Positions 1 to 64,000 of a stretch of DNA of 64,000 nucleotides are shown here, in pieces; the first letter of the stretch is position 1, and each line of letters starts with the position of its first letter. The stretch comes from Planctomycetota bacterium (GTDB taxonomy: Bacteria; Planctomycetota; Planctomycetia; Pirellulales; UBA1268), in the NCBI GenBank assembly GCA_018970605.1, contig JAGWWA010000003.1, forward strand, positions 1-64,000, written 5' to 3'. The translations under genes and the position numbers were made by a program. The notes beneath the pieces were generated by a model. That model was not told the DNA's origin. It did not search any database and saw only the letters and a list, made by a program, of their open reading frames with translations.

Positions 1-2310
1 GCCACGCTCAACACGCTCGTCTTCTCGGACGAACTCGAGGCATTTGGCCTCACGGTGGAGGCGGTCGCTGACGCAGGGGTCGATGCGGTGCTCGTGCAGG
101 ACGTCGGGGCGGCCCGGTGGATCCGCGATCGGCTGCCGGACCTGCCGTTGCACGCCTCGACCCAGATGACGCTCACCAGCGCCGAGACGATCGCCCTGGC
201 CGAGGAACTGGGGATGGATCGGGTCGTCGTCGCGCGGGAGCTCTCGATCGAGGAGATCACGGCGATCCGCCGGCAGACGGCGATGCCGCTCGAGGTGTTT
301 GTGCACGGGGCGCTCTGTGTGGCCTATTCAGGGCAGTGCCTGACGAGCGAATCGCTCGGCGGCCGCAGCGCCAATCGCGGCCAGTGCGCCCAGGCCTGCC
401 GACTGCCCTACGACCTCGTCTGCGACGGCAAGGACGTCGAGCTCGGCGACCGGAAATACCTGCTGTCTCCGCAGGATCTGGCCGCCTATGCGCTGGCTCC
501 AGAGTTGATCCAGGCGGGAGTAGCCTCGTTCAAGATCGAGGGCCGGCTCAAGACACCGGAGTACGTCGCCAACATCACGCGGCACTACCGCCAGGCGATC
601 GACACGGCGGTTGCAGGCCGACCGGTCGAGTTCACGCCCCGGGAGGTGGAGGAGATGGAACTCTCCTTCTCTCGCGGCTTCTCGCCTGGCTGGCTCCGGG
701 GCTGCGATCACAAGATGCTCGTGCCAGCGCTGACGAGCGCGAAGAGGGGCGTGCGGCTCGGCACCGTGGCGGAGGTTCGCCGCGACCGCGTGGTGGTCGA
801 TCTCGTGGGCAGCGTGAAGCGGGGCGACGGGATCGCGATCGACTGTGGCGAGACGAGCGACCACGCTGCCGGCGGCCGTGTGTACGAGGTCTTTGTCGCG
901 GGGCGGTCGCTGATCGCGCCCGTAGCCGGAGGCCGCGTGGAACTCGCCTTCGCCCACGGGGCGATCGACATGGCTCGGCTGAGTCCGGGGCAGGCCGTCT
1001 GGAAGACCGACGATCAGGAACTCACGGCCCGCCTGCGAAAGACCTTCATGGGCGACGGCCTTCGCCGGCGGCAGCCCGTCGATCTGCACGTGACGGTAGC
1101 CGTGGGCGAACCACTGCGCGTGACGGCTCGCACGGCGCTCGGGGCGACCTGCGAGGTGGCATCGGCCGAGCCGGCCCGCGCGGCAACCAAGCATGCGCTT
1201 TCCATCGAGACGCTTCGCGACCAACTCGGCCGGCTCGGCGGCACGCCCTTTGAGCTTCGCGATCTCACGGCCGACATCGCCGGCTCGCCGATGCTGCCCT
1301 TCAGCCTGCTCGGTGCGGTGCGGCACGACCTCGTCGCGGCCCTCGAGCAGGCTGTTCTCCGACCATCCGCATCAAGAAGCCCCGAGCGCGAGCGAGGGGT
1401 TGTCGGCACGGATGCGCGCGGGGCCGACGTCCCGCCGTCCGCCTCTCCCGTTCCGACGCTCCACATCCTCGTCCGCTCGCTCGGCCAGCTCCGGCGCGTG
1501 CTGGAACTCGGCGAGCGGCGGATTCAGGCTGAGTTTGCCGACATCCGGCAGTATCGCGACGCGGTCGAACGCTGCCGTGCCGTCGGCGGGACGATCCTCC
1601 TGGCGACGCCGCGGATCCAGAAGCCCGACGAACTGGGGATCTTCCGGCTGATGGCGAAGCAGGAGCCCGACGGCGTGCTCGTCCGCAACTGGGCGGCCCT
1701 GACGTTCTTCCGCGCGGCCGGCCTGCCGGTCGTCGGTGATTTCTCGCTCAATGTCACCAACGAACGCACGGCCGAGTTCTTCATGGCCGCCGGCTGCGAC
1801 CGCGTGACCGCCTCCTACGACTGCAACCGCGAACAGCTGCTCACGCTGGTCGATGCGGTGCCGCCGGAGTGGCTGGAGGTTGTCGTCCACCAGCACATGC
1901 CGATGTTTCACATGGAGCACTGCGTGTTCTGCGCCGTGCTCTCGCCGGGCACGAACAAGACCAACTGCGGCCGGCCCTGCGACGACCACGCCGTGAAGCT
2001 GCGGGACCGCATCGGCGTGGAGCATCCGCTCACGGCCGACGTCGGGTGCCGCAACACGCTTTACAACGCGGTGGCGCAGAGCGGCGCCGAGGCGGTACCG
2101 GCCCTGCTGGCGAAGGGCGTGCGGCATCTCCGCATCGAACTGCTCGACGAGGACGACGCGGCGATCGGCAGGGTGATCGCCGCCTATCGTGACCTCATGG
2201 CTGGTGTGACGACCGGCCGAGACGTCTGGACGGCGCTTCGGGCCACCAACCGCGTAGGCGTCACCCGCGGCACGCTCGAAGAGAAGCGAAACCCGCTGGC
2301 GATTCTCTGA
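1..2310 (+). CDS. U32 family peptidase / RlhA-like protein, 5'-truncated
   Basis: The reading frame is open from base 1, so the start lies upstream of the window; the GTG at 55 is internal. The U32 signature is clear around bases 290-420: EVFVHGALC followed by SGQC and then GQCAQACR. A second cysteine cluster, HCVFC and NCGRPCDD, lies near 1916-1990. U32 proteins with this long C-terminal part resemble E. coli RlhA (YdcP), which makes 5-hydroxycytidine in 23S rRNA; others were named collagenase-like proteases. An RNA-hydroxylation role is inferred from family only. The linker between the two halves carries a palindromic genome repeat (1373-1399) translated as SRSPERERGVV. The gene converges on the DUF937 protein, with a bidirectional terminator between them. 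Confidence 0.85.
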   Translation, partial: ATLNTLVFSDELEAFGLTVEAVADAGVDAVLVQDVGAARWIRDRLPDLPLHASTQMTLTSAETIALAEELGMDRVVVARELSIEEITAIRRQTAMPLEVFVHGALCVAYSGQCLTSESLGGRSANRGQCAQACRLPYDLVCDGKDVELGDRKYLLSPQDLAAYALAPELIQAGVASFKIEGRLKTPEYVANITRHYRQAIDTAVAGRPVEFTPREVEEMELSFSRGFSPGWLRGCDHKMLVPALTSAKRGVRLGTVAEVRRDRVVVDLVGSVKRGDGIAIDCGETSDHAAGGRVYEVFVAGRSLIAPVAGGRVELAFAHGAIDMARLSPGQAVWKTDDQELTARLRKTFMGDGLRRRQPVDLHVTVAVGEPLRVTARTALGATCEVASAEPARAATKHALSIETLRDQLGRLGGTPFELRDLTADIAGSPMLPFSLLGAVRHDLVAALEQAVLRPSASRSPERERGVVGTDARGADVPPSASPVPTLHILVRSLGQLRRVLELGERRIQAEFADIRQYRDAVERCRAVGGTILLATPRIQKPDELGIFRLMAKQEPDGVLVRNWAALTFFRAAGLPVVGDFSLNVTNERTAEFFMAAGCDRVTASYDCNREQLLTLVDAVPPEWLEVVVHQHMPMFHMEHCVFCAVLSPGTNKTNCGRPCDDHAVKLRDRIGVEHPLTADVGCRNTLYNAVAQSGAEAVPALLAKGVRHLRIELLDEDDAAIGRVIAAYRDLMAGVTTGRDVWTALRATNRVGVTRGTLEEKRNPLAIL
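1373..1399. repeat. Intragenic copy of the hairpin/CTTCCTG repeat
   Basis: Read on the minus strand, this stretch has the same core as intergenic copies at 7651-7677, 7771-7797 and 23125-23151: CCCCTCGCT, two variable bases, CGCTCGGGG, then CTTCTTG. It sits inside the U32 coding sequence in a low-complexity linker and keeps the frame open. This suggests that the element inserted into a tolerant inter-domain position. Confidence 0.7.
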
Positions 2311-2332
2311 GTCGTGTCAGGGCGAGAACTCA

Positions 2333-2470
2333 GCGAGGGGCTGCCCATGCCCTCGAGCGAGCTATGGGAGCAAGCGCAGCCAGGATGGCGAAGCGCAGCG
2401 GACATGCAGTGAGTCGAGGCCGGGAAGGCCGAGACGAACGTCCAGCGAGAGGGCGTGGGCAGCCTCGAGC
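2333..2470 (+). repeat. 138-bp dispersed element, copy 1 (TIR-bounded)
   Basis: This is one of three full-length copies (others 28423-28560 and 48177-48315). The ends form imperfect 22-bp inverted repeats, left 2333-2354 and right 2449-2470. The inner part shares the conserved runs GGGAGCAAGCG and GGCGAAGCGCAGCGGACA. There is no transposase and no coding potential beyond chance frames. It fills most of the 314-bp gap after the U32 gene. The same gap also holds the palindrome CAGGTTGACAACCTG at 2489-2503. Confidence 0.75.
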
Positions 2471-2562
2471 CCCCGCGATAGGCAGACACAGGTTGACAAC
2501 CTGCGCGACGAGCCTCCCCGAGCCTCCCACCGTGATCGTGCTGCCGCTGTGCCAAAAATGAA

Positions 2563-2595
2563 CCGGCCCGGATCGGCGGGGCCGATCCGGGCCGG
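2563..2595. terminator. Bidirectional rho-independent terminator
   Basis: A perfect 15-bp stem (2563-2577 with 2581-2595) has a 3-nt loop. On the minus strand it is followed by TTCATTTTT, a good U-tract for the DUF937 gene ending at 2625. On the plus strand it is followed by GTTTGAT, so it may also stop the U32 transcript. Confidence 0.8.
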
Positions 2596-2624
2596 GTTTG
2601 ATCACGCCTGGCTGCGCCGAGGGC

Positions 2625-3764
2625 TCACTTCGACATCTTGGTGAGCGTCTCGACCATCGGGCCGACGACCGGGCCGAGCAGGTCCTTGACGCCCGGGAGC
2701 GCCATGACCGTGTCGATCACCTTCGTCAGCATGCCCAGGTTCTTGCCGATGAAGTCGGCGAACACGGGCTGCTCCTCGGCCGGCAGCTTGCCGGCCTCAT
2801 CCTCGAGCGAGGTGAGCATCGGGGCGAGCTTCTCGAGTTCCGGCACCGCGAGGCGGGCCGTCTCTTCGTTGGTCACGCCCTTGAGGACGCTCGACAGGCC
2901 GCCGAAGAGTTCGGTGGCGTTCTTGCCGATGCGGACCGCCTCCAGGAACTTCGGGTCGATCGAGAACGAGTCGACGACGGTGTCGGTCACGTTCCGACCC
3001 TGACGCTCGATCACCTCGGTGACCCGCTCGGTCACGGGGCCGATCTTCCGCTCGCCTTCGACCACCACGGCCTCGCCGGCCTTCTTGGCCTGATTCTGGT
3101 TCCAGAGGTACCAGCCAAGGCCGAGGGCGCCGAGCGCCAGCAGCGGGAGGAGCCAGCCGGGCAGGCCGCCGGCAGGCTGCGGCTCGTGCGAGTGGCTGCC
3201 GTGGCGGGCGGGGGTGGCCGAGCCACCGCTCACCGCGCCGAAGTCACCGAGCGACAGGCCGCGCGGCAGGGCGTTGCGGATGTTGCCGGACTGCTCCGAG
3301 AACAGACGCGACACGCTGGCAGCGTCGGGCTTGCCCGTGAACTGCTTGGCCACCATGCCGAGCACCATCGGGGCGAGGTAGGTGAGCAGCGTCTTCATGA
3401 TGCCCGGCTGCATGCCGGCGAACGACGCAATCGTGCCGACGAGGCTCGAGAGGTTGTTGCCGCCGCCGAGCAGCGAGGTCAGGAGGTTGCCGCCGAGGCT
3501 GCCGAGGCCCGATGCCTGGCTGCCGCCGAGCAGGCCGGCGAGGTTGCCGAGCATGCCGAGGTCGAGGCCGCCCATCGCCTTGGCGAGTTGGTCGGCGCCA
3601 CTGTTGGTCTGCGCCATCTTGCCAAACACGTTGAGCAGGGCCGGCACGGCGGCGCTCGTCGCGGTCTTGGTCTGCGAGTCGTTGGCGCCGATGAGGCCGC
3701 CCAGCTTGCTCAGCACGTCGGGCGACGTGAGCTGGCTCATGATCAGATCCGAAATGTTCATCAT
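2625..3764 (-). CDS. DUF937-type membrane protein
   Basis: The N-terminal 170 residues look like the DUF937/YidB family: NISDLIMSQL, then repeated LxxLGG segments rich in Gly, Leu and Ser, including LGMLGNLAGLLGG and GNLLTSLLGG. A His/Pro linker follows, then one membrane segment near residues 200-222 (LPGWLLPLLALGALGLGWYLW). A roughly 155-residue C-terminal domain contains DTVVDSFSIDPKFLEAVRIGKNATELF. The membrane span in mid-chain suggests an anchored protein with domains on both sides. No catalytic motif is visible and the function is unknown. The gene is monocistronic, with a strong terminator directly downstream. Confidence 0.7.
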   Translation of the reverse strand: MMNISDLIMSQLTSPDVLSKLGGLIGANDSQTKTATSAAVPALLNVFGKMAQTNSGADQLAKAMGGLDLGMLGNLAGLLGGSQASGLGSLGGNLLTSLLGGGNNLSSLVGTIASFAGMQPGIMKTLLTYLAPMVLGMVAKQFTGKPDAASVSRLFSEQSGNIRNALPRGLSLGDFGAVSGGSATPARHGSHSHEPQPAGGLPGWLLPLLALGALGLGWYLWNQNQAKKAGEAVVVEGERKIGPVTERVTEVIERQGRNVTDTVVDSFSIDPKFLEAVRIGKNATELFGGLSSVLKGVTNEETARLAVPELEKLAPMLTSLEDEAGKLPAEEQPVFADFIGKNLGMLTKVIDTVMALPGVKDLLGPVVGPMVETLTKMSK

Positions 3765-3992
3765 CTAACTCCAGAAGGAAGATACGAGGGTAAAAAACCA
3801 CGAAACGAGTTCAGTCATTGTCCCGCCCCGCCGGGCGGCGGCCTCGGATCGCGGAGGGGTGTGGAACCATTCCCCGGATCGTCGGAACGGACAGTTTTTG
3901 TAAATGCTGTCAGGGCGGTTCGCAACGCACCGGCAAAAACCGCTGGGCCGGGGTGTTCGGGGGCGTCTTTTCCGCCGAAAGGACGTGCTCCC

Positions 3993-6902
3993 TCACCAGT
4001 AGACGTACTGTAAAAAGCGCTCGCGGTCGGCCGCGGGCAGGTCGTCGATCCTGGGCACGACCCAGCGGTTCTCGTCGGTGTCGATGAGCATCTTGCCACC
4101 GGTGCCGAAATCAAAAGCCTGGCCCTGAGTCCAGCGTGCCGTGAACCGCCGCCGGCCCACGTCGCTCTCGACGTCGAAGTCGAGATAGCCGTGCACGAGC
4201 CGCACGTCGTGCACCCGGCGGATGTCGCGGATCAGCGCCCGCCGCTGCAACGCGACGCGGATGACGTCCTGTTCCGCTGCCGGCCAGTCGCCGAGCCGAC
4301 GAATCATGCCCAGTTCCACCTCGTCGCCGTGCTCGTCCCATCCGCGGACGGAGAGATACTCTTCGGGATGCGTCGCCGGAAATGTCCGAATGATGAAGAT
4401 GCCGGAGGCCGCTGCGCCACCGGACGAGTGCATCTCGATCCGCTCCTGAGCGCCGATGCTGAAGTGGTGCCGGGCGGGCTCCAGCCAGGCAATGCTTGCG
4501 GCCGTGGAGGAGGTTGACTCGGGCGGCGAGTCGTCCGGGCCCGACGCCGACTCCTCTTCGGCGATCAGCGTGTCGATCGTCGGCTGCTTCGTGACCTGCG
4601 TCTGGATCCGCACGAGGCGGGCGTAGACGCCGTCGGCGGCGAGCAGTTCGGCGTGTGTGCCCTGCTCCACCAGGCGGCCACGGTCGAAGGCCAGGATGCG
4701 GTCGGCGTTGCGGAGCGTGGAGAGCCGGTGGGCGATTGCGATCGTCGTCCGCCCGCGGACGAGCACGGCGAGCGCTTCCTGGATCGCCTTCTCCGCCTCG
4801 GCGTCGATGTTGCTCGTGGCCTCGTCGAGCACGAGGATCCGCGGGTCGTAGAGGAGCGTGCGGGCGATCGAGAGCCGTTGCTTCTCGCCGCCGGAGAGCC
4901 CCGCGCCGTGCTCGCCGAGCAGGGTTTCGTACGCCAGCGGCTGCCGGCAGAGGAAGTCGTGGGCCCCGGCCGCCTTGGCGGCGGCAAGCCCCTCCTCGAT
5001 CGTCGCCTGCGGCCGGCCGAAGGAGAGGTTTCGCCAGATCGTGCCGCGAAACAGGAAGGAGTCTTGAAAGACGATCCCGAGCCGCTCGCGGAGATCATGG
5101 GACGCGAGCTGGCGGATGTCGTGGCCATCGACCGTGATCGAACCCTCCTGGACGTCGTGGAAGCGGGCCAGGAGGTTCACCAGGGTGCTCTTGCCGGAAC
5201 CCGACCGGCCGACGATCCCGATCATTTCGCCCGGTTGCACCTCGAACGACACGTCGTGCAGCACGGGCTGATTGCGGTCGTAGCCGAAGGTGACGTTCGC
5301 GAAGCGGATCTCGCCCCGCACGTCGTGCCAGGGCTCCGGCTTCGCGGGCTCCGTGACCAGTGCCGGGGTGTCGAGCAGTTCGAGCACCCGCTTGCTGCCG
5401 GAGAGGAAGCTGGTGAGCCAGGTGGTGAAGTTGGAGAGCGCGCCGAGCGGGGCGTAGAACATGGCGAGGTAGGCGAGAAACGCGATCAGCTGCCCGAGCG
5501 TCATGCTGCCGCCGATCACATCGCGGCCACCGACATACCAGACGATCAGGCCGCCGAGGCTGAAGACGATCTGCATCGACGCGGCGTAGGTGGTGTTGGT
5601 GTGCTCCACCCACTGCCGCCAGCGGCGGAGGTGGTCGCTGGCGGCGTGGAAGCGTTCGAGCTCGCGGGACTCCTGGGCGAAGGCCTTGACGACGCGGATG
5701 CCGGAGAGCATCCCGGAGAGCGTGGTCATTTGTTTGCTGGCCGCATCCCAGAGCCGGTAGTGCCGCGGGTAGACGTGCCGCCAGAAAATCCACGACCCGA
5801 GAATCACCAGTGGCACCGGGATGAGCGTGAACATCGCCAGCTTGGGGTTGATCCAGACGAGCATCGCCCCGACGGCGACGAGCTGCACGATCTGGAGCAG
5901 GAAGCCGCCGGTGATCTGGTGCATGAGGCCGTGCAGCACTTCGCTGTCGTGCGCGACCCGGCTGATCATCGAGCCCACCTGGTGGCGGTCGTAGTAGGCG
6001 ACCGACAGGCCTTGGAGCTTCCGAACCATCTCCTCCCGGAGCGCCGAGGTGATCCCCGAGCCGATCGCGGAGGTCAGCCGCCCCTTGATCACGCCCACCA
6101 CGGCGAGGAGCACGCGGGAGAACGCCAGTGCGAGAACGACGACGAGCAGGGCCGTCTTGAAGTCGGGTGCGCTGCCGCCCGCTTCGCCGGCCTTGGCTGA
6201 GAGGATGTCGTCAACCATGTACTGCTGGAGCTTCGGCGGCACCAGTTCCGCGACCACGCCCACGAAGGTGAGCAGGCAGAGGAACACCGAGCCGCGGGCG
6301 TAGGGAGCCAGCAGGCCGCCGACCCGTCTGAGGATCTGCCCCTTCTGGAGGCATCGCGGACACGAATCCTCGGCCGTCTGGAGCCGCAGGCCACACGACG
6401 GGCACGCGGGAGGGTCGAGCGATCCCTCGAGTCCCTCCACCTCTCCGGGCAGTCCCGCGGCGAGCCGCTCACGCGATCGATCGAGTGCCCGCGACACCTT
6501 GTGGAACCTGGTGGCAAGGGCGTTGGAGTAGCGGACGAGGTCGATCCAGACGCCGTCGGTGCGGACCTGCAGCGAGCCGCCGCCGATGCCGGACGTCGTG
6601 CGGACTTTCTCCACGCCCTGCCAGGCGACTGCGCGGAGGGTGTCGTGGCCGTCGGTGGCCGCGAGGTGGTCGGGTGTCACCACCAGCCATTCGGCCGCGG
6701 GTTCGCCTGCGAGGCCGACGTCGGTGCCGACCGAGAGCAGGACCGGGCGGTGGTTGAGCCCTGCCGCATCGAGGCGGCGATGCACGTGGTCGGGCATTCC
6801 GGACGGTGGCCCGTGGCCGGCCGCGGCCGTATGCTCCTGCCTGTGAGCGGTCGTGGTGATCGCGGTTTCCTTCGCGCGGGTCCTTCGGAGAGCTTCGTCC
6901 AT
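3993..6902 (-). CDS. ABC exporter (fused permease/ATPase) with DUF1854 tail
   Basis: The protein is a fusion of several parts. Residues 1-160 contain a DUF1854-like or PH-like segment (LLSVGTD to VWIDLVRYSN). A four-cysteine zinc ribbon follows at about 166-185 (CPSCGLRL, CPRC). The six-helix exporter domain spans about 200-520. The nucleotide-binding domain has Walker A GRSGSGKS near 565, signature LSGGEKQRLSIAR near 669 and Walker B ILVLDEATS. From about 800 to 969 there is a DUF1854-type domain. DUF1854 is known next to cyanophycin-linked ABC transporters, but no cyanophycin gene is in this window. The substrate is unknown. The ATG at 6902 overlaps the divergent ATG at 6901; an in-frame ATG at 6797 is a plausible alternative start. 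Confidence 0.85.
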   Translation of the reverse strand: MDEALRRTRAKETAITTTAHRQEHTAAAGHGPPSGMPDHVHRRLDAAGLNHRPVLLSVGTDVGLAGEPAAEWLVVTPDHLAATDGHDTLRAVAWQGVEKVRTTSGIGGGSLQVRTDGVWIDLVRYSNALATRFHKVSRALDRSRERLAAGLPGEVEGLEGSLDPPACPSCGLRLQTAEDSCPRCLQKGQILRRVGGLLAPYARGSVFLCLLTFVGVVAELVPPKLQQYMVDDILSAKAGEAGGSAPDFKTALLVVVLALAFSRVLLAVVGVIKGRLTSAIGSGITSALREEMVRKLQGLSVAYYDRHQVGSMISRVAHDSEVLHGLMHQITGGFLLQIVQLVAVGAMLVWINPKLAMFTLIPVPLVILGSWIFWRHVYPRHYRLWDAASKQMTTLSGMLSGIRVVKAFAQESRELERFHAASDHLRRWRQWVEHTNTTYAASMQIVFSLGGLIVWYVGGRDVIGGSMTLGQLIAFLAYLAMFYAPLGALSNFTTWLTSFLSGSKRVLELLDTPALVTEPAKPEPWHDVRGEIRFANVTFGYDRNQPVLHDVSFEVQPGEMIGIVGRSGSGKSTLVNLLARFHDVQEGSITVDGHDIRQLASHDLRERLGIVFQDSFLFRGTIWRNLSFGRPQATIEEGLAAAKAAGAHDFLCRQPLAYETLLGEHGAGLSGGEKQRLSIARTLLYDPRILVLDEATSNIDAEAEKAIQEALAVLVRGRTTIAIAHRLSTLRNADRILAFDRGRLVEQGTHAELLAADGVYARLVRIQTQVTKQPTIDTLIAEEESASGPDDSPPESTSSTAASIAWLEPARHHFSIGAQERIEMHSSGGAAASGIFIIRTFPATHPEEYLSVRGWDEHGDEVELGMIRRLGDWPAAEQDVIRVALQRRALIRDIRRVHDVRLVHGYLDFDVESDVGRRRFTARWTQGQAFDFGTGGKMLIDTDENRWVVPRIDDLPAADRERFLQYVYW

Positions 6903-7557
6903 GATCTACGAGCGTATGCCAGGGGTGGTTCGGCAGGCCATCGGGGCGGTGGTCGCCCTGGCGGTGGCGGTGGTCGCAGCAGACCGTGCCCGGGCCGTGG
7001 AAGAGGGCTTTGAGAGCCTGTTCAACGGGACGGACCTTGCCGGCTGGAAGGCCAACGAGAATCCTGACAGCTGGTCGGTGAAGGACGGCGAGATCGTCTG
7101 CAAGGGGCCCCGCAGCCACCTCTTCTACGTGGGGGCCGACCCGGCAAAGCCCGAAGAGTTCAAGAACTTCCACCTCAAGGCGGAGGTCCTGACGAAGCCG
7201 GTGGCCAACTCCGGCATCTTCATTCACACCGCCTTCCAGCCGGACGGCTGGCCGGCCCAGGGCTATGAAGTGCAGGTCAACAACTCGCAGCAAGACCCGG
7301 TTCGCACCGGCAGCATCTACAACGTCGTCAAGAACTTCACGCCGCCCGCCAAGGACGACACCTGGTTCGCGATGGACGTGATGGTCAACGGCAAGGCCGT
7401 GGGTGTGGCGGTGGACGGTCGGGTGCTCTTCGAGTTCGTCGAGCCGGACGGCGCGACGGGCACACGGAAACTCTCGCGGGGCACCTTCGCCCTGCAGGCC
7501 CATGACCCAGGCAGCGAAGTCCATTACCGCAACATCCGCGTGAAGCGGATGCCGTAA
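6901..7557 (+). CDS. Secreted DUF1080 (3-keto-disaccharide hydrolase-type) protein
   Basis: After a signal peptide (hydrophobic VVRQAIGAVVALAVAVVAA, cleavage near ARA) the chain begins EEGFESLFNGTDLAGWK, the typical opening of DUF1080. Family landmarks follow: SGIFIHTAFQ, a GYEVQVNN segment and the closing EVHYRNIRVKRMP. DUF1080 domains have a concanavalin-like fold; some are reported to act on 3-keto-glycosides, and many planctomycete copies are unassigned. The start at 6901 is chosen because CGGAGA lies 9 bases upstream; 6916 is the alternative. The same family reappears fused to an esterase at 43800-45797. Confidence 0.85.
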   Translation: MIYERMPGVVRQAIGAVVALAVAVVAADRARAVEEGFESLFNGTDLAGWKANENPDSWSVKDGEIVCKGPRSHLFYVGADPAKPEEFKNFHLKAEVLTKPVANSGIFIHTAFQPDGWPAQGYEVQVNNSQQDPVRTGSIYNVVKNFTPPAKDDTWFAMDVMVNGKAVGVAVDGRVLFEFVEPDGATGTRKLSRGTFALQAHDPGSEVHYRNIRVKRMP

Positions 7558-7576
7558 CTCCTGGCCCTGCCGCACC

Positions 7577-7610
7577 GCTCAGGGCTGCCCGTGCCCGTCG
7601 CCGGACGCTC
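7577..7610 (-). repeat. Solo end of the 138-bp element
   Basis: These 34 bases match, with few changes, the reverse complement of the right end of copy 3 (around 48282-48315), including TGCCCGTCGCCGGACGCTC. No matching left half follows, so this is a truncated or decayed copy. Confidence 0.55.
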
Positions 7611-7650
7611 GTTGCGGACCAGCAGGCCTTTTGGGGCAGCAGGGCGTGAA

Positions 7651-7797
7651 CCCCTCGCTTCCGCTCGGGGTTTCCTGATGTCGATCATGGCACCGCCAGG
7701 AAGCCCCGAGCGGAAGCGAGGGGATCAACGGTTGCGAATGGTCACGCCTCGTTGTGAGGAGACCGCGCATCCCCTCGCTGGCGCTCGGGGTTTCCTG
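7651..7797. repeat. Cluster of three hairpin/TTTCCTG repeats
   Basis: Copies lie at 7651-7677 (plus), 7697-7723 (inverted) and 7771-7797 (plus). Each is CCCCTCGCT, two variable bases, CGCTCGGGG, then a T- or C-initiated TTCCTG. The first two differ at one base and face each other across 19 bases. A transcript would therefore form a 26-bp hairpin, which could act as terminator or RNA stabiliser for the DUF1080 gene. The cluster occupies most of the 365-bp gap before cysK. Confidence 0.7.
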
Positions 7798-7850
7798 TCA
7801 GGCTGACACTGTGCAGACCCCTGCGGCTGCATTTTTGAGCCGCCTATGCC

Positions 7851-7856
7851 GATAAT
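7851..7856 (+). promoter_or_regulatory. Candidate -10 box of cysK
   Basis: GATAAT matches five of six bases of the sigma-70 -10 consensus, 66 bases before the cysK start. No good -35 is seen at 17 bp spacing; TTGAGC is present but only 10 bp away. Confidence 0.35.
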
Positions 7857-7922
7857 GCCGGTGGTGCGGGCTGCGCCGGCGAGGGGCCGGAGGCCGCCCG
7901 CGACCAGACTCGGGAGGGATTC

Positions 7923-8885
7923 ATGGTCACCGGGAAACTGCCGGCGGGGATTCGCGACGACATCACCCAGTGCATCGGCCGCACGCCGCTGGTTCGGCTG
8001 CGGCGGGTCTCCGAGGGCTGCGTGGCCACCGTCGCCGGCAAGATCGAGAACATGAACCCGCTCTGGAGCGTGAAGGACCGCATCGCCGGCGCGATGATCG
8101 AGGCCGCGGAACGCGACGGCCTGATCGGTCCCGACACGGTGATCATCGAGCCCACCAGCGGCAACACGGGCATCGGCCTGGCCTATGTCTGCGCCGCCCG
8201 CGGCTACAAGCTGCGGGTCACGATGCCCGAAAGCATGAGCCTCGAGCGGCGGCGGATGCTCAAGGCGCTTGGCGCGGAGCTCGTGCTCACGCCCGCGGCC
8301 GAAGGGATGCCCGGCGCCGTGCGGCATGCCGAGGAGATCAGCCACTCGAGCACGCAGTTTTTCATGCCGCAGCAGTTCAAGAACCCGGCAAACCCCGACG
8401 TGCACCGGCGGACGACGGCCGAGGAGATCTGGGCCGACACCGAGGGGCAGGTCGATATCGTCGTCTGCGGCGTGGGCACCGGCGGCACGATCACGGGCGT
8501 CGGTGAGGCCCTCAAGGCGAAGAAGCCGGGCATCAAGGTCGTGGCTGTCGAGCCGGCCAACAGTCCGGTGATCACGCAGAAGCTTTCGGGTCAGCCGATC
8601 AAGCCGGGTCGCCACACGATCCAGGGAATCGGCGCGGGATTCATCCCCGATATCCTCAATCTCGACATCATCGACGAGGTGGTGAAGGTGGACGACGAGG
8701 ATGCGATGGAGACGGCCCGGCAGCTCGCCAAGCGCGAAGGGCTGATGTGCGGCATCAGCTGCGGCGCCGCCGCGTGGGGGGCGCTGCAGGTGGCCCGACG
8801 ATCGGAGAACGCCGGCAAGCTTGTGGTCGTGGTATTGCCCGACCTCGGCGAGCGGTATCTCTCGACGCGGCTCTTTCCGGAGTAG
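7923..8885 (+). CDS. cysK: Cysteine synthase (O-acetylserine sulfhydrylase)
   Basis: This fold-type II PLP enzyme makes cysteine from O-acetylserine and sulfide in the cytoplasm. The PLP lysine is K51 in NPLWSVKDR. Next come the substrate loop TSGNTGIGL, the phosphate-binding loop [18 protein letters not shown], and the SCGAA segment that contacts the PLP ring nitrogen. The length of 320 residues is normal. GGGAGGG lies just upstream of the ATG at 7923. It stands alone, with repeat DNA on both sides. CysM or cystathionine beta-synthase-like enzymes are alternatives, but the motif set and length favour CysK. Confidence 0.93.
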
Positions 8886-8905
8886 GTGGAAGTCGCGCCC
8901 GTCTC

Positions 8906-8934
8906 GGGAAGCCCCATCGCGTGAGCGGTGAGGG
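8906..8934 (-). repeat. Variant of the ATCGC hairpin/CTTCCTG repeat
   Basis: GGGAAGCCCCATCGCGTGAG is a diverged reverse-complement copy of the repeat at 28328-28357. It begins 20 bases after the cysK stop and lies just before the tandem array. Confidence 0.55.
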
Positions 8935-8957
8935 CAGAGGTCAGGTCTGACGAGGGG

Positions 8958-9152
8958 AGCCGTACGCCTCACGGCGTTACGCTTCCTGGGCAGAGGGGGA
9001 GCCGTACGCCTCACGGCGTTACGCTTCCTGGGCAGAGGGGCAGCCGTACGCCTCACGGCGTTACGCTTCCTGGGCAGAGGAGCAGCCGTACGCCTCACGG
9101 CGTTACGCTTTCTGGGCAGAGGGCAGCCGCACGCCTTACGCTTCCTGGGCAG
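8958..9152 (+). repeat. 42-bp tandem repeat array, five units
   Basis: Units start at 8958, 9000, 9042, 9084 and 9125. The first three are 42 bp, the fourth is 41 bp and the fifth is degenerate. Each contains the palindrome GTACGCCTCACGGCGTTAC and then GCTTCCTGGGCAG. The unit is therefore a tandemly amplified relative of the dispersed ACGCC/GGCGT hairpins at 22998, 28374, 39675 and 47428. It fills the 308-bp gap between cysK and the hydrolase. An open frame across it encodes SRTPHGVTLPGQRG repeats but is not credible as a gene. Confidence 0.85.
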
Positions 9153-9180
9153 GAAGCCCAATCGCGTGAGCGATGGGGGC
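9151..9180 (-). repeat. 30-bp ATCGC hairpin/CTTCCT repeat
   Basis: This segment is an exact 30/30 reverse-complement match to 28328-28357 and a 29/30 match to 48335-48364. The core CCCATCGC TCAC GCGATTGGG folds into a hairpin. It closes the tandem array and lies 14 bases from the stop of the hydrolase. Confidence 0.8.
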
Positions 9181-9193
9181 TGTGTGGAGCGCC

Positions 9194-9982
9194 TTACCGC
9201 CGCCGCTGGGCGAACAGCCAGTCGAGCACCGCGGGATTGCGATAGGCCGCCGTCCACGAGTCGTGGCCGACGCCCTCGAGTTCCGAGTAGATGGGTGTCC
9301 CGCCGGCGGCCTTGAGCGCCGCGATCATCGAGCGGGAAAGCCCGACGGGCACGAGCGGATCCGACTCACCGTGGAAACACCACGTTGGCAGCGCCGCGAT
9401 CCGTGTCGCCGTGGCTTCGTCGCCACCGCCGCAGATCGGCAGGATCGCGGCGAATGTGCCGGGCGACCGGGCCGCAAGATCCCACGTGCCATAACCCCCC
9501 ATCGAGAGTCCGGTGAGGTAAAGGCGATTCCGGGCGGCCGCCGGCTCAGAGGCCAGCACGGCCTCGAGGGCGGCGATCGCTGCGGCCCCGTCGGTGGTCG
9601 GCGTGTCGGGCAAGGCCGCTGTCTTCTTGGTCTGCCAATCGAACGCGCTCCAGGAATGCTCCTCGCGACACTGCGGCGCGACGAGAAAGCAGGGATGCCG
9701 GCTCCGCAGCGACGGCTCCGCCATCCACGTGGGGAAGAACTTCAGCTGCCGCTCGTTGTCGTTGCCCCGCTCGCCCGCGCCGTGCAGAAACAGCACGACG
9801 GGATAGGTCGTCGCCGGCTCGATCGTGGCCGGCCGCAGCAGCCGGTAGCGGAACTCGACCGGCTCGCCCCGTTCGGTCACGGTGAGCGTTCGCGACTCGT
9901 AGGCATCGGCGTCCGACTCCCCGGCCACCAACTGCGTGTGCATCAGCACGACCGCTCCCAGGATGAGGCCTCGAACCAGCAT
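9194..9982 (-). CDS. Secreted alpha/beta hydrolase (esterase/peptidase S9-like)
   Basis: A signal peptide (MLVRGLILGAVVLMHTQLVAG) precedes an alpha/beta hydrolase domain. Visible motifs are the oxyanion region VVLFLHGAGERG, nucleophile elbow GLSMGGYGT, acid GESDPLVP and histidine GVGHDSW. The pattern matches the PHB-depolymerase/feruloyl-esterase-like group annotated as prolyl oligopeptidase-like hydrolases. The exact substrate cannot be read. The ATG is 1 bp after the stop of the J-domain gene, so the two are probably cotranscribed. Confidence 0.8.
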   Translation of the reverse strand: MLVRGLILGAVVLMHTQLVAGESDADAYESRTLTVTERGEPVEFRYRLLRPATIEPATTYPVVLFLHGAGERGNDNERQLKFFPTWMAEPSLRSRHPCFLVAPQCREEHSWSAFDWQTKKTAALPDTPTTDGAAAIAALEAVLASEPAAARNRLYLTGLSMGGYGTWDLAARSPGTFAAILPICGGGDEATATRIAALPTWCFHGESDPLVPVGLSRSMIAALKAAGGTPIYSELEGVGHDSWTAAYRNPAVLDWLFAQRRR

Positions 9983-9983
9983 C

Positions 9984-10682
9984 TCACTCCTCGTCGGCCG
10001 TGTCGCCGATGGCGAGCTTCACCCGTCGCGGCATCGTCATCCGGGCGAACATCCCCAAGGCCCCCTTCGGCAGGCCGAGGAACTCGAGGTGCTCGAACCA
10101 GCCAGGCACCTCGGCGGCGAGTTTGCCGACGCGGGTGCCCCGGAGGTCGAGTCGCCGGAGGTTCTTGAGGTCCTTGAGCTGCAGCAGCCCCTCGTCGGTG
10201 ATCGGGCCACCCACGAGGTCGAGCACCGTCAGATCCTTGAGGGAGTCCGATCGAAAACCGAGCAGCACCGCGAACACATCGTCGGCACGGCCATTGGCGA
10301 GCCGCACCGCCACGAGCTTGTCGGCCACGTGGCCGAAGTCCTCGCCGAACGACCGCCGGAGCCAGTCGGTCTCCTCCATCTCGATGCTGCCCCCGCGCTC
10401 GATCGTCTCCGTGGCGACCTCCTGCTGTTGCGCGTAGGCGTCGATCTTCGATGCGAGCCACTCGATCTTGCTGGCCTTGAACTTGACGTACTCGTTGGCT
10501 TCGTCGAACGCCTTCTGGAGCCGAATGAATTCCTGTGGATCACCGCCGCGGTCGGGGTGGGCCTTCATCGCTTTGGCCATGTAGGCCTGCTTGACGTCCT
10601 CGAGCGTCAGCGGGGGACGGAGGCCGAGCATCGCCAGGCATTCCGGGATCTGGGCGTCGGGGAGTGGGGCGGCGTGCGACAT
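9984..10682 (-). CDS. J-domain (DnaJ-like) protein
   Basis: The N-terminal 70 residues form a J domain: LTLEDVKQAYMAKAMKAHPD, with the HPD triad at 42-44, then FIRLQKAFDEANEY. J domains stimulate DnaK ATPase. The remaining 160 residues lack the G/F region and zinc fingers of DnaJ. They include an acidic segment and two leucine-rich-repeat-like stretches (LTVLDLVGGPITDEGL, LRRLDLRGTRV). It is therefore a type III J-protein whose C-terminal part may bind a specific client. The downstream secreted hydrolase starts 1 bp after its stop. Confidence 0.75.
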   Translation of the reverse strand: MSHAAPLPDAQIPECLAMLGLRPPLTLEDVKQAYMAKAMKAHPDRGGDPQEFIRLQKAFDEANEYVKFKASKIEWLASKIDAYAQQQEVATETIERGGSIEMEETDWLRRSFGEDFGHVADKLVAVRLANGRADDVFAVLLGFRSDSLKDLTVLDLVGGPITDEGLLQLKDLKNLRRLDLRGTRVGKLAAEVPGWFEHLEFLGLPKGALGMFARMTMPRRVKLAIGDTADEE

Positions 10683-10847
10683 GTGGGCGCTCTGGGAAAT
10701 CGGGGTGGACGAAGCCTACGCGACGACCGTGCGGCCGTCCACGCGCGGCGGCCGTGGTTCGGCTTGATCGCCACCGCCGGATTGCCTATCTCCACAGTGC
10801 CGCGGCCGGAGGGATCCGGTCGGATGCGGCATCCAAGGAGGGCAGTC

Positions 10848-12788
10848 ATGGGTTTCGACGCGTCGAGATGGGTGGTTGCGCGTGAGGTCGCCGCGGCGGC
10901 GGTGATCGTGGCGGTGGGCATCGGCTGGCGGTTGATGACCGGCAGCCTCGAGGCGGACGCCACGCCTCCTCAGGCATCGGCACCGGCGAACCCCGGCCCC
11001 AAGCCGGTCGCGATCGTCAACGGGGTCGAGATCACCTCGGATCAGCTCGCAACGGAGTGCCTCGGTCGTCACGGCGGCAGCGTCCTGGAGACGCTCGTCA
11101 ACCGTCGCATCATCGAGCAGGCCTGCCAGCGGCAGGGCATCACGGTCTCACCGCAAGACGTCAGCGGCGAAATCGACGCGATGGCCCGGCGGTTCAGCGT
11201 GCCACGCGACAAGTGGCTGGACATGATCCAGCAGGAACGCGGGATCACGCCCAAGCAGTATGCCGACGACATCGTCTGGCCGATGCTTGCCCTTCGGACG
11301 ATCGCCCGCGGAGCGGTCGAGCCGTCGGCCGAAGAGCTTCAGCAGGCCTTTGAGAACAGGTTTGGTCCCGCCGTGAAAGCCCGCATCATCGCCTGCCGCA
11401 GCCGGCAGGACGCGGATGCCGTGCGCGCCAAGGCTCTCGCCACCCCCGAGGAGTTCGGTGCCCTCGCCCGCCAGCATTCCGTCGACGTCGGCAGCGCCAG
11501 CGCCAACGGCTGGGTGCAGCCGATCCGCCTGCATTCGGGTGATGTGGGGTTCGACAAGGCCGCGTTTGCCCTTCAGGAAGGCGGCATCTCCGAGGTCGTC
11601 CAGGTGGCCGATCAGTTCATTGTGATCAAGTGCGAAGGACACCTGCCGCCCTCGGGCGCGACGCTCGACGAGGTCCGTCCGCACCTGGCCGAGGAACTGC
11701 GGGAGCGGAAGAGCCGCCAGGCATCGAGCGAGGTCTTCAAGAAGCTCCAGGATGCGACCACCATCGAGAACGTCATGAACGATCCCACGAAGGCCGGCAC
11801 TCGCCCCGGGGTGGCCGCCCTCGTCAACGGCCAGCCGGTGACGCTCGAGGAAGTGAAATCGGTCTGTCTCGAGCGGTACGGCCGCGATGTGATCGAGGTG
11901 CTGGTCACGAGGACGCTGGTCGAGCAGGCCCTGAAGAAGCAGCAGCAGACGGTGACGCAGGCCGACCTGGACGCGGAGATCGCCCGTGCCGCCGCGCAGA
12001 TGGGCTTCACGAAGGCCGATGGCACCGCCGACACCGCCGCCTGGCTCGAGCGCGTCACCCGTGAGGAGAAGGTGCCGATGCGGCATTACATGGAGGACGT
12101 CGTGTGGCCGACCGTGGCCCTCAAGAAACTCGTGGGTGGCGTGTCGGTGTCGCAGGAGGATCTCGACAAGGCGTTCGCGGCGACCTTCGGCCAGCGGGCG
12201 AAGTGCCGGGTCATCGTGCTCGACAGCCAGCGGCGGGCGCAGGAGGTCTGGCAGATGGCCCGACAGAACCCCACCGTCGAGCACATCGCCACGCTCGCCG
12301 AAACCTATTCCGTCGATCCGACCACGCGATCGCTCCGCGGCGAGGTGCCCCCGATCCAGCGGTGGGGCGGCCAGCCGACGCTCGAACGGGAGGCCTTCGC
12401 CCTCAAGCCGGGCGAACTCTCGGGCGTCGTCCAGGTGGCCGACCGCTTCATGGTGATCTACTGCGAGGGCTTCACCGAGGCGGCGAAGGTGTCGTTCGCC
12501 GAGGTGCGGAACGAACTCTACGACGACATCTTCGAGAAGAAGCAGCGGATCGAGATGGGGCGTCACTTCACGCACCTGCGCGAGTCGGCCGCCATCGACA
12601 ACTTCATCGCCGGCACCAGCCAATCGCCCACGCAGGCAGCCCGGGCGGGCGGACCCGCCGGCGCCGGGCTGCCGGCCACGACCCTCTCGAAGACCGAGGC
12701 GGCCGATCTCGCCAAGCCCCGCGCCGGCAGCGCGAAGGCGGCGCAGGGCGTCGTTCCGGCGGTCCATCAGGCGCCAGTCCCGAAGTAA
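10848..12788 (+). CDS. Membrane-anchored peptidylprolyl isomerase with duplicated SurA/parvulin modules
   Basis: The start at 10848 is set by AAGGAGGG seven bases upstream; an apparent open frame upstream is antisense to the J-domain gene. An N-terminal anchor (AREVAAAAVIVAVGIGW) is followed by two similar modules of about 290 residues. Each has a SurA-N-like helical part opening with VAIVNGVEITSDQL or VAALVNGQPVTLEEV. Each then has a PpiC domain with FALQEGGISEVVQVADQFIVIKCEG or FALKPGELSGVVQVADRFMVIYCEG. SurA-type proteins assist folding outside the cytoplasm. The duplication within one chain, giving two catalytic domains, is the noteworthy feature. The C-terminal 60 residues are Ala/Pro-rich. 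Confidence 0.88.
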   Translation: MGFDASRWVVAREVAAAAVIVAVGIGWRLMTGSLEADATPPQASAPANPGPKPVAIVNGVEITSDQLATECLGRHGGSVLETLVNRRIIEQACQRQGITVSPQDVSGEIDAMARRFSVPRDKWLDMIQQERGITPKQYADDIVWPMLALRTIARGAVEPSAEELQQAFENRFGPAVKARIIACRSRQDADAVRAKALATPEEFGALARQHSVDVGSASANGWVQPIRLHSGDVGFDKAAFALQEGGISEVVQVADQFIVIKCEGHLPPSGATLDEVRPHLAEELRERKSRQASSEVFKKLQDATTIENVMNDPTKAGTRPGVAALVNGQPVTLEEVKSVCLERYGRDVIEVLVTRTLVEQALKKQQQTVTQADLDAEIARAAAQMGFTKADGTADTAAWLERVTREEKVPMRHYMEDVVWPTVALKKLVGGVSVSQEDLDKAFAATFGQRAKCRVIVLDSQRRAQEVWQMARQNPTVEHIATLAETYSVDPTTRSLRGEVPPIQRWGGQPTLEREAFALKPGELSGVVQVADRFMVIYCEGFTEAAKVSFAEVRNELYDDIFEKKQRIEMGRHFTHLRESAAIDNFIAGTSQSPTQAARAGGPAGAGLPATTLSKTEAADLAKPRAGSAKAAQGVVPAVHQAPVPK

Positions 12789-12831
12789 GGCGTTTCATGC
12801 GAGATCCCGGCGAGTCGCAGCATTTCCGCAG

Positions 12832-12851
12832 CCGGCCGGAGGCACGGCCGG
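12832..12851. terminator. Hairpin between convergent genes
   Basis: CCGGCCG and CGGCCGG form a 7-bp GC stem with a 6-base loop between the isomerase stop (12788) and the stop of the leftward secreted protein (12898). No T-run follows, so terminator function is only probable. Confidence 0.4.
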
Positions 12852-12897
12852 ACAGGTGCGACCCGGATCAGGTGGGCCGTACGACCCAGTCGCCGGC

Positions 12898-14889
12898 CTA
12901 CGGCGCCGGCATCTCCCAGGCGGTCTGCAAGGAGATGCCGTTGTCGTCAGCGCGGAGCGTCGTCGCCCCCACGCCGAACATGCCCTCCATCTCGTCGTCG
13001 CTCGGAAGCAGTTTCTGCATGCCCGCGAGCAGATCCCGGTAGGACTCCTCGACGTCTTCCGGCACCAGCGACTGCATCATGTCGCGGAGCACCCCGAGCG
13101 TGCCGCCCGACCGCGAACTGTCGCTGATGCCGAACATCCGCGCCGGCTCCAGCGCCAGCAGTTCGGCGGCTCGGCGGGGCACGTCGCTCTCGCGGAGCGA
13201 CGATTCGCCCGTGGGTGGATTGCGGATCGCGGTGAGCGTGCGCTCGAGGGTGTCGGCGCCGATGCCGACCACGAGGTGATCCTGGCCGAGAAACACCGCG
13301 GGTCCGTCGGGCAGTCGGACGCCTCGAAAACCCTGCTCCTCCTGCAGGTCGCCGCCGGCCATGCCGGCGAGTCGCTGGAGGATCTTGCCGAAGGGGGCGT
13401 CGTCGGTGATCTGCCAGATCACCGCGAGTCGGTCGGCGATCTGTCGGGCCTGCTGGCCGCCGTCGCGTCCGCGTGCCCGCCGGGCCTCCGCGAAGGCCTC
13501 GGCCACGCGGGGTGGATAGCTCACGATCCAGTGGCGGCTGCCGAGGGACGTGAGCACCCGCGGCAGGTCCACTCCCAGCCATCCCTGGGCCTGCATCTCG
13601 ACGGCCATGAACATGGTGGCGGTCTGCTCGCCCCCGGCGGCCACCGCGTATTCTTTCACGGTCTCGTAGGCCTTGCCGAGATCGAGCGAGATCTGCGAGA
13701 AGTCGATCGCCTCCCGGGTCACGAACGACGGCACCTCGGCGGCATCGCAGTCCTGATCGAGGATCCGCATCAGGCTGGTTCGGGGAGCCGGCAGCGCGGC
13801 GAACAGGCCGCTGCGGAAGCGGCCCTCGTCGAGCGTCTGACGCCAGGCGATCGGCCCCAGCGTGTCGGCCCCGATCATGGCGAGCCCGTCCCGGGTCGGT
13901 TCGTCGCCGTAGGCCGCCATGACGACCCGCGGATCGACCGCGACGTCGAGCAGGGGCAGTCCCGCGGGAAGCGCCGCGGCCATGCCGGGTGTTTCGAGCG
14001 CCTCGGCGACCGGCGAACGGAGCGCGTCTTCATCGGCCGCATGGGCCGCGAGGAATCGCTCGAAGATGTCGCGTGACTCCTCGGCCCCGCCCTCGACGTC
14101 GAAGTCTCGCTCACCGGCCCTGGGGCGGGCGGCCGTCGGCGGCAGCGTCTGCCCGATCACGAGCCGCCCGCCCAGCCGTGCGAGGAAGCCGTAGGTGTGC
14201 CCGGTCTTCACCAGTTTCGCGTTTTTGACCCGCTCCTGGAGTTCCGCCAGTCGCTTCTCGACGGCCGCCTCGTCGTTGCCGTCGATCGACACGTCGCCGA
14301 GGTCGAGTGCCGACGGGTCGATGCCCATCATCGGCTCCACCATCCAGAGCACCTCCTGGCCCGCCATCTCGAGGTCGACCCGCCTGGTGGTACCGGTCTC
14401 GTCCTTGGCGATGTCCTCCTCCAGTTTCCGCTGCGCAGCCGTGATCATGCGCGCCGCCGTTTCCTCCCCCGGCTCGAGCCACAGGAGCATCATCGCCAGC
14501 GGCGGCAGCCCGTCGTCGCGCCGCCGCATCACGAATCCGGCGCCCATGTCGCCCCGGAAGGCGGCGGAAAGATCCTCCATGCGCAGGTCGTAGCGGCCCA
14601 GGGCGTCTTCGAGGTCCTCGAGGTCGCCGCTCGCCCCGTCCGCGCGGAACGTGTCGAGCAGCACCTTCCATGCTCCCTGCAGCCGCCGCTCGGAGAGGGC
14701 CACCGCGCCGAACTTCGTCCGCCCGCGGATGGCCTCGAGAAACTCGGCCGGCTGCGGCATGCGGACCATCACGGCGGTGCCCTCCGGAAGACACGCCCAA
14801 CTGGGTCGGATCTCGGCGGCGCCCGCGAGTCCGGCGGAGGCGGCCACGAGGAGGACGACACACCGGAAGCGGTCGGCGCGGAGGCGCAT
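12898..14889 (-). CDS. Secreted protein of unknown function (DUF3352-like)
   Basis: The start at 14889 is preferred over 14916 because AAAGGA lies seven bases upstream. A signal peptide ends near GLAGAAE. The mature part opens IRPSWACLPEGTAVMVRMP, and the rest is alternating beta-rich segments without catalytic motifs. The organisation recalls planctomycete DUF3352-type proteins, and the protein at 32392-34725 has a similar opening (VAMVPQDAAFLSSSLRIREQ) and length. That relation is by eye only. It is the last gene of a leftward cluster with the protease, 56 bp downstream of it. Confidence 0.65.
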   Translation of the reverse strand: MRLRADRFRCVVLLVAASAGLAGAAEIRPSWACLPEGTAVMVRMPQPAEFLEAIRGRTKFGAVALSERRLQGAWKVLLDTFRADGASGDLEDLEDALGRYDLRMEDLSAAFRGDMGAGFVMRRRDDGLPPLAMMLLWLEPGEETAARMITAAQRKLEEDIAKDETGTTRRVDLEMAGQEVLWMVEPMMGIDPSALDLGDVSIDGNDEAAVEKRLAELQERVKNAKLVKTGHTYGFLARLGGRLVIGQTLPPTAARPRAGERDFDVEGGAEESRDIFERFLAAHAADEDALRSPVAEALETPGMAAALPAGLPLLDVAVDPRVVMAAYGDEPTRDGLAMIGADTLGPIAWRQTLDEGRFRSGLFAALPAPRTSLMRILDQDCDAAEVPSFVTREAIDFSQISLDLGKAYETVKEYAVAAGGEQTATMFMAVEMQAQGWLGVDLPRVLTSLGSRHWIVSYPPRVAEAFAEARRARGRDGGQQARQIADRLAVIWQITDDAPFGKILQRLAGMAGGDLQEEQGFRGVRLPDGPAVFLGQDHLVVGIGADTLERTLTAIRNPPTGESSLRESDVPRRAAELLALEPARMFGISDSSRSGGTLGVLRDMMQSLVPEDVEESYRDLLAGMQKLLPSDDEMEGMFGVGATTLRADDNGISLQTAWEMPAP

Positions 14890-14945
14890 GACGAATCCTT
14901 TCGTAATGGAGAGCACGGAGAGCCGCCGGCCTGGTCAGGCGCCCG

Positions 14946-15902
14946 CTACGGCGCCGTTTTTGCCCCTTCCGCCGCCGGTCCGCCAGGGTGGTGCGGAGGG
15001 GGCAGGTAGGTGACGCCGTTCTGGGGCTGCGACTCGTCGTACGGGTACGTGTCGCGGTGGACGAGGAAGTCGATCAGTTCGTTGGCGGGGATGCCGAACG
15101 CCAGCCCCTCGAAGACGGCGGCGCCCGCGCAGGCGACCGCCACCACCTCGCCGCGGGCGTTGAAGATCGGCCCGCCGCTGTTGCCCGGGTTGATCGCCGC
15201 GTCGGTCTGGATGAGCCGCATCTGGTCGATCGTCCGCGTGGTGCTGCTGACGATGCCCTGCGTCACGCTCCGCTCCAGTCCGGCCGGATTGCCGATGGCG
15301 AACACGAGGTCGCCGACGCGGAGGTCGTCGCGGTCATTGATCACGACCGGCTCCGGCAGCCGCCCCTTGGTCTCCTCCGGATCGAGCTGCAGGATGGCGA
15401 GGTCGCGGAGCGGCTGCAACGAGACGATCTTCACCTTGCGATACTCGTTCTTCTCGAAGCCCTTGTCGGTCCGCCGAAAGAGCGTGACCTGGATCCGCGT
15501 GTTGTTCTCGACGACGTGGTAGTTGGTCACGAGGTGGCCGTCCGGGCTGATCAGGAAGCCGGTGCCGAGGCCGCCGGGATTGCGGACCAGCACCACGGCC
15601 TCGCCGAACCGCTTCACGAGTTCGGGCACCTCGCGGGCTTCGAGCCGGCCGGTGCGAAAGATGTCGTGCTGGTGGGAGTCGCCGGCGTCGGCTTCCGGCG
15701 TTTCGGCGCGGACGTCGAGCAGCTTCTTCGCCGGGATCTGCAGCACGTCGAAGCCAAGGTCGAGCACCACGCCGTCGTCGTTCCGTCGCAGGAGCGGCGC
15801 CGTCACGCGGCTGCCGCCGACGAGCGTGACGGTCACCATCTCGGCCGCGATGGCCGAGTCACACCATGCCACGGCCACGAGCAGCAGCCACCTCGCTCTC
15901 AT
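14946..15902 (-). CDS. Secreted trypsin-like serine protease (HtrA/DegP family, no PDZ)
   Basis: A signal peptide precedes a small beta-rich N-terminal domain (VTVTLVGGSRVTAPLLRRNDDGVVLDLG) and then a protease domain. The catalytic triad is visible as H in VTNYHVV, D in LRDLAILQL and S in NPGNSGGPIF. No PDZ domain follows; the chain ends in a Pro-rich tail. DegP-like enzymes degrade or hold misfolded exported proteins. The ATG overlaps the stop of the upstream FG-GAP gene by four bases (ATGA), indicating translational coupling. Confidence 0.88.
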   Translation of the reverse strand: MRARWLLLVAVAWCDSAIAAEMVTVTLVGGSRVTAPLLRRNDDGVVLDLGFDVLQIPAKKLLDVRAETPEADAGDSHQHDIFRTGRLEAREVPELVKRFGEAVVLVRNPGGLGTGFLISPDGHLVTNYHVVENNTRIQVTLFRRTDKGFEKNEYRKVKIVSLQPLRDLAILQLDPEETKGRLPEPVVINDRDDLRVGDLVFAIGNPAGLERSVTQGIVSSTTRTIDQMRLIQTDAAINPGNSGGPIFNARGEVVAVACAGAAVFEGLAFGIPANELIDFLVHRDTYPYDESQPQNGVTYLPPPHHPGGPAAEGAKTAP

Positions 15903-18196
15903 CGTCCGGCCTCGTCGTGTTGGTCGGGGCGGTCCTGTCCTTCCGGCCGGTCGCGGGTCTCGCCTTGTTCGTCGGCCGAGAGATACACGATCAGCCGGTC
16001 CTGGCTGACCATCGCCAGGTCGCGGTCGCCGTCGCCATCGGCGTCGAGCCCGGCGATCCGCCGCGGCTCGGGCACCATGTCCTTCGACTCGCCCCCGTCG
16101 TAGGGATACTTACGGTCTTCGAACACCTTCCACGTCACCGACCGCTGCAGTCCCTCTGGCCGACGGAGCAGCGCGGTGAGCTGGTGCTTGCGATCGTCGC
16201 AGAGGGCGATGTCGTCGCTGCGGTCGCCATCGAGGTCGGTGGCGAGGATGCGGTGGATCGTGGATTCGCTGACGCCGCTGCGACGGCCGACGCGGCCGTC
16301 GATGCTCTCGAGGAGCTTCAGTTCCCAGGGTTTGCCCCGCGAGAGCCTCACGATGCGGTCCTGATCGACGAGCAGCAGTCCGAGCACGGGATCCCACCGC
16401 AGGCCGGTACCGGCCGGCGGCTTCACGCTGGCCACGACCCGCATCACGCCCGACTCGTCGGCCGCGAGCCGATGGAGAAATCCTCCGCCCTGCTCGAGTC
16501 CCCACGCTTCGGCCGGGCGGCCGGCCACCGCGGGAAGCGGCAGATAGCTGGTGATCTTCTGGCCCTCGGTGAGCATCACCTGGTCGACCGGGTGAAGGTC
16601 GTCGCCGAGCCACTGGAGGACGCCGTCGGTGAGCCGGGCCTTGCGGAGCCGGCCATCCACCTCCAGCAGCACGTACTCGGAGAGATCAGCCTTGGCGAGC
16701 AGCGCGGGAGTCTTCACGTCGGTCTTGCCATCGACGAGCGTCACGAACTTGCCGGCCGTGGCGTAGGCATCCTGAACGAGCAGCGCATCGCCACCCAGCC
16801 ACACCACCTGCTCGACCTTGGGGCCGAGGCCCGGATAGCGGGTGACGGAGGGTTCGGGCTTGTCGGCAGGCCAGACGAAGAGGTCGAGGTCGGAGCCGAC
16901 CCGTTGGGCCCACCAGACGGTCGTGCCGACCGAATCAAGCGCGACGATCTTGCGGTCCTTGCCCTCGCGCTCCCACGGCTGCGGGTAGGTGAGCCGGCCG
17001 TTCTCCCAGCGGCAGCGATGCAGGTCGGCGGCATCCTTCGCCCAGACGAGCAGGGTGCCGGGCTGACCGGAGGGGGCGGCCAGCGATTTGACCCCGCCGA
17101 TCGACGGAAACGATTCCTCGGCGAGCCAGCCGCCGGCGCCAAGGCGGTGCATCCGCAGCCGCGGCTGCGCGGCATCGACGGCGACGATTGCGGGCGTCGC
17201 TTCCCCGCCCTCGCCCACCAGCATGCCGCACCAGCCATGGCGGGCGGCGCCGGCGAGCGGCAACGCCTCCTGCCGGCCGACGTCGTTCGCCTCGCCTTCG
17301 GCCACCTGATACCGCCGCAGCACGCCCTTGTCGGAGCCGCCGAGCAGGTAGATGTCGGCTGCTCCGGACGGACGGGAGCCGATCTGCAGCCCTTCGATCG
17401 GCTGATCGTGAAGCGTCTGGGCCGGCAGGAGGCTGCCGTCTCCGCCGCACGGATACCAGCGGACGACCTGTCGGGCCACGCTCGACCACTCGACGAGATC
17501 CTTGTCGCCATCGCCGTCGAGATCGGCGAGAAACCAATCGAGCCGCCCGCGATTCTCCCGGGGCGCGAGCCACACCGCCCGGCTGCCGCGGGTGAGCGGC
17601 AGCTGCTGGATGCCCTGCTCGCAACTCACGAGGAGCTCGTGTCGGCCGCCTGACAGGTCGCGGACGAGCAGGCATCCCGACTTGCCGGTGGGGGTCCCGG
17701 CGAGCAGGTTCCAGTCGCCGGTCTTCTTCCAGGCCGCCCGCGTGTCGTTCGGCTTGTCGGCCGCCTGCGCGTAGATCGAGAGCCGGTTCGATGGTGCGGT
17801 GAGCACGAGCAGTTCCGGACGGCCGTCGCCATCGATGTCGTGGGCCACGGCATCGACGGGCATTTCGTCGATCGATACCTCGCCGTGCGTCCAGTCGGGC
17901 GCCAGCGGAAGTTCGTTGGGCCGATCGGGGTCGCCGGCGGTGTCGCGGGCCCGTTCGGCCTCGGGCAGCCAGCGATAGAGGTCGAGCCGTGCCTGCCGCG
18001 GGTTGACCACGATCACGTCGTCACGGCCGTCGCCGCCCAGATCGGCGACCAGCAGCCGCTCGGCTCGGCCCTCGAGGGGGATGACCCGCAGGCCCTGCCA
18101 GCCGTCGAAGGAAGGGGCGGCCGCCATTCCCATGGGCATGGCGGCGGAGGCGATGGCGAGCAGCGCCACGGCGGCGTGAAACAGGGGGAATGTCAT
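15899..18196 (-). CDS. Secreted FG-GAP/VCBS repeat protein
   Basis: The start at 18196 is chosen because a signal peptide begins there (MTFPLFHAAVALLAIASAAMP). The long open frame upstream is antisense-like extension over the sigma-factor gene. At least five calcium-loop motifs of the FG-GAP type are visible: DLGGDGRDD, DIDGDGRPE, DLDGDGDKD, DLDGDRSDD and DADGDGDRD. They imply an integrin-like beta-propeller outside the cytoplasm. No enzymatic motif is seen. It is 52 bp downstream of the sigma factor and overlaps the protease start by four bases. Confidence 0.82.
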   Translation of the reverse strand: MTFPLFHAAVALLAIASAAMPMGMAAAPSFDGWQGLRVIPLEGRAERLLVADLGGDGRDDVIVVNPRQARLDLYRWLPEAERARDTAGDPDRPNELPLAPDWTHGEVSIDEMPVDAVAHDIDGDGRPELLVLTAPSNRLSIYAQAADKPNDTRAAWKKTGDWNLLAGTPTGKSGCLLVRDLSGGRHELLVSCEQGIQQLPLTRGSRAVWLAPRENRGRLDWFLADLDGDGDKDLVEWSSVARQVVRWYPCGGDGSLLPAQTLHDQPIEGLQIGSRPSGAADIYLLGGSDKGVLRRYQVAEGEANDVGRQEALPLAGAARHGWCGMLVGEGGEATPAIVAVDAAQPRLRMHRLGAGGWLAEESFPSIGGVKSLAAPSGQPGTLLVWAKDAADLHRCRWENGRLTYPQPWEREGKDRKIVALDSVGTTVWWAQRVGSDLDLFVWPADKPEPSVTRYPGLGPKVEQVVWLGGDALLVQDAYATAGKFVTLVDGKTDVKTPALLAKADLSEYVLLEVDGRLRKARLTDGVLQWLGDDLHPVDQVMLTEGQKITSYLPLPAVAGRPAEAWGLEQGGGFLHRLAADESGVMRVVASVKPPAGTGLRWDPVLGLLLVDQDRIVRLSRGKPWELKLLESIDGRVGRRSGVSESTIHRILATDLDGDRSDDIALCDDRKHQLTALLRRPEGLQRSVTWKVFEDRKYPYDGGESKDMVPEPRRIAGLDADGDGDRDLAMVSQDRLIVYLSADEQGETRDRPEGQDRPDQHDEAGR

Positions 18197-18248
18197 GCGG
18201 CCAAGAATACCCCCACGGCCCACCGCCCGCCACGAACCCCGGGCCGCG

Positions 18249-19739
18249 TCATTCCAGCTCCGGGAGCATTTCCTCGGCGAGAGCCGCCTCGCGCAGCTTC
18301 TCAAGCGCCTTGGCCTCGATCTGCCGCACCCTCTCCTTGGTGACGCCGAGCGCCGAGCCGACTTCCTTGAGGGTCTGGGGCTCGTGCTGGTGGTCGAGGC
18401 CGTAGCGGCGGATGATGATCGTCTGCTCGCGTGAATCGAGGCGGTCGAGGAACTTGCCGACCTGGGCGAGCCGGTCATTGGCGGCCATTCGCTCCTGGTT
18501 CTCGTCCGACCGCCGGTCGGCGGCCGACTGCAGGAGCTCCATGTCGGCGGCACGGAACCGGTCGCGGTGCTTGTGCTCGTCGGGGATGGAGCGGGCGTAG
18601 TTCTTCATGATCGCCCACGACGCGTAGGTGCTGAACTTGTTGCCGCGGGCGTAGTCGAACTTTTCCACGGCGCGGATCAGCGACATGTTGCCGTCGCTGA
18701 CGAGATCGAAAAAGCTGTCGCCAGGGGAGACGCGGCGCTTCGCGATCGACACCACCAGGCGGAGGTTGGCCCGCACGATGCGGTTCTTGATCTCGACGAT
18801 CTCCCCGTAGATCCGCTCGATCTGATCCATCAGCCTGGCGCTGGGGCGTTCGAGGTCGAGCTGTTCGCGGAGCGTCGCCGCCTTGTGCTTGAGGTAGTTG
18901 AACTTCCGGAACAGCCACACCTCTTGCTCGCGGGTGAGCAGCGGCACTTCGTACAGACTCGCCAGGTAGGCGGGCAGCCCGCTGGGCCGCCGCACCCGCT
19001 TGACGTCGGGCACGCCGGGATACGGCTGATCGACGACCTTTTCCGCGCTGGCCCTCGAGAACAGGGCGTTGGGAATGTTGTCGAGCGGGAGTTGCATCAC
19101 CTGCTCGGCCCGCTGGGCGAGGATCACACGGTAGATGCTCGCCTTCGAGCGATGGTAGCGGCGGGCGATGGAATCGACGGGCTCGCCGGAGAGATGATGC
19201 TGGTAGATGCGGGCGCGGCTCTCCGGACGCAGGTGCCCATCGGCCGTGGGGAACACGGCAGTGTCGGGGTGGTCCTGGTCGTACCGCTTGAGCGTGTAGC
19301 GGATCGTCTCCACGCTCCTGCCGAGCCGTTCGGCGATGCGGCGATGCACGTCGGCCGGGCAGGCTCCTGCGACCGCGAGTCGCCGGGCCCACGACACGAT
19401 CTTTTCGTGCTCGTCGCCGGAGAGCTGGCTGAAGCGGCTGCCCCGCTCGATCCGCAACGGATTGTCGCGGATGAACCGCTCGACGGCACTGGCGAGGAAG
19501 CCAACACGTCGCCGGCCGTCAACGGAGTAGCGTTGGGCGACGAGGCCATGATCCCGCCACCGCGAGATCGTCTTGGTGGACACGTTGAAGCGGCGGGCCA
19601 ACTCCTCGATGGAGAGCACCTGCTCGCCGGCCTGGATGTCACCACACGGCCCGATCGCGGGCGGCACGTCGCCACGGCCGTCGCCGGACACGTCGTCGAA
19701 GAGCCGGATGAAGTTGTCGCTGGGAGCACTGGAACGCAT
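18249..19739 (-). CDS. Sigma-70 family factor with N-terminal helix-turn-helix domains
   Basis: The C-terminal half is a group 2/3-like sigma factor. Region 2 includes DLVSDGNMSLIRAVEKFDYARGNKFSTYASW. Region 4 includes QTLKEVGSALGVTKERVRQIEAKALEKLR. The N-terminal half is unusual. It carries a MerR/excisionase-like HTH at about 41-95 (LSIEELARRFNVSTKTISRWRDHG), then two further HTH-like segments, VHRRIAERLGRSVETIRYTL and DSIARRYHRSKASIYRVI. The start is 19739 because AGGAG sits seven bases upstream. Target promoters are unknown. Paired inverted repeats upstream could be control sites. Confidence 0.85.
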   Translation of the reverse strand: MRSSAPSDNFIRLFDDVSGDGRGDVPPAIGPCGDIQAGEQVLSIEELARRFNVSTKTISRWRDHGLVAQRYSVDGRRRVGFLASAVERFIRDNPLRIERGSRFSQLSGDEHEKIVSWARRLAVAGACPADVHRRIAERLGRSVETIRYTLKRYDQDHPDTAVFPTADGHLRPESRARIYQHHLSGEPVDSIARRYHRSKASIYRVILAQRAEQVMQLPLDNIPNALFSRASAEKVVDQPYPGVPDVKRVRRPSGLPAYLASLYEVPLLTREQEVWLFRKFNYLKHKAATLREQLDLERPSARLMDQIERIYGEIVEIKNRIVRANLRLVVSIAKRRVSPGDSFFDLVSDGNMSLIRAVEKFDYARGNKFSTYASWAIMKNYARSIPDEHKHRDRFRAADMELLQSAADRRSDENQERMAANDRLAQVGKFLDRLDSREQTIIIRRYGLDHQHEPQTLKEVGSALGVTKERVRQIEAKALEKLREAALAEEMLPELE

Positions 19740-20274
19740 GATCATTCTCCTACTGGCGGCCGTGCCAGCTGTTGTGACGGGGCGCAGCGACCGCACGGGC
19801 GTGCTGCCCGAGCCATTCGCCTCGCTCCGACTGGGTCGTGACCGAGACACACCGTCCCATGCGTATGGCGGACATCCCTGGCCGCCGTCCGTGCTTGAGG
19901 ACGTGCTTTTTATACGGAGCCGCCTCAAGTCCGGTTCATGGACAACTGGGATTCTTGAGTGTTTTTCAATTGACCGGCTGACGAGAATGGTCTCAAAAAC
20001 GACGTAAGTGTATTCGGTGAAATGACTTACGGCACGCGATGGGCTCTGGCGGATTCTCGTTTTGCTGCTGGTGTGCGGCCCTGCGGCCACGAATCCAGCG
20101 GAAAAGTTTCACCAGACACTTTCGTCGCGGGGTTTGGCGGCGGTGTCGCGGAGAACTTTGGCGGGATGAGGGCTGATGGCGACGGATGCACCTTCCTGCA
20201 GGACGAAGAAGGGAGTGTTTGGCGGCCGGTGGGCGTCGCCGGGCCGGATGGATGGTGGAGCGGGGGTGCGGCAG
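19740..20274. promoter_or_regulatory. Divergent intergenic region with AT-rich core and inverted repeats
   Basis: This 535-bp gap separates the sigma factor from the rightward secreted protein. Its middle (about 19890-20030) is clearly lower in GC than the surroundings. It contains CTTGAGG (19894-19900) paired with CCTCAAG (19923-19929), with a third CTTGAG at 19954-19959. TATAAA on the minus strand (19909-19914) lies inside the first pair. CGTAAGT (20003-20009) pairs with ACTTACG (20025-20031). These are candidate operators or promoters; no gene was found here. Confidence 0.5.
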
Positions 20275-21945
20275 ATGGCAGGAACGTCGACGAACCGGAG
20301 TCGATCATGGGCGGGCCTGCTGCTCGCCTCGGCCATCCTTCTGGAGTCATGCCTGCCGGGTTTTGGCCTCCTGAGTCCCGGGACTCCGTTGGCTCGGGCC
20401 GATGACGAGCGTGGTGGTGACGAACCAATCGTTGTCGCCGAGTCGCCGGTCGCCGGCGCCGAGGCGGAGGATACGCCCGCCGCGGTCGAATCGGATGCGT
20501 CGGGCGAAGCACAGGAGTCGGCGGAGCCCCAGCCAACCGCTGCATCGGATCCGCCGGAAGAGCCCTTGACGGCCGGCCCGGTCGAAACTGCCGACAACGG
20601 CGTGCTCGCATCGTCGCCATCCCACCGCATTCGGATCAAACTTGACGTCGCGGGCGAGATCTTCGCGCCGGCGGGTCGCGATGTGCCACCCGTGAGACGG
20701 CCGATCGCGGTCGATGCGCGGTTCGACTTCGTGGAGACGCACTCCGACGAACCGGGCCGCGGCGTGACCCGCCGCTATCGCGACGCCGTCGCCGATGTGC
20801 GGGTCGATGACGCCGTTCGCACGACACGTCTGCCGCCCGACGCCCGCAGGCTGCGGGCGGTGCTCGAAGGGTCGACGCCGATGCCGTGGCTGGAAACGGG
20901 CTTCCTCAGCCGTGCGGAACTGGACCTGCTGGAGACGCCGTTCGATCCGCTCCTGCTCGACCGCCTCCTTCCGGAGAAGCCTGTCACGATCGGCGATTCA
21001 TGGACGGTCTCGGCTGACGCCGTCGCCGGCCTGCTGGCGATCGATACGGTGGAGTCGGGGAACCTCGACGCGAAACTCGTCGAGGTCGTCGATGGACGCG
21101 CCGAGGTGAAACTCGCGGGGATCATCGACGGGGCCGTTGACGGGGTGCCCACGCACGTCGTTGTGGAAGGCGCGTGTGGTGCGGCCGCCAGCGAGGTCGA
21201 TGGCGGCGTGCGTGTGGGCGACGGGATCGCGAACCTTGCCGTGACGATTCAGGAACGACGCGAGGCGAGCCACGTCGCTCCCGGCTTCGACGTCGAGGCC
21301 AGGCTCACGGTTGCCCGCGTGTCGACGGAGGAGCAGGCAGATGCCGGCGGCGAGTCGGCGGAGCCCACCGGCACCGAAGGACGACGGCGGGGCAGCGGCA
21401 GGCCGGGATTCGTCTCACACCGCGATGCGGTGGGCCGCTACGACCTCGTGCACGACGCGAGGTGGCGGGCGATCGAGGACGGTCCGGAGGGCTTGGTGAT
21501 GCGGTACGTCGATCGCGGGGCCCTGGTGGCGCAGTGCTCGATCACAGCGCTGCCTCGGGCGTCGTCGCAGTCGCCGCCCACCATCGCCGAGGTGGAGCGG
21601 GATCTCCAGCGTTCCCTCGCGGGGCAGTTCGGCAGGCTCGAGCACTCGTCCGAAGCGACGCGAAGCGACGGTGTCCGGCTGGTGCGGGTGGTGGCGACGG
21701 GCCGGGCTGACGGGCTGGCATTTCGCTGGATCCACTACGTGCTCACCGATGCGGACGGCGACCGGTTGGCCGCGACGTGCACGCTCGAGGATTCGCTCGA
21801 AAAGCGGTTTGGGACGGCCGATCGGGAGTTGGTGGACGGCATCAGGCTTCCGGCCGGCGTCGAATCGGGAGCCGAAACAGCGGGGAAAGATGGGAGCGGC
21901 CCCGACCGCGAGGCCCGGCTGCCGCAGGAATCCCGCACGCCTTGA
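20275..21945 (+). CDS. Exported protein of unknown function
   Basis: The likely start is 20275, giving a signal peptide (SWAGLLLASAILLESCLPGFG) with cleavage plausible after LARA; starts at 20176 and 20248 are also open. An acidic, Ala/Glu/Pro-rich linker of about 70 residues follows. A beta-rich domain comes next, including LEGSTPMPWLETGFLSRAELDLL and PEKPVTIGDSWTVSADAVAGLL. A second domain includes HDARWRAIEDGPEGLVMRYVDRG. The IGDSW pattern recalls planctomycete DUF6263-like proteins, but I do not firmly recognise the family. Function is unknown. Confidence 0.65.
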   Translation: MAGTSTNRSRSWAGLLLASAILLESCLPGFGLLSPGTPLARADDERGGDEPIVVAESPVAGAEAEDTPAAVESDASGEAQESAEPQPTAASDPPEEPLTAGPVETADNGVLASSPSHRIRIKLDVAGEIFAPAGRDVPPVRRPIAVDARFDFVETHSDEPGRGVTRRYRDAVADVRVDDAVRTTRLPPDARRLRAVLEGSTPMPWLETGFLSRAELDLLETPFDPLLLDRLLPEKPVTIGDSWTVSADAVAGLLAIDTVESGNLDAKLVEVVDGRAEVKLAGIIDGAVDGVPTHVVVEGACGAAASEVDGGVRVGDGIANLAVTIQERREASHVAPGFDVEARLTVARVSTEEQADAGGESAEPTGTEGRRRGSGRPGFVSHRDAVGRYDLVHDARWRAIEDGPEGLVMRYVDRGALVAQCSITALPRASSQSPPTIAEVERDLQRSLAGQFGRLEHSSEATRSDGVRLVRVVATGRADGLAFRWIHYVLTDADGDRLAATCTLEDSLEKRFGTADRELVDGIRLPAGVESGAETAGKDGSGPDREARLPQESRTP

Positions 21946-22102
21946 CGCTGCCTGGTTTCACGGCGACACTCCTTTTCGTGCGGAAATGCCCCTTTCGCTC
22001 GCGTCGGGGCGCTGCCGCAGTACGAGTTCGACAGGAGATCCGCCGGCCCGGTGTGCGAGCAGCACGACGTCGTTCCGGCTGGCGGTCATCCGATCCGCGG
22101 CC

Positions 22103-22118
22103 GGAGGCGTGAGCCATC
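22103..22118 (+). promoter_or_regulatory. infC ribosome binding site and AUC start codon
   Basis: GGAGG (22103-22107) lies 8 bases before ATC (22116-22118). A TGA at 22110-22112 in the same frame closes off any longer protein, and no ATG, GTG or TTG occurs between it and the conserved [12 protein letters not shown] non-AUG start is the documented basis of IF3 autoregulation in E. coli, where the start is AUU. Confidence 0.8.
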
Positions 22119-22616
22119 GAGAAGCAGCATCGCATCAACGAGCAGATCCGGATCACTCCGATCCGGGTGATTTCGGCAGAAGGCGGACAGCTCGGCATCA
22201 TTTCGACCGACGAGGCGATGAGCCTCGCGCGGGAAGCAGGTCTCGACCTGGTGGAGGTGGCGCCCAATGAGAAGCCGCCCGTCTGCCGGATCATGGACTT
22301 CGGCAAGTTCAAGTACCAGCAGAAGAAGAAGCATCACAAGACCCACGTTCATCACGCAAAGATCAAGGAGATCCGCCTCCGTCCCAAGACGGGTGAGCAC
22401 GACATCGAGTTCAAGGTCAATCAGGCGAAGGGCTTTCTGCTCCACAAAGACAAGGTGGTCGTCTCGGTTGTCTTTCGCGGCCGAGAACTCGCCCACATCG
22501 ACGAGGGGCAGCGTGTCATGAAGCAGATCGTCGAGCAGCTCGAGCCCGTCAGCAAGGTCGAGGCGCCTCCGCAGCAGATGGGCCGCAGGCTCGTGTGCAC
22601 CTTGTCGCCCAAGTAA
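22116..22616 (+). CDS. infC: Translation initiation factor IF-3
   Basis: IF-3 binds the 30S subunit, prevents 50S joining and proofreads start codons. The 166-residue product has the IF3-N domain ([16 protein letters not shown], then [25 protein letters not shown]). A lysine/histidine-rich linker leads to the IF3-C domain ([39 protein letters not shown]). The first in-frame GTG (22167) would delete about 17 conserved N-terminal residues, so the rare ATC at 22116 is called. It heads the infC-rpmI-rplT-pheS-pheT cluster. Confidence 0.93.
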
Positions 22617-22674
22617 ACCCAGCCGCACGTTCCCGCAAGCACCACCACCGTACCTCGCACCAGGAGCATCACCC

Positions 22675-22878
22675 ATGCCGAAGCAGAAGACCCACAAGGG
22701 CGTCAAGAAGCGTTTCCGGATCACCGCCACCGGCAAGGTGAAGCATCGCCGCGCCGGCACGAGCCACTTGCAGGTCCGCCTGACGGCGAAGCGGAAGCGG
22801 AAGCTCCGTGGCACCGGCGTGCTGGCGGAGTCGGACGTGCACCGGATCCACGACGCACTCGGCAAGTACAGCTACTGA
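22675..22878 (+). CDS. rpmI: 50S ribosomal protein L35
   Basis: This short basic protein (67 residues) opens MPKQKTHKGVKKRFRITATGKVKHRRAG, the standard L35 signature, and is of normal length. AGGAG precedes the ATG by 10 bases. It is 58 bp after infC, the usual order. The next gene, rplT, is displaced by 593 bp of repeat-rich DNA, whereas in most bacteria the two are nearly adjacent. Confidence 0.97.
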   Translation: MPKQKTHKGVKKRFRITATGKVKHRRAGTSHLQVRLTAKRKRKLRGTGVLAESDVHRIHDALGKYSY

Positions 22879-22997
22879 GTTCACGCATGCACCGCCCTCG
22901 TGGCCGGTGCATGCTGGGCGTGAGAGCCCGCCATCCGGGCGGGCAGTTGGGTGGCGCTTCGTGGCCATGTTCGGGCTCCGCGTGATCCTCGCGTACG

Positions 22998-23045
22998 AGC
23001 CCAACGCCGTGAGGCGTGGGGCGAACTGCCGCCAGACGTCGCCTC
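22998..23045 (-). repeat. ACGCC/GGCGT palindromic repeat, copy in rpmI-rplT gap
   Basis: The reverse complement reads GACGTCTGG, then GTTCGCCCCACGCC, TCACGGCGTTGGGCT. It matches 39675-39723 and 47428-47475 over about 48 bp. Confidence 0.7.
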
Positions 23046-23124
23046 CCGTTTGATGCGCCGGGGACTCACCCTCTGCCATCCCCGACCTGCCATCCCTGAC
23101 CCACGACGAACCGCAGGCCCGTAT

Positions 23125-23151
23125 CCCCTCGCTCGCGCTCCGGGCTTCCTG
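23125..23151 (+). repeat. CCCCTCGCT hairpin/CTTCCTG repeat
   Basis: This is the fourth intergenic member of the family at 7651-7797, with one change in the right arm (GCTCCGGG). Confidence 0.65.
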
Positions 23152-23251
23152 GGCAGGCCGGTCATCCGGGCGGTGCGGGGCACGCTACCGGTGCGAGCCG
23201 ACGGTCGGGGGCACGCGCAGCGGCCGGTGACATGTGCGGACGCTGGTCGCC

Positions 23252-23313
23252 GGGATACCGTTGGGGCAGAGAACTCGCACATGCCGCCGGCTGCGAGCAT
23301 GTCACCGCCGGCG
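23252..23313 (+). repeat. 62-bp dispersed repeat, copy 1
   Basis: This copy shares ACCGTTGGGG, AGAGAACTC, CGCCGGC and CGAGCATGTC in the same order with the reverse complement of 43590-43651, with only scattered differences. It has no coding role that I can see. Confidence 0.7.
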
Positions 23314-23388
23314 GCTCGTCCTACCGTTTGATCTCGCGCCCCTTCCCGCCCCCCGCTCACGAAAACCCGCCGAAATTTCCCCCCGCCC

Positions 23389-23448
23389 TTGCAATTGCGT
23401 CGATTCACGCCAGATTTTAGGGTTCTCCATTCCGGGCCCCAGAGGCCC
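23389..23448 (+). promoter_or_regulatory. rplT leader: weak promoter and hairpin
   Basis: TTGCAA (23389-23394) is followed at roughly 17-18 bp by the AT-rich GATTTTAG, a weak sigma-70-like arrangement. GGGCC (23434-23438) pairs with GGCCC (23444-23448) across a 5-base loop, 23 bases before the rplT ATG. The separated gene would need its own promoter. L20 autoregulation through leader RNA is known in other bacteria; here it is only a possibility. Confidence 0.35.
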
Positions 23449-23471
23449 CCAGCCGTCCAAGGTTTCGAGCC

Positions 23472-23849
23472 ATGCGTACCAAGAGCGTCGTCCCGCGTCT
23501 CCGTGCCAAGAAGCGTCTCTTCAAGCGGGTGAAGGGCTCCGTCGGCGGTCGTCGCCGCCTGCTCCGCACCGCCAAGGAGTCGATCATCCGTGCCGGTGTC
23601 TACGCACGCCGCGACCGGCGGCGGAAGAAGCGGGACTTTCGGCGGCTCTGGATCGTGCGGCTCAATGCAGCCTGCCGCGAGCGGGGCTTCCGCTACAGCC
23701 AGTTGATCGCGGGCCTCGACAAGATCGGCTGCGAGCTCGATCGCCGGACGCTCGCCGAGATGGCGGTGCTCGACCCGACCGGGTTCGATGCCATCGCCGC
23801 CGAGGTGCGGAAGGCCCTCGGCCTGCCGGAGCCGGCCGCGGTCGCGTGA
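23472..23849 (+). CDS. rplT: 50S ribosomal protein L20
   Basis: This 125-residue basic protein binds 23S rRNA early in 50S assembly. Diagnostic segments are [64 protein letters not shown] and [20 protein letters not shown]. Length and order match the family. The pheS start lies within 26 bases of its stop. The unusual point is the long repeat-filled gap before it. Confidence 0.97.
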
Positions 23850-23874
23850 CGCCGTGACAGCCGTGCCGCTCGAC

Positions 23875-24873
23875 ATGTTCCGCGCCGAACTCGATCGGCT
23901 GCGGGCCGACGCGGAACTGGCCCTGTCGGCGGCGATCGATGCCGCCGCTCTCGAAGCGGCGAGAATCGAGTTTCTCGGCGCCAAGAGCGGGAGACTGAAG
24001 GCGATCCAGAAGTCGCTCGGTGGCCTCGCCCCGGCCGACAAGCCCGCCGGCGGCAAGCAGTTCAACGACGCGAAGAACGCCATCACCGCCTGCTTCGAGG
24101 CAGCGCAGGCTCGCGTGGCGGCAGGGTCATCGGGGCCGGCGGTCTCGGCGATCGACGTCACGCTGCCCGCCGATCCATTCCGCCTCGGCCACCTGCATCC
24201 GATCACGAAGACGATTCGCCGCGTCCAGGAGATCATGGGCCGGCTGGGCTTCGAGAGCGTCGATGGGCCGGAAGTCGAAGACCAGTGGCACAACTTCGAG
24301 GCACTCGCGATTCCGGCCGAGCATCCGGCCCGCGACCCGCTCGACAACTTCTATCTGGCAGTCGCCCGCGGATCCGACCCGCTTCTGCTGCGGTCGCAGA
24401 CCAGCACCGTGCAGATCCGGGTGATGGAGAACCGCGAGCCGCCGCTGCGGATCGTGTCGCTGGGTCGCGTCTACCGCCCAGACACCGCCGACGCCACGCA
24501 CTACCCGATGTTCCATCAGGTGGAGGGCCTGCTCGTGGAGCCCGGCACCACCATGGCCCACCTCAAGAGCGTGCTGCGGATGTTCGCGTCGAGTTTTCTC
24601 GGCGGCGATGTGAAGGTGCGGTTCCGGCCGTCGTTCTTCCCGTTCACCGAGCCGAGCGTGGAGGTCGACATGGAGTGGGGTGGCCGCTGGGTTGAAATGG
24701 GCGGTGCCGGGATGGTCGATCCGGCCGTTCTCGAGGCGGTTGGCTACGACCCGGACACCGTCACCGGATTCGCTTTCGGGCTGGGCGTGGAGCGGATCGC
24801 CGCCCGACGCCACGGCGTGGACGACATTCGCGACTTCTACCGCAACGACGTCAGGTTCCTGAGGCAGTTCTGA
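23875..24873 (+). CDS. pheS: Phenylalanyl-tRNA synthetase alpha subunit
   Basis: This is the class II catalytic subunit that charges tRNA-Phe in an alpha2beta2 enzyme. It has the N-terminal coiled coil ([30 protein letters not shown]). Motif 2 ([31 protein letters not shown]) and the motif 3 region ([28 protein letters not shown]) follow. The ATG at 23875 gives a length matching E. coli PheS; in-frame GTGs at 23854 and 23863 are alternatives, and none has a good Shine-Dalgarno sequence. pheT begins four bases after its stop. Confidence 0.95.
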
Positions 24874-24877
24874 CGCC

Positions 24878-26938
24878 ATGATCATCTCCACGAACTGGCT
24901 GGCGGATTACGTGCAGGCCCCGGGCTCGGTCGACGACATGGTCGAGCGACTGCTCATGTCGGGGCTCAACCATGAGTCGACGACGACGGTGGGCGACGAC
25001 ACCGCGGTCGAGATCGAGGTCACGAGCAACCGCCCCGACTGCCTCGGCCACATCGGCGTGGCCCGAGAGGTGGCGGTGCTCTTCGGGCGGCCGCTCCACG
25101 TGCCCGACCCGCGGCCGCTCGAGGGCGCCGGCGAGGCCGCGCGGAGCATCGCCGTCGAGATCCGTTCGCCGGAGATCTGCCCCTGCTACACGGCGAGGGT
25201 GATCCGCGGGGTGAGGGTGGGGCCGAGCCCCACGTGGCTCATCGACCGGCTGGCCACGGTGGGCGTGGCGAGCGTCAACAACGTGGTGGACGTCACCAAC
25301 TACGTCATGCTCGAGAGCGGTCAGCCGCTGCACGCCTTCGACCTCGCGAAGATCCGGGGCGGCCGGATCGTGGTGCGGCGGGCGGTCGAGGGCGAGCCGT
25401 TCGTCGCCATCAACCACAAGACCTACACGCTCTCCGAGCGGATGTGCGTGATCGCCGACGCCGAGCGACCCGTGGCGCTTGCCGGCGTGATGGGGGGCGC
25501 CGACACCGAGATCGCCGCGGACACTGCGGACGTGCTCCTCGAGTCGGCGCAGTTTGCGCCGCTGCCGGTGCGGGCCGCCGCCCGCGGGCTCGTGCTCGCG
25601 AGCGCCTCGTCCTATCGTTTCGAACGCGGACCCGACCCCGCGATGGTCGATTGGGCGAGCCGCCGGGCCGCCGGGTTGATCCTCGAACTCGCGGGCGGTT
25701 CGCTCGATCGTGGCGTCGTGGTGGCTGGGCAACTGGCCTGTGCCCCGGCCGAGATCCGGCTGGCCGCGGAGCGGGTCGGCGAGGTGCTCGGCGTCGACAT
25801 CGCCGACGCCCGCCAGCGGCAGATCCTCACGGCACTCGGCTTTGTCGAGGCCCGCGGTTCCGCCCCGCATGACCACCGCTGGCGGGCCCCCACGTGGCGG
25901 CGCGACTGCTGGCGGGAGATCGACCTGGTCGAGGAGATCGCGCGGATCGAGGGCTATGGCCACGTGCCGGAGAACGCCGTGATCGCGGCGCGGCCGATCG
26001 AACTCTCGGCCCGCGAGCAGACGGTGCGGCGGGCCTCCGAGGTGCTCGTGGCCGCCGGGCTCTGCGAGGCGATGACGCGAAGCGTGGTGGCGGAGGAGAT
26101 GGCCTCGATGCCGAGTCCGTGGGGCGACACCGCCCCGCTCGCGATTTCGCCCCCCTTGGTGCGCGGTGCCGACCGGCTGCGACGGAGCCTGCTGCCGAGC
26201 CTGCTCGACGCCCGTGCGGGGAACGAAGCCGTCGGCGTGAACGACGCCGACCTCTTCGAGATCGCCCGCGGGTATCTCGGCCGCCGCGATGGCGAGCACG
26301 CGGCGAGGGGGCCCGTGGAGGAGCCGCTCCTGGCAGGGATCGTGGTTGGCGGTGGCTTCTCGAGGGCCAAGGGGCTCTGCGACGCGGTCCTCGCCGGCTT
26401 GGGCCTCGCCGGTGACGGGATTCGCCTCGTTTATCGGCCGACCGATTGTCCGCCCTTTGCGGTTGGGCGTGCGGCCGAGGTGCTGCTCGAGCGATCCGGC
26501 CACGCGGCGGAGCGGGTGGCGGTCGTGGGGGAGGTGGCCGCCGACATGGCCGGCCGGCTGGGTCTGCAGGGGTGCGTGTCGGCCGCCGAGGTGCGGCTCG
26601 ACCGGCTCACCTTCGCAGCCTCGATCGAGCGGCCCCTCGTGAAGCCGAGCGACTTTCCGGCCGTGCAGCGGGATGTGAACCTCGTGGTGGACGAGACGGT
26701 GCCGTGGGGCGATGTCGAGGCGGCGATTCGCGCGGCGGCGGGGGCCGTCTTGGAGGACTGCCGGCTCGTGCAGATCTGGCGGGATGCCGACCGCCTGGGG
26801 GCCGGTCGTAAGAGCTTCGTCGTGGCGGTATCGCTTCGCAGCGCGACCGGCACGCTCTCGGGTGACGAGGCCGGCCGGATCGTCGATGGCGTGGTTGCCG
26901 AGTGTGGCCGTCGGGTGAACGCCGTGCTCAGGTCGTAA
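24878..26938 (+). CDS. pheT: Phenylalanyl-tRNA synthetase beta subunit, short form without EMAP domain
   Basis: The editing/tRNA-binding subunit is 686 residues, against roughly 800 in E. coli. Residues 1-40 match the usual N-terminus ([13 protein letters not shown] to [10 protein letters not shown]). The chain then passes directly to [25 protein letters not shown], skipping the roughly 100-residue EMAP/OB tRNA-binding domain. B3/B4 ([26 protein letters not shown]) and B5 follow, with the C-terminal FDX-ACB domain at [22 protein letters not shown] short PheT is, to my knowledge, common in planctomycetes, so this looks like a lineage trait and not damage. Confidence 0.93.
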
Positions 26939-26942
26939 AACA

Positions 26943-26960
26943 CCGGTCGTTGACGACCGG
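26943..26960. terminator. Perfect hairpin after pheT
   Basis: CCGGTCGT and ACGACCGG form a perfect inverted repeat 4 bases after the pheT stop and 24 bases before the next gene. There is no T-run, so it may be an attenuator, an mRNA-stabilising stem or a weak terminator. Confidence 0.45.
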
Positions 26961-26983
26961 CTCAGCCGTCGGGAGCGGTGTGC

Positions 26984-28300
26984 ATGCCCGAGCCGCGACA
27001 GATCACCGCCGCCCCTCACGGCCACGTGCTCACGAACTGCGGTGTCTGGTCACCCGACTCGCGGTGGATCGTCTACGACGTTCGGTCCACTCCGGACGGC
27101 TCGGTCTTCGACGGCACGCGGATCGAGCGGGTTGATGTGGAGACGGGGACGGTCGAGGTGCTCTACGAGTCGCGGCATGGCGCGTGCTGCGGCGTCGTGA
27201 CGGCAAGCCCGGTGGACGACCGCGTGGTCTTCATCCAGGGGCCCGAGTCGCCAGAGCCCGACTGGACGTATGGCGCCGCCCGCCGCCAGGGCGTGGTGGT
27301 GCGGGCGTCGCGGCCCGGTGTGGCCGAGAATCTCGATGCCCGCGATCTCACGCCTCCCTTCACGCCCGGCGCCCTCCGCGGCGGCAGCCACGTGCACGTG
27401 TTTTCGCCCGATGGTGCCGCGGTGAGTTTCACCTACGAGGACGCCCTGCTCGAAGCGGCGGCGGCTGGCGGTGTGGCCGCTGAGCGAAACCTCCGCGGCG
27501 TGGGGTTGAGCGTCTGCGGAAGGCCGACGACGGTGCCGAGGAGGCACCCGCGCAACCACGACGGCTCCACGTTTACCGTGCTCGGATCGCGACTGTGTGA
27601 TGTGCCGCGGCCGGGCAGCGACCAGATTTCGAGAGCCTTCGAGGAGGCTTGGATCGGTACGAACGGCTACGTGCGCGCCGACGGCTCTCGGCAGCGGAGG
27701 GCGATCGCGTTCCAGGGCCACGTGGTGACCGCCGCAGGAGCGACGATCGGCGAGGTGTTCGTCCTCGATCTCCCGGATGATCTGGCCGATCTGGCGGTCG
27801 CCGGCGACGGGCCGCTCGAGGGCACGGCGGTCACGCGGCCTGTGCCGCCGCGCTGCGTCAGGCAGCGACGGCTGACGTTCACGGCCGACCGCCGCCATCC
27901 CGGCATCCAGGGGCCGCGGCACTGGCTGCGGTCGAGCCCCGACGGCGCACGAATCGCGTTTCTGATGCGGGACGACGCCGGCGTTGCGCAGCTCTGCGTC
28001 GTGAGCCCTGCCGGCGGAGAGCCGCGGCAGGTCACGCACGACGCGACCGGCATCGCCAGTGCGTTTTCCTGGAGCCCCGACGGCTGCAGGATTGCGTGCG
28101 TGATCGACGGGAGCGTGTGTCTCGTCGCTGTCGACAGCGGCGAAGTGACCAGGGTCACGCCGCCGGTTCGCGACAGCTCGGCACCGCGACCGGAGGCGTG
28201 CGTGATCTCGCCCGACGGGAGTCGCATCGCCTACGTGCGTCATCTCGCCGCCAGCGCAGGCCGGGCCTGGAATCAGATCTTCACCGTCGGGACTGTGTAG
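26984..28300 (+). CDS. TolB-like beta-propeller protein (DUF3748 family)
   Basis: The protein resembles E. coli YidR: ITAAPHGHVLTNCGVWSPDSRWIVYDVRS, GGSHVHVFSPDGAAVSFTYED and GPRHWLRSSPDGARIAFLMRDD. The repeated SPDGxxIAF blades are typical of six-bladed TolB/WD40-like propellers. Function is unknown. The start at 26984 is preferred because GGGAG lies eight bases upstream; GTG at 26978 is in frame. No signal peptide is evident. It lies 45 bp downstream of pheT on the same strand. Confidence 0.8.
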   Translation: MPEPRQITAAPHGHVLTNCGVWSPDSRWIVYDVRSTPDGSVFDGTRIERVDVETGTVEVLYESRHGACCGVVTASPVDDRVVFIQGPESPEPDWTYGAARRQGVVVRASRPGVAENLDARDLTPPFTPGALRGGSHVHVFSPDGAAVSFTYEDALLEAAAAGGVAAERNLRGVGLSVCGRPTTVPRRHPRNHDGSTFTVLGSRLCDVPRPGSDQISRAFEEAWIGTNGYVRADGSRQRRAIAFQGHVVTAAGATIGEVFVLDLPDDLADLAVAGDGPLEGTAVTRPVPPRCVRQRRLTFTADRRHPGIQGPRHWLRSSPDGARIAFLMRDDAGVAQLCVVSPAGGEPRQVTHDATGIASAFSWSPDGCRIACVIDGSVCLVAVDSGEVTRVTPPVRDSSAPRPEACVISPDGSRIAYVRHLAASAGRAWNQIFTVGTV

Positions 28301-28327
28301 GACGAGTCACACGTGATCCGTGCGCAC

Positions 28328-28357
28328 GCCCCCATCGCTCACGCGATTGGGCTTCCT
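28328..28357 (+). repeat. 30-bp ATCGC hairpin/CTTCCT repeat
   Basis: Identical over 30 bases to the reverse complement of 9151-9180. It lies 27 bases after the stop of the TolB-like gene, where its stem could act as a transcription stop. Confidence 0.8.
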
Positions 28358-28373
28358 GAAGCCATCACTGCGG

Positions 28374-28402
28374 TGCCCCACGCCTCACGGCGGTGGGCGT
28401 CC
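28374..28402 (+). repeat. ACGCC/GGCGG palindromic repeat
   Basis: GCCCCACGCCTCACGGCGGT followed by GGGCGTCCTG is a relative of the repeats at 22998, 39675 and 47428. Confidence 0.55.
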
Positions 28403-28422
28403 TGAAGGCATCACTGCGAAGA

Positions 28423-28560
28423 GCTCGGGGCTACCCGTGCCCTCGAGCGGGCTGTGGGAGCAAGCGAAGCCAGGATGGCGAAGCGCAGCGGACACGCAGA
28501 GAGCCGAGGCCAGGATGGCTGAGGCGAACGTCCAGCGAGAGGGCATGGGTAGCCCCGAGC
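28423..28560 (+). repeat. 138-bp dispersed element, copy 2 (best-preserved TIRs)
   Basis: Left end 28423-28444 and right end 28539-28560 are inverted repeats matching at 21 of 22 positions. The inner 94 bp are closely similar to copy 1 (2333-2470). With the two hairpin repeats upstream it fills the 352-bp gap between convergent genes. Confidence 0.85.
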
Positions 28561-28652
28561 GTTGCAGCTGGATAGGCGTGCCCTCCGCGCTGACGAGATT
28601 GGACTTCCTGCGCCCGCGGGCGCTCCGATTGACGGAGGCGCAGCAGGTTTCG

Positions 28653-31220
28653 TCAGCGGTCGGCGTACACCCGCGTGATCTCTTCCTTCGTGATCGGCGC
28701 GGGCTGATCGGCACTCGTGAGCTGCACCTGGATTCGCTGATCGCCGGCACGGCGGCCCTTGGCGCGGATGCGGAATACCGCCTCCTCGGCCGGGGCGAGC
28801 TTGGCGAGCGGCTCGAACGTGATCGTCAGGTTGTCCACGCGGTGACCACCGGGGCCCTGGGCCTCGACCGGCTCGAGGTCGCCGAGGAGGGTGGCTGCGA
28901 GCCGCACGCCGGTGGCGGGCTTCGTGCCCTGGTTTCCGACGCGGACGACGTACTCGGTCACGCCGTCGACCTCGATTGGATCCTCACTGTCAACGACGTC
29001 GAACGAGAGCGCGGCAAGCCCCTCGACGTCGCAGGTGTGCGTGACCTGATCGGCGAGGCCATCGGCGCTGCGGGCGGCAGCCACGATCTTCTGCGGACCG
29101 AGTTCAACCGGCATCACCACCATCTGCACCGACCCGGTCTCGCCTGCGGGCAGTTCCTCGAGGTTCCAGAGCACGCGATGGGTGCGGTCGTCGTGCCAGC
29201 CGGCGTTGTTGGCCTTCACGAACTTCATGCCCGGCGGGAGTTGTGCCGCCAGTTCGACGGCCTTGGCCGGTGCGGTGCCGGCGTTGGTCATGGCGATCGT
29301 GCAGGTCGCCGGCCGTTGGAGGAAACGCCGCAGCGGCATGTCGACCGCGAGTTCGAGCGTGGGCGCCGTCACCTCGATCGGCAGCTGGTGGACCACCTCC
29401 ACGCCGCCGTCGGCGCGGGCGGCGAGCCTGGCCGCGTGGACGCCCGGGCCGCGTGTACCGAGCACCAGATCGATGGTGCGAGATTCACCCGGCCGCAGCT
29501 GGCCGACGTCGAACTCGAGTTCGCGTCCCGAGCGGTGCGATACGTTTTCGGGCAGGAATCCCTCGAGAACCACGCCGGTGGCCACGCCCGTGCCGGGGTT
29601 GGTGACGGTGATCGTGACCTGCAGGTCGCGGCCGATGAGGACCGGCTCCGGGGGCGTGCACTCGATCCGGAGGTCGGGCTTCGTGGCCCGCGAACGGACC
29701 GAGGCGTCGGTCCGAAAACTGACGCTCGCCACGCTGCCGACCTCGCCTTCGACCTGCGGCATCACCTCCATCGTGACCACCGCCTGACCGCCGGGAGGCA
29801 GTGTGCCGAGCGCCCAGACGAGTGCGCCGTCGGCGTCGCCCGAGGCCTGGTTCACCGGGCTCGCGGGGGGCGTGGTGGCCACCAGCGCCGTGCCCTGTGG
29901 GATGGCGTCGCGAAGCAGCACGTCGTGGGCCGTGGCACTTCCGACGTTGCGAACGACGATTTCGTAGCGAGCCGGCTTGCCGACGGAGATCTCCCGTGGG
30001 CCACGTTTTTCGACCGACACCTGCGGCGTTTGCACGCCCTCGAGTTGCATCGGGCCCGGACGTCCCTGGCCGGTGGCGGGGGGCTGCCTGGGTGGTGCGG
30101 CCGCCGCCGGGTGCTGCTCCGGATCGGCGGCGGCGAGGCCGCCCGGCATCACCGCTGGCGCGGCGGCGAACGGCGAGCCGCCTGAAGCCACCGTGGCCGT
30201 GATCGCGGGCGGGGATGGAGGCATCGCGGCTGCGGACGGCATGGCGGGGGGCGGCACGAATGCGGCTGGTGGAGGCAGCGGTGCGTGCGGCGCGGGGCCG
30301 GCAAACGGCGGCGGTGCGGCGCCGAAGGCAGCGGCGGGTGGAGGCGGCATGGGTGCCTGAGCAGCGGGGGCGGGCTCGGTGGCCGCCGCCGGAGGAAGCG
30401 GATCGGCGGCGGCGAGATCTCCCGTGTCCTCGGGGAGCCTGTCTGGCGTCGGGGCATGCGGTGTCGGCGAGTCCAACTCCGCGTTCACGGGCATTGCGAA
30501 GGCCGATGGCGGCGAAGGCTCGGCAGCGCGTCCGTCAGACGGCGGTGTCGGTGGCGGGACGACGGATGGAGCATCGGTGGGGGGCAGCGTGCGGTCGTCG
30601 CCCGCCGGCGACATCGGCTGCGAGTCGGCCGATACGTCAGCGGCCACCGGCAGGACCGTGTCAGGCACGGGTTCGAGGTGGGCCGCCGCGAACCGGGGAA
30701 GCGGCCGCGGCGGTGGGATGTCGCCAGATGCGGGCAGTACCGCTTCGGGCATGTCGAGCGACGTCGGCCGGACCGCATAGCGGTCATCGGCATCGGCGGT
30801 GGGTGTTTCATGGCCAGCGGGGCGGCTGTTCCACCGACCACCTCGGGCGGCGGGCTGAGCCGGCGTTGCCTCGTCCATGTGCGGCAGCATGTCGGGCTGA
30901 CGCGTCGTCGCGGTGGTCGCCTCGTCGGTCGGGCGGCGTGATTCGGATGCGTCATCAGCCTGTGCCACGGTGGGCGGTTCTGGGGCCGACTCACCGGAAG
31001 CGGATCCTCCGCGGCCGATGCCGAGTCCCCAGACGAGACCAAACCCGGCCACCGCGCAGAGGCAGGCGCCGATCACGGCCGAGAGGTTTGACTGCCGCGG
31101 AGGCACCACGAGGTCCTGCCGCGAGCCGCGCGGGCCCGGCGCGACGGCTGGCACGGCCCCGGGCATGGCCTCGGTCCCGGTCTCGGTCTCGGGCGTGGCT
31201 TCGGGCATGGATTCAGACAT
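28653..31220 (-). CDS. Membrane-anchored DUF11-repeat protein with Pro/Ala-rich stalk
   Basis: An acidic N-terminus is followed by a membrane segment at about 47-68 (LSAVIGACLCAVAGFGLVWGLGIG). A stalk of about 330 residues is rich in Pro and Ala. About four immunoglobulin-like DUF11/CARDB-type domains follow, marked by RYEIVVRNVGSATAHDVLLRDAIPQG, QVTITVTNPGTGVATGVVLEGFLP, CTIAMTNAGTAPAKAVELAAQLP and EYVVRVGNQGTKPATGVRLAATL. Such domains occur in planctomycete surface proteins. An envelope or adhesion role is inferred. The stalk probably accounts for the GC-extreme composition here and for the long antisense frames. Confidence 0.8.
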   Translation of the reverse strand: MSESMPEATPETETGTEAMPGAVPAVAPGPRGSRQDLVVPPRQSNLSAVIGACLCAVAGFGLVWGLGIGRGGSASGESAPEPPTVAQADDASESRRPTDEATTATTRQPDMLPHMDEATPAQPAARGGRWNSRPAGHETPTADADDRYAVRPTSLDMPEAVLPASGDIPPPRPLPRFAAAHLEPVPDTVLPVAADVSADSQPMSPAGDDRTLPPTDAPSVVPPPTPPSDGRAAEPSPPSAFAMPVNAELDSPTPHAPTPDRLPEDTGDLAAADPLPPAAATEPAPAAQAPMPPPPAAAFGAAPPPFAGPAPHAPLPPPAAFVPPPAMPSAAAMPPSPPAITATVASGGSPFAAAPAVMPGGLAAADPEQHPAAAAPPRQPPATGQGRPGPMQLEGVQTPQVSVEKRGPREISVGKPARYEIVVRNVGSATAHDVLLRDAIPQGTALVATTPPASPVNQASGDADGALVWALGTLPPGGQAVVTMEVMPQVEGEVGSVASVSFRTDASVRSRATKPDLRIECTPPEPVLIGRDLQVTITVTNPGTGVATGVVLEGFLPENVSHRSGRELEFDVGQLRPGESRTIDLVLGTRGPGVHAARLAARADGGVEVVHQLPIEVTAPTLELAVDMPLRRFLQRPATCTIAMTNAGTAPAKAVELAAQLPPGMKFVKANNAGWHDDRTHRVLWNLEELPAGETGSVQMVVMPVELGPQKIVAAARSADGLADQVTHTCDVEGLAALSFDVVDSEDPIEVDGVTEYVVRVGNQGTKPATGVRLAATLLGDLEPVEAQGPGGHRVDNLTITFEPLAKLAPAEEAVFRIRAKGRRAGDQRIQVQLTSADQPAPITKEEITRVYADR

Positions 31221-31344
31221 GCGACAACCCTCCTGGCCTCATGGCGTCGGCGTGGCACACCCCGGCGTCTGCGGGAAGTAGCAAAGCCCGCGGCCAGGGA
31301 GAAGGTCAGTCGATCGCGGTGGCTGTCCGGGAGAGGGACGGCGA

Positions 31345-32238
31345 TCAGGCGGACGCGAGAATCTGGCGAAGATGGAAGTGAAACTTTCCCAGGGCGCCGC
31401 CGTAGTTGCCGGCTGAGATCGCCGGCACGTCGTTGCCGGCGGCGGCACGGATGCCCGCAGCCATGGCGGTGGCCACGGCCTGCTCCGACGAACCGTCGAT
31501 CACGAGCTCCAGGCAGGCGGTCGCGTCGGGATGAAGGCTCGTGGGTTCGCGGCCGACGAGGCTGGGGCAGAAGGCCTCGTTGGTGGACGCCCGCAGGGAC
31601 TCGTAGATCGACCCGACCTTGCTTCCCGACCGGACGACGCCCCCCGGAAACGGTGTGATCGTGCCGGGTAGCGGTTCGATCGCGGCCACGGCCCGGCGGG
31701 CAGCGGCGAGTGCGGCCTCGATGGATCGGCCCTGGATGACGAAGTTGCCCCCGCCGATCCCCTTGGCGACGCCGGCCGTCTCCTCGACGAGGAACTCACC
31801 GTCCATCACGGGGATTCTCCAGAAGCGGCGCCCCTCGATGACCTTGGTTTTCTCGCGGCCATCGCCGAAAAACCGCACGTGGCCGCCGAGCGGAACCCGC
31901 TCCGACTCCGATGGCAGGCCATCGAAGACCGCCGTGGTGGGGCAGGTGAGGAGGCATTGGCTGGTCCGGTTGGCGACCGCCTTGGCGAGGGCCTCCGTCG
32001 AAAAGCCGAACAGCATGATCGACGCTCCGGGACGGCCGTCGGGCGTGTCGTCCGCGGAGATTCGCCGCTCGACGCCCACCTCGGCATCGCAACCGATCAC
32101 GCTGGTGCCGTATCCGCATGTTGCCCGGATGGCCGCGTCGAGCCAATGGCCGTCGTGGGCCGTGACGAGCAGGCGGGCGAACCGGAGGCGAAACGCCTCG
32201 GCGAAGGTGTCGAGGATATGCGTGGTGCCGATGTGCAC
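31345..32238 (-). CDS. ftr: Formylmethanofuran:tetrahydromethanopterin formyltransferase
   Basis: Ftr/FhcD moves the formyl group between methanofuran and H4MPT, an archaeal-type C1 reaction used for formaldehyde oxidation in methylotrophs and also present in planctomycetes. At 297 residues the length is exactly that of the family. Typical segments are MHIGTTHILDTFAEAFRLRFARLLVTA, PDGRPGASIMLFGFS, GGNFVIQGRSIEAAL, FPGGVVRSGSKVGS and AISAGNYGGALGKFHFHL. No other H4MPT gene (fhcABC, mch, mtdB, fae) is in this window, so the pathway must be encoded elsewhere. It may be transcribed with the DUF11 gene 124 bp downstream. Confidence 0.92.
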   Translation of the reverse strand: MHIGTTHILDTFAEAFRLRFARLLVTAHDGHWLDAAIRATCGYGTSVIGCDAEVGVERRISADDTPDGRPGASIMLFGFSTEALAKAVANRTSQCLLTCPTTAVFDGLPSESERVPLGGHVRFFGDGREKTKVIEGRRFWRIPVMDGEFLVEETAGVAKGIGGGNFVIQGRSIEAALAAARRAVAAIEPLPGTITPFPGGVVRSGSKVGSIYESLRASTNEAFCPSLVGREPTSLHPDATACLELVIDGSSEQAVATAMAAGIRAAAGNDVPAISAGNYGGALGKFHFHLRQILASA

Positions 32239-32300
32239 GCGGGGTTCTCCTTGCTGCGAGAAAAGCCTCGGGCGGTGGGCCGCCGAGTCGAGTCGGGTGT

Positions 32301-32328
32301 TCCCACCGTCGAGGGATCGCGTATCTTA
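32301..32328 (+). promoter_or_regulatory. Candidate sigma-70 promoter
   Basis: TTCCCA, a 16-bp spacer and TATCTT lie 64 bases before the ATG of the rightward secreted-protein gene, in the gap divergent from ftr. Confidence 0.35.
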
Positions 32329-32391
32329 AGGTTTCCCGCCGCGCGCCTGGGTTGCGGTGGGCTGAACGTCCCGCCGGGAAGGATGCCGCCG

Positions 32392-34725
32392 ATGATGTCG
32401 CTGTTTCTCTGGGTGATGCCCCGCCGCGTCTGGGTGGGATCGGCCTTCCGCCGCGGCTCGCTTGCCTGCCTCGCGCTGGCGGCGAGTGCGGCCGCAGTGA
32501 CGGCCGACGAACCCGCGACCTCGCGTCTCGGAGGCCTGGGGGTGGCGATGGTTCCGCAGGACGCCGCGTTTTTGTCGTCGTCGCTTCGGATCAGGGAGCA
32601 GTACGACGCGATCGTGAACAGCAACGCGTGGAAGTCGATCCTGCAACTCCCCGCGGTGCGGCGGGCCCTCGACTCGCTCGACGAGCAGCGTTCCACGCCC
32701 GGGAGTCCGTTCTCGACATTCGACACGTTCATGCAACTGCCGGAGAACGAGGATGCGGTCGAACTCCTCGCCGACATGGTGGCGACCGACACGTTCGTCT
32801 ACGGCGAGCCGTCGTGCGTGTCGTTCTGGCAACTCGTTCGCAAGCTGGCCGATGCGCAGCAGCAGGCCGGCGTCGGCGAGGCGACCGACGGCGAGGTCGA
32901 CATCGTCGTCGAGTCGATCGAGGATGAGGATGGCGAGACGGAACTCCGCGGCGGGGCGGTCGACTCGGTCGATGCCGTTCGGCAGGCCCGCGCGGTGATC
33001 ACCGCCCTGGCCGGCAATCTCGATCTGCTCGTGGTGCCCGACCTCGTCTGGGGTTTCAAGACCGCGAAGGGAGACCTCGCCACCGACCAGATCAAGCGGC
33101 TCGAGGTTCTCGCCACCCTCATGCTCCAGGCCGATCCCGATCTCGCTCAGGCGGTCACCCGGCGGAAGGTCGCCGGCGGCGACTTCCTCACGTTCACACT
33201 CGACGGGGCGTTGGCGCCCTGGGACGAGATCGAACGGTCGGCCGTCGAGACGACCGACGACGCCAAGGGCGTGGCGAAGGTCTTCGGGCGGCTCAAGCAA
33301 CTCGACGTCGTGGTCGCCATCGGTCGGGTGGGCGACTGGGTGATCGTGTCGCTGGGCGACTCGGCCGATCACCTCGAGAAGCTCGTCCTGCCGAACGGTG
33401 GGCGGAAGGGGCTGCTGACGCTGCCCGCCCTCGCACCGCTCGTGGAACACGGCGACAAGCGTCTCACGGGCATCGCGTACATGAGCGAATCACTCTGCGA
33501 GGCCGTGAACTCGTCGCGGTCCGACGTGGAGTCGCTGCTGGGCGTCGTCGAGCAGCTCGACGAATCGGCAGGCGTGACAGCCGAAGCCAAGAAGGACTTC
33601 CGCGGCCTCGCCGAGACGATCGTCGACGAGTGGGGCAAGCGGGTGCCGGAGCCGGGCCCGTGGCTCGCGTTCTCGTTTCTCGCCGACCGCGGCTACGAAG
33701 GCTATTCCTGGAACTGGGCGCGGAACCAGCCGTTCGACGGCACGAAACGGCTCGACCTGCTCGAGCACGCCGGCGGCGCGCCCCTGGGCGTGATGGTCTC
33801 CAGGATGAAGAACGACCCGGAGGGAATCGACGCGGCCGTCGACATCATCCGGGGGGCGTGGGCATTGTTTCAGAAGCACGGCCGACCTGAGATGGGGATC
33901 GACGACCGCGAGAAGCTCGATGCGTTTTCCGAGCACGTGGCGCCGCTGGGCGGCAAGTTCGCCGCGATCCTGCGAGACAAGCTTGCCAAGTCATTGGCCG
34001 ACGGGCAGATCGGCCTGGTGCTCGACTCCAAGGCAAGGACCAAGCGAATCCAAGGTGAGCTGCCGCCCTCGGCCGAGCCGCTTCCGCTCATCGAGCCCGC
34101 CGTGGTCGTGTCGCTTGCCGACCCGAAGCTCTTCAAGGAGGGGCTCAGCGACCTGTTCGCGCTCGGCGACGATCTCACCGATGCCCTACGGCAGATGGAC
34201 CCCGGCACCGTTCCCGAAGGCTACCGGATTCCCGAGCCCGAGAAGTCCAAGGGGGACGAGGGCTCCGTGTGGTCGTGGAAGCTCCTGAACAGCCGTCTGG
34301 ACGAGCAGATTCGCCCGACGATCGGAGTGGGCGACGACGTGGCGGTGTTCTCAATGGCGCCCAAGCAAGCCGGGCGGATGCTCGTGGAGAGCCGGCTCGA
34401 GACGGGTTCGCAGCTCGCCACGTTCGACGAACCGCTGGCGTCGGCGGCGGCCTTCGACGTCGCCGGCGTGATCGATGCGATCGAACCCTGGGTCACCTAC
34501 CTCACCCGCTACGGCTGCGTGCAGGAACGGGATGGTGCGGTCGATCCCGACGACGAACTGACCGCGGCCGACGAGAATGAGCAGGCCAAGGAGGTGCTCG
34601 AGCACGTGCAGGTGGTGCTCGCCGCGGCCAAGTCGCTCCGGGCGGCTGCGGCCGAGACGTCGTATCAGGGCGATGCCCTGGTCACCCACTGGCGAAACGT
34701 CATCCGCGACACTCCGGCGAAGTGA
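32392..34725 (+). CDS. Large secreted protein of unknown function (DUF3352-like)
   Basis: The start is 32392 with GGGAAGG nine bases upstream; the longer open frame begins antisense to ftr. A signal peptide (RGSLACLALAASAAAVTADE) is followed by LGGLGVAMVPQDAAFLSSSLRIREQYDAIVNSNAWKS. The rest has alternating helices and strands without catalytic residues that I can identify. A paralogue is plausible at 12898-14889. Its last 26 bases overlap the 3' end of convergent ribD. Confidence 0.65.
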   Translation: MMSLFLWVMPRRVWVGSAFRRGSLACLALAASAAAVTADEPATSRLGGLGVAMVPQDAAFLSSSLRIREQYDAIVNSNAWKSILQLPAVRRALDSLDEQRSTPGSPFSTFDTFMQLPENEDAVELLADMVATDTFVYGEPSCVSFWQLVRKLADAQQQAGVGEATDGEVDIVVESIEDEDGETELRGGAVDSVDAVRQARAVITALAGNLDLLVVPDLVWGFKTAKGDLATDQIKRLEVLATLMLQADPDLAQAVTRRKVAGGDFLTFTLDGALAPWDEIERSAVETTDDAKGVAKVFGRLKQLDVVVAIGRVGDWVIVSLGDSADHLEKLVLPNGGRKGLLTLPALAPLVEHGDKRLTGIAYMSESLCEAVNSSRSDVESLLGVVEQLDESAGVTAEAKKDFRGLAETIVDEWGKRVPEPGPWLAFSFLADRGYEGYSWNWARNQPFDGTKRLDLLEHAGGAPLGVMVSRMKNDPEGIDAAVDIIRGAWALFQKHGRPEMGIDDREKLDAFSEHVAPLGGKFAAILRDKLAKSLADGQIGLVLDSKARTKRIQGELPPSAEPLPLIEPAVVVSLADPKLFKEGLSDLFALGDDLTDALRQMDPGTVPEGYRIPEPEKSKGDEGSVWSWKLLNSRLDEQIRPTIGVGDDVAVFSMAPKQAGRMLVESRLETGSQLATFDEPLASAAAFDVAGVIDAIEPWVTYLTRYGCVQERDGAVDPDDELTAADENEQAKEVLEHVQVVLAAAKSLRAAAAETSYQGDALVTHWRNVIRDTPAK

Positions 34726-35830
34726 CCAGGCGGTTCCCGATCGTGCCGCGAATCAGGATGTCGCCGCCAGGGAACGACACGTGTTCGACCGCGAGCCGCG
34801 GCACGTCCTGAAGCGGTGCCGATCCCCCGGTCGTGCCGCCCCCGAGGATGATCGGCGCGACGAAGGCCCAGACCTCGTCGACCTGATCGGCCGCGAGCAT
34901 TCCGGCGAGCAGGGTCGGCCCTCCCTCCACGAGCAGGTTCGTCAGCCGTCGGCGTCCGAGTTCGGCAAGCAAGGCCGCCGTGCGGGCGGCCGGATCGGCC
35001 TCGTCTCCCCGCCAGACTTCACAGCCGGCTGCCTCGAGCGCCGCCACCCGATCGTGCGGCGCACGCGGACCGACGGCGACGAGCACCGTCAGCTGGCGCG
35101 CCGTGCGGACGAGCTTGCTCGTGAGCGGCAACCGGGCCTGGCTGTCGAACACGATCCGCAGCGGCTGTCGTGGCCCCGCCGACGATCCGTCGGCCGGCCT
35201 CGCCGTCAGCAGCGGGTCGTCGGCGACCGCCGTGTCGATGCCGACGGCGATGGCATCGATGCGGCTTCGCAGGTCGTGAACGATCCCGCGCGACTCGACC
35301 GACGAGATCCAACGGTCCTGGCCGGGCGAGGCCGTGAGCCGGCCGTCGAGGCTCATCGCCCACTTGGCGATCACCCAGGGCCGGCCCTGGGTCACGAGCG
35401 TCCGGAACGGCGCCGTGAGCCGCTCGGCTTCGGCGGCGAGCAGGCCCGTCTCGACATCGATGCCGGCTGCACGAAGCGCCTCGATTCCGCGGCCGGCGAC
35501 CGCCGGAAACGGGTCGCCTGCGGCGACGATCACGCGAGCGATCCCCGCGGCACGGATCGCATCGGTGCACGGGGGGGTCTTGCCGTGGTGGCAGCAGGGC
35601 TCGAGCGTGACGCAGAGAGTCGCGCCCCGGGCCTGGGAGCCGGCGGCGCGCAGCGCCGCGACCTCCGCGTGCGGTCCACCGAACCGCTCATGCCAGCCTT
35701 CGCCGACGATCTCGCCGTCCCTGATGACGACGGCGCCGACCAGGGGATTGGGCTCGACAAAACCGCGGCCACGGGCCGCGAGTTCGAGCGCCCGTCGCAT
35801 CGCCGTCACATCGAAGGCCGCACGTGCCAT
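34700..35830 (-). CDS. ribD: Riboflavin biosynthesis deaminase/reductase
   Basis: This bifunctional enzyme performs deamination and then NADPH-dependent reduction of the ribosylamino-pyrimidine in riboflavin synthesis. The N-terminal cytidine-deaminase-like domain has the zinc site H54-A-E56, C79 and C88 (GGPHAEV, LEPCCHHGKTPPC). The C-terminal reductase domain includes KWAMSLDGRLT, DRWISS, GIDTAVADDPLLTAR and LLVEGGPTLLAGML. Length of 376 is normal. It starts eight bases after the SEC-C/TPR gene, so the two may share a transcript. No other rib gene is nearby. The 3' end overlaps the convergent gene. Confidence 0.95.
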   Translation of the reverse strand: MARAAFDVTAMRRALELAARGRGFVEPNPLVGAVVIRDGEIVGEGWHERFGGPHAEVAALRAAGSQARGATLCVTLEPCCHHGKTPPCTDAIRAAGIARVIVAAGDPFPAVAGRGIEALRAAGIDVETGLLAAEAERLTAPFRTLVTQGRPWVIAKWAMSLDGRLTASPGQDRWISSVESRGIVHDLRSRIDAIAVGIDTAVADDPLLTARPADGSSAGPRQPLRIVFDSQARLPLTSKLVRTARQLTVLVAVGPRAPHDRVAALEAAGCEVWRGDEADPAARTAALLAELGRRRLTNLLVEGGPTLLAGMLAADQVDEVWAFVAPIILGGGTTGGSAPLQDVPRLAVEHVSFPGGDILIRGTIGNRLVTSPECRG

Positions 35831-35838
35831 GGGCCGCG

Positions 35839-38028
35839 TCAGTTCGGCGTCCAGATGACCTTCTTCTCGCCGCCGCCCGCGGCGGACGATTCGCCTCCCG
35901 GCGTCCAGAGCTTGCCAGCCTCGGCGGCCGGCGCCGCTGCGGGGATCGCGGCACCGCCGGCTGGGCCCGCGCCGCCCGGCATCGCCCTGCCGGCGAGGGC
36001 CGAGATGTCGATCCCCGCCTCCATCAGCACCTCGGCGAAGGCCTGGATCACCTGCTGGTCGCGGCCGTGCTCGCGGCGGACGTGCTCGAGCAGCCGCACC
36101 ACGTCGGCCTCGTCGCCCCGCTGCATCCGGACGCGGAGTTCGGCCACGTCGAGCATGCCATCGTTGGCCTTGAGCGTCTTGGCTATGCCGCGAAGCTCGG
36201 CGATGATCTCGAGCTTGCGGACGCTCGAACTGGCTCGTTCCTCGAGCGCCCCGAGTGCCTCCCAGCGATCGGCAGGCGTGGCGTCGGGCCGGGCAGCGAG
36301 GGCCTCGGCCGCGAGGCCGGCCGCCTTTTCGAAACCGGCATCGAGAGACGTCACCAAGACTCCGCGGAGTTCGTCGATCGAGAGCTTCGCCATGTCGAGC
36401 CGATGCCAGCGCAGGGGCGGCACCGCGTCTTCAAAGGGCTGCGTCGAATCGACGGTCGCCGGCCGCTGCATGCCCAGCCGCTCCCGAACCGCGGTCCACG
36501 CCGCGGAGGCGTCGGGTCGTCGTGCCGTCGCCTCCCCCTCGTCCACCAACGCCGCCACCCGGAGGGCCGTCTGGGGATCGCGAAGGGCCTCGCGAGGAGT
36601 CTTGCCGAGCAGTTCCGGCAGGGGCGTGTCGGGCCAGACGGCGAGGAAGCGGTCCCAGAGCGCCTTCCGTTGCTCCTCGACGAACGAGTCGAAGAATGAC
36701 GGCTGGCCGGCAGGTGCCGGCGGCGGTGCCGACGTCGGCTGCTGCATGCGGAACTGCGATCCCATCAGCCAGTTCGTCGGCGAGACCGCCGGCATCGACT
36801 CGGTCGTCATCTCGGCACCAAACGCGCAACCGACCGTCGCCTCGACGGCGGGCCGGGCCTGCTCGACGTCGGCCGCGAATCCCTGCAAAACCGCCTCGGG
36901 TTCACGATCGGTCTGCCGGCCGAAGATCAGGAGCGTCGCCAGCAGCCGCGCCGGCGAGCCATCGTCGTAGACCCGCCACGCGGAACGCGGCGGGGCCGCG
37001 CCGCGCGAGACCCACTGGGCACGGTCGAAGGCCGCCTGGTCAAACCTCCCGGCGTGGCGGATCTTGTCTTCCAAGAGGTCGATGGCGGCGCTGCCCTCCT
37101 CGCCCGCGGGCACCGCCAGCGGGGCGATCCGGCTGGCAAATCGCACCAGCGGCGAGCGGTCGGGGTCGGCCTCGGTCTCGAGCGTCATCGCCCGGCCGGT
37201 CATCTCGACGGCGTCGTCATGGGGCGTGCCGTTCATCCGTGCCACCGTCAGCCATGCCTCCGAGGCCTCGACGGGTCGGGCGAGCATCTCGCAGAGCACG
37301 GCGATGTTGGTGAAGAGCGGCCGCGAATCGCCCGCCACGCCCTTGAGGCTGCGGAATGCCGTCAGTGCCTTCGACAGTCGCCAGTGCCGCGCATGGTCGA
37401 GCGCGGTGTCGAACTCGATCCGCCACGGTGAGTCGCCCTCGAGGGGCTCCAGCCGCATCCTCGTTCGCAGCGCCGCCGGCACGCCGGACGAGCCGACGAT
37501 CGCCGCCAGCAGCCGCCGTTCCTCCTCGGTGCCGAGTCCGGCGTCGCCGAGCCAGTCGACGATCCCCTGTGCGAAGCCGACGTGGCCGAGTTGGGCTGCG
37601 GCCTGGACGAGCGTGGCGGCGATCCGCACGAGTTCGGCCGATGCCTCCGCCCCTGCGCCCGCGGCTGCGGCGCGGGCTTTGTCGAACAAGGCCGCGGCTT
37701 CCTGCACGCGGCCGGCGAGCGCGTCGTTGATCGCGGCATGGCCGAGGGCCAGCGGATTGTCGGGGAAGGCGTCGAGGAAGGCCTTGCTGCTGGCCGCCGC
37801 CTCGGCGTATCGCTTCGATGCCAGTTCCAGCTTGGTTCGCGTGGCCATCAGGCAGGCCCGGCCTGGGTGCTTTTCCTCGAGCCGCCTCACCTGGTCGAGG
37901 GCGGCGGACACCTGGTCACCCTCCACGAGCGTGTCGAGCTGCTCGAGATCGCCGACGAGATCGGCGCAGCAGAACTTGATCTTCTTGCCGGTGCCACCGG
38001 GGCAGGGGGCGTAGGTGTCGATCGCCAT
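35839..38028 (-). CDS. SEC-C-like motif protein with TPR-like helical repeats
   Basis: Residues 7-22 read APCPGGTGKKIKFCCA, clearly the SEC-C motif, but the second cysteine of the normal CPCGSGKK is glycine. About 380 residues of helical TPR-like repeats follow (RYAEAAASSKAFLDAFPDNPLALGHAA and similar). A middle domain includes SQFRMQQP and FFDSFVEEQRKALWDRFLAVWPDTPLPELLGKTPREAL. The end is a Gly/Ala-rich tail closing KVIWTPN. SEC-C motifs bind zinc and often mediate SecB or ribosome contacts. Function is unknown. It is upstream of ribD and divergent from the sigma-54 activator. Confidence 0.72.
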   Translation of the reverse strand: MAIDTYAPCPGGTGKKIKFCCADLVGDLEQLDTLVEGDQVSAALDQVRRLEEKHPGRACLMATRTKLELASKRYAEAAASSKAFLDAFPDNPLALGHAAINDALAGRVQEAAALFDKARAAAAGAGAEASAELVRIAATLVQAAAQLGHVGFAQGIVDWLGDAGLGTEEERRLLAAIVGSSGVPAALRTRMRLEPLEGDSPWRIEFDTALDHARHWRLSKALTAFRSLKGVAGDSRPLFTNIAVLCEMLARPVEASEAWLTVARMNGTPHDDAVEMTGRAMTLETEADPDRSPLVRFASRIAPLAVPAGEEGSAAIDLLEDKIRHAGRFDQAAFDRAQWVSRGAAPPRSAWRVYDDGSPARLLATLLIFGRQTDREPEAVLQGFAADVEQARPAVEATVGCAFGAEMTTESMPAVSPTNWLMGSQFRMQQPTSAPPPAPAGQPSFFDSFVEEQRKALWDRFLAVWPDTPLPELLGKTPREALRDPQTALRVAALVDEGEATARRPDASAAWTAVRERLGMQRPATVDSTQPFEDAVPPLRWHRLDMAKLSIDELRGVLVTSLDAGFEKAAGLAAEALAARPDATPADRWEALGALEERASSSVRKLEIIAELRGIAKTLKANDGMLDVAELRVRMQRGDEADVVRLLEHVRREHGRDQQVIQAFAEVLMEAGIDISALAGRAMPGGAGPAGGAAIPAAAPAAEAGKLWTPGGESSAAGGGEKKVIWTPN

Positions 38029-38119
38029 GCGCGAAGGGGCTCCGAAGGCCGCGAAAACGCCGAATCAAACCGAGTTCGAATGTACCAGAGGCACCTGTCG
38101 GCGAAAGCGGCGACGGCGG

Positions 38120-38148
38120 TTGCCCGGTGCCACAGGTGGTTGCATACT
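38120..38148 (+). promoter_or_regulatory. Sigma-70-like promoter of the sigma-54 activator gene
   Basis: TTGCCC (38120-38125), a spacer of exactly 17 bp and CATACT (38143-38148) precede the GTG start at 38201 by about 50 bases. Confidence 0.45.
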
Positions 38149-38200
38149 TGTCGCGGCAGACGCACGGTTGGCGGCCGCATGGCGTCCAAGGTGCGGTTTC

Positions 38201-39592
38201 GTGCAGCAGCCCCGTATCATCATCATCGATTCCGCCGGCGCCGCCGCCCTGCCCTACTCACGGCTGGTGGCGCGGCTCCAGCCGCTCGACGTGCGGGTGG
38301 AGACGTCGCTCGAGGCGGCACTCGCCACGCTCTCCCGCGATTCCTGGGATCTCGGCGTGGTGACGGCCCGTTCGGGGCCGACTGCCGACGTGCTCTTCAC
38401 GGCCCTCCGCAAGGCGGACCCCCAGCTGCCGATGGTGGTGATCGACCCCAAGCCGAGCGTCGAGACCGCCCGCGCCTGCCTGAATGCGGGTGCCGGCGAC
38501 TACCTCGACATCGCCCTCGTCGAAAACGACCTCGAGGACTCGCTCGAGAAGCTTCTGCTGACGTCGCGGCGGCGGGCCCAGGAGGAGGTGCTTCGCCGCG
38601 CGGTCGAGCGGCCCTATTCGTTCGCCGAGTTTCTCGGCGAGAGTGGGGCGATGCAGCAGGTCTACTCGATCATCGATCGCGTGGCCACCAGTTCCGTCGA
38701 TGTGCTCGTCACCGGCGAAACCGGGACCGGCAAGGAACTCGTCGCCCGCGCGATCCACGCCCGTAGCCGACGGGCCGAGGGGCCGTTCGTGCCGGTCGAC
38801 TGTGGGGCGATCCCCGACGCCCTGATCGAGAGCGAACTCTTCGGCCACGAGCGCGGGGCGTTCACGGGCGCCGATGCCCGGCGAATGGGGCTCGTGGAGT
38901 TCGCCGACGGGGGCACGCTGTTCCTCGACGAGGTGGGCGAACTGCCCTTGCCGCTGCAGGCGAAGCTGCTTCGTGTGCTCCAGGAGCGGCGGGTGCGGCG
39001 GGTCGGAGCGAGGCAGGAGAACCCGGTCGATGTCCGGGTGGTCGCCGCCACCTCCCGCGAGATCGATCAGATGGTGCAGCGGGGCGAGTTTCGCCGCGAC
39101 CTCTTCTACCGGATCAACGTGGTGCGGATCGACCTGCCTCCGCTCCGCACGCGGGGCGACGACATCGGCCTGCTCGCCGAGCACTTCGCCAACAAGGCGG
39201 CCGCTGAGATGGGGCGGAGCGTCGGCGGGCTCTCAACCGATGTCTACCAGGTGCTCAAGGGCTACCACTGGCCGGGCAACGTCCGCGAGTTGCAAAACGT
39301 GGTTCGTCGGGCGATCGCGATGACGCGGTCGTCGATGGCAGGCATCGACGACCTTCCTGACGACGTGGTGAGCGCGGCGGGCCGGACGGTCGGGGCCGAG
39401 GCAGGAGCGGTCGGCTTCTTTGCCCAGCGGGCGGAACACGTGGCGCGGTTCGAGAAGCAGTTCCTCACCGACCTACTCACGCGGCACCTCGGCGACGTGT
39501 CGGCGGCCGCCCGCGAGGCACGGCTGCCCCGGGGAACGCTGTATCGGCTGATGAAGGGACACGGCCTCGACGGCGGTCAGTTCCGGAAGTGA
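38201..39592 (+). CDS. Sigma-54-dependent transcription activator with degenerate receiver
   Basis: The start is GTG 38201 with AAGG nine bases upstream. Residues 5-120 have receiver-domain spacing (RIIIIDSAG, then DLGVVTARSG, then NAGAGDYLD). The phosphoacceptor Asp is Thr55 and the usual KP lysine is absent. The AAA+ domain is intact: Walker A GETGTGKE at 172-179, the sigma-54-contact loop GAFTGA at 219-224 and Walker B GGTLFLDEV. A Fis-type HTH ends the protein (GDVSAAAREARLPRGTLYRLMKGHG). Control is therefore probably not by classical phosphorylation. No partner kinase is adjacent. A sigma-54 promoter is seen at glnB, but a direct link is unproven. Confidence 0.88.
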   Translation: MQQPRIIIIDSAGAAALPYSRLVARLQPLDVRVETSLEAALATLSRDSWDLGVVTARSGPTADVLFTALRKADPQLPMVVIDPKPSVETARACLNAGAGDYLDIALVENDLEDSLEKLLLTSRRRAQEEVLRRAVERPYSFAEFLGESGAMQQVYSIIDRVATSSVDVLVTGETGTGKELVARAIHARSRRAEGPFVPVDCGAIPDALIESELFGHERGAFTGADARRMGLVEFADGGTLFLDEVGELPLPLQAKLLRVLQERRVRRVGARQENPVDVRVVAATSREIDQMVQRGEFRRDLFYRINVVRIDLPPLRTRGDDIGLLAEHFANKAAAEMGRSVGGLSTDVYQVLKGYHWPGNVRELQNVVRRAIAMTRSSMAGIDDLPDDVVSAAGRTVGAEAGAVGFFAQRAEHVARFEKQFLTDLLTRHLGDVSAAAREARLPRGTLYRLMKGHGLDGGQFRK

Positions 39593-39674
39593 TGCGGGTC
39601 ACGATCGAACATCGTGCTCGAGGTTTCGGCGAGTGAAAGCCGACCGGCCGTGAGGCCGCGGGCGAACGACGCTG

Positions 39675-39723
39675 GACGCTGCGTCTGGTGGTGGTTCGCC
39701 CCACGCCTTACGGCGTTGGGCTT
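39675..39723 (+). repeat. ACGCC/GGCGT palindromic repeat (about 48 bp)
   Basis: GACGCTGCGTCTGGTGGTGG followed by TTCGCCCCACGCC, TTACGGCGTTGGGCTT. It is closely matched at 47428-47475 and, inverted, at 22998-23045. It lies in the 243-bp gap between the activator and the HEAT-repeat gene. Confidence 0.7.
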
Positions 39724-39745
39724 GGACGGTGCGGGGCGAGTTGCA

Positions 39746-39789
39746 CAGGGTTTCAACCTGTGCCGGATATGCCGCAGGTTGAAAACCTG
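39746..39789. repeat. Nested palindrome CAGGTT/AACCTG
   Basis: CAGGGTTTCAACCTG (39746-39760) and CAGGTTGAAAACCTG (39775-39789) are each palindromic. They are also inverted repeats of each other at 14 of 15 positions across 14 bases. A single relative lies at 2489-2503. Placed between convergent genes, it may serve as a terminator. Confidence 0.6.
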
Positions 39790-39835
39790 CGCTACGGGGC
39801 CGCCGGGGGGCCACGCCGCGACTGCGTGCCGACCT

Positions 39836-41254
39836 TCAGTTCTTCTTTTTGCGGTCCCAGGTCTGGCCAGCCTTGTAGCGGGCGACCCGTTCCCGGAGCT
39901 CTTCGTTCGTGGTGATCCCGAGCACCCTGTCGAGCGCCTTCGTGAACTCGTCCTTATTGGCGTCGCGGAGCTTCTGGTGGTGTGCGAGCTCCACCACGCT
40001 GCGGCAGGCCGGCTCGGCGAGCGCGGGGTCGTCGAGATAGGGAACGACGAAACGGAACGTCTCGATCGTGCGGATCGCGTTGGCCCGCTCCAGAATCCGG
40101 GCCTTGTCCTCCGTCCGTTCGCAGAGCGCCATGGTCTTCACGAGCAGGTCGAGCTTTTCGCGGTCGTTGAGCTTGTTGTCGGGCAGCGGGGCGATCCGGA
40201 TGAGCGTGCCGAGCAGCAGGTCCTTCTCCTGCGGATCGTCCGCCTTGCCGAGGAGGTCCAGCAGCCGGTCCTTCACGGTGGCATCCGGCCACTTGGAGAG
40301 GGCTTCGAGTCCCTGCGGCCGTCGTGCCGGATCAGCGAGCATCGCATCGACGATCACCATCACCTTCGGGCCGCCGACGCGAGCCAAGGCGGGCAGAAGC
40401 TTTGACCGGGACGGCTCGTCGGCCGCCTGATATCGATCGATGAGCACGTCGGTCGAGGGGCCGGCGTTTCGCGCGGCGGTGCAGACGGAGGCGATGGCGA
40501 GTTCCGCGGCCCGTTGCTCGTCCCCCGACGCCTTCAGCAGCGACTGCACCATGGCCGGGATCTCGTTCGGTCCGCCGAAGCGGGCGAGCGCCCGCATCGC
40601 CGCCTGGCGGACCGCAGCGTCGCCGTCGGCGGCGGCCTGCACGAGCACCGGCAACGCTGCCCGATCGCGGCGTTCGGCCAGCGCGTCGATCACGGCCGCC
40701 CGCGTGGCTGGGGAGCCGGTCGCGGCGGCGGCCCGGATCGCCGCGGCGGCGTCGGGGCCGGCGATCTCCACGAGCCCACGACGGGCGGCGTCGCGCTGGG
40801 GCCCGTCGGCTGAGAGCGAGGTCACCAGCACCGCCACGTCGGCCGGACCGCCGAGTCGGCCGATGAGTTGCACGGCGGCGGCTCGGACCTCGGCGCTGCT
40901 CGCCGAGGCGGCCACCTGTGCGGCGGCGGGCAAGGCCGCCGCGTCGCCGCGATCGGCGAGCGCGAGGAGAAGGGCTGCCTGCCGGGACGGAGGCAGGCTC
41001 GCAAGCTGGTCGGCGACCATCCGCGTGGCCCAGTCTCCCTTCAGGCCGTGGCGGATCGCGTCGAGCGCCACCGCCCGGAGGTCGGCGTCGCCCGAACCGA
41101 GCAGCGACACCACGTCGTCGGCGGCCTGCCTGGTCGAGGCAGAGATGGCATCGGCGGCCGTGAGGATCTGCGGCACGATCAGCGACGTGAGCACCAGGGC
41201 CGTGATCAGGGCTGTGGTCGGGCTCATGGGACCGTGCTGACTGGTGACTGGCAT
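39836..41254 (-). CDS. Exported HEAT-repeat protein
   Basis: A signal peptide (MSPTTALITALVLTSLIVPQILTAADA, from the alternative ATG at 41227) precedes about eight HEAT-like helical repeats. Examples are EVRAAAVQLIGRLGGPADVAVLV, ATRAAVIDALAERRDRAALPVLV and AVRQAAMRALARFGGPNEIPAMV. Such alpha-solenoids are binding scaffolds. It is third in a leftward cluster after the GFO/IDH/MocA oxidoreductase and a smaller HEAT protein. This arrangement suggests a role linked to sugar processing, but nothing more specific can be read. Confidence 0.75.
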   Translation of the reverse strand: MPVTSQHGPMSPTTALITALVLTSLIVPQILTAADAISASTRQAADDVVSLLGSGDADLRAVALDAIRHGLKGDWATRMVADQLASLPPSRQAALLLALADRGDAAALPAAAQVAASASSAEVRAAAVQLIGRLGGPADVAVLVTSLSADGPQRDAARRGLVEIAGPDAAAAIRAAAATGSPATRAAVIDALAERRDRAALPVLVQAAADGDAAVRQAAMRALARFGGPNEIPAMVQSLLKASGDEQRAAELAIASVCTAARNAGPSTDVLIDRYQAADEPSRSKLLPALARVGGPKVMVIVDAMLADPARRPQGLEALSKWPDATVKDRLLDLLGKADDPQEKDLLLGTLIRIAPLPDNKLNDREKLDLLVKTMALCERTEDKARILERANAIRTIETFRFVVPYLDDPALAEPACRSVVELAHHQKLRDANKDEFTKALDRVLGITTNEELRERVARYKAGQTWDRKKKN

Positions 41255-41304
41255 GAGATGAGGCTCGTGGAGTGCGGGGCGATGATGCTCGAGGTTCGGC
41301 GGAT

Positions 41305-42051
41305 TCAGGGGGCGACGGTGTCGTCGAGGCAGGCCAGCAGGCCGCTCTGCGCCGCGACCCGGACCGCTCGTGACCGGTGTGTCTTTGGCGCGTCGCCGAC
41401 GGTGGCGGCGACGGAACGGTAGATCGTGCTCGCGGCCTCACGATCACCGGCGGCGAGAAAGGCGTCGGCGCAGGCGAGTCGGGCGTCGATCACGGCATCG
41501 GCCACCGGACCCGCCTGAGGCTTTGCCGCGGCGAGCGCCGCCGCGGCATCAGGCGTGGCGATCCGGCCGAGCGCGACGGCCGCGGCGGCGGCGAGCTTCG
41601 CATCGCCACCGAGGAGTGCCGCCAGCGGCTTCACGCTCGCGGCATCCCGTCGGTTGGCGAGCGACGAGATCATGCCGATCGCGAGGTCACCGCTGACCGA
41701 TCCGAGGGCGTTCCGGATCGCGTCGCCCGCCGCCGGCACCGGGATTCGCTCGAGGGCGAACCGTGCCATGTGGGATTCGGCGGGGTCGGCGAGCCGCGGC
41801 GCGAGCACGGGCACCGACGCCGCCGTGCCGATCATCGAGAGCTTGCGGCAGGCGTATTCCTTCGCCGCCCGGGATGCCTTCCCGGTGACGATTTCACCGA
41901 AGCGTCGCTCCAGGTCGGCGGTCAGGGCGGCGTCGCCGTGGCACGCGATGACGGCGGCATCGAGCTTCGCCAGCGGCGCCGCGTCGGCCCCCCAGTCGAA
42001 TGCCGCGAGGGCCTTGAACTCGTCGTCGAGCGGAATGTGGTCGTATGCCAT
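41305..42051 (-). CDS. Cytoplasmic HEAT-repeat protein
   Basis: This 248-residue helical protein lacks a signal peptide. It has repeated HEAT-like units (AAKEYACRKLSMIGTAASVPVLAPRLAD, HMARFALERIPVPAAGDAIRNAL, AAAAAVALGRIATPDAAAALAAAK). It lies 15 bp after the oxidoreductase stop and 50 bp before the larger HEAT protein, so all three are probably one operon. PBS-lyase HEAT proteins are the nearest family match; the partner is unknown. Confidence 0.72.
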   Translation of the reverse strand: MAYDHIPLDDEFKALAAFDWGADAAPLAKLDAAVIACHGDAALTADLERRFGEIVTGKASRAAKEYACRKLSMIGTAASVPVLAPRLADPAESHMARFALERIPVPAAGDAIRNALGSVSGDLAIGMISSLANRRDAASVKPLAALLGGDAKLAAAAAVALGRIATPDAAAALAAAKPQAGPVADAVIDARLACADAFLAAGDREAASTIYRSVAATVGDAPKTHRSRAVRVAAQSGLLACLDDTVAP

Positions 42052-42066
42052 GCGGAATGCTCCGGG

Positions 42067-43347
42067 TCAGAGTGTCCAGGGTTCGCGGCGGGCTCGGTCG
42101 AGCAGGCGGTTGGCCTCCTCGTCGTTGACGAATCGCTGCGCGGCGCGATCCCATTCGAGCGAACGCTCCAGCCGGCGGACGAGGCCGAGCATGTGCGGCG
42201 CCGTCATCGTGTTGATGGCCACCTCGAGGTCGCGGAACGGCCGCTGCCGCGTCTTGACGCATTCGATGAAGTCGCCATAGATGCCGCCGCTGCCGCGGTA
42301 GGCGGGTACCGCCCGGGGAGTCGCCGCGTTTCCATCGCCGCGGATCGTGATGCCGCGCTCATGCGAGATCGTGGCGGCGGTGTCGGCGGGGCGAAGCTGT
42401 TTCGGCCGGTTGCAGTGCACCTCGACGCCATTGGGGTAGACGAGCGTCGCGTAGGCCGACGCCTGACCGTCGGCCGCGGCACGATGCCAGACGGCCTTCG
42501 TGGGCTGGAGATCGAGGAGCCCGGCGGCGAAGATCGTGCCGCCGAAGTTGTGGGCGCCCCAGTCGGTGAGGCTGCCGCCCGAGTAGTCGATGTACGACCG
42601 CCAGCTGTTGCCCCCGGTGCCGAAGTTGCCGTCGCAGCGGCCCGGGTTGTACGGCTCCCAGGGAGCCGGACCAAGCCAGAGTTCCCAGTCGATGTCCGAC
42701 GGCGTGGCGACCGCCGGCAGGTAGCAGGCCATCGAGGACGGGCCGGGGTCGATGTCGACCGACGTGATCCGGCCGAGTTCGCCGGCCCAGCAGGGATCGA
42801 CGATCTCGCGGTAGTCTTCCAGCACCCGCTGGCTGCCGCCGGAGACCACGCGACCATAGCGGCGTGCGGCCTGGATCATCAGTGGCCCTTCGCGGAGCGT
42901 GAGCGTCTCGGGCTTCTGGAGGTAGATGTCCTTGCCGGCGCGGCAGGCCGCGATGGTCATCAGCGAGTGCCAGTGGTCGGGCGTGGCGATATGGACGGCG
43001 TCGATGTCGTCGCGGCCGAGCAGTTCACGAAAGTCGACGTAGGCCGCGCAGTCGCGGGAGCCCTGCTTTTCGTCCACGCGGCCCTTGGCGTCATCCCGCC
43101 ACTTCTTCCGAACATCGCAGACGGCGACGTATTGCACGTCGGGCCGGGCGAGAAACGCCCGCTGGTCGCCCGAGCCCATGTTGCCCATGCCGATGCCACC
43201 CATCACGATCCGGTCGCTCGCCGGCGGCGTCGTGGCGTCGCCGAGCGCCTTCGAGGTGATCACGTAGGGCGCCGCGACGACGGCGGCCGAGGCCTGGAGT
43301 GAAGCCGCCAGAAAGCGGCGCCGGGTGGGTGGGAGTTTGTCTCGCAT
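42067..43347 (-). CDS. Tat-exported GFO/IDH/MocA family oxidoreductase
   Basis: The start is 43347, with GAGAGGGG just upstream. A twin-arginine signal (TRRRFLAASLQASAAVVAAPYV) precedes a Rossmann domain (MGGIGMGNMGSGDQRAFL). The family EKP-like motif appears as YLQKPETL, with HIATPDHWH before it. The C-terminal oligomerisation domain contains IDYSGGSLTDWGAHNFGGTIFAAGLL. Members oxidise or reduce sugars with tightly bound NAD(P); planctomycetes carry many exported copies. It heads a three-gene operon with two HEAT-repeat proteins. Confidence 0.88.
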   Translation of the reverse strand: MRDKLPPTRRRFLAASLQASAAVVAAPYVITSKALGDATTPPASDRIVMGGIGMGNMGSGDQRAFLARPDVQYVAVCDVRKKWRDDAKGRVDEKQGSRDCAAYVDFRELLGRDDIDAVHIATPDHWHSLMTIAACRAGKDIYLQKPETLTLREGPLMIQAARRYGRVVSGGSQRVLEDYREIVDPCWAGELGRITSVDIDPGPSSMACYLPAVATPSDIDWELWLGPAPWEPYNPGRCDGNFGTGGNSWRSYIDYSGGSLTDWGAHNFGGTIFAAGLLDLQPTKAVWHRAAADGQASAYATLVYPNGVEVHCNRPKQLRPADTAATISHERGITIRGDGNAATPRAVPAYRGSGGIYGDFIECVKTRQRPFRDLEVAINTMTAPHMLGLVRRLERSLEWDRAAQRFVNDEEANRLLDRARREPWTL

Positions 43348-43380
43348 GGTCCCCTCTCTGGATGCGGTCAGTGGCATCGA

Positions 43381-43409
43381 AATGTAGCGGCGTCCCCGAG
43401 GTCAAACAA
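43381..43409 (-). promoter_or_regulatory. Promoter of the oxidoreductase/HEAT operon
   Basis: On the minus strand, TTGTTT is followed after exactly 17 bp by TACATT, 34 bases before the ATG at 43347. Confidence 0.5.
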
Positions 43410-43504
43410 ACCACAAACGGGTGATATGGCTGGCCCGACACCCGGATCGTCGTCACGGGACGATCGCTTGCCAATTGCGGCGGAAATCGGCCGACCGGGC
43501 AGGC

Positions 43505-43527
43505 AGAGGGCATGGGGAGCCCCGAGC
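43505..43527. repeat. Solo end of the 138-bp element
   Basis: AGAGGGCATGGGGAGCCCCG followed by AGC matches the right terminal inverted repeat of copy 2 with one or two changes. A second solo end lies at 43744-43767. Confidence 0.5.
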
Positions 43528-43589
43528 GCACGGTGAACGCCTCGTCAGCATCGCACGTGATGCTCGCGCGTCGTCTGGTCACCGCCGCC

Positions 43590-43651
43590 GGCCGGCGACA
43601 TGCTCGTCGCCGGCGGGACGTGTGAGTTCTCTTCCCCAACGGTACCGAGCA
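43590..43651 (-). repeat. 62-bp dispersed repeat, copy 2
   Basis: This is the inverted counterpart of 23252-23313. With the two solo ends it occupies a good part of the 452-bp gap between two leftward genes, in which no gene is seen. Confidence 0.7.
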
Positions 43652-43743
43652 AGTCTTGCGGTGCACACGTCTCACCGGCTTCTGCGCGTGCCCCCGATCC
43701 GGCTGCTCCCCCGTCCGGAATCCCATGCCAGGGATGATGGTGC

Positions 43744-43767
43744 GGCGGGCATGGGCAGCCCCGAGCC
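43744..43767. repeat. Solo end of the 138-bp element
   Basis: GCGGGCATGGGCAGCCCCGA followed by GCC resembles the right terminus of the 138-bp family. It lies 32 bases from the stop of the CE15-DUF1080 gene. Confidence 0.45.
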
Positions 43768-43799
43768 TTGTGGCGCCTCACGATCACATGAAACTCGGA

Positions 43800-45797
43800 T
43801 CAGCCGTCGAGCGGCTTGATCCAGATGTTGCGGAATCGCACCGGGCTGCCGTGGTCCTGGAGGAAGAGTGGCCCTCTGCCGGTTTTTCGCAGGGTCGCTT
43901 CGATGGCCCGCAGATGGTCGGTCACGCCGTGCCGGTAGGGGATGTAGGGCGAACGTGGCTCCGTGAACTCGATCCCATCCTGGACGAGTTTTCCGTTGAG
44001 CCAGGCGGTGATGCGCCCCGGCGCGGTGATCGCTCCGTCCGCATTCCGTCGCGGCGCGAGGAAGCGAATGTCGTAGACCTGCCACTCGCCCGTGGGACGG
44101 GCTGCGTTCACCAGCGGCTTGCCGAACCGGTAGAGCGAACCTTCGTCCTGGTCGGTCGGTGGCTCGACGCCGAAGGAATCGTAGATCTGCATCTCGTAGT
44201 GGCCGTGGATGTAGAGGCCGCTGTTGCCCTTGGCGGTCGGCACGGTCATGAACTCGGCGTGGATGTCGGCGTCGCGAAACACCGGCATGGAGACGAGGTG
44301 GTTGGCGTGGCCTTTCGACGCCCCCATCACGAGCGTGCCGTCCACGACCTTCCAGTCGATCGCCCCGCCATCCATGGCCGTGAACTTCGGCCCGCCGGGC
44401 TCGCTGCCGTCGCCGAAGAGCAGGATCGCCCCGGGGGGCGGCGGGACAGGGAGCGGCTCCTGCACGGGATGGAAGTCGGCTGCGTCGCCGGTCCTCGGTT
44501 CGATGCCCCGGAGCGTGCGGTCGGCGAAGTCGGCATACCGCAGCCAGTCGTATTCGAGCAGGTCGTGCTTGCCGGTGCGGACGTGGTAGCCGATCGTCCG
44601 ACCGACCGGCGTATCAACAGGCGGCCACTCGGTCGTGCCGAGGCCCTCCAGGCCAAAGAGTCCCCAGACGGGGCCGGCGGCGACGGCGGCGAGAAACTCC
44701 CCCTTCGGATCGGCCCACCGGTCGTCGATCGCGCTGGCAACATAGAGTGGACGCGGCGCCGCCATCGCGAGCGTCACGTGGGCATCGACGGGAAGGTCGG
44801 TTTCCCGATCGGCGTACGTGCGGAACGCCGGGCAGAACCAGTGCGGAAACCGACGCGTGATCGCCTCGACGGTCTCGCCGTAGTTTCGACGCTCGAGCGC
44901 CGCGCCGCCGCAGCCTGACTCGTTGGAGACCACCATCGCGAACCGCGCGTCGCAGGCGCCGGCCCAGATGGCCGCCTTGCCGTTCCGCGAGTGACCCACC
45001 ACGACCACCTTTGCGGCATCGACCTCAGGCAATGTGACGAGCCAGTCGAGTATCCGGCAGAGCTGCCAGGCCCAGGTGGCGATCGCGCCCGGTTCGTCGG
45101 CGGCAAGGTCGCCTTCCACCGGCCTGCCGAGCGAGGCGAGGGCGCTCGCCGCACGGCCGTCGGCACGATCCGGAAAGACGTCGCCGTAGCAGGCCGTGGC
45201 CACGCCGTAGCCGCGGTCGAGCAGTTTCTCGACAGGCCAGTGCCGCGCGTCCTTGGCCCGCGAGGTGTGCGTGGCGCGATTGCCGACGATCTCCCCGCGC
45301 TTGTCGTCCGGGAGCCAGGCCTCGCACATCCGGATCGCCGGATCGGGATGCTCCGCCTGGTTGCCCTTGAAGTTGAGATGCAGGAACACCGGCACCGGGC
45401 GGTCGCTCGTCGGCAGGTAGGCGAGCACATCGGTCGTGACGGCCTGTGGCGTGTCGCCGAGCCGCAGCCGCGCCTGGAGCCGGGTGGCCTTGATGCCGTC
45501 GGCGAGCGTCACGTCAACGCGGTCGATGTCGCCGACCACGCTCACCGGCACCGCGGGTAGGCGACGGCCGTATACGGTCGTCTCGAGAAGCGCAAACTGA
45601 TGGGGCCGTATCGTCGTTCGCCAGGCATCAGGCGTCGCTGCAGTCTGACCGTCGGGGCCGGCAAGCACGTCCGGGAGCGCATAGGGCCGGATGGCCGATT
45701 CGTCGTAGTTGGCCTGCTCGGCAGCACGCGAATCGACGGCGGTCATTCCGATGGCTCCGGCAAGCATGGCGCACCGCGTGAAGGAAGCAGTCTTCAT
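43800..45797 (-). CDS. Exported CE15-like esterase fused to DUF1080
   Basis: The start is 45797; the longer open frame upstream is antisense to the divergent gene. After a signal peptide (CAMLAGAIGMTAVDSRAA) comes an alpha/beta hydrolase close to CE15 glucuronoyl esterases. It has VFLHLNFKGN, nucleophile elbow GHSRNGKAAIW, NESGCGGAALERR and a HWFCPAF segment; CE15 usually has GCSRxGK. From about residue 440 a DUF1080 domain follows (MDGGAIDWKVVDGTLVMG, SGLYIHGHYEMQIYDSFG, SPVRFRNIWIKPL). CE15 enzymes cut lignin-glucuronate esters. The fused lectin-like domain may bind or process the released glycan. Confidence 0.82.
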   Translation of the reverse strand: MKTASFTRCAMLAGAIGMTAVDSRAAEQANYDESAIRPYALPDVLAGPDGQTAATPDAWRTTIRPHQFALLETTVYGRRLPAVPVSVVGDIDRVDVTLADGIKATRLQARLRLGDTPQAVTTDVLAYLPTSDRPVPVFLHLNFKGNQAEHPDPAIRMCEAWLPDDKRGEIVGNRATHTSRAKDARHWPVEKLLDRGYGVATACYGDVFPDRADGRAASALASLGRPVEGDLAADEPGAIATWAWQLCRILDWLVTLPEVDAAKVVVVGHSRNGKAAIWAGACDARFAMVVSNESGCGGAALERRNYGETVEAITRRFPHWFCPAFRTYADRETDLPVDAHVTLAMAAPRPLYVASAIDDRWADPKGEFLAAVAAGPVWGLFGLEGLGTTEWPPVDTPVGRTIGYHVRTGKHDLLEYDWLRYADFADRTLRGIEPRTGDAADFHPVQEPLPVPPPPGAILLFGDGSEPGGPKFTAMDGGAIDWKVVDGTLVMGASKGHANHLVSMPVFRDADIHAEFMTVPTAKGNSGLYIHGHYEMQIYDSFGVEPPTDQDEGSLYRFGKPLVNAARPTGEWQVYDIRFLAPRRNADGAITAPGRITAWLNGKLVQDGIEFTEPRSPYIPYRHGVTDHLRAIEATLRKTGRGPLFLQDHGSPVRFRNIWIKPLDG

Positions 45798-45901
45798 GAG
45801 AAGTCCCCGATCCGCAGCCTGTGACCCCTGGCGTGGCGCCGGCCTGCCGGCACCACGATGTTGTACCCTATGGTTTTGGGGCACCACAGGACATCGCGAC
45901 G

Positions 45902-47353
45902 ATGAGCCGAACCTCGCGACGAGCATTGTGCCGCGGAGCTGCTGCCGCCGTGGGCATGTGGGCGGCCTCATCGCGGCGCGGTTGCGCCGCCGGCGGGAGC
46001 AGCCTGACGACACTTCGCGTGAAGGACGTCCGCACCGGCTTTCGCGATCACCGTTATCGCACGCCCTACAAGTTTGGCGGCGTGCCGGTCGATCGCGTCA
46101 CGCTGCTCGACGTGACGATCGACACCGAACTGCCCGACGGCCGCGTGGTGACCGGCGTTGCCGCGATGCCCCTGGGGAACGTGTGGGCGTTTCCTGCTCG
46201 GGACCTGCCCTACCAGGCCACGCTCGATGCCATGAAGAGCCTCGCCGGACGGATCGCGGGCGTCGTCAGAGACTGTCCGGAGGCGGCGCATCCGCTCGAA
46301 CTCTGGCATCGCCTCGAGCCGGAGTTTCTCGCGGCGGCCGCTGCCGAGTCGGCCCGGCTGGCGCTGCCGGTGGCGATTCCGAAACTTGCCACGCTCGTGG
46401 TGGCGAGTCCGTTCGACGCGGCGCTGCACGACGCCTGCGGCAAGGCGCTCGGCCGCAGCAGTTTTCTGACCGTGGCGCCCGAACTCGTGGGACACGACCT
46501 CTCCCGCTATCTCGGCGCCGAGTTCGCCGGCGAGAGCCTTCAGGACGTGGTGCGGCCGCGGCCAGCCGACACGGTGCCGCTGTTTCACTCGGTTGGCGGC
46601 AGCGATCCGCTCTCGGCCGCCGAGGCCGATGCGATGGGCGTGCCCCGCGACGGCCTGCCGCGGACGCTCGCCGAGTGGATCGCGTTCAACGGCCTGTGGA
46701 ACATCAAGATCAAGCTCCAGGGCGAGTCGCTCGACTGGGACGTCGACCGCACGCTGGCGGTTGATCGCATCGCCCGCGAAACCCGTCCCGATGGAGGGTG
46801 GCGGTATTGCGTGGACTTCAACGAGCGCTGCCCGAACGTCGACTACGTGCTCGAGTACCTGCGGCGGGTGAAGGCGGGGTCGGCACGGTGCCTGGAGAGC
46901 ATTCTCTACGTGGAGCAACCGACCGTCCGCGATCTTGCCACCGTGCCGCGAAACGACATGCATCTCGCGGCGAAGCTCCGGCCCGTGGTGATCGACGAGT
47001 CGCTCACCGACCTCGAGACGCTGCTCCTCGCCCGCGACCTCGGCTACACCGGCGTGGCGCTCAAGGCATGCAAGGGGCAGTCGCACTCGCTCCTGATGGC
47101 GGCGGCGGCTCGACGGCACGGCATGTTCGTGTGCGTGCAGGATCTCACCTGCCCCGGCGCGGCGCTCGTGCATTCGGCCGGCATCGCGGCCTGGGTGCCG
47201 GGTGTGGCGGGGATCGAGGCGAACGCGCGGCAGTACGTACCGGAGGCGAACCGGGAGTGGGAGGACCGGCTGCCGGGAATTTTTCGCGTGACGGACGGGT
47301 CGATGCACACGGCCTGTCTGGCCGGCCGGCCAGGCCTCGGGGCGGCGGACTGA
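45902..47353 (+). CDS. Tat-exported mandelate racemase/muconate lactonizing-like enzyme
   Basis: The start is 45902. A twin-arginine signal (RTSRRALCRGAAAAVGMWAASS) leads into an enolase-superfamily protein. The barrel has a KxK-type motif (NIKIKLQGES) and metal ligands in VDFNERCP, YVEQPT and VIDES. CKGQSHSLLMAAAARRHGMFVCVQDL follows. MR/MLE enzymes abstract the proton alpha to a carboxylate, often on sugar acids. Divergent from the CE15-like esterase (104 bp apart), it could act on acidic sugars released by that enzyme; this is inference. Confidence 0.8.
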   Translation: MSRTSRRALCRGAAAAVGMWAASSRRGCAAGGSSLTTLRVKDVRTGFRDHRYRTPYKFGGVPVDRVTLLDVTIDTELPDGRVVTGVAAMPLGNVWAFPARDLPYQATLDAMKSLAGRIAGVVRDCPEAAHPLELWHRLEPEFLAAAAAESARLALPVAIPKLATLVVASPFDAALHDACGKALGRSSFLTVAPELVGHDLSRYLGAEFAGESLQDVVRPRPADTVPLFHSVGGSDPLSAAEADAMGVPRDGLPRTLAEWIAFNGLWNIKIKLQGESLDWDVDRTLAVDRIARETRPDGGWRYCVDFNERCPNVDYVLEYLRRVKAGSARCLESILYVEQPTVRDLATVPRNDMHLAAKLRPVVIDESLTDLETLLLARDLGYTGVALKACKGQSHSLLMAAAARRHGMFVCVQDLTCPGAALVHSAGIAAWVPGVAGIEANARQYVPEANREWEDRLPGIFRVTDGSMHTACLAGRPGLGAAD

Positions 47354-47427
47354 TCTGCGCCTTTGTGATGTGCATGATCGAGTGCGTGGCGACTGATGGC
47401 CGACCGGCCGCGGTCGAATGCCGGCTG

Positions 47428-47475
47428 GACGCCGCGCCTGGTGGCGGTTCGTCCCACACCTTACGGCGTTGGGCT
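47428..47475 (+). repeat. ACGCC/GGCGT palindromic repeat
   Basis: Matches 39675-39723 over 48 bp with few changes (CCCACACCTTACGGCGTTGG core). It lies in the 382-bp gap before glnB, which otherwise holds the sigma-54 promoter and the palindrome AAAACAGCCTGTTTT near 47594-47609. Confidence 0.7.
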
Positions 47476-47621
47476 GGTGCGAATGGTGGCTCGCTTTTTA
47501 AGCAGGTTCCGCACACGTCAGCGTGTCGCGCGGGTGCGACGATCGGCGGCCGGATTCACGCGTGCGCGACAACTGCGAGGCCACCAGCAGCAGAAAAACA
47601 GCCTGTTTTGTGAGTGATGGC

Positions 47622-47640
47622 TTTGGCACGCGACGTGCAG
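47622..47640 (+). promoter_or_regulatory. Sigma-54 promoter of glnB
   Basis: TTTGGCACGCGACGTGCAG has the -24 GG (47625-47626) and -12 GC (47637-47638) separated by exactly 10 bp. The TGGCACG half is perfect. Transcription would start near 47650, about 85 bases before the glnB ATG. This fits nitrogen-regulated expression of a PII gene. Confidence 0.75.
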
Positions 47641-47651
47641 TTCCGTGATAG

Positions 47652-48074
<423 letters not shown>

Positions 48075-48086
48075 TTGGCATCGCAG

Positions 48087-48118
48087 ACCCGCGGGGGCCG
48101 TCCAAGGCCCCCGCGGGT
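48087..48118 (+). terminator. Rho-independent terminator of glnB
   Basis: A perfect 13-bp stem (48087-48099 with 48106-48118) has a 6-base loop. A T-rich stretch (CCTTTTTCCTTTC) begins 12 bases later. It starts 12 bases after the glnB stop. Confidence 0.8.
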
Positions 48119-48176
48119 GCTTGCTGCCACCCTTTTTCCTTTCTGCAAACCACCGGGCGACCTATCCGCAAGGCGA

Positions 48177-48315
48177 GCGAGGGGCTGCCCGTGCCCGGGA
48201 GCCGGGCTGTGGGAGCAAGCGAAGCCATGGATGGCGAAGCGCAGCGGACACGCAGCGAACGGAGGCCCGGAAGGCCGACGTGAGCGTCCGGCGACGGGCA
48301 TGGGCAGTCCCTCGC
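48177..48315 (+). repeat. 138-bp dispersed element, copy 3
   Basis: Left end 48177-48198 and right end 48294-48315 are imperfect inverted repeats. The interior keeps GGGAGCAAGCGAAGCC, ATGGCGAAGCGCAGCGGACA and the flanking AAGGCCGACG. A truncated right end recurs at 48374-48397. Confidence 0.75.
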
Positions 48316-48334
48316 GCTGAGGCTGCGCCGGCGT

Positions 48335-48364
48335 GCCCCCATCGCTTACGCGATTGGGCTTCCT
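48335..48364 (+). repeat. ATCGC hairpin/CTTCCT repeat
   Basis: Matches 28328-28357 at 29 of 30 bases. It lies 19 bases after copy 3 of the 138-bp element. The same two families also lie together near 28.3-28.5 kb. Confidence 0.75.
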
Positions 48365-48457
48365 GAGTTTGCAGTGAGCGTCCGGCGACGGGCATGGACA
48401 GGCATGACGCCATCGCCCACAATCCGCTGACGTTTGAGTGACTCCCGGAGTGATCGC

Positions 48458-49906
48458 ATGACAACGTGGCCCGTCCATGGCACGATCGATGGTCCTATCG
48501 TCATGATCGGCTTTGGTTCGATCGGTCGGGGCACGCTGCCGCTGCTTGAGCGACACTTCGCGTTTGACCGCTCCCGGCTGGTGGTCATCGATCCGGACGA
48601 CAGCAGCCGCGACATCCTCGACCGCCACGGGGTTCGGTTCATCCATCAGGCCGTGACCCGCGACCGCTATCGGCATCTTCTCGAGCCGCTGCTCACGACC
48701 GGCGGGCAGGCATTCTGCGTCAATCTCTCGGTCGATACGTCGTCGCTCGACATCATGCGACTCTGTCGGGAGGTCGGGGCGCTCTACATCGACACGGTGG
48801 TCGAGCCCTGGCCGGGCTTCTACTTCGACCGCAGTGCCGGTCCCGAGGCTCGCACCAACAACGCCCTGCGGGCGACGGTCCGCGAGGAGAAGGCCCGGCA
48901 TCCCGGCGGCACCACCGCCGTCTCCTGCTGCGGCGCCAATCCCGGCATGGTTTCCTGGTTCGTCAAGCAGGCACTGGTGGATCTCGCCCGCGATCTGGGC
49001 CGCAGGCTGCCCACACCGGCCGCCGACGATCAGCCCGGCTGGGCGAGGATGATGCGGGATCTCGGCGTCAAGGGAATTCACATCGCCGAACGCGACACCC
49101 AGCGGTCGCGGAATCCCAAGCCGATGAACGTGTTCGTCAATACGTGGAGCGTCGAGGGCTTCCTTTCCGAGGGCATGCAGCCGGCGGAACTCGGCTGGGG
49201 CACGCACGAGAAGTGGCTGCCTGAGAACGGCCGCCTGGAGACGATCGGTTCCAAGGCCGGCGCCTATCTGCTCCAGCCCGGGGCCAACACCCGGGTTCGC
49301 TCCTGGTGTCCGACGCCCGGTCCGCAGTACGGCTTTCTCGTCACGCACAACGAGTCGATCTCGATCGCCGACTACTTTACGGTTCGCGACGGCACGTCCG
49401 GCGGCGGCTGCGTCTACCGTCCCACCTGTCACTACGCCTACCATCCCGCCGATGACGCCGTGTTGTCGCTTCATGAGCTCTTCGGCCGTGCCGGCGCTCG
49501 TCAGGAGCGGATCCACATCCTCGACGAGCACGAGATCGTCGACGGGATCGATGAGCTGGGGGTGTTGCTCTACGGCCACGAGAAGAATGCCTACTGGTAC
49601 GGCTCGCAGCTCTCCATCGACGAGACCCGCGATCTCGCTCCGTACCAGAACGCCACGGGCCTGCAGGTGTCGTCCGCCGTGCTCGCCGGGATGGTCTGGG
49701 CGCTGGAAAACCCCACCGCGGGAATCGTGGAGGCCGACGAGATGGACTTCCAGCGGTGCCTGGAGGTTCAGCGTCCCTACCTCGGGCCCGTCACCGGCCA
49801 CTACACCGACTGGACGCCACTGACCGGCCGCCCCGGGCTGTTCAACGAGAACATCGACGCCAGCGACCCCTGGCAGTTCAAGAACGTCCTCGTGCACGGG
49901 GCGTGA
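48458..49906 (+). CDS. hss: Homospermidine synthase
   Basis: This NAD-dependent enzyme transfers an aminobutyl group from putrescine or spermidine to make homospermidine. The N-terminal Rossmann motif is IVMIGFGSIGRGTLPLLERH. Family segments are VNLSVDTSSLDIMRLC, YIDTVVEPWPGFYFD, CCGANPGMVSWFVKQAL, EKNAYWYGSQL and the end DPWQFKNVLV. At 482 residues it has the usual length. The start at 48458 has GGAG seven bases upstream. No polyamine gene is adjacent. It converges on fumC with 7 bp between stops. Confidence 0.9.
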   Translation: MTTWPVHGTIDGPIVMIGFGSIGRGTLPLLERHFAFDRSRLVVIDPDDSSRDILDRHGVRFIHQAVTRDRYRHLLEPLLTTGGQAFCVNLSVDTSSLDIMRLCREVGALYIDTVVEPWPGFYFDRSAGPEARTNNALRATVREEKARHPGGTTAVSCCGANPGMVSWFVKQALVDLARDLGRRLPTPAADDQPGWARMMRDLGVKGIHIAERDTQRSRNPKPMNVFVNTWSVEGFLSEGMQPAELGWGTHEKWLPENGRLETIGSKAGAYLLQPGANTRVRSWCPTPGPQYGFLVTHNESISIADYFTVRDGTSGGGCVYRPTCHYAYHPADDAVLSLHELFGRAGARQERIHILDEHEIVDGIDELGVLLYGHEKNAYWYGSQLSIDETRDLAPYQNATGLQVSSAVLAGMVWALENPTAGIVEADEMDFQRCLEVQRPYLGPVTGHYTDWTPLTGRPGLFNENIDASDPWQFKNVLVHGA

Positions 49907-49913
49907 CGCCCGG

Positions 49914-51326
49914 TCAGGCCGGCAGCGGCCGCGTCATCTCCACCGGCACGACCCACTGGTCGTACTGCTCCGGCGTGACATAGCCCAGGGCCACGGCGGC
50001 CGCCTTGAGGCTCGTCCCCTCGACGTGGGCCTTCTTGGCGATCTTCGCCGCCTTCTCGTAGCCGATGTGGGTGTTGAGCGCGGTGACGAGCATCAGTGAA
50101 TCGTCGAGATGATGCTTGATTCGCGCCAGGTTTGGTTCGATGCCGGTCGCACAATGGACCCGCATCGAATCGCACGCGTCGGCCATCAGGTCGGCGCTCT
50201 CGAGCACGTTGTGGATCATCAACGGCTTGAAGACGTTGAGCTGGAAGTGGCCCTGCGACCCGCCGAAGGCCACGGCCGCGTCGTTGCCGAACACCTGGAC
50301 GCAGACCATCGTCATCGCTTCGCATTGGGTGGGGTTCACCTTGCCCGGCATGATCGAGCTGCCGGGCTCGTTCTCGGGGATCGAGATCTCGCCGATCCCG
50401 CACCGCGGCCCCGAGGCCAGCAGGCGGATGTCGCTGGCGATCTTGAACAGCGCCATCGCCAGGCCGCGTTCCGCGGCGCTCATGTCGACCATGGCGTCGT
50501 GGGCGGCCAGCGCCGAAAACTTGTTGGCTGCCGACACGAACGGGTGGCCCGTCTCCTTGGCGATGGAGGCCGCCGCCACGTCGCCGAACCGCGGGTGGGC
50601 GTTGAGGCCCGTGCCGACGGCGGTGCCGCCGATCGCGAGTTCGTAGAGGCCGGGGAGCGACCGTTCGACCGCCGCGATCCGGTCGTCGAGCTGGGCGCGC
50701 CAGCTCGAGATCTCCTGGCCGAGCGTGATCGGCGTGGCGTCCTGGAGGTGCGTGCGGCCGATCTTCACGAGGTCGGCATGCTTCTTCTCCAGTCCGAGGA
50801 AGACGTCGCGGAGCTGGCGGACGGCCGGCAACAGCCGGCTGCTGATCACATCGACGGCCGCGATGTGCATCGCCGTGGGGAACGTGTCGTTCGACGACTG
50901 GCCGCGGTTGACGTCGTCGTTGGGGTGCACCGGCTTCTTCGAGCCCATCACGCCGCCGGCGATCTCGATCGCCCGGTTCGAGATCACCTCGTTGGCGTTC
51001 ATGTTCGACTGCGTGCCGCTGCCGGTCTGGAAGACGACGAGCGGAAAGTGGTCGTCGAGCTTTCCCGCGATCACCTCGTCGGCTGCCTGCGTGATCAGCT
51101 TCACGGTCTCGGCGGGCAGCTGGCCCAGCTCGCCGTTGGCGAGCGCCGCGCACTTCTTGAGGATCCCCAGGCTCTTCTTGACCGCCCGGCCCCACTGGAA
51201 GCGATCGACGCCGATCTTGAAGTTGTCCCGCGAGCGTTCCGTCTGTGCACCCCAGTAGCGGTCGGCGGGGACCTTGATCTCCCCCATGCTGTCAGACTCG
51301 ATGCGGAAGGCGGACGCTGCGGACAT
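49914..51326 (-). CDS. fumC: Fumarate hydratase class II
   Basis: This TCA-cycle enzyme hydrates fumarate to malate without an iron-sulfur cluster. Segments include [80 protein letters not shown] and the signature [16 protein letters not shown]. Length of 470 is normal. The ATG at 51326 has GGAG eight bases upstream. Argininosuccinate lyase and aspartase share the signature, but the overall match favours FumC. Confidence 0.95.
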
Positions 51327-51453
51327 CGGCGAGGCTCCGGAAGGTGGGTGGGTGACGGTGCCGCATTGTAGGTGGCGGACGCTGCACCGGCTGCGGCGTC
51401 CTGTCCGCGGGCCTGTGGAGCGGTCGAGCCGGGTCCGCCATCCGGTGTTTTTG

Positions 51454-53268
51454 TTACCGCGTCTCGTTCCAGAGGACCGTCACCGAGGCGGGCTCCGGCG
51501 GGGCGGCCAGCGGCAAGTGGTGCTGCACGGTGGCCGTGCGGCCCTGATGCTCGATCGTGAGGTCGTAGAGGCCGGCGTGCCCGCGGAAGCGGGCGAGGCC
51601 GGCGGCGTCGGCCGTCGTGGTCGTGTCGGTTCGCCATCGCTCGGAGACGAGTTCCCGCCAGACGCGGCCGTTGGGCTTTTCGCTGCCGTCGCGGCGGAAC
51701 AGGGCCGCTTCCGGCCGCCAGCCGGCGCCTTCCCACCAGACCCACATCAGGAAGCCCCGGTAGGCGGGATGCGAGTAGGCCGCGATCAGCGTGTCGCGGA
51801 GGTAGTCGGCCTGGAGATCCTCGTCGCCGTTGGTCATCACGTCCCACTCGGTGAGCATGAGTGCCGGCACGAGGCTTGCGAACCGGTCGCTGACCCGGAG
51901 AACCTCCTCCGGCGCGACCAGCGAGCCGGAGTGGAAGTGGCCCTGGATGCCGATGCCATCCGGCGGGGCGCCTGCATCGAGCAGCTCCTGCACGCAGGAA
52001 AAGTAGTGGTCCTGCTGGAAGCCGGGATTGAAGGTGCGGTCCTCGTTGATCCAGAGGGGCCGGTCGGTGAGCCCGCGAGCCTCGCGGATCACGTCGGTGT
52101 AGAAGCCTGATCCGAGAACGCTGCGAACGGTCTGCGGCGGGTTGGACCAGCCCACGGGATGGTTGAGCACGTCGAAATCATGGACGAACGGACCGGCCTT
52201 TTCGGCGAGCAGCCGCATGTGGCTGAGCAGCCGGTCGCGGAGCGTGGGATCGGTCGAACGGTCGCGGGAGGCGAACGAGCCCCAGACTCCCGCCACCATG
52301 TAGTGGCCTCGGATGGCCACGTTCCGCTGCCGACACCACTCCGCCGCGGCTTCCGTCCATGCCCAGCGGACGTGGTCGTCGCCGCCGCTGAGGGAATCCT
52401 CGAGTGCGCCGGGCTTGAGGTCGTTCTCGAAGACCACGGCGCTGAAGTGGCGGTCGATCGTGTCGCGGTACGTCCGCCAACGCGTGTCGCCGGGCTTGAA
52501 AAACTCCCCCTTGATCGTGCCGCCGAAGAGAAACTCATGGCGGGCAAGTCGGGCTCGTACCGTCGCTGTTGGAAGCGGCCTGCCTGACTCGTCCAGCAGC
52601 CGGAGCCCAAACTCTCGAACGCGGTGCTTCTCGATGCGGGCGATCGCGTCCGTGCGCCAGGCCGCGTCGGCCTCGCGGCCGGGGTAGTGGATGGCGGCCC
52701 GGGGCAGATCGGCAAGCCGCACGCCCCGCCGGTGGTTCGTGACGATCACGTCGGCGATCTGGAGCCGCTGTGGTCGATCGCCAAGCTGGAAGGCGAGCAC
52801 CGCCTTCCCGGGGATCGCCTCGACGCCAGCCAGAAAAGGCACGTCGATTCGCCGCCACTCGCCGTCGATCGTGAAGCCGCCCATGCCCAGCTTCGGGCTG
52901 CCGGGTGTCCTGTTTTCCACGGCGATGATCCCGCCGGCGGTGCCATCCGGCGGCGGCCGCTCCGCCCGTGCCCAGAACGTGATCAGCACGGCGTCGCCTG
53001 CGGCTACGGGGCCGTCGAGTGGAATCGCGAGCTGCACCGACCAGAGCCGCAGCCCCGCACGCGCGGTGTCGATTGTCCAGCCGTGAGGCCGCCCCGGGAC
53101 GCCGTCGAGCGGGCCGAAGGTGCCGCTGGCCACCGCGTCCGCCACGGTGAACGACGCCTGGGCGAGGGCCTCGGCCGAGATCACCGACGTGGCGTCCTCG
53201 GCTGCGCGGGCAAACGCCGTGGCCACGGTCAGCAGCATCAGGCAGGTAAAAACGTGCGGGGATTTCAT
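51454..53268 (-). CDS. Secreted GH10-like protein lacking the acid/base glutamate
   Basis: A signal peptide is followed by a beta-sandwich resembling a carbohydrate-binding module (about residues 30-200). A barrel with GH10 landmarks comes next: [38 protein letters not shown] and [11 protein letters not shown]. The nucleophile position is kept (E474 in TEWD). The acid/base position, normally NE in WDVVNE, reads FDVLNHP with H370. Hydrolysis is therefore impaired, altered or lost. It is 34 bp downstream of the response-regulator gene, so it is probably the target or output of that two-component system. Confidence 0.8.
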
Positions 53269-53302
53269 GGACGATGTCGTGGCGGTGGTGCCACCCGCGG
53301 CC

Positions 53303-54001
53303 TCACTGCATTCGCCGGTAGCGCTCGACGGCGTGGTGCCGGGAATGAACGTGAAGCTTCTTGTAGATGCGGCGGATGTAGGTGATCACGGTGTTGCGGC
53401 TGACGCCAAGCTGCTTGGCGACCTCCTTGTACATCGCGCCGGCGGCCAGCAGGTCGAGCACCTCGCGCTCGCGCGGGGCGAGTTCCAGCATCTCGTTCCC
53501 CTTGGGAAGCGGTGCCACGTGCACCGGTGCATGCCGCTCGAAGGACCGCACGATGCGCCTCGCCACCATGCTCGACATCGGCGAGCCACCCTCGACGACG
53601 TCACGGATCGCGGCGAGCAGTTCGTCGACCCGGACAGGCTTGATCAGGTAGCCGTGGGCACCGGCGGCGAGGGCGTCGAAGAGGATGTCGCCGTCCTGGT
53701 AGAGCGTGAGCATCACGAACTCCGTGGAGGGCATGGTCGGCGCAAGCCTCCGCACGCAGTCGACGCCGGTGCCGTCGGGAAGGTTGACGTCGACGAGCAC
53801 CACCTTCGGCGCGGCCGTCGGAATGCCCGCGATGGCTTCGGCCACCGAGCGAAACTCGCCCACGCAGCGGCAGTCTGCCGCGCTTTCGATGATCTCGCGG
53901 AGGCTCGCGCGGGTGCCGGAATCATCCTCGATCAGGGCCACGTTGATCGGATCCGACGCCGGGGACTGGGCCAGTTCCTTCGGGCCTCGCTCAGCTGTCA
54001 T
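53303..54001 (-). CDS. NarL/LuxR-family response regulator
   Basis: The receiver domain has the acidic pair in LIEDDSG, phosphoacceptor D71 in VVLVDVNLPDG, TLYQDGD and the lysine in YLIKPVRVDEL. The C-terminal LuxR-type HTH reads LAPREREVLDLLAAGAMYKEVAKQLGVSRNTVITYIRRIYKKLHV. It is 232 residues, typical for the family. Its ATG overlaps the kinase stop by four bases (53998-54001), indicating translational coupling. The 34-bp gap to the GH10-like gene suggests all three are cotranscribed. Confidence 0.93.
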   Translation of the reverse strand: MTAERGPKELAQSPASDPINVALIEDDSGTRASLREIIESAADCRCVGEFRSVAEAIAGIPTAAPKVVLVDVNLPDGTGVDCVRRLAPTMPSTEFVMLTLYQDGDILFDALAAGAHGYLIKPVRVDELLAAIRDVVEGGSPMSSMVARRIVRSFERHAPVHVAPLPKGNEMLELAPREREVLDLLAAGAMYKEVAKQLGVSRNTVITYIRRIYKKLHVHSRHHAVERYRRMQ

Positions 54002-57000
54002 GAATTGTCTCCAGGGGTGTCGTGCCGGTGCCGTGGCGCCGAAAAGTCAACGGGAACGCGGAACGTCACGGTCGTTCCCGAGTGGGGTGTGGAGGCGATG
54101 GCGACGCTGCCGCCCACCTCGCCGATGCGGTGTCGCATGTTGGCCAGTCCGTCCTGTTCGGCCGCGGGTGGGCGATCGGTCGCGAAGCCGACGCCGTCGT
54201 CACGAACCGCGGCGTTGATCGACGCTTCATCGACGCGGATCGAGAAGTCGACGTGGTTCGCCTTCGCGTGGCGGAGCACGTTCTGCAGGGCCTCGCGGAT
54301 CGCCAGGCAGACGTGGTGTCGCACGTGCGTCGGCAGCGGCCGCTCGTCGGGCGGGCCGTCGGGCACGTCGAGCCGCAGCGAGAGATCGCCGGCGTGCACG
54401 AACTCCTCGACGTCCTGCACGACGTAGGAAATGAACTGGGCCACGGTGTCATTGCGGGGATTCACCGCCCAGACGATCTCGTCGACCGAGCGGGCAAGGC
54501 TCCGGGCGCTGCGGTAGATGGCGTCGAGCCGGTCAGGGAGGTTCGTCTGGGGGGCCGCTCCCTTGCGGGCGAGGTCGCTCATCATCGCCATGCGCGTCAG
54601 GCCTGCGCCAAGGCTGTCGTGGATGTCTCGGGCGATTCTCGCGCGCTCGCGGTCCATCGCCCGCTGCCATTCGAGCGCCTCGATCACCCGCCGCGACCGC
54701 CGTCGAGTCACCTCGCGTGCGATCGCTGCGGCCGTGCCCGCGAGGGCGACGCCGAAGGCCGCCAGCGTCGTCGGCCGTCGCCACCACGGGGTCGCGACCA
54801 TCACCGGGAGCGATGCCACCGGAAAGTCGCGGTCGGTTTCGCCGGCGATCGACCGAACCTCGAAGACGTGCTCGCCGGGAGGCAGCGATGCGTAGTCGCG
54901 GCGGTTGGCCCGGCTCGGGGATGCCCATGCGTCATCCACTCCGGAGAGCCGCGTCTGGTGCAGCGGGGGTGTGGACCAGTGGAGCCCGGGCGTCTCGAAC
55001 CGGAACCCGTATGGCACGTCCGTGTCGCGAGACACCCGCGGCCCGGCGGCCGTCGATGTGGCCGAGGCGATGGTGGCGGGATCGAACCGCATCATCCCGT
55101 TCGAAACCGGCACGGTGATCCGCTCCAACCGCTGGTCGCCCGTGCGAAAGGGGCGGTTCATCCGGCCGATGCACTCCGCATCGCCGACGCCATCGAGGGG
55201 GCCGAGGATCACGCCGCGGACGATCGAGAGTTGGCCCTGGGCGAGCTGCTCGAGATCGGCGAGCCGCAATCCCTGGAGGTGGCCGCTGCGGGTGGCGATC
55301 CAGAGCCGTCCCAACGTGTCTTCCTCGATCTGTCGGACGGTGTCGTCGACGAGCCCGGTGGCCGTGGACAGCCGCAGGGGTGGACTGCCGGTGCGGTGGC
55401 GGACCAGACCCCGCTCTCCCCCGATCCACAGGTCGCCGTGCGAATCGCGGCGAAACACGATCGTCCTCCGCCCGGGCATGTCGGCTGCGGCAAGGATTTG
55501 GCTCGTGCTGCCGTCGGCGGCGACCCGCTCCACACCCCTGCTCTGGATGGCGGCGAGCATCGAGCCATCATCTTCCGCGGCAAGGCCGATCACCACGGGT
55601 TGCGCGGTGCGGTCAGCGGGCGTGATCGTCCGGAAGGAGTCGGTCGCTTCATCGTGAACCGCCAGGCCGTTGGCGGTCGCCGCCCAGATGCGGCCCGTCG
55701 CATCGCAGACGAGCGCGTTGATGTTGCGGAGTTCGCGGAACGGCTCGGCGGGCTTCGTCACCTGGGTCACCCGGCCATCCTCGATGCGCAGGATGAAGTT
55801 GTCCTGCGTTCCCACCCAGACGCGTCCCGCCCCGTCCTCCTGGATGGCCGTCGGCACCGACGCGCCGGCGAGCGAACCGATCGGACTGATGGAGCCCGAG
55901 GTGAACGGGGCGAGGGCCGCCACGATTCCTGGGCTGCCCACGAGCAGGGATCCGTCGGCCCGCTCGAATGCGGCGCGGCAGTCGGCGACCGGCTCCACGT
56001 GGAGCGTGGTGCGCCGCACCGCGAGCAGGCCGCCGAAGCAGGCCGCCCAGATGCCCCCCTGTCGGTCGCCGACGATCGCACCGGTTCGCAGCGAGAAGCC
56101 GGGCAGCCCGCTGGTCACCTGCTCTGCGATGCCGTCGCGGCAGGCGATGATCCCGTTGTGGCTCGAGATCCAGACGGTGCCGTCGGCGGTCCACGAGATC
56201 TTGCCGCTGCGGCGATAGTCGGCATCCGGCAGGATCGGCGGCAGTCGCTGCCAGCCGTCGGCGCCGCGGACCGCGCCGCATTCGGGCAGCAGTGCCAGCG
56301 GGCCCTCGGGGCAGAAGCTCAGGGAGATGACGTCGCCACCGGTCGCCATGTCGGACACGATCTCGAGCGGCGTCACGAGCCCTCGCGAGATCGAGCCGCG
56401 CCGAATATCCCCGGGACGGAGCGTGTCGCCCCAGAGCCAGAGTTCTCCCGATGTCGGATCGATGTCTCCATATCGCCACAGCACCCGCCGGTCGTTGCGG
56501 ACGACGGTTGCGACCTCGCGAAACCGCTTGCCGTCGAAGGCGTGCACCTCGTTCGGGCCCACGAGCACCGGCTGGCCTGCGGTGGTGAACGCGAGGCTGT
56601 TGAACCGTCCTTGGGGATGGACGTGCACGGTCCACCGGCGGCGGCTCGATCGGCGGTTGTCGCCGTGCAGCATCGCCGCGGCGCGGCCCCCCTGGACCCA
56701 GAGCCGCCCTTCACGGTCGAAGCCGATGTTCGAGAAGCCGCCGATCGCCTCCCGCACGGGATTGGTGAGGGCCGTGGGGAGCGGCTCGAAGGAGATGCCG
56801 TCGAAGCGGGCGATCCGCGTCGGTGTGGTGCAGTACAGCGAGCCGTCGGGGGCGAAGGCGACGCCGTTGACGGGTGCCTCGGGGAGACCGTCTTCGATCG
56901 TCCACCACTGGATCGCAAATCGGCCGGTGCGATCGAGCGTGGAGGCCGCCGGGGCTGGCACGGACGGCACGAGGATCGCTGCAAGCATCACGCCGGCGCA

Positions 57001-57042
57001 CAGCAGCGCGGATAGCCGGGCACCGCGCGCTGGAAACCGCAT
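53998..57042 (-). CDS. Hybrid-propeller sensor histidine kinase (Reg_prop/Y_Y_Y, HisKA_3)
   Basis: A signal peptide precedes about 600 residues of two-component-regulator propeller blades (GRFAIQWWTIEDGLPEAPVNGVAFAPDGSLYCTT and similar units). A Y_Y_Y-type beta domain follows (LSGVDDAWASPSRANRRDYASLPPGEHVFEVRS). One membrane helix lies near 755-775. The cytoplasmic part has a HisKA_3 motif with H808 (ERARIARDIHDSLGAGLTRM) and an HATPase end (REALQNVLRHAKANHVDF, VRDDGVGF). This architecture, known from Bacteroides glycan sensors, suggests that a polysaccharide fragment is sensed outside the cytoplasm. Confidence 0.9.
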   Translation of the reverse strand: MRFPARGARLSALLCAGVMLAAILVPSVPAPAASTLDRTGRFAIQWWTIEDGLPEAPVNGVAFAPDGSLYCTTPTRIARFDGISFEPLPTALTNPVREAIGGFSNIGFDREGRLWVQGGRAAAMLHGDNRRSSRRRWTVHVHPQGRFNSLAFTTAGQPVLVGPNEVHAFDGKRFREVATVVRNDRRVLWRYGDIDPTSGELWLWGDTLRPGDIRRGSISRGLVTPLEIVSDMATGGDVISLSFCPEGPLALLPECGAVRGADGWQRLPPILPDADYRRSGKISWTADGTVWISSHNGIIACRDGIAEQVTSGLPGFSLRTGAIVGDRQGGIWAACFGGLLAVRRTTLHVEPVADCRAAFERADGSLLVGSPGIVAALAPFTSGSISPIGSLAGASVPTAIQEDGAGRVWVGTQDNFILRIEDGRVTQVTKPAEPFRELRNINALVCDATGRIWAATANGLAVHDEATDSFRTITPADRTAQPVVIGLAAEDDGSMLAAIQSRGVERVAADGSTSQILAAADMPGRRTIVFRRDSHGDLWIGGERGLVRHRTGSPPLRLSTATGLVDDTVRQIEEDTLGRLWIATRSGHLQGLRLADLEQLAQGQLSIVRGVILGPLDGVGDAECIGRMNRPFRTGDQRLERITVPVSNGMMRFDPATIASATSTAAGPRVSRDTDVPYGFRFETPGLHWSTPPLHQTRLSGVDDAWASPSRANRRDYASLPPGEHVFEVRSIAGETDRDFPVASLPVMVATPWWRRPTTLAAFGVALAGTAAAIAREVTRRRSRRVIEALEWQRAMDRERARIARDIHDSLGAGLTRMAMMSDLARKGAAPQTNLPDRLDAIYRSARSLARSVDEIVWAVNPRNDTVAQFISYVVQDVEEFVHAGDLSLRLDVPDGPPDERPLPTHVRHHVCLAIREALQNVLRHAKANHVDFSIRVDEASINAAVRDDGVGFATDRPPAAEQDGLANMRHRIGEVGGSVAIASTPHSGTTVTFRVPVDFSAPRHRHDTPGDNS

Positions 57043-57094
57043 GTCTGCCGCCTCGACTCACGCCACGCACGGGCGTCGACTCCACACCGTCGAG

Positions 57095-57100
57095 ATTGTA
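57095..57100 (-). promoter_or_regulatory. Candidate -10 box of the sensor kinase operon
   Basis: On the minus strand TACAAT (five of six matches to TATAAT) lies 52 bases before the kinase ATG. No convincing -35 is seen. Confidence 0.4.
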
Positions 57101-57184
57101 TCGCACCGCGGTGGGCGGCTGGTGACGGCGTCCCGCCGCCGCCACGGTCGCACCTTTATGCGACGGGTTGGGCGTCGCCGGGGC

Positions 57185-59887
57185 TCAGCGGCGGAGAATC
57201 CGCTGCGGAAGCTCGGGCGGCCTGACCGCCGTCGGCGACGTCCTGCCCGAGGCGGGCGGCGTCACCGGGGCCAGGGCCACCGCCAGCCACCCGTCGGCCG
57301 TCACCGCCTGCACCGCCTGCACGCCCGCGAACCGCGGATTGGCCACCAGCGTCTCGGGCACGAGTCGCACCGGACGCTCCTTGGGAAACATCTTCCCGAA
57401 GATCGTCCGCAACCCGAACTCCATGCGTCCCTTCTGCCCCGGGCCGCTGAGCTGCACCGGTCCATCTCGTTCGAGCGTCACCTGCATTCCCGAGACCGTC
57501 GGGCGGTAGGCCACGTGGGCGACGATGTCGTACCAGTTGTTTCGCCGACCGCTCTCCAGCGCGTCGAGAGCCACGTGAACATGCACGAGTCCGTCGCGGC
57601 ATTCCACGCGGATGGGATCGATCGCGGCGAACGTCACCTCGACTCCAGCGGGCAGGTCGTCTGGAACGGTCGGCGGAAGCCCCAGGTTGGTGCAGACGTG
57701 GCGGGTGAGTTGCTCGAGGCCCATCTTCTGCCCCGCGAGCCCGAGGCGACCGCAGGCGTTGTTCACCGTCGACTCGTGCACCTGGATGCTGAACAGCGCA
57801 TCCTCCGGCGCCCGTGGTCGTGGGGTGTGGGCGGCGAGCTGCGTGGGGGCCGCGAGTCGCAGCCGCGCCGTGGCCGCGCCGGCCGTGGTCTCGAGGGCCA
57901 CGGTGGTCGGTTCGAGGCCCAGCCGTTCCATCGGCGCCCAGAAACGTTCGCGGACGCGTTTTGCCGCCGCGGTGAGCTGCGGTTCCGTCTGCGCGTCGAC
58001 CTCACGGCAGGCGCGATTCACGATCTTCGCGTTCACCTCGCGGGTCGCCTGGTCGAGGTTTTCATCGTGCTGATTGCGGGCGATGCTGCGGACGAGCGGG
58101 CCCATCAGGGGGACCGCATCGAAGCCGGTCTCGATGCCGGCGAGCCGTGACTGGTTCGAGGCGGTGCCGCGTGCCGCGTCGAAGCTGAGTCCTCGAGGTG
58201 AGACGTGGATCGGCTTGTAGACCGTGAAGCTCGATTGGCCTCGGGAGTGGATCGACACCGATCCCGCATCGGTGACGGTTCGCGATGCGACCTCGCCGCT
58301 GACGAGGAGATCGAGGCGGATCTCGCTGGGATGCGGTTCGAAGAGCACGGCGGTCGATTGCTCCACGGTCTTCGTGCCGTGGACTTGGCGACCGAGCACG
58401 TAGTCGTGGAGCGGGCTGGTGGTGACCGTCGCCGCGGGGAGGAGCTTTTCGACGAACTGCTCGTTGACGGAGATCCGCACGTTGGGCGACAGATAGTGGT
58501 CGTGGACGGCGCGATCGACGCCTGCTGCGGTCGCCAGCCGCGTGGCCATGACGAGCCGCGTCGCCTCCCGCACGCCGCGGGCATCGGCCGGGTCCCGCGA
58601 CGATTCGAAGCGTTCGATCGCCTCCAGCAGCATCGCCACCTCGGTGGTGGAACTGGCGGCAGCGATGCCCGAGCTGATGTCGGCGGCTGGCGCGGCCCGT
58701 GGTGCCGCGGCGATCTCGGCGCAGCATGCCGCGGCGGCCCGCCACACGGCCACCCGCCGGGCGACCGCGAGTGCGGCTCGGCGGGCCCGTGACGCGAGCC
58801 CGTGGTCGGACAGCGCGTCCGCGGCCCGCATTCCCTCCGCAACGCGGTCACCGAGCGTGATCAGGGCGGCCTCGCCGGCGGCGTCGCGCGGGCCGCCCGT
58901 GGCCAGCACGGCGGCGAGGCTGTCGAGCGTGGCGGCGGCCCATGCGGCCGTGGGGTCGGCGGTGCGGCTTGTGGCGAGGGAGTCGAGGTGTCCGCGCAGC
59001 GACGTAGGCTCCGGCCACCGGGAGCCGTCCGGGGCGGGAGCCGCCTCCACTCGGCGCTGGTCCTCGCCGTCGCTTCTCGCATCGTCTGGTTTCGGGGTGA
59101 ACCGATCTCGAACGCGGTCCAGGAGCCGTCCGGTGGAAGGCGGCCCGGCTCCGGTGGTTGCACGGTCGGTGTCGCCGCGCCGCTCGACGATCCGACCCAG
59201 GAGCCTGCCGCCGCGGACGGGTGTCGCGGCGCGTGGCTCGGACTCTCCGGACGGTGAGTCGGACCAGTTGCTGCCGTCGGGATCGGTCCAGGCTTCACCC
59301 GGCAGCGGCGCTGCCGGGCTGGTCGGCGAACCGGAGCGCGGATCCGGGGGCGGCTCGATCGGTGCCGCGACGGTCGGCGGACTCGTCTGCAGCCGCGAGA
59401 CAAGTGCGCGAAGTTCGGACGATTCCTCCGGCACGGGCTGAGGAGGCTCGGCTTCGGAAACCGCGATCGTCGCCGCCGGGTCGGGAGTCGGCACGAGATC
59501 CGTGTCTGCCTCGGAGGCCGGCGTCGGTGCGGATGGCGGGGCATGCTCGCGAGCCCCGACGCCGTCGCCGGACGTCGGCAGAGCCTGCGCGACGATCGCC
59601 GCGGTGATGGGCACCGGCGCATCGGCCAGCGCGAGACGCTCCGGTGACGCCGCGGCGGGGTGCGGCTTGGCCGCGAGCAGCACCGCCGTGCGGGGCAGAT
59701 CATCGACGACCACGACCGGTGGTCGCTCCGCCTCGACCGCGGCTGCGTCGATCTGGAACGACGATTCGGGAGGCGGCTCCCAGGCAGCGGGGCCGACGGT
59801 CAGGATCGCGAACGCCAGGCCGGCGAAGAACGCCGCCGCCACGATGAAGCCGGCGCGGCCGTCGGCGGTCCGCTGGGTCGTCGCCAT
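57185..59887 (-). CDS. Large single-pass membrane protein of unknown function
   Basis: The start at 59887 is favoured over 59989 because a signal anchor follows (FIVAAAFFAGLAFAILTVG). Residues 40-280 are a Pro/Ala/Glu-rich linker, and helical Ala-rich regions follow to about 430. The C-terminal half is more ordered, with ISVNEQFVEKLLPAATVTTSPLHDYVLGRQVHGTKTVEQ, IRLDLLVSGEVASRTVTDAG, EVNAKIVNRACREVDAQTEPQL and VHVALDALESGRRNNWYDIVAHVAYRP. I do not recognise the family. Repeated beta-rich segments suggest an envelope protein. It ends 142 bp before the sensor kinase on the same strand. Confidence 0.65.
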   Translation of the reverse strand: MATTQRTADGRAGFIVAAAFFAGLAFAILTVGPAAWEPPPESSFQIDAAAVEAERPPVVVVDDLPRTAVLLAAKPHPAAASPERLALADAPVPITAAIVAQALPTSGDGVGAREHAPPSAPTPASEADTDLVPTPDPAATIAVSEAEPPQPVPEESSELRALVSRLQTSPPTVAAPIEPPPDPRSGSPTSPAAPLPGEAWTDPDGSNWSDSPSGESEPRAATPVRGGRLLGRIVERRGDTDRATTGAGPPSTGRLLDRVRDRFTPKPDDARSDGEDQRRVEAAPAPDGSRWPEPTSLRGHLDSLATSRTADPTAAWAAATLDSLAAVLATGGPRDAAGEAALITLGDRVAEGMRAADALSDHGLASRARRAALAVARRVAVWRAAAACCAEIAAAPRAAPAADISSGIAAASSTTEVAMLLEAIERFESSRDPADARGVREATRLVMATRLATAAGVDRAVHDHYLSPNVRISVNEQFVEKLLPAATVTTSPLHDYVLGRQVHGTKTVEQSTAVLFEPHPSEIRLDLLVSGEVASRTVTDAGSVSIHSRGQSSFTVYKPIHVSPRGLSFDAARGTASNQSRLAGIETGFDAVPLMGPLVRSIARNQHDENLDQATREVNAKIVNRACREVDAQTEPQLTAAAKRVRERFWAPMERLGLEPTTVALETTAGAATARLRLAAPTQLAAHTPRPRAPEDALFSIQVHESTVNNACGRLGLAGQKMGLEQLTRHVCTNLGLPPTVPDDLPAGVEVTFAAIDPIRVECRDGLVHVHVALDALESGRRNNWYDIVAHVAYRPTVSGMQVTLERDGPVQLSGPGQKGRMEFGLRTIFGKMFPKERPVRLVPETLVANPRFAGVQAVQAVTADGWLAVALAPVTPPASGRTSPTAVRPPELPQRILRR

Positions 59888-60085
59888 GGTCGCTGGAGTT
59901 CCGCCTCTCGAACGAGCGGGGCGTTCCGAATCGGTACGACCCTTGCGGATGGATCGACAGGCACCCGCGGAAAAATCGATTCGGGGCACCGCGGCCGGCA
60001 GGGTCGATGCCGCTCACCTCGGGGATCTGGCAAGGTGGGCAGAGTGCGCGGCCGCGGGAAAGCCGGGCGTCGCTGCCGATCTCGC

Positions 60086-61141
60086 TCAGCGGAGCCGACC
60101 GAGCCGAGGTTCCTCGAGCACGGCGGACCAGGCATCGACGAGCATGCCGAGGTTGGCGTTGCGTTCGATCGCATCGGCGGCATCGAGCGTGCGATCGACG
60201 GCGGAGGCCGTGGCGTCGATGTCGACGGACCAGGTCTCAGCGGCCCTGTCGAGCGCGGGATCGCCGCCGGCGAAACCCACGCCGCGTCGCGATGCCTGCC
60301 GGAGCACGTCGAGCGCAGCATCGAGCACCAGGCGGAATCGGGCTCGTCGCGGAGGAGCCTCTTTTCCCGCGGCCTCCACGAAGGCGAGCGTCTCGCGAGA
60401 GAGATCGACGCCGTGCAGCGGCCGCGTCGCGAGCAGGTCGAAGAGGCGGCTGCGAAAGGCCGTCACCTCGGGATCGAGCAGGAGCCGCGCCCGGGTGAGG
60501 CTGCCGCCCGCCGCGTTGCAGCAGCGGTCGAGGGCGGCGGCATCGCCGGGCGTGCCGGCGACGGCGGCCTCGCGAACGAGCACGCGCCGCACGACGTCGG
60601 CGGCGAGGGGCGCGAAGCGGATCACCTGACAGCGGGAGCGGATCGTAGGCAGTTGCCGCTCGATCGCCGTGCCCACGAGGATGATCGCCGCTCCGTCCGG
60701 CGGTTCCTCAAGCGTCTTCAGAAGGCAGTTGGCAGCCTCTTCCGAGAAGTGGTCGGCATCCATGATCACCGCGACCTTGCGCGGGCCGAGCGCCGGCTTG
60801 AGAAGGATTCGCCAGCAGAGCCCCTCCCGCATCCGGTGCTCGTCGTCGCCGATCAGCAGTTCCAGCGGGATCGTCGAGCGGTCGTCGGGCTTGCGGACGA
60901 CGTCGATGTCGGGATGGCTGCCGGCATCGGCCTGCACGCACGACGCACAGCCGCCGCAGGCGACGAGGCCATGCTGGGGGCGTTCGCAGGTGAGCGACTT
61001 GGCGAGCGCCAGTGCGAACGTGCCCTTGCCGACGCCGGGCGGCCCGACGAAGAGATACGAGCCCGAGACCCGCCCGCGGGCGTGTGCGGCGACGAACCGC
61101 TCGGCGATCTCATCGTGCCCCTCGATGCCCTGCCAGGCCAT
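60086..61141 (-). CDS. holB: DNA polymerase III delta-prime subunit
   Basis: This clamp-loader AAA+ subunit has Walker A GPPGVGKGT (33-41), a zinc module with CERP, CGGCASC, and the segment VAVIMDADHFSEEAANCLLKTLEEPP. Next is IRSRCQVIRFAPL, where the SRC sensor of gamma/delta-prime proteins is kept. The C-terminal third is more variable. It begins eight bases after tmk, and tmk-holB is a common bacterial order. Length of 351 fits delta-prime. Confidence 0.9.
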   Translation of the reverse strand: MAWQGIEGHDEIAERFVAAHARGRVSGSYLFVGPPGVGKGTFALALAKSLTCERPQHGLVACGGCASCVQADAGSHPDIDVVRKPDDRSTIPLELLIGDDEHRMREGLCWRILLKPALGPRKVAVIMDADHFSEEAANCLLKTLEEPPDGAAIILVGTAIERQLPTIRSRCQVIRFAPLAADVVRRVLVREAAVAGTPGDAAALDRCCNAAGGSLTRARLLLDPEVTAFRSRLFDLLATRPLHGVDLSRETLAFVEAAGKEAPPRRARFRLVLDAALDVLRQASRRGVGFAGGDPALDRAAETWSVDIDATASAVDRTLDAADAIERNANLGMLVDAWSAVLEEPRLGRLR

Positions 61142-61149
61142 GCGTCCTC

Positions 61150-61776
61150 CTACGCCAGTTCGGGGAATCGCGCGGTCACGGCGAGGCGGATCGCCGCTGC
61201 GACCTCGTCGATTCCTGCCGTGGCATCGATCGTGACGATGCTCTCCGGTTGCCGCGCCGCCTCGGCGCGATAGCCGGCCCGAAGCCGCGACCGGTATTCA
61301 TCGCCGCGGTTCTCCAGCTTGTCGAGCGGCCGCGCGAGCCGCCGGGCGCTCGTATCGAGGTCCACATCGAGGAGGATCACGAGATCGGGCATCCGGCCGG
61401 CCGTTGCGACCCGGCCCACGTCGCGGATCGTCTCGGGGTCGAGGCCGCCGGCGTATCCCTGATAGACGATGTTGGAGAGGAGGTAGCGGTCGGAGACCAC
61501 CCACTCGCCGCGGCCGACCGCCGGCTCGATCGTTTCGGACACCATCTGCGCCCGCGCCGCCATGTAGAGAAACATCTCCGCCGTCGCGACGAGGTGCAGG
61601 TCGTGACGGTCGAGGAGGATCGCGCGAACCGCGTCGCCGACCGGCGTGGAGCCAGGATCGCGACAGGTGACCACGCGGCGGCCCGTGGATCGCAGCCACT
61701 CCGCGAGCCGCCCGATCTGCGCCGATTTGCCGGCGCCGTCGATGCCTTCCAGCGAGATAAAGCGGCCGCGGGTCAC
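61150..61776 (-). CDS. tmk: Thymidylate kinase
   Basis: This P-loop kinase phosphorylates dTMP to dTDP. It has GIDGAGKS (11-18), the DR-type motif TCRDPGSTPVG, the DRY motif in SDRYLLSNIVYQG, and the lid-region arginines in LARPLDKLENRGDEYRSRLRAGY. Length of 208 is standard. The family's usual RxPG appears as RDPGSTP, a small variation. It is cotranscribed with holB and lies 60 bp after the esterase gene. Confidence 0.93.
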   Translation of the reverse strand: MTRGRFISLEGIDGAGKSAQIGRLAEWLRSTGRRVVTCRDPGSTPVGDAVRAILLDRHDLHLVATAEMFLYMAARAQMVSETIEPAVGRGEWVVSDRYLLSNIVYQGYAGGLDPETIRDVGRVATAGRMPDLVILLDVDLDTSARRLARPLDKLENRGDEYRSRLRAGYRAEAARQPESIVTIDATAGIDEVAAAIRLAVTARFPELA

Positions 61777-61836
61777 ACGAGTCTCCAGGTCAGGGAATCC
61801 ACCATGCGGCCGGGTTCATGGCCATGAGCATGAGCG

Positions 61837-62793
61837 CTAAAACCCCTGTGCGGCAAGCCAGCGGCGACATTCGTCGGTCCAGGGGTGAAGGGTCTTCGAA
61901 GGCTCGTAGGGGCGGACGCCGAGGCCGAGGCCATGGCCGCCCTGCTCGTAGACGTGAAGCTCGTAGGGCCGTGCGTGCGACTTGAGTTTCATGCAGAGTT
62001 CGAGGATCGGCTCGAGCTTCACCGACTTGTCCTCCCAGGTGTGCCAGACAAAGAGCGGCGGAACATTCTCGTGGGCGGCGAGTTCGCCAGAGAGCTGCCG
62101 AGCGATTTCGTCAGCGGGCGACTCGCCGAGGAGATTCTTCCGCGAGCCGCCGTGGGTCTTCTCCGGCAGCATGCTCACCACGGGGTAGCAGAGGATGCCA
62201 AGATCTGGCCGGGCCGACACGCGGTCGATCGGGTCGGCAGCCTGCTCGTCGCCCGCGGCGCCGTGGATGCACGACGTGAGGGCGAGGTGGCCACCGGCCG
62301 ACGAGCCCATCACGCCGACCCTCGCAGGATCGACGCGAAACCGTTCATGGCCGTGTCGCACGAGGCGAATCGCCCGCGACACGTCGCCGAGCATCACCGG
62401 GTGGCGGTAGCCCTTGCTCCCGAGACGGTAGCGGAGCACGAAGGCCGAGATGCCCTGCGTGTTGAGCCACCGGGCGTAGTCGCTCCCCTCGTGGTCGGCG
62501 AGATGGCCGTAGCCGCCGCCGGGACAGATCACGAGCGCCGCCGAGGCCACGGCCTCCTTCGCTGCCGGCCACCAGGCGACGACGGGCACGTCGTGGTCGG
62601 CGGTGCCAAGTGCTCCGGGTGGATCGCCCTCCCAGAGGCGGATCGTCTCGGCGGCGACAGCGATAGCCGCGCCGTCATCTGCCCGCGTGCCGCCCATGGC
62701 GGCCAGGATCACGAGACACGCGAGCGAGGCGTGGGAACGGAATCGTATGACCACGTTCAAGGCTCCGAGGATGGACGACACGATCGACATCAT
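61837..62793 (-). CDS. Exported alpha/beta hydrolase (BD-FAE/acetylesterase-like)
   Basis: The start is 62793 (alternative 62790); the longer open frame is antisense to other sequence. A signal peptide (LACLVILAAMGGTRADD) is followed by an esterase of the COG0657-like group. Motifs are the glycine-rich oxyanion loop ALVICPGGGYGHLADHEG, nucleophile elbow GVMGSSAGGHLAL, acid WHTWEDKSV and histidine YEQGGHGLGLG. Relatives act on acetylated or feruloylated xylan, but the substrate cannot be assigned. It lies between the TPR protein (35 bp) and tmk (60 bp). Confidence 0.82.
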   Translation of the reverse strand: MMSIVSSILGALNVVIRFRSHASLACLVILAAMGGTRADDGAAIAVAAETIRLWEGDPPGALGTADHDVPVVAWWPAAKEAVASAALVICPGGGYGHLADHEGSDYARWLNTQGISAFVLRYRLGSKGYRHPVMLGDVSRAIRLVRHGHERFRVDPARVGVMGSSAGGHLALTSCIHGAAGDEQAADPIDRVSARPDLGILCYPVVSMLPEKTHGGSRKNLLGESPADEIARQLSGELAAHENVPPLFVWHTWEDKSVKLEPILELCMKLKSHARPYELHVYEQGGHGLGLGVRPYEPSKTLHPWTDECRRWLAAQGF

Positions 62794-62828
62794 ACGATCG
62801 CCGTGCCGAGCCGGCTCACTGCCGGCGG

Positions 62829-63365
62829 CTACCGCTGCGCGATCCGCTGGATGCCGAGCGGGTCGGATGGATCGAGCGGGGCGATCCGCTGGCAGACCTC
62901 CTTGGCGGCCTGTTTCCGGCCGATCTCCATCAGGCTGTGGACGAGTCCCTTGGCCGCCTGGAAGAAGGGTTTGTTGCCATCGAGGTGATACGGCAGCGGC
63001 TGCGTCGCGCCGGCGGCGTCGAGGGCACGGATCGCCAGTTCGTACGCGCGGCCGAAGTGACCGCGGGCGAGTTTGGCGTCGTCTTCCTCCAGCGCGATCA
63101 GGCCGAGTTGGACGTGGGCTTCGAGAAAGTCCGGGCACTCCGAGAGGAGCCAGACGAGTTCGTCGTGGGCGATCTCCGTCTCGCCGGCCTCCACCATCGC
63201 CTCGACCTCCTCGATGTCCTCCCGCCGCTTCCGGCTGCAGCGGGGGTGGACGAGTTCCCAGGCCGGACCCCCGGGCGTGTCGCGGCGGGCGACCGCGAGC
63301 TTTTCCCGGCCCAGCCCGCGCCGTCGGCGTGGACCCTGTCCGCCGTGTGATGACTGATTGCTCAT
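62829..63365 (-). CDS. Small TPR-like protein
   Basis: A basic N-terminus with SHGGQGPRRRRGLGREKLAVARRDTPGG precedes helical repeats of the TPR type: EAMVEAGETEIAHDELVWLLSECPDFLEAHVQLGLIALEEDDAKLARGHFGRAYELAIRAL. The ending includes KGLVHSLMEIGRKQAAKEVCQRIAPLDPSDPLGIQRI. It is likely a cytoplasmic scaffold; function is unknown. The start at 63365 is favoured, with 63386 also open. It is first in the leftward esterase-tmk-holB cluster and 71 bp from divergent mutY. Confidence 0.7.
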   Translation of the reverse strand: MSNQSSHGGQGPRRRRGLGREKLAVARRDTPGGPAWELVHPRCSRKRREDIEEVEAMVEAGETEIAHDELVWLLSECPDFLEAHVQLGLIALEEDDAKLARGHFGRAYELAIRALDAAGATQPLPYHLDGNKPFFQAAKGLVHSLMEIGRKQAAKEVCQRIAPLDPSDPLGIQRIAQR

Positions 63366-63436
63366 GCGGGTGCGAAAGCCGACCACCGGGCTCGATACAC
63401 TGCCGTGGTTTGACCGCAGGAAAACGAGGATTGCAA

Positions 63437-64000
63437 GTGGCGAGAGTCCGGAAGGCGGCCGGAAAGACCGTGCGAGCGGCGACCGAGGCCCTGCCCCCGT
63501 TGCTTGCCGACGCCGCCGCCCTGCGGCGGCGGCTCCAGCGGTGGTACGCCCGCGCGAAACGCGACCTTCCCTGGCGGCGGACCCGCGATGCCTATGCCGT
63601 GTGGGTCAGCGAGGTGATGCTGCAGCAGACGCAGGTTGAACGGGTGAGGGATTTCTTCGAGAGGTTCATGCGACGGTTTCCCACCGTCGGCGACCTGGCG
63701 GCGGCCCGCGAGGCCGAGGTGCTCAAGCACTGGGAGGGGCTCGGCTACTACCGCCGGGCCCGGCAGCTGCACGCGGCTGCGAAGGCCGTCGTCGCGGAGC
63801 ATGGCGGGGAGTTTCCGCGGTCGCTCGAGGGGCTGCGGTCGCTGCCGGGTATCGGCCGCTACACCGCCGGCGCGATCGCCTCGATCGCGTTCGATCTGCC
63901 TGCCGCGATCGTCGAGGCCAACTCCCGGCGGGTGCTCGCCCGACTCGCCGGCCACGACCGGCCCGTGGGCGGCGCGGGCGACGAGCCGATCTGGGAACTC
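63437..64000 (+). CDS. mutY: A/G-specific adenine glycosylase, 3'-truncated by window end
   Basis: The frame starts at GTG 63437 with AGGA six bases upstream and is open to the last base, giving 188 residues. MutY removes adenine opposite 8-oxoguanine. Visible motifs are RDLPWRRTRDAYAVWVSEVMLQQTQV with the catalytic Glu, HWEGLGYYRRARQLHAAAK and the helix-hairpin-helix LPGIGRYTAGAIASIAF. The catalytic Asp position (LDGN in E. coli) reads VEANSRRVLAR, so Glu or a shifted residue takes its place. The iron-sulfur cysteines and the NUDIX-like domain lie beyond the window. Confidence 0.92.
   Translation, partial: MARVRKAAGKTVRAATEALPPLLADAAALRRRLQRWYARAKRDLPWRRTRDAYAVWVSEVMLQQTQVERVRDFFERFMRRFPTVGDLAAAREAEVLKHWEGLGYYRRARQLHAAAKAVVAEHGGEFPRSLEGLRSLPGIGRYTAGAIASIAFDLPAAIVEANSRRVLARLAGHDRPVGGAGDEPIWEL

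Follow-up and report, generated by a model that had tools for sequence, protein, structure and literature searches.

The window, i.e., the whole stretch of 64,000 nucleotides from a Planctomycetota genome that was analyzed, carries 18 good copies of a short hairpin motif (E < 0.01 with a covariance model) and two remnants (Table 1). We found that these hairpins very probably belong to a REP/REPIN system mobilized by a class-3 TnpA, a RAYT-like transposase, with a non-canonical foot. What we observe is the copy number of the repeats, their structure and covariation, their pairing, their bias toward extragenic DNA, the transposase gene that they flank, and their lineage-specific presence.

The common motif is a GC-rich stem with a 5' foot whose last bases are AAG (most often CAGGAAG) and a tetraloop that nearly always reads GNNA. 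From 5' to 3', a copy is laid out as foot, outer stem, mismatch or bulge, inner stem, GNNA loop, inner stem, mismatch, and outer stem. Type A reads CAGGAAG CCCC GA GC [GNNA] GC GA GGGG, and type A' reads CCCG GA GC [GNNA] GC GA CGGG after a foot that varies (CAGGAAG or CTCAAAG); the two differ at outer pair 4, where a compensated swap turns CCCC/GGGG into CCCG/CGGG. Type B is CAGGAAG CCC A ATCGC [GTNA] GCGAT G GGG, type C is CAGGAAG CGT A ACGCC [GTNA] GGCGT ACG, and type D, which has a foot other than CAGGAAG, is GTCCAAG CCC A ACGCC [GTNA] GGCGT G GGG. Type E has a foot ending in AAAG, followed by CCGACCGGCC [GTNA] GGCCGCGG. Among 134 copies, the most frequent feet are CAGGAAG (73), CTCAAAG (10), CAGAAAG (7), CAAAAAG (7), and GTCCAAG (6). 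The loop begins with G and ends with A in 131 of the 134, and its third position is a pyrimidine in 20 (GCCA, GTCA, GGCA, GGTA), for which reason we describe it as GNNA and reject the RNA motif GNRA. Mini-hairpins of the d(GNNA) kind are stable, and such a loop suits single-stranded DNA.

The earlier note on this DNA had described one family of palindromes with different cores and a shared right flank, CTTCCTG. All the sites that it named are present (type A, including the copy at 23123-23151 on the minus strand, type B, the C array, and the D-like copy at 28374-28404). The shared flank is real and, apart from strand, as stated: it is the complement of the 5' foot CAGGAAG, and copies lie on both strands. 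The list of sites was incomplete, since copies whose foot is of another kind or altered had been missed (at 1372, 8905, 22993, 39632, 39697, and 47450), and types D and E were absent from it. A common recognition code does unite the copies, but they are better called a superfamily, with at least six stem types that form three REPIN systems, i.e., the inverted-pair units A/A', B/C, and D/E, two of which have fixed spacers.

Table 1. Hairpin repeats of the window and examples of the nested element elsewhere in the same genome
Feature	Position	Strand	Remarks
Type A REP, in frame within open reading frame 55-2310	1372..1402	+	
Type A REP	7649..7677	-	foot toward the REPIN at 7697..7797
Type A/A REPIN, two inverted REPs	7697..7797	+	43-nt spacer between facing 3' ends, feet outward
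Type A REP	7697..7725	+	CAGGAAG-CCCCGAGC-GGAA-GCGAGGGG-AT
Type A REP	7769..7797	-	loop GCCA; diverged counterpart at the same place in G005
Type B REP, diverged	8905..8935	+	left end of B-C-C-C-C-B array
Four tandem type C REPs	8959..9114	-	42-nt period
Type C copy, truncated	9117..9147	-	
Type B REP	9150..9180	+	right end of B-C-C-C-C-B array
Type D REP	22993..23023	+	
Type A/A' intermediate	23122..23152	-	CCCG / GGGG, half-compensated
Type B REP	28328..28358	-	
D-like REP	28374..28404	-	foot CAGGACG
Type B REP, decayed	28580..28610	-	
E/D REPIN	39632..39727	+	type E 39632-39664 (+), type D 39697-39727 (-), spacer ~34 nt
D-like REP, weaker	47450..47480	-	
Type B REP	48335..48365	-	
MITE-like element, examples	L056:19179-19369, L054:13919-14109, L057:19418-19608		own genome

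A further repeat in the window (28435-28560, 48237, and 2391) is distinct from REPs of the AAG-foot kind; it has GCGAAGCGCAGCGGACAYGCAG and, at about 28435-28560, a big palindrome, GGGGCTACCCGTGCCCTC...GAGGGCATGGGTAGCCCC. The REP at 1372-1402 adds residues near SRSPERERG to the product of open reading frame 55-2310, which we take, from a reading of its sequence, to be a putative peptidase U32-like protein.

The stems covary across types and species. In 19 divergent REPs, picked by hand from the types of this genome and from nine other species, pairing is seen in 83.6% of cells, whereas shuffles give 62.6% and slid controls 32-45%; 27 cells are double-changed, compared with 11.2 in shuffles. 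This excess over chance bears out the earlier proposal that structure is kept through compensating stem variation, by the very check on compensatory changes that had been suggested for it. Across species, C-G and G-C are about equally frequent at inner pair 3 in a 39-locus stem table, which is partly circular because its loci were selected by pairing; the 19-REP test and the foot-only site test given below are less biased. Taken by itself, the type A hairpin has little stability when computed from nearest-neighbour energies (-2.6 kcal/mol, z about 0), a point against the model that arises because these energies give no credit to its tandem G.A mismatches.

The repeats are far more numerous than chance allows. 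The 2.86-Mb genome holds at least 430 copies, compared with 0 for control patterns; specifically, with at most one mismatch, the patterns for types A, B, and D matched 222, 156, and 55 times and the reversed control patterns 0 times. With at most six mismatches, 116 copies were found in the real genome sample and 0 in a Markov-resampled one. The repeats thus exceed the roughly 100 dispersed imperfect palindromes of 20-40 bp by which REPs are generally recognized. Selecting sites by the exact foot CAGGAAG presupposes no hairpin, and 88 of the 165 such sites are intergenic, though 12.5% of the sequence lies between genes; a GNNA hairpin follows the foot at 72 of the 88 intergenic sites and at 2 of the 77 coding ones.

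Presence of the repeats depends on lineage. The gap after cysK (7923-8885) is 308 nt long and array-filled here, and it measures ~10-60 nt in the close relatives compared downstream of this gene (G005, G016, G021, G002, and G004). The C array at 8959..9114 and its flanking B copies together are an insertion that near relatives lack. The copies upstream of cysK at 7649-7725 have no counterpart in the relatives read, and a search of 60 genomes placed types A, B, and D in this genus alone. Copies of types A, B, and C have diverged less within this genome than those of types D and E, which is consistent with the D/E enzyme having been lost or being absent; the divergence of A' is inflated by its different foot.

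These results bear on the idea that the hairpins are signals at the RNA level or DNA-binding sites (for mRNA stability, gyrase, or a nucleoid protein) that host selection keeps site by site. Such secondary roles are on record for E. coli REPs (PMC6006769), and the copies here do lie mostly in gaps that are likely transcribed. However, the sites differ between close relatives and are not conserved, the types are limited to the genus, and the pyrimidines at the third loop position are unlike a GNRA RNA loop. We therefore regard a host-selected signal as highly unlikely.

Placement was examined in a sample of 461.7 kb, 87.5% of which is coding according to a simple codon-usage caller, with 277 gaps; its stretches include contigs picked for type A matches, so densities are biased. 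Despite the high coding fraction, 133 of the 134 copies are extragenic or at sequence edges and one lies in a gene, as is characteristic of REPs. Repeats occupy 18 of the 41 convergent gaps, 26 of the 195 co-directional gaps, and 1 of the 41 divergent gaps. The copies therefore avoid genes and promoters, and the random distribution, with many coding sites, that would have told against the earlier proposal is not seen. REP copies also stand at many contig ends of this assembly, G000 (e.g., C112:54, C114:28, C120:8); the repeats probably break the assembly there, and further class-3 genes may be hidden at these breaks.

The preference for convergent over divergent gaps is what one would expect of transcription terminators, or other 3'-end RNA hairpins recurring downstream of genes; moreover, on one strand the stem is followed by CTTCCTG or TTTCCTG, the sequence of the foot, and a terminator-like flag fell on 7773-7790. 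Yet avoidance of promoter gaps is also true of known REPs, and no U-tract of the kind that marks Rho-independent terminators accompanies the hairpins: at least five T in eight positions are found at 0 of the 134 copies on one side and at 9 of the 134 on the other. In co-directional gaps, orientation is about even (33 foot-first versus 41 foot-last), terminators would not predict tandem arrays or inverted pairs whose spacer is fixed, and no Rfam family scored above its own cut-off in this DNA. Altogether, terminators are scarcely credible as the explanation. A known RNA family was likewise rejected, the sole Rfam match being sub-threshold and outside the repeats.

The repeats have a paired architecture. 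Where several copies share a gap, neighbouring ones mostly lie in inverted orientation, 3' end toward 3' end. The spacer is 44-45 nt in 13 of 13 A/A' pairs and 34 nt in 5 of 5 D/E pairs, and it spans 18-31 nt in B/C pairs and 24-60 nt in A/A pairs. The pair at 7697-7797 folds into one long single-stranded DNA hairpin (-38.4 kcal/mol, z -7.8), i.e., it is an inverted REP doublet that folds with its spacer as a single hairpin, which is the definition of a REPIN. Tandem amplification is seen at 8905-9180, a B-C-C-C-C-B array with a 42-nt period.

The genome has one Y1 HUH gene (C85:804-1292), which lies outside the window. Its product passes the Pfam PF01797 cut-off and carries the motifs THVHVV (HVH), W, and YVRECQ (Y----Q), conserved in nearly all of 25 relatives; IS200 and RAYT family models match it weakly, below their cut-offs. 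From its motifs, which include the HVH and Y----Q of class 3, the sub-cut-off model matches, and the phylum, the transposase fits class 3 of PMC6006769. Its AlphaFold model (pLDDT 90) predicts a TnpA fold of the IS200/RAYT kind and matches the TnpA of IS608, that of ISDra2, and the RAYT-REP complex 4er8 (Foldseek E 2e-5 for IS608 TnpA and 1.3e-4 for RAYT 4er8). To its left and right, the transposase locus (L010) has A and A' copies, the arrangement known as a REPtron.

This association extends across the phylum. Of 86 Planctomycetota class-3 loci whose flanks were usable, 79 have repeated segments there (0 of 86 with shuffled flanks) and 54 have an AG...GNNA hairpin within those segments (0 in shuffles); repeated hairpins stand on both sides at 55 of 86. 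Flanks of cysK, taken as a control, have repeated segments at 2 of 23 loci and AG...GNNA hairpins at 0 of 23; for other small genes of this genome, the figures are 2 of 34 and 1 of 34. When four-base loops were sought without requiring GNNA, 76% were GNNA in one orientation (89/117), compared with ~12.5% by chance.

Within the genus, REP matches number 61 or more in all nine genomes that have a class-3 tnpA and 11 or fewer in 10 of the 13 genomes without one (Fisher p = 0.0005), in a genome-wide covariance search that scores ~150 candidates per genome and gives counts as lower bounds. Three genomes, G002, G020, and G021, have ~100 REP matches and no class-3 gene that we found, which counts against the model. 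In G005 and G016, the class-3 genes are D/E-flanked, and D-type REPs abound there. A further point against the model is that no D/E-flanked class-3 gene was found in the present assembly, a MAG that is 76% complete and broken at repeats, and none flanked by type B/C was found anywhere searched. Other Y1 genes occur in the genus, in G002, G018, G008, G016, G001, and G021 (L179 in G002, and L180-L184). These were rejected as a source of the repeats: the one read, L179, has class-2-type HWH and ERNP motifs, and a pattern scan around L179 and L180-L184 detected no AAG-type REPs.

Some of the repeats are nested in a second, MITE-like element. Nearly all of 15 sampled A/A' pairs lie in an element of ~191 bp with termini TACGCGTCACACGTGATCC...GGATCACGTGTGACGCGTA, some of whose ends have decayed. 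The termini are 19-bp inverted repeats ending in TA; this genome has 67 matches to them, and eight other genomes of the genus have related ones. The element resembles a MITE that is moved by a TA-targeting transposase, which was not found. In the window, 28301-28319 matches the terminus with 2 mismatches and adjoins a type B REP, and no partner terminus was found nearby.

The A/A' pairs may thus have two routes of spread, with the MITE accounting for part of the spread of type A. These same termini and their matches could suggest that the repeats owe their spread chiefly to a DDE-transposase MITE that carries them as passengers, rather than to a Y1 enzyme. We give this very little probability, because only the A/A' pairs lie in the MITE: B, C, D, and E copies and the A/A pairs (7697-7797) are outside it, which refutes MITE-only spread for all types but A', and class-3 genes phylum-wide have repeats around them.

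Altogether, between the mobile palindrome and the recurrent RNA signal that the earlier note had offered, the former is preferred, given the flanking transposase, the fixed-spacer inverted pairs, the lineage-specific insertion, and the tandem amplification; an RNA signal is not supported as the primary function. For the REP/REPIN system, we infer enzyme binding, a guide role for the foot, cutting, rejoining or copying, and current activity. In single-stranded DNA, e.g., the lagging-strand template, each REP would fold into a mini-hairpin with a GNNA loop, to which the class-3 TnpA would bind with the foot ending in AAG as guide. The TnpA tyrosine would then cut and rejoin the DNA, and REP pairs would thereby be moved or copied into intergenic gaps. 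If both stem arms change together, the stem would be free to drift, which would give rise to subfamilies tied to enzyme variants. More broadly, we lean toward the view that Planctomycetota class-3 TnpAs share a single-stranded DNA code (an AG-ending foot and a GNNA mini-hairpin, often with tandem G.A) whereas the stems diverge per species, and that here one REPIN has also been captured by a MITE, so that two unrelated transposases spread the same repeat. With hairpin code, pairing, covariation, and gene correlation available across dozens of species, substrate specificity and enzyme-repeat co-evolution become testable, and REPs may be the cause of broken contigs and enlarged gaps in assemblies of planctomycetes.

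Several known systems resemble this one. Like gammaproteobacterial REP/REPIN-RAYT systems (PMC2817692, PMC3116915), the repeats are imperfect palindromes with an unpaired head on the 5' side, present between genes in many copies, they form inverted doublets that fold into one hairpin, and the same repeats flank the cognate Y1 transposase; two REP variants make up a unit, as do Y and Z2 in E. coli. They differ in having a constant GNNA loop, a transposase of class 3 rather than class 2, and no GT(A/G)G head. GTAG- and CGTC-tagged palindromic repeats (PMC3733652) are also tagged stem-loops, frequently in opposite-orientation pairs, but the tag here is neither GTAG nor CGTC. IS200/IS605 elements (IS608, ISDra2) share the transposase fold and the hairpin with a 5' guide; in contrast, no element with one left end and one right end was seen here, and the REPs are dispersed without the gene. 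The closest match is class 3 TnpA-Y1, whose members were considered in 2018 to be possibly intermediate between the transposases of insertion sequences and domesticated RAYTs; their "atypical" structures were spotted by hand, and the foot is CnGA (PMC6006769). The shared features are the HVH and Y----Q motifs of a Y1 HUH protein, a Planctomycetes host, and flanking repeated hairpins in hundreds of copies. The published foot fits the CAGAAAG copies and does not literally fit CAGGAAG, which is usual here with AAG invariant, and the near-invariant GNNA, the fixed-spacer pairs, and the covariation set the present repeats apart. The present system would be a scarcely described class-3 relative of RAYT systems, with a recognition code that is now defined.
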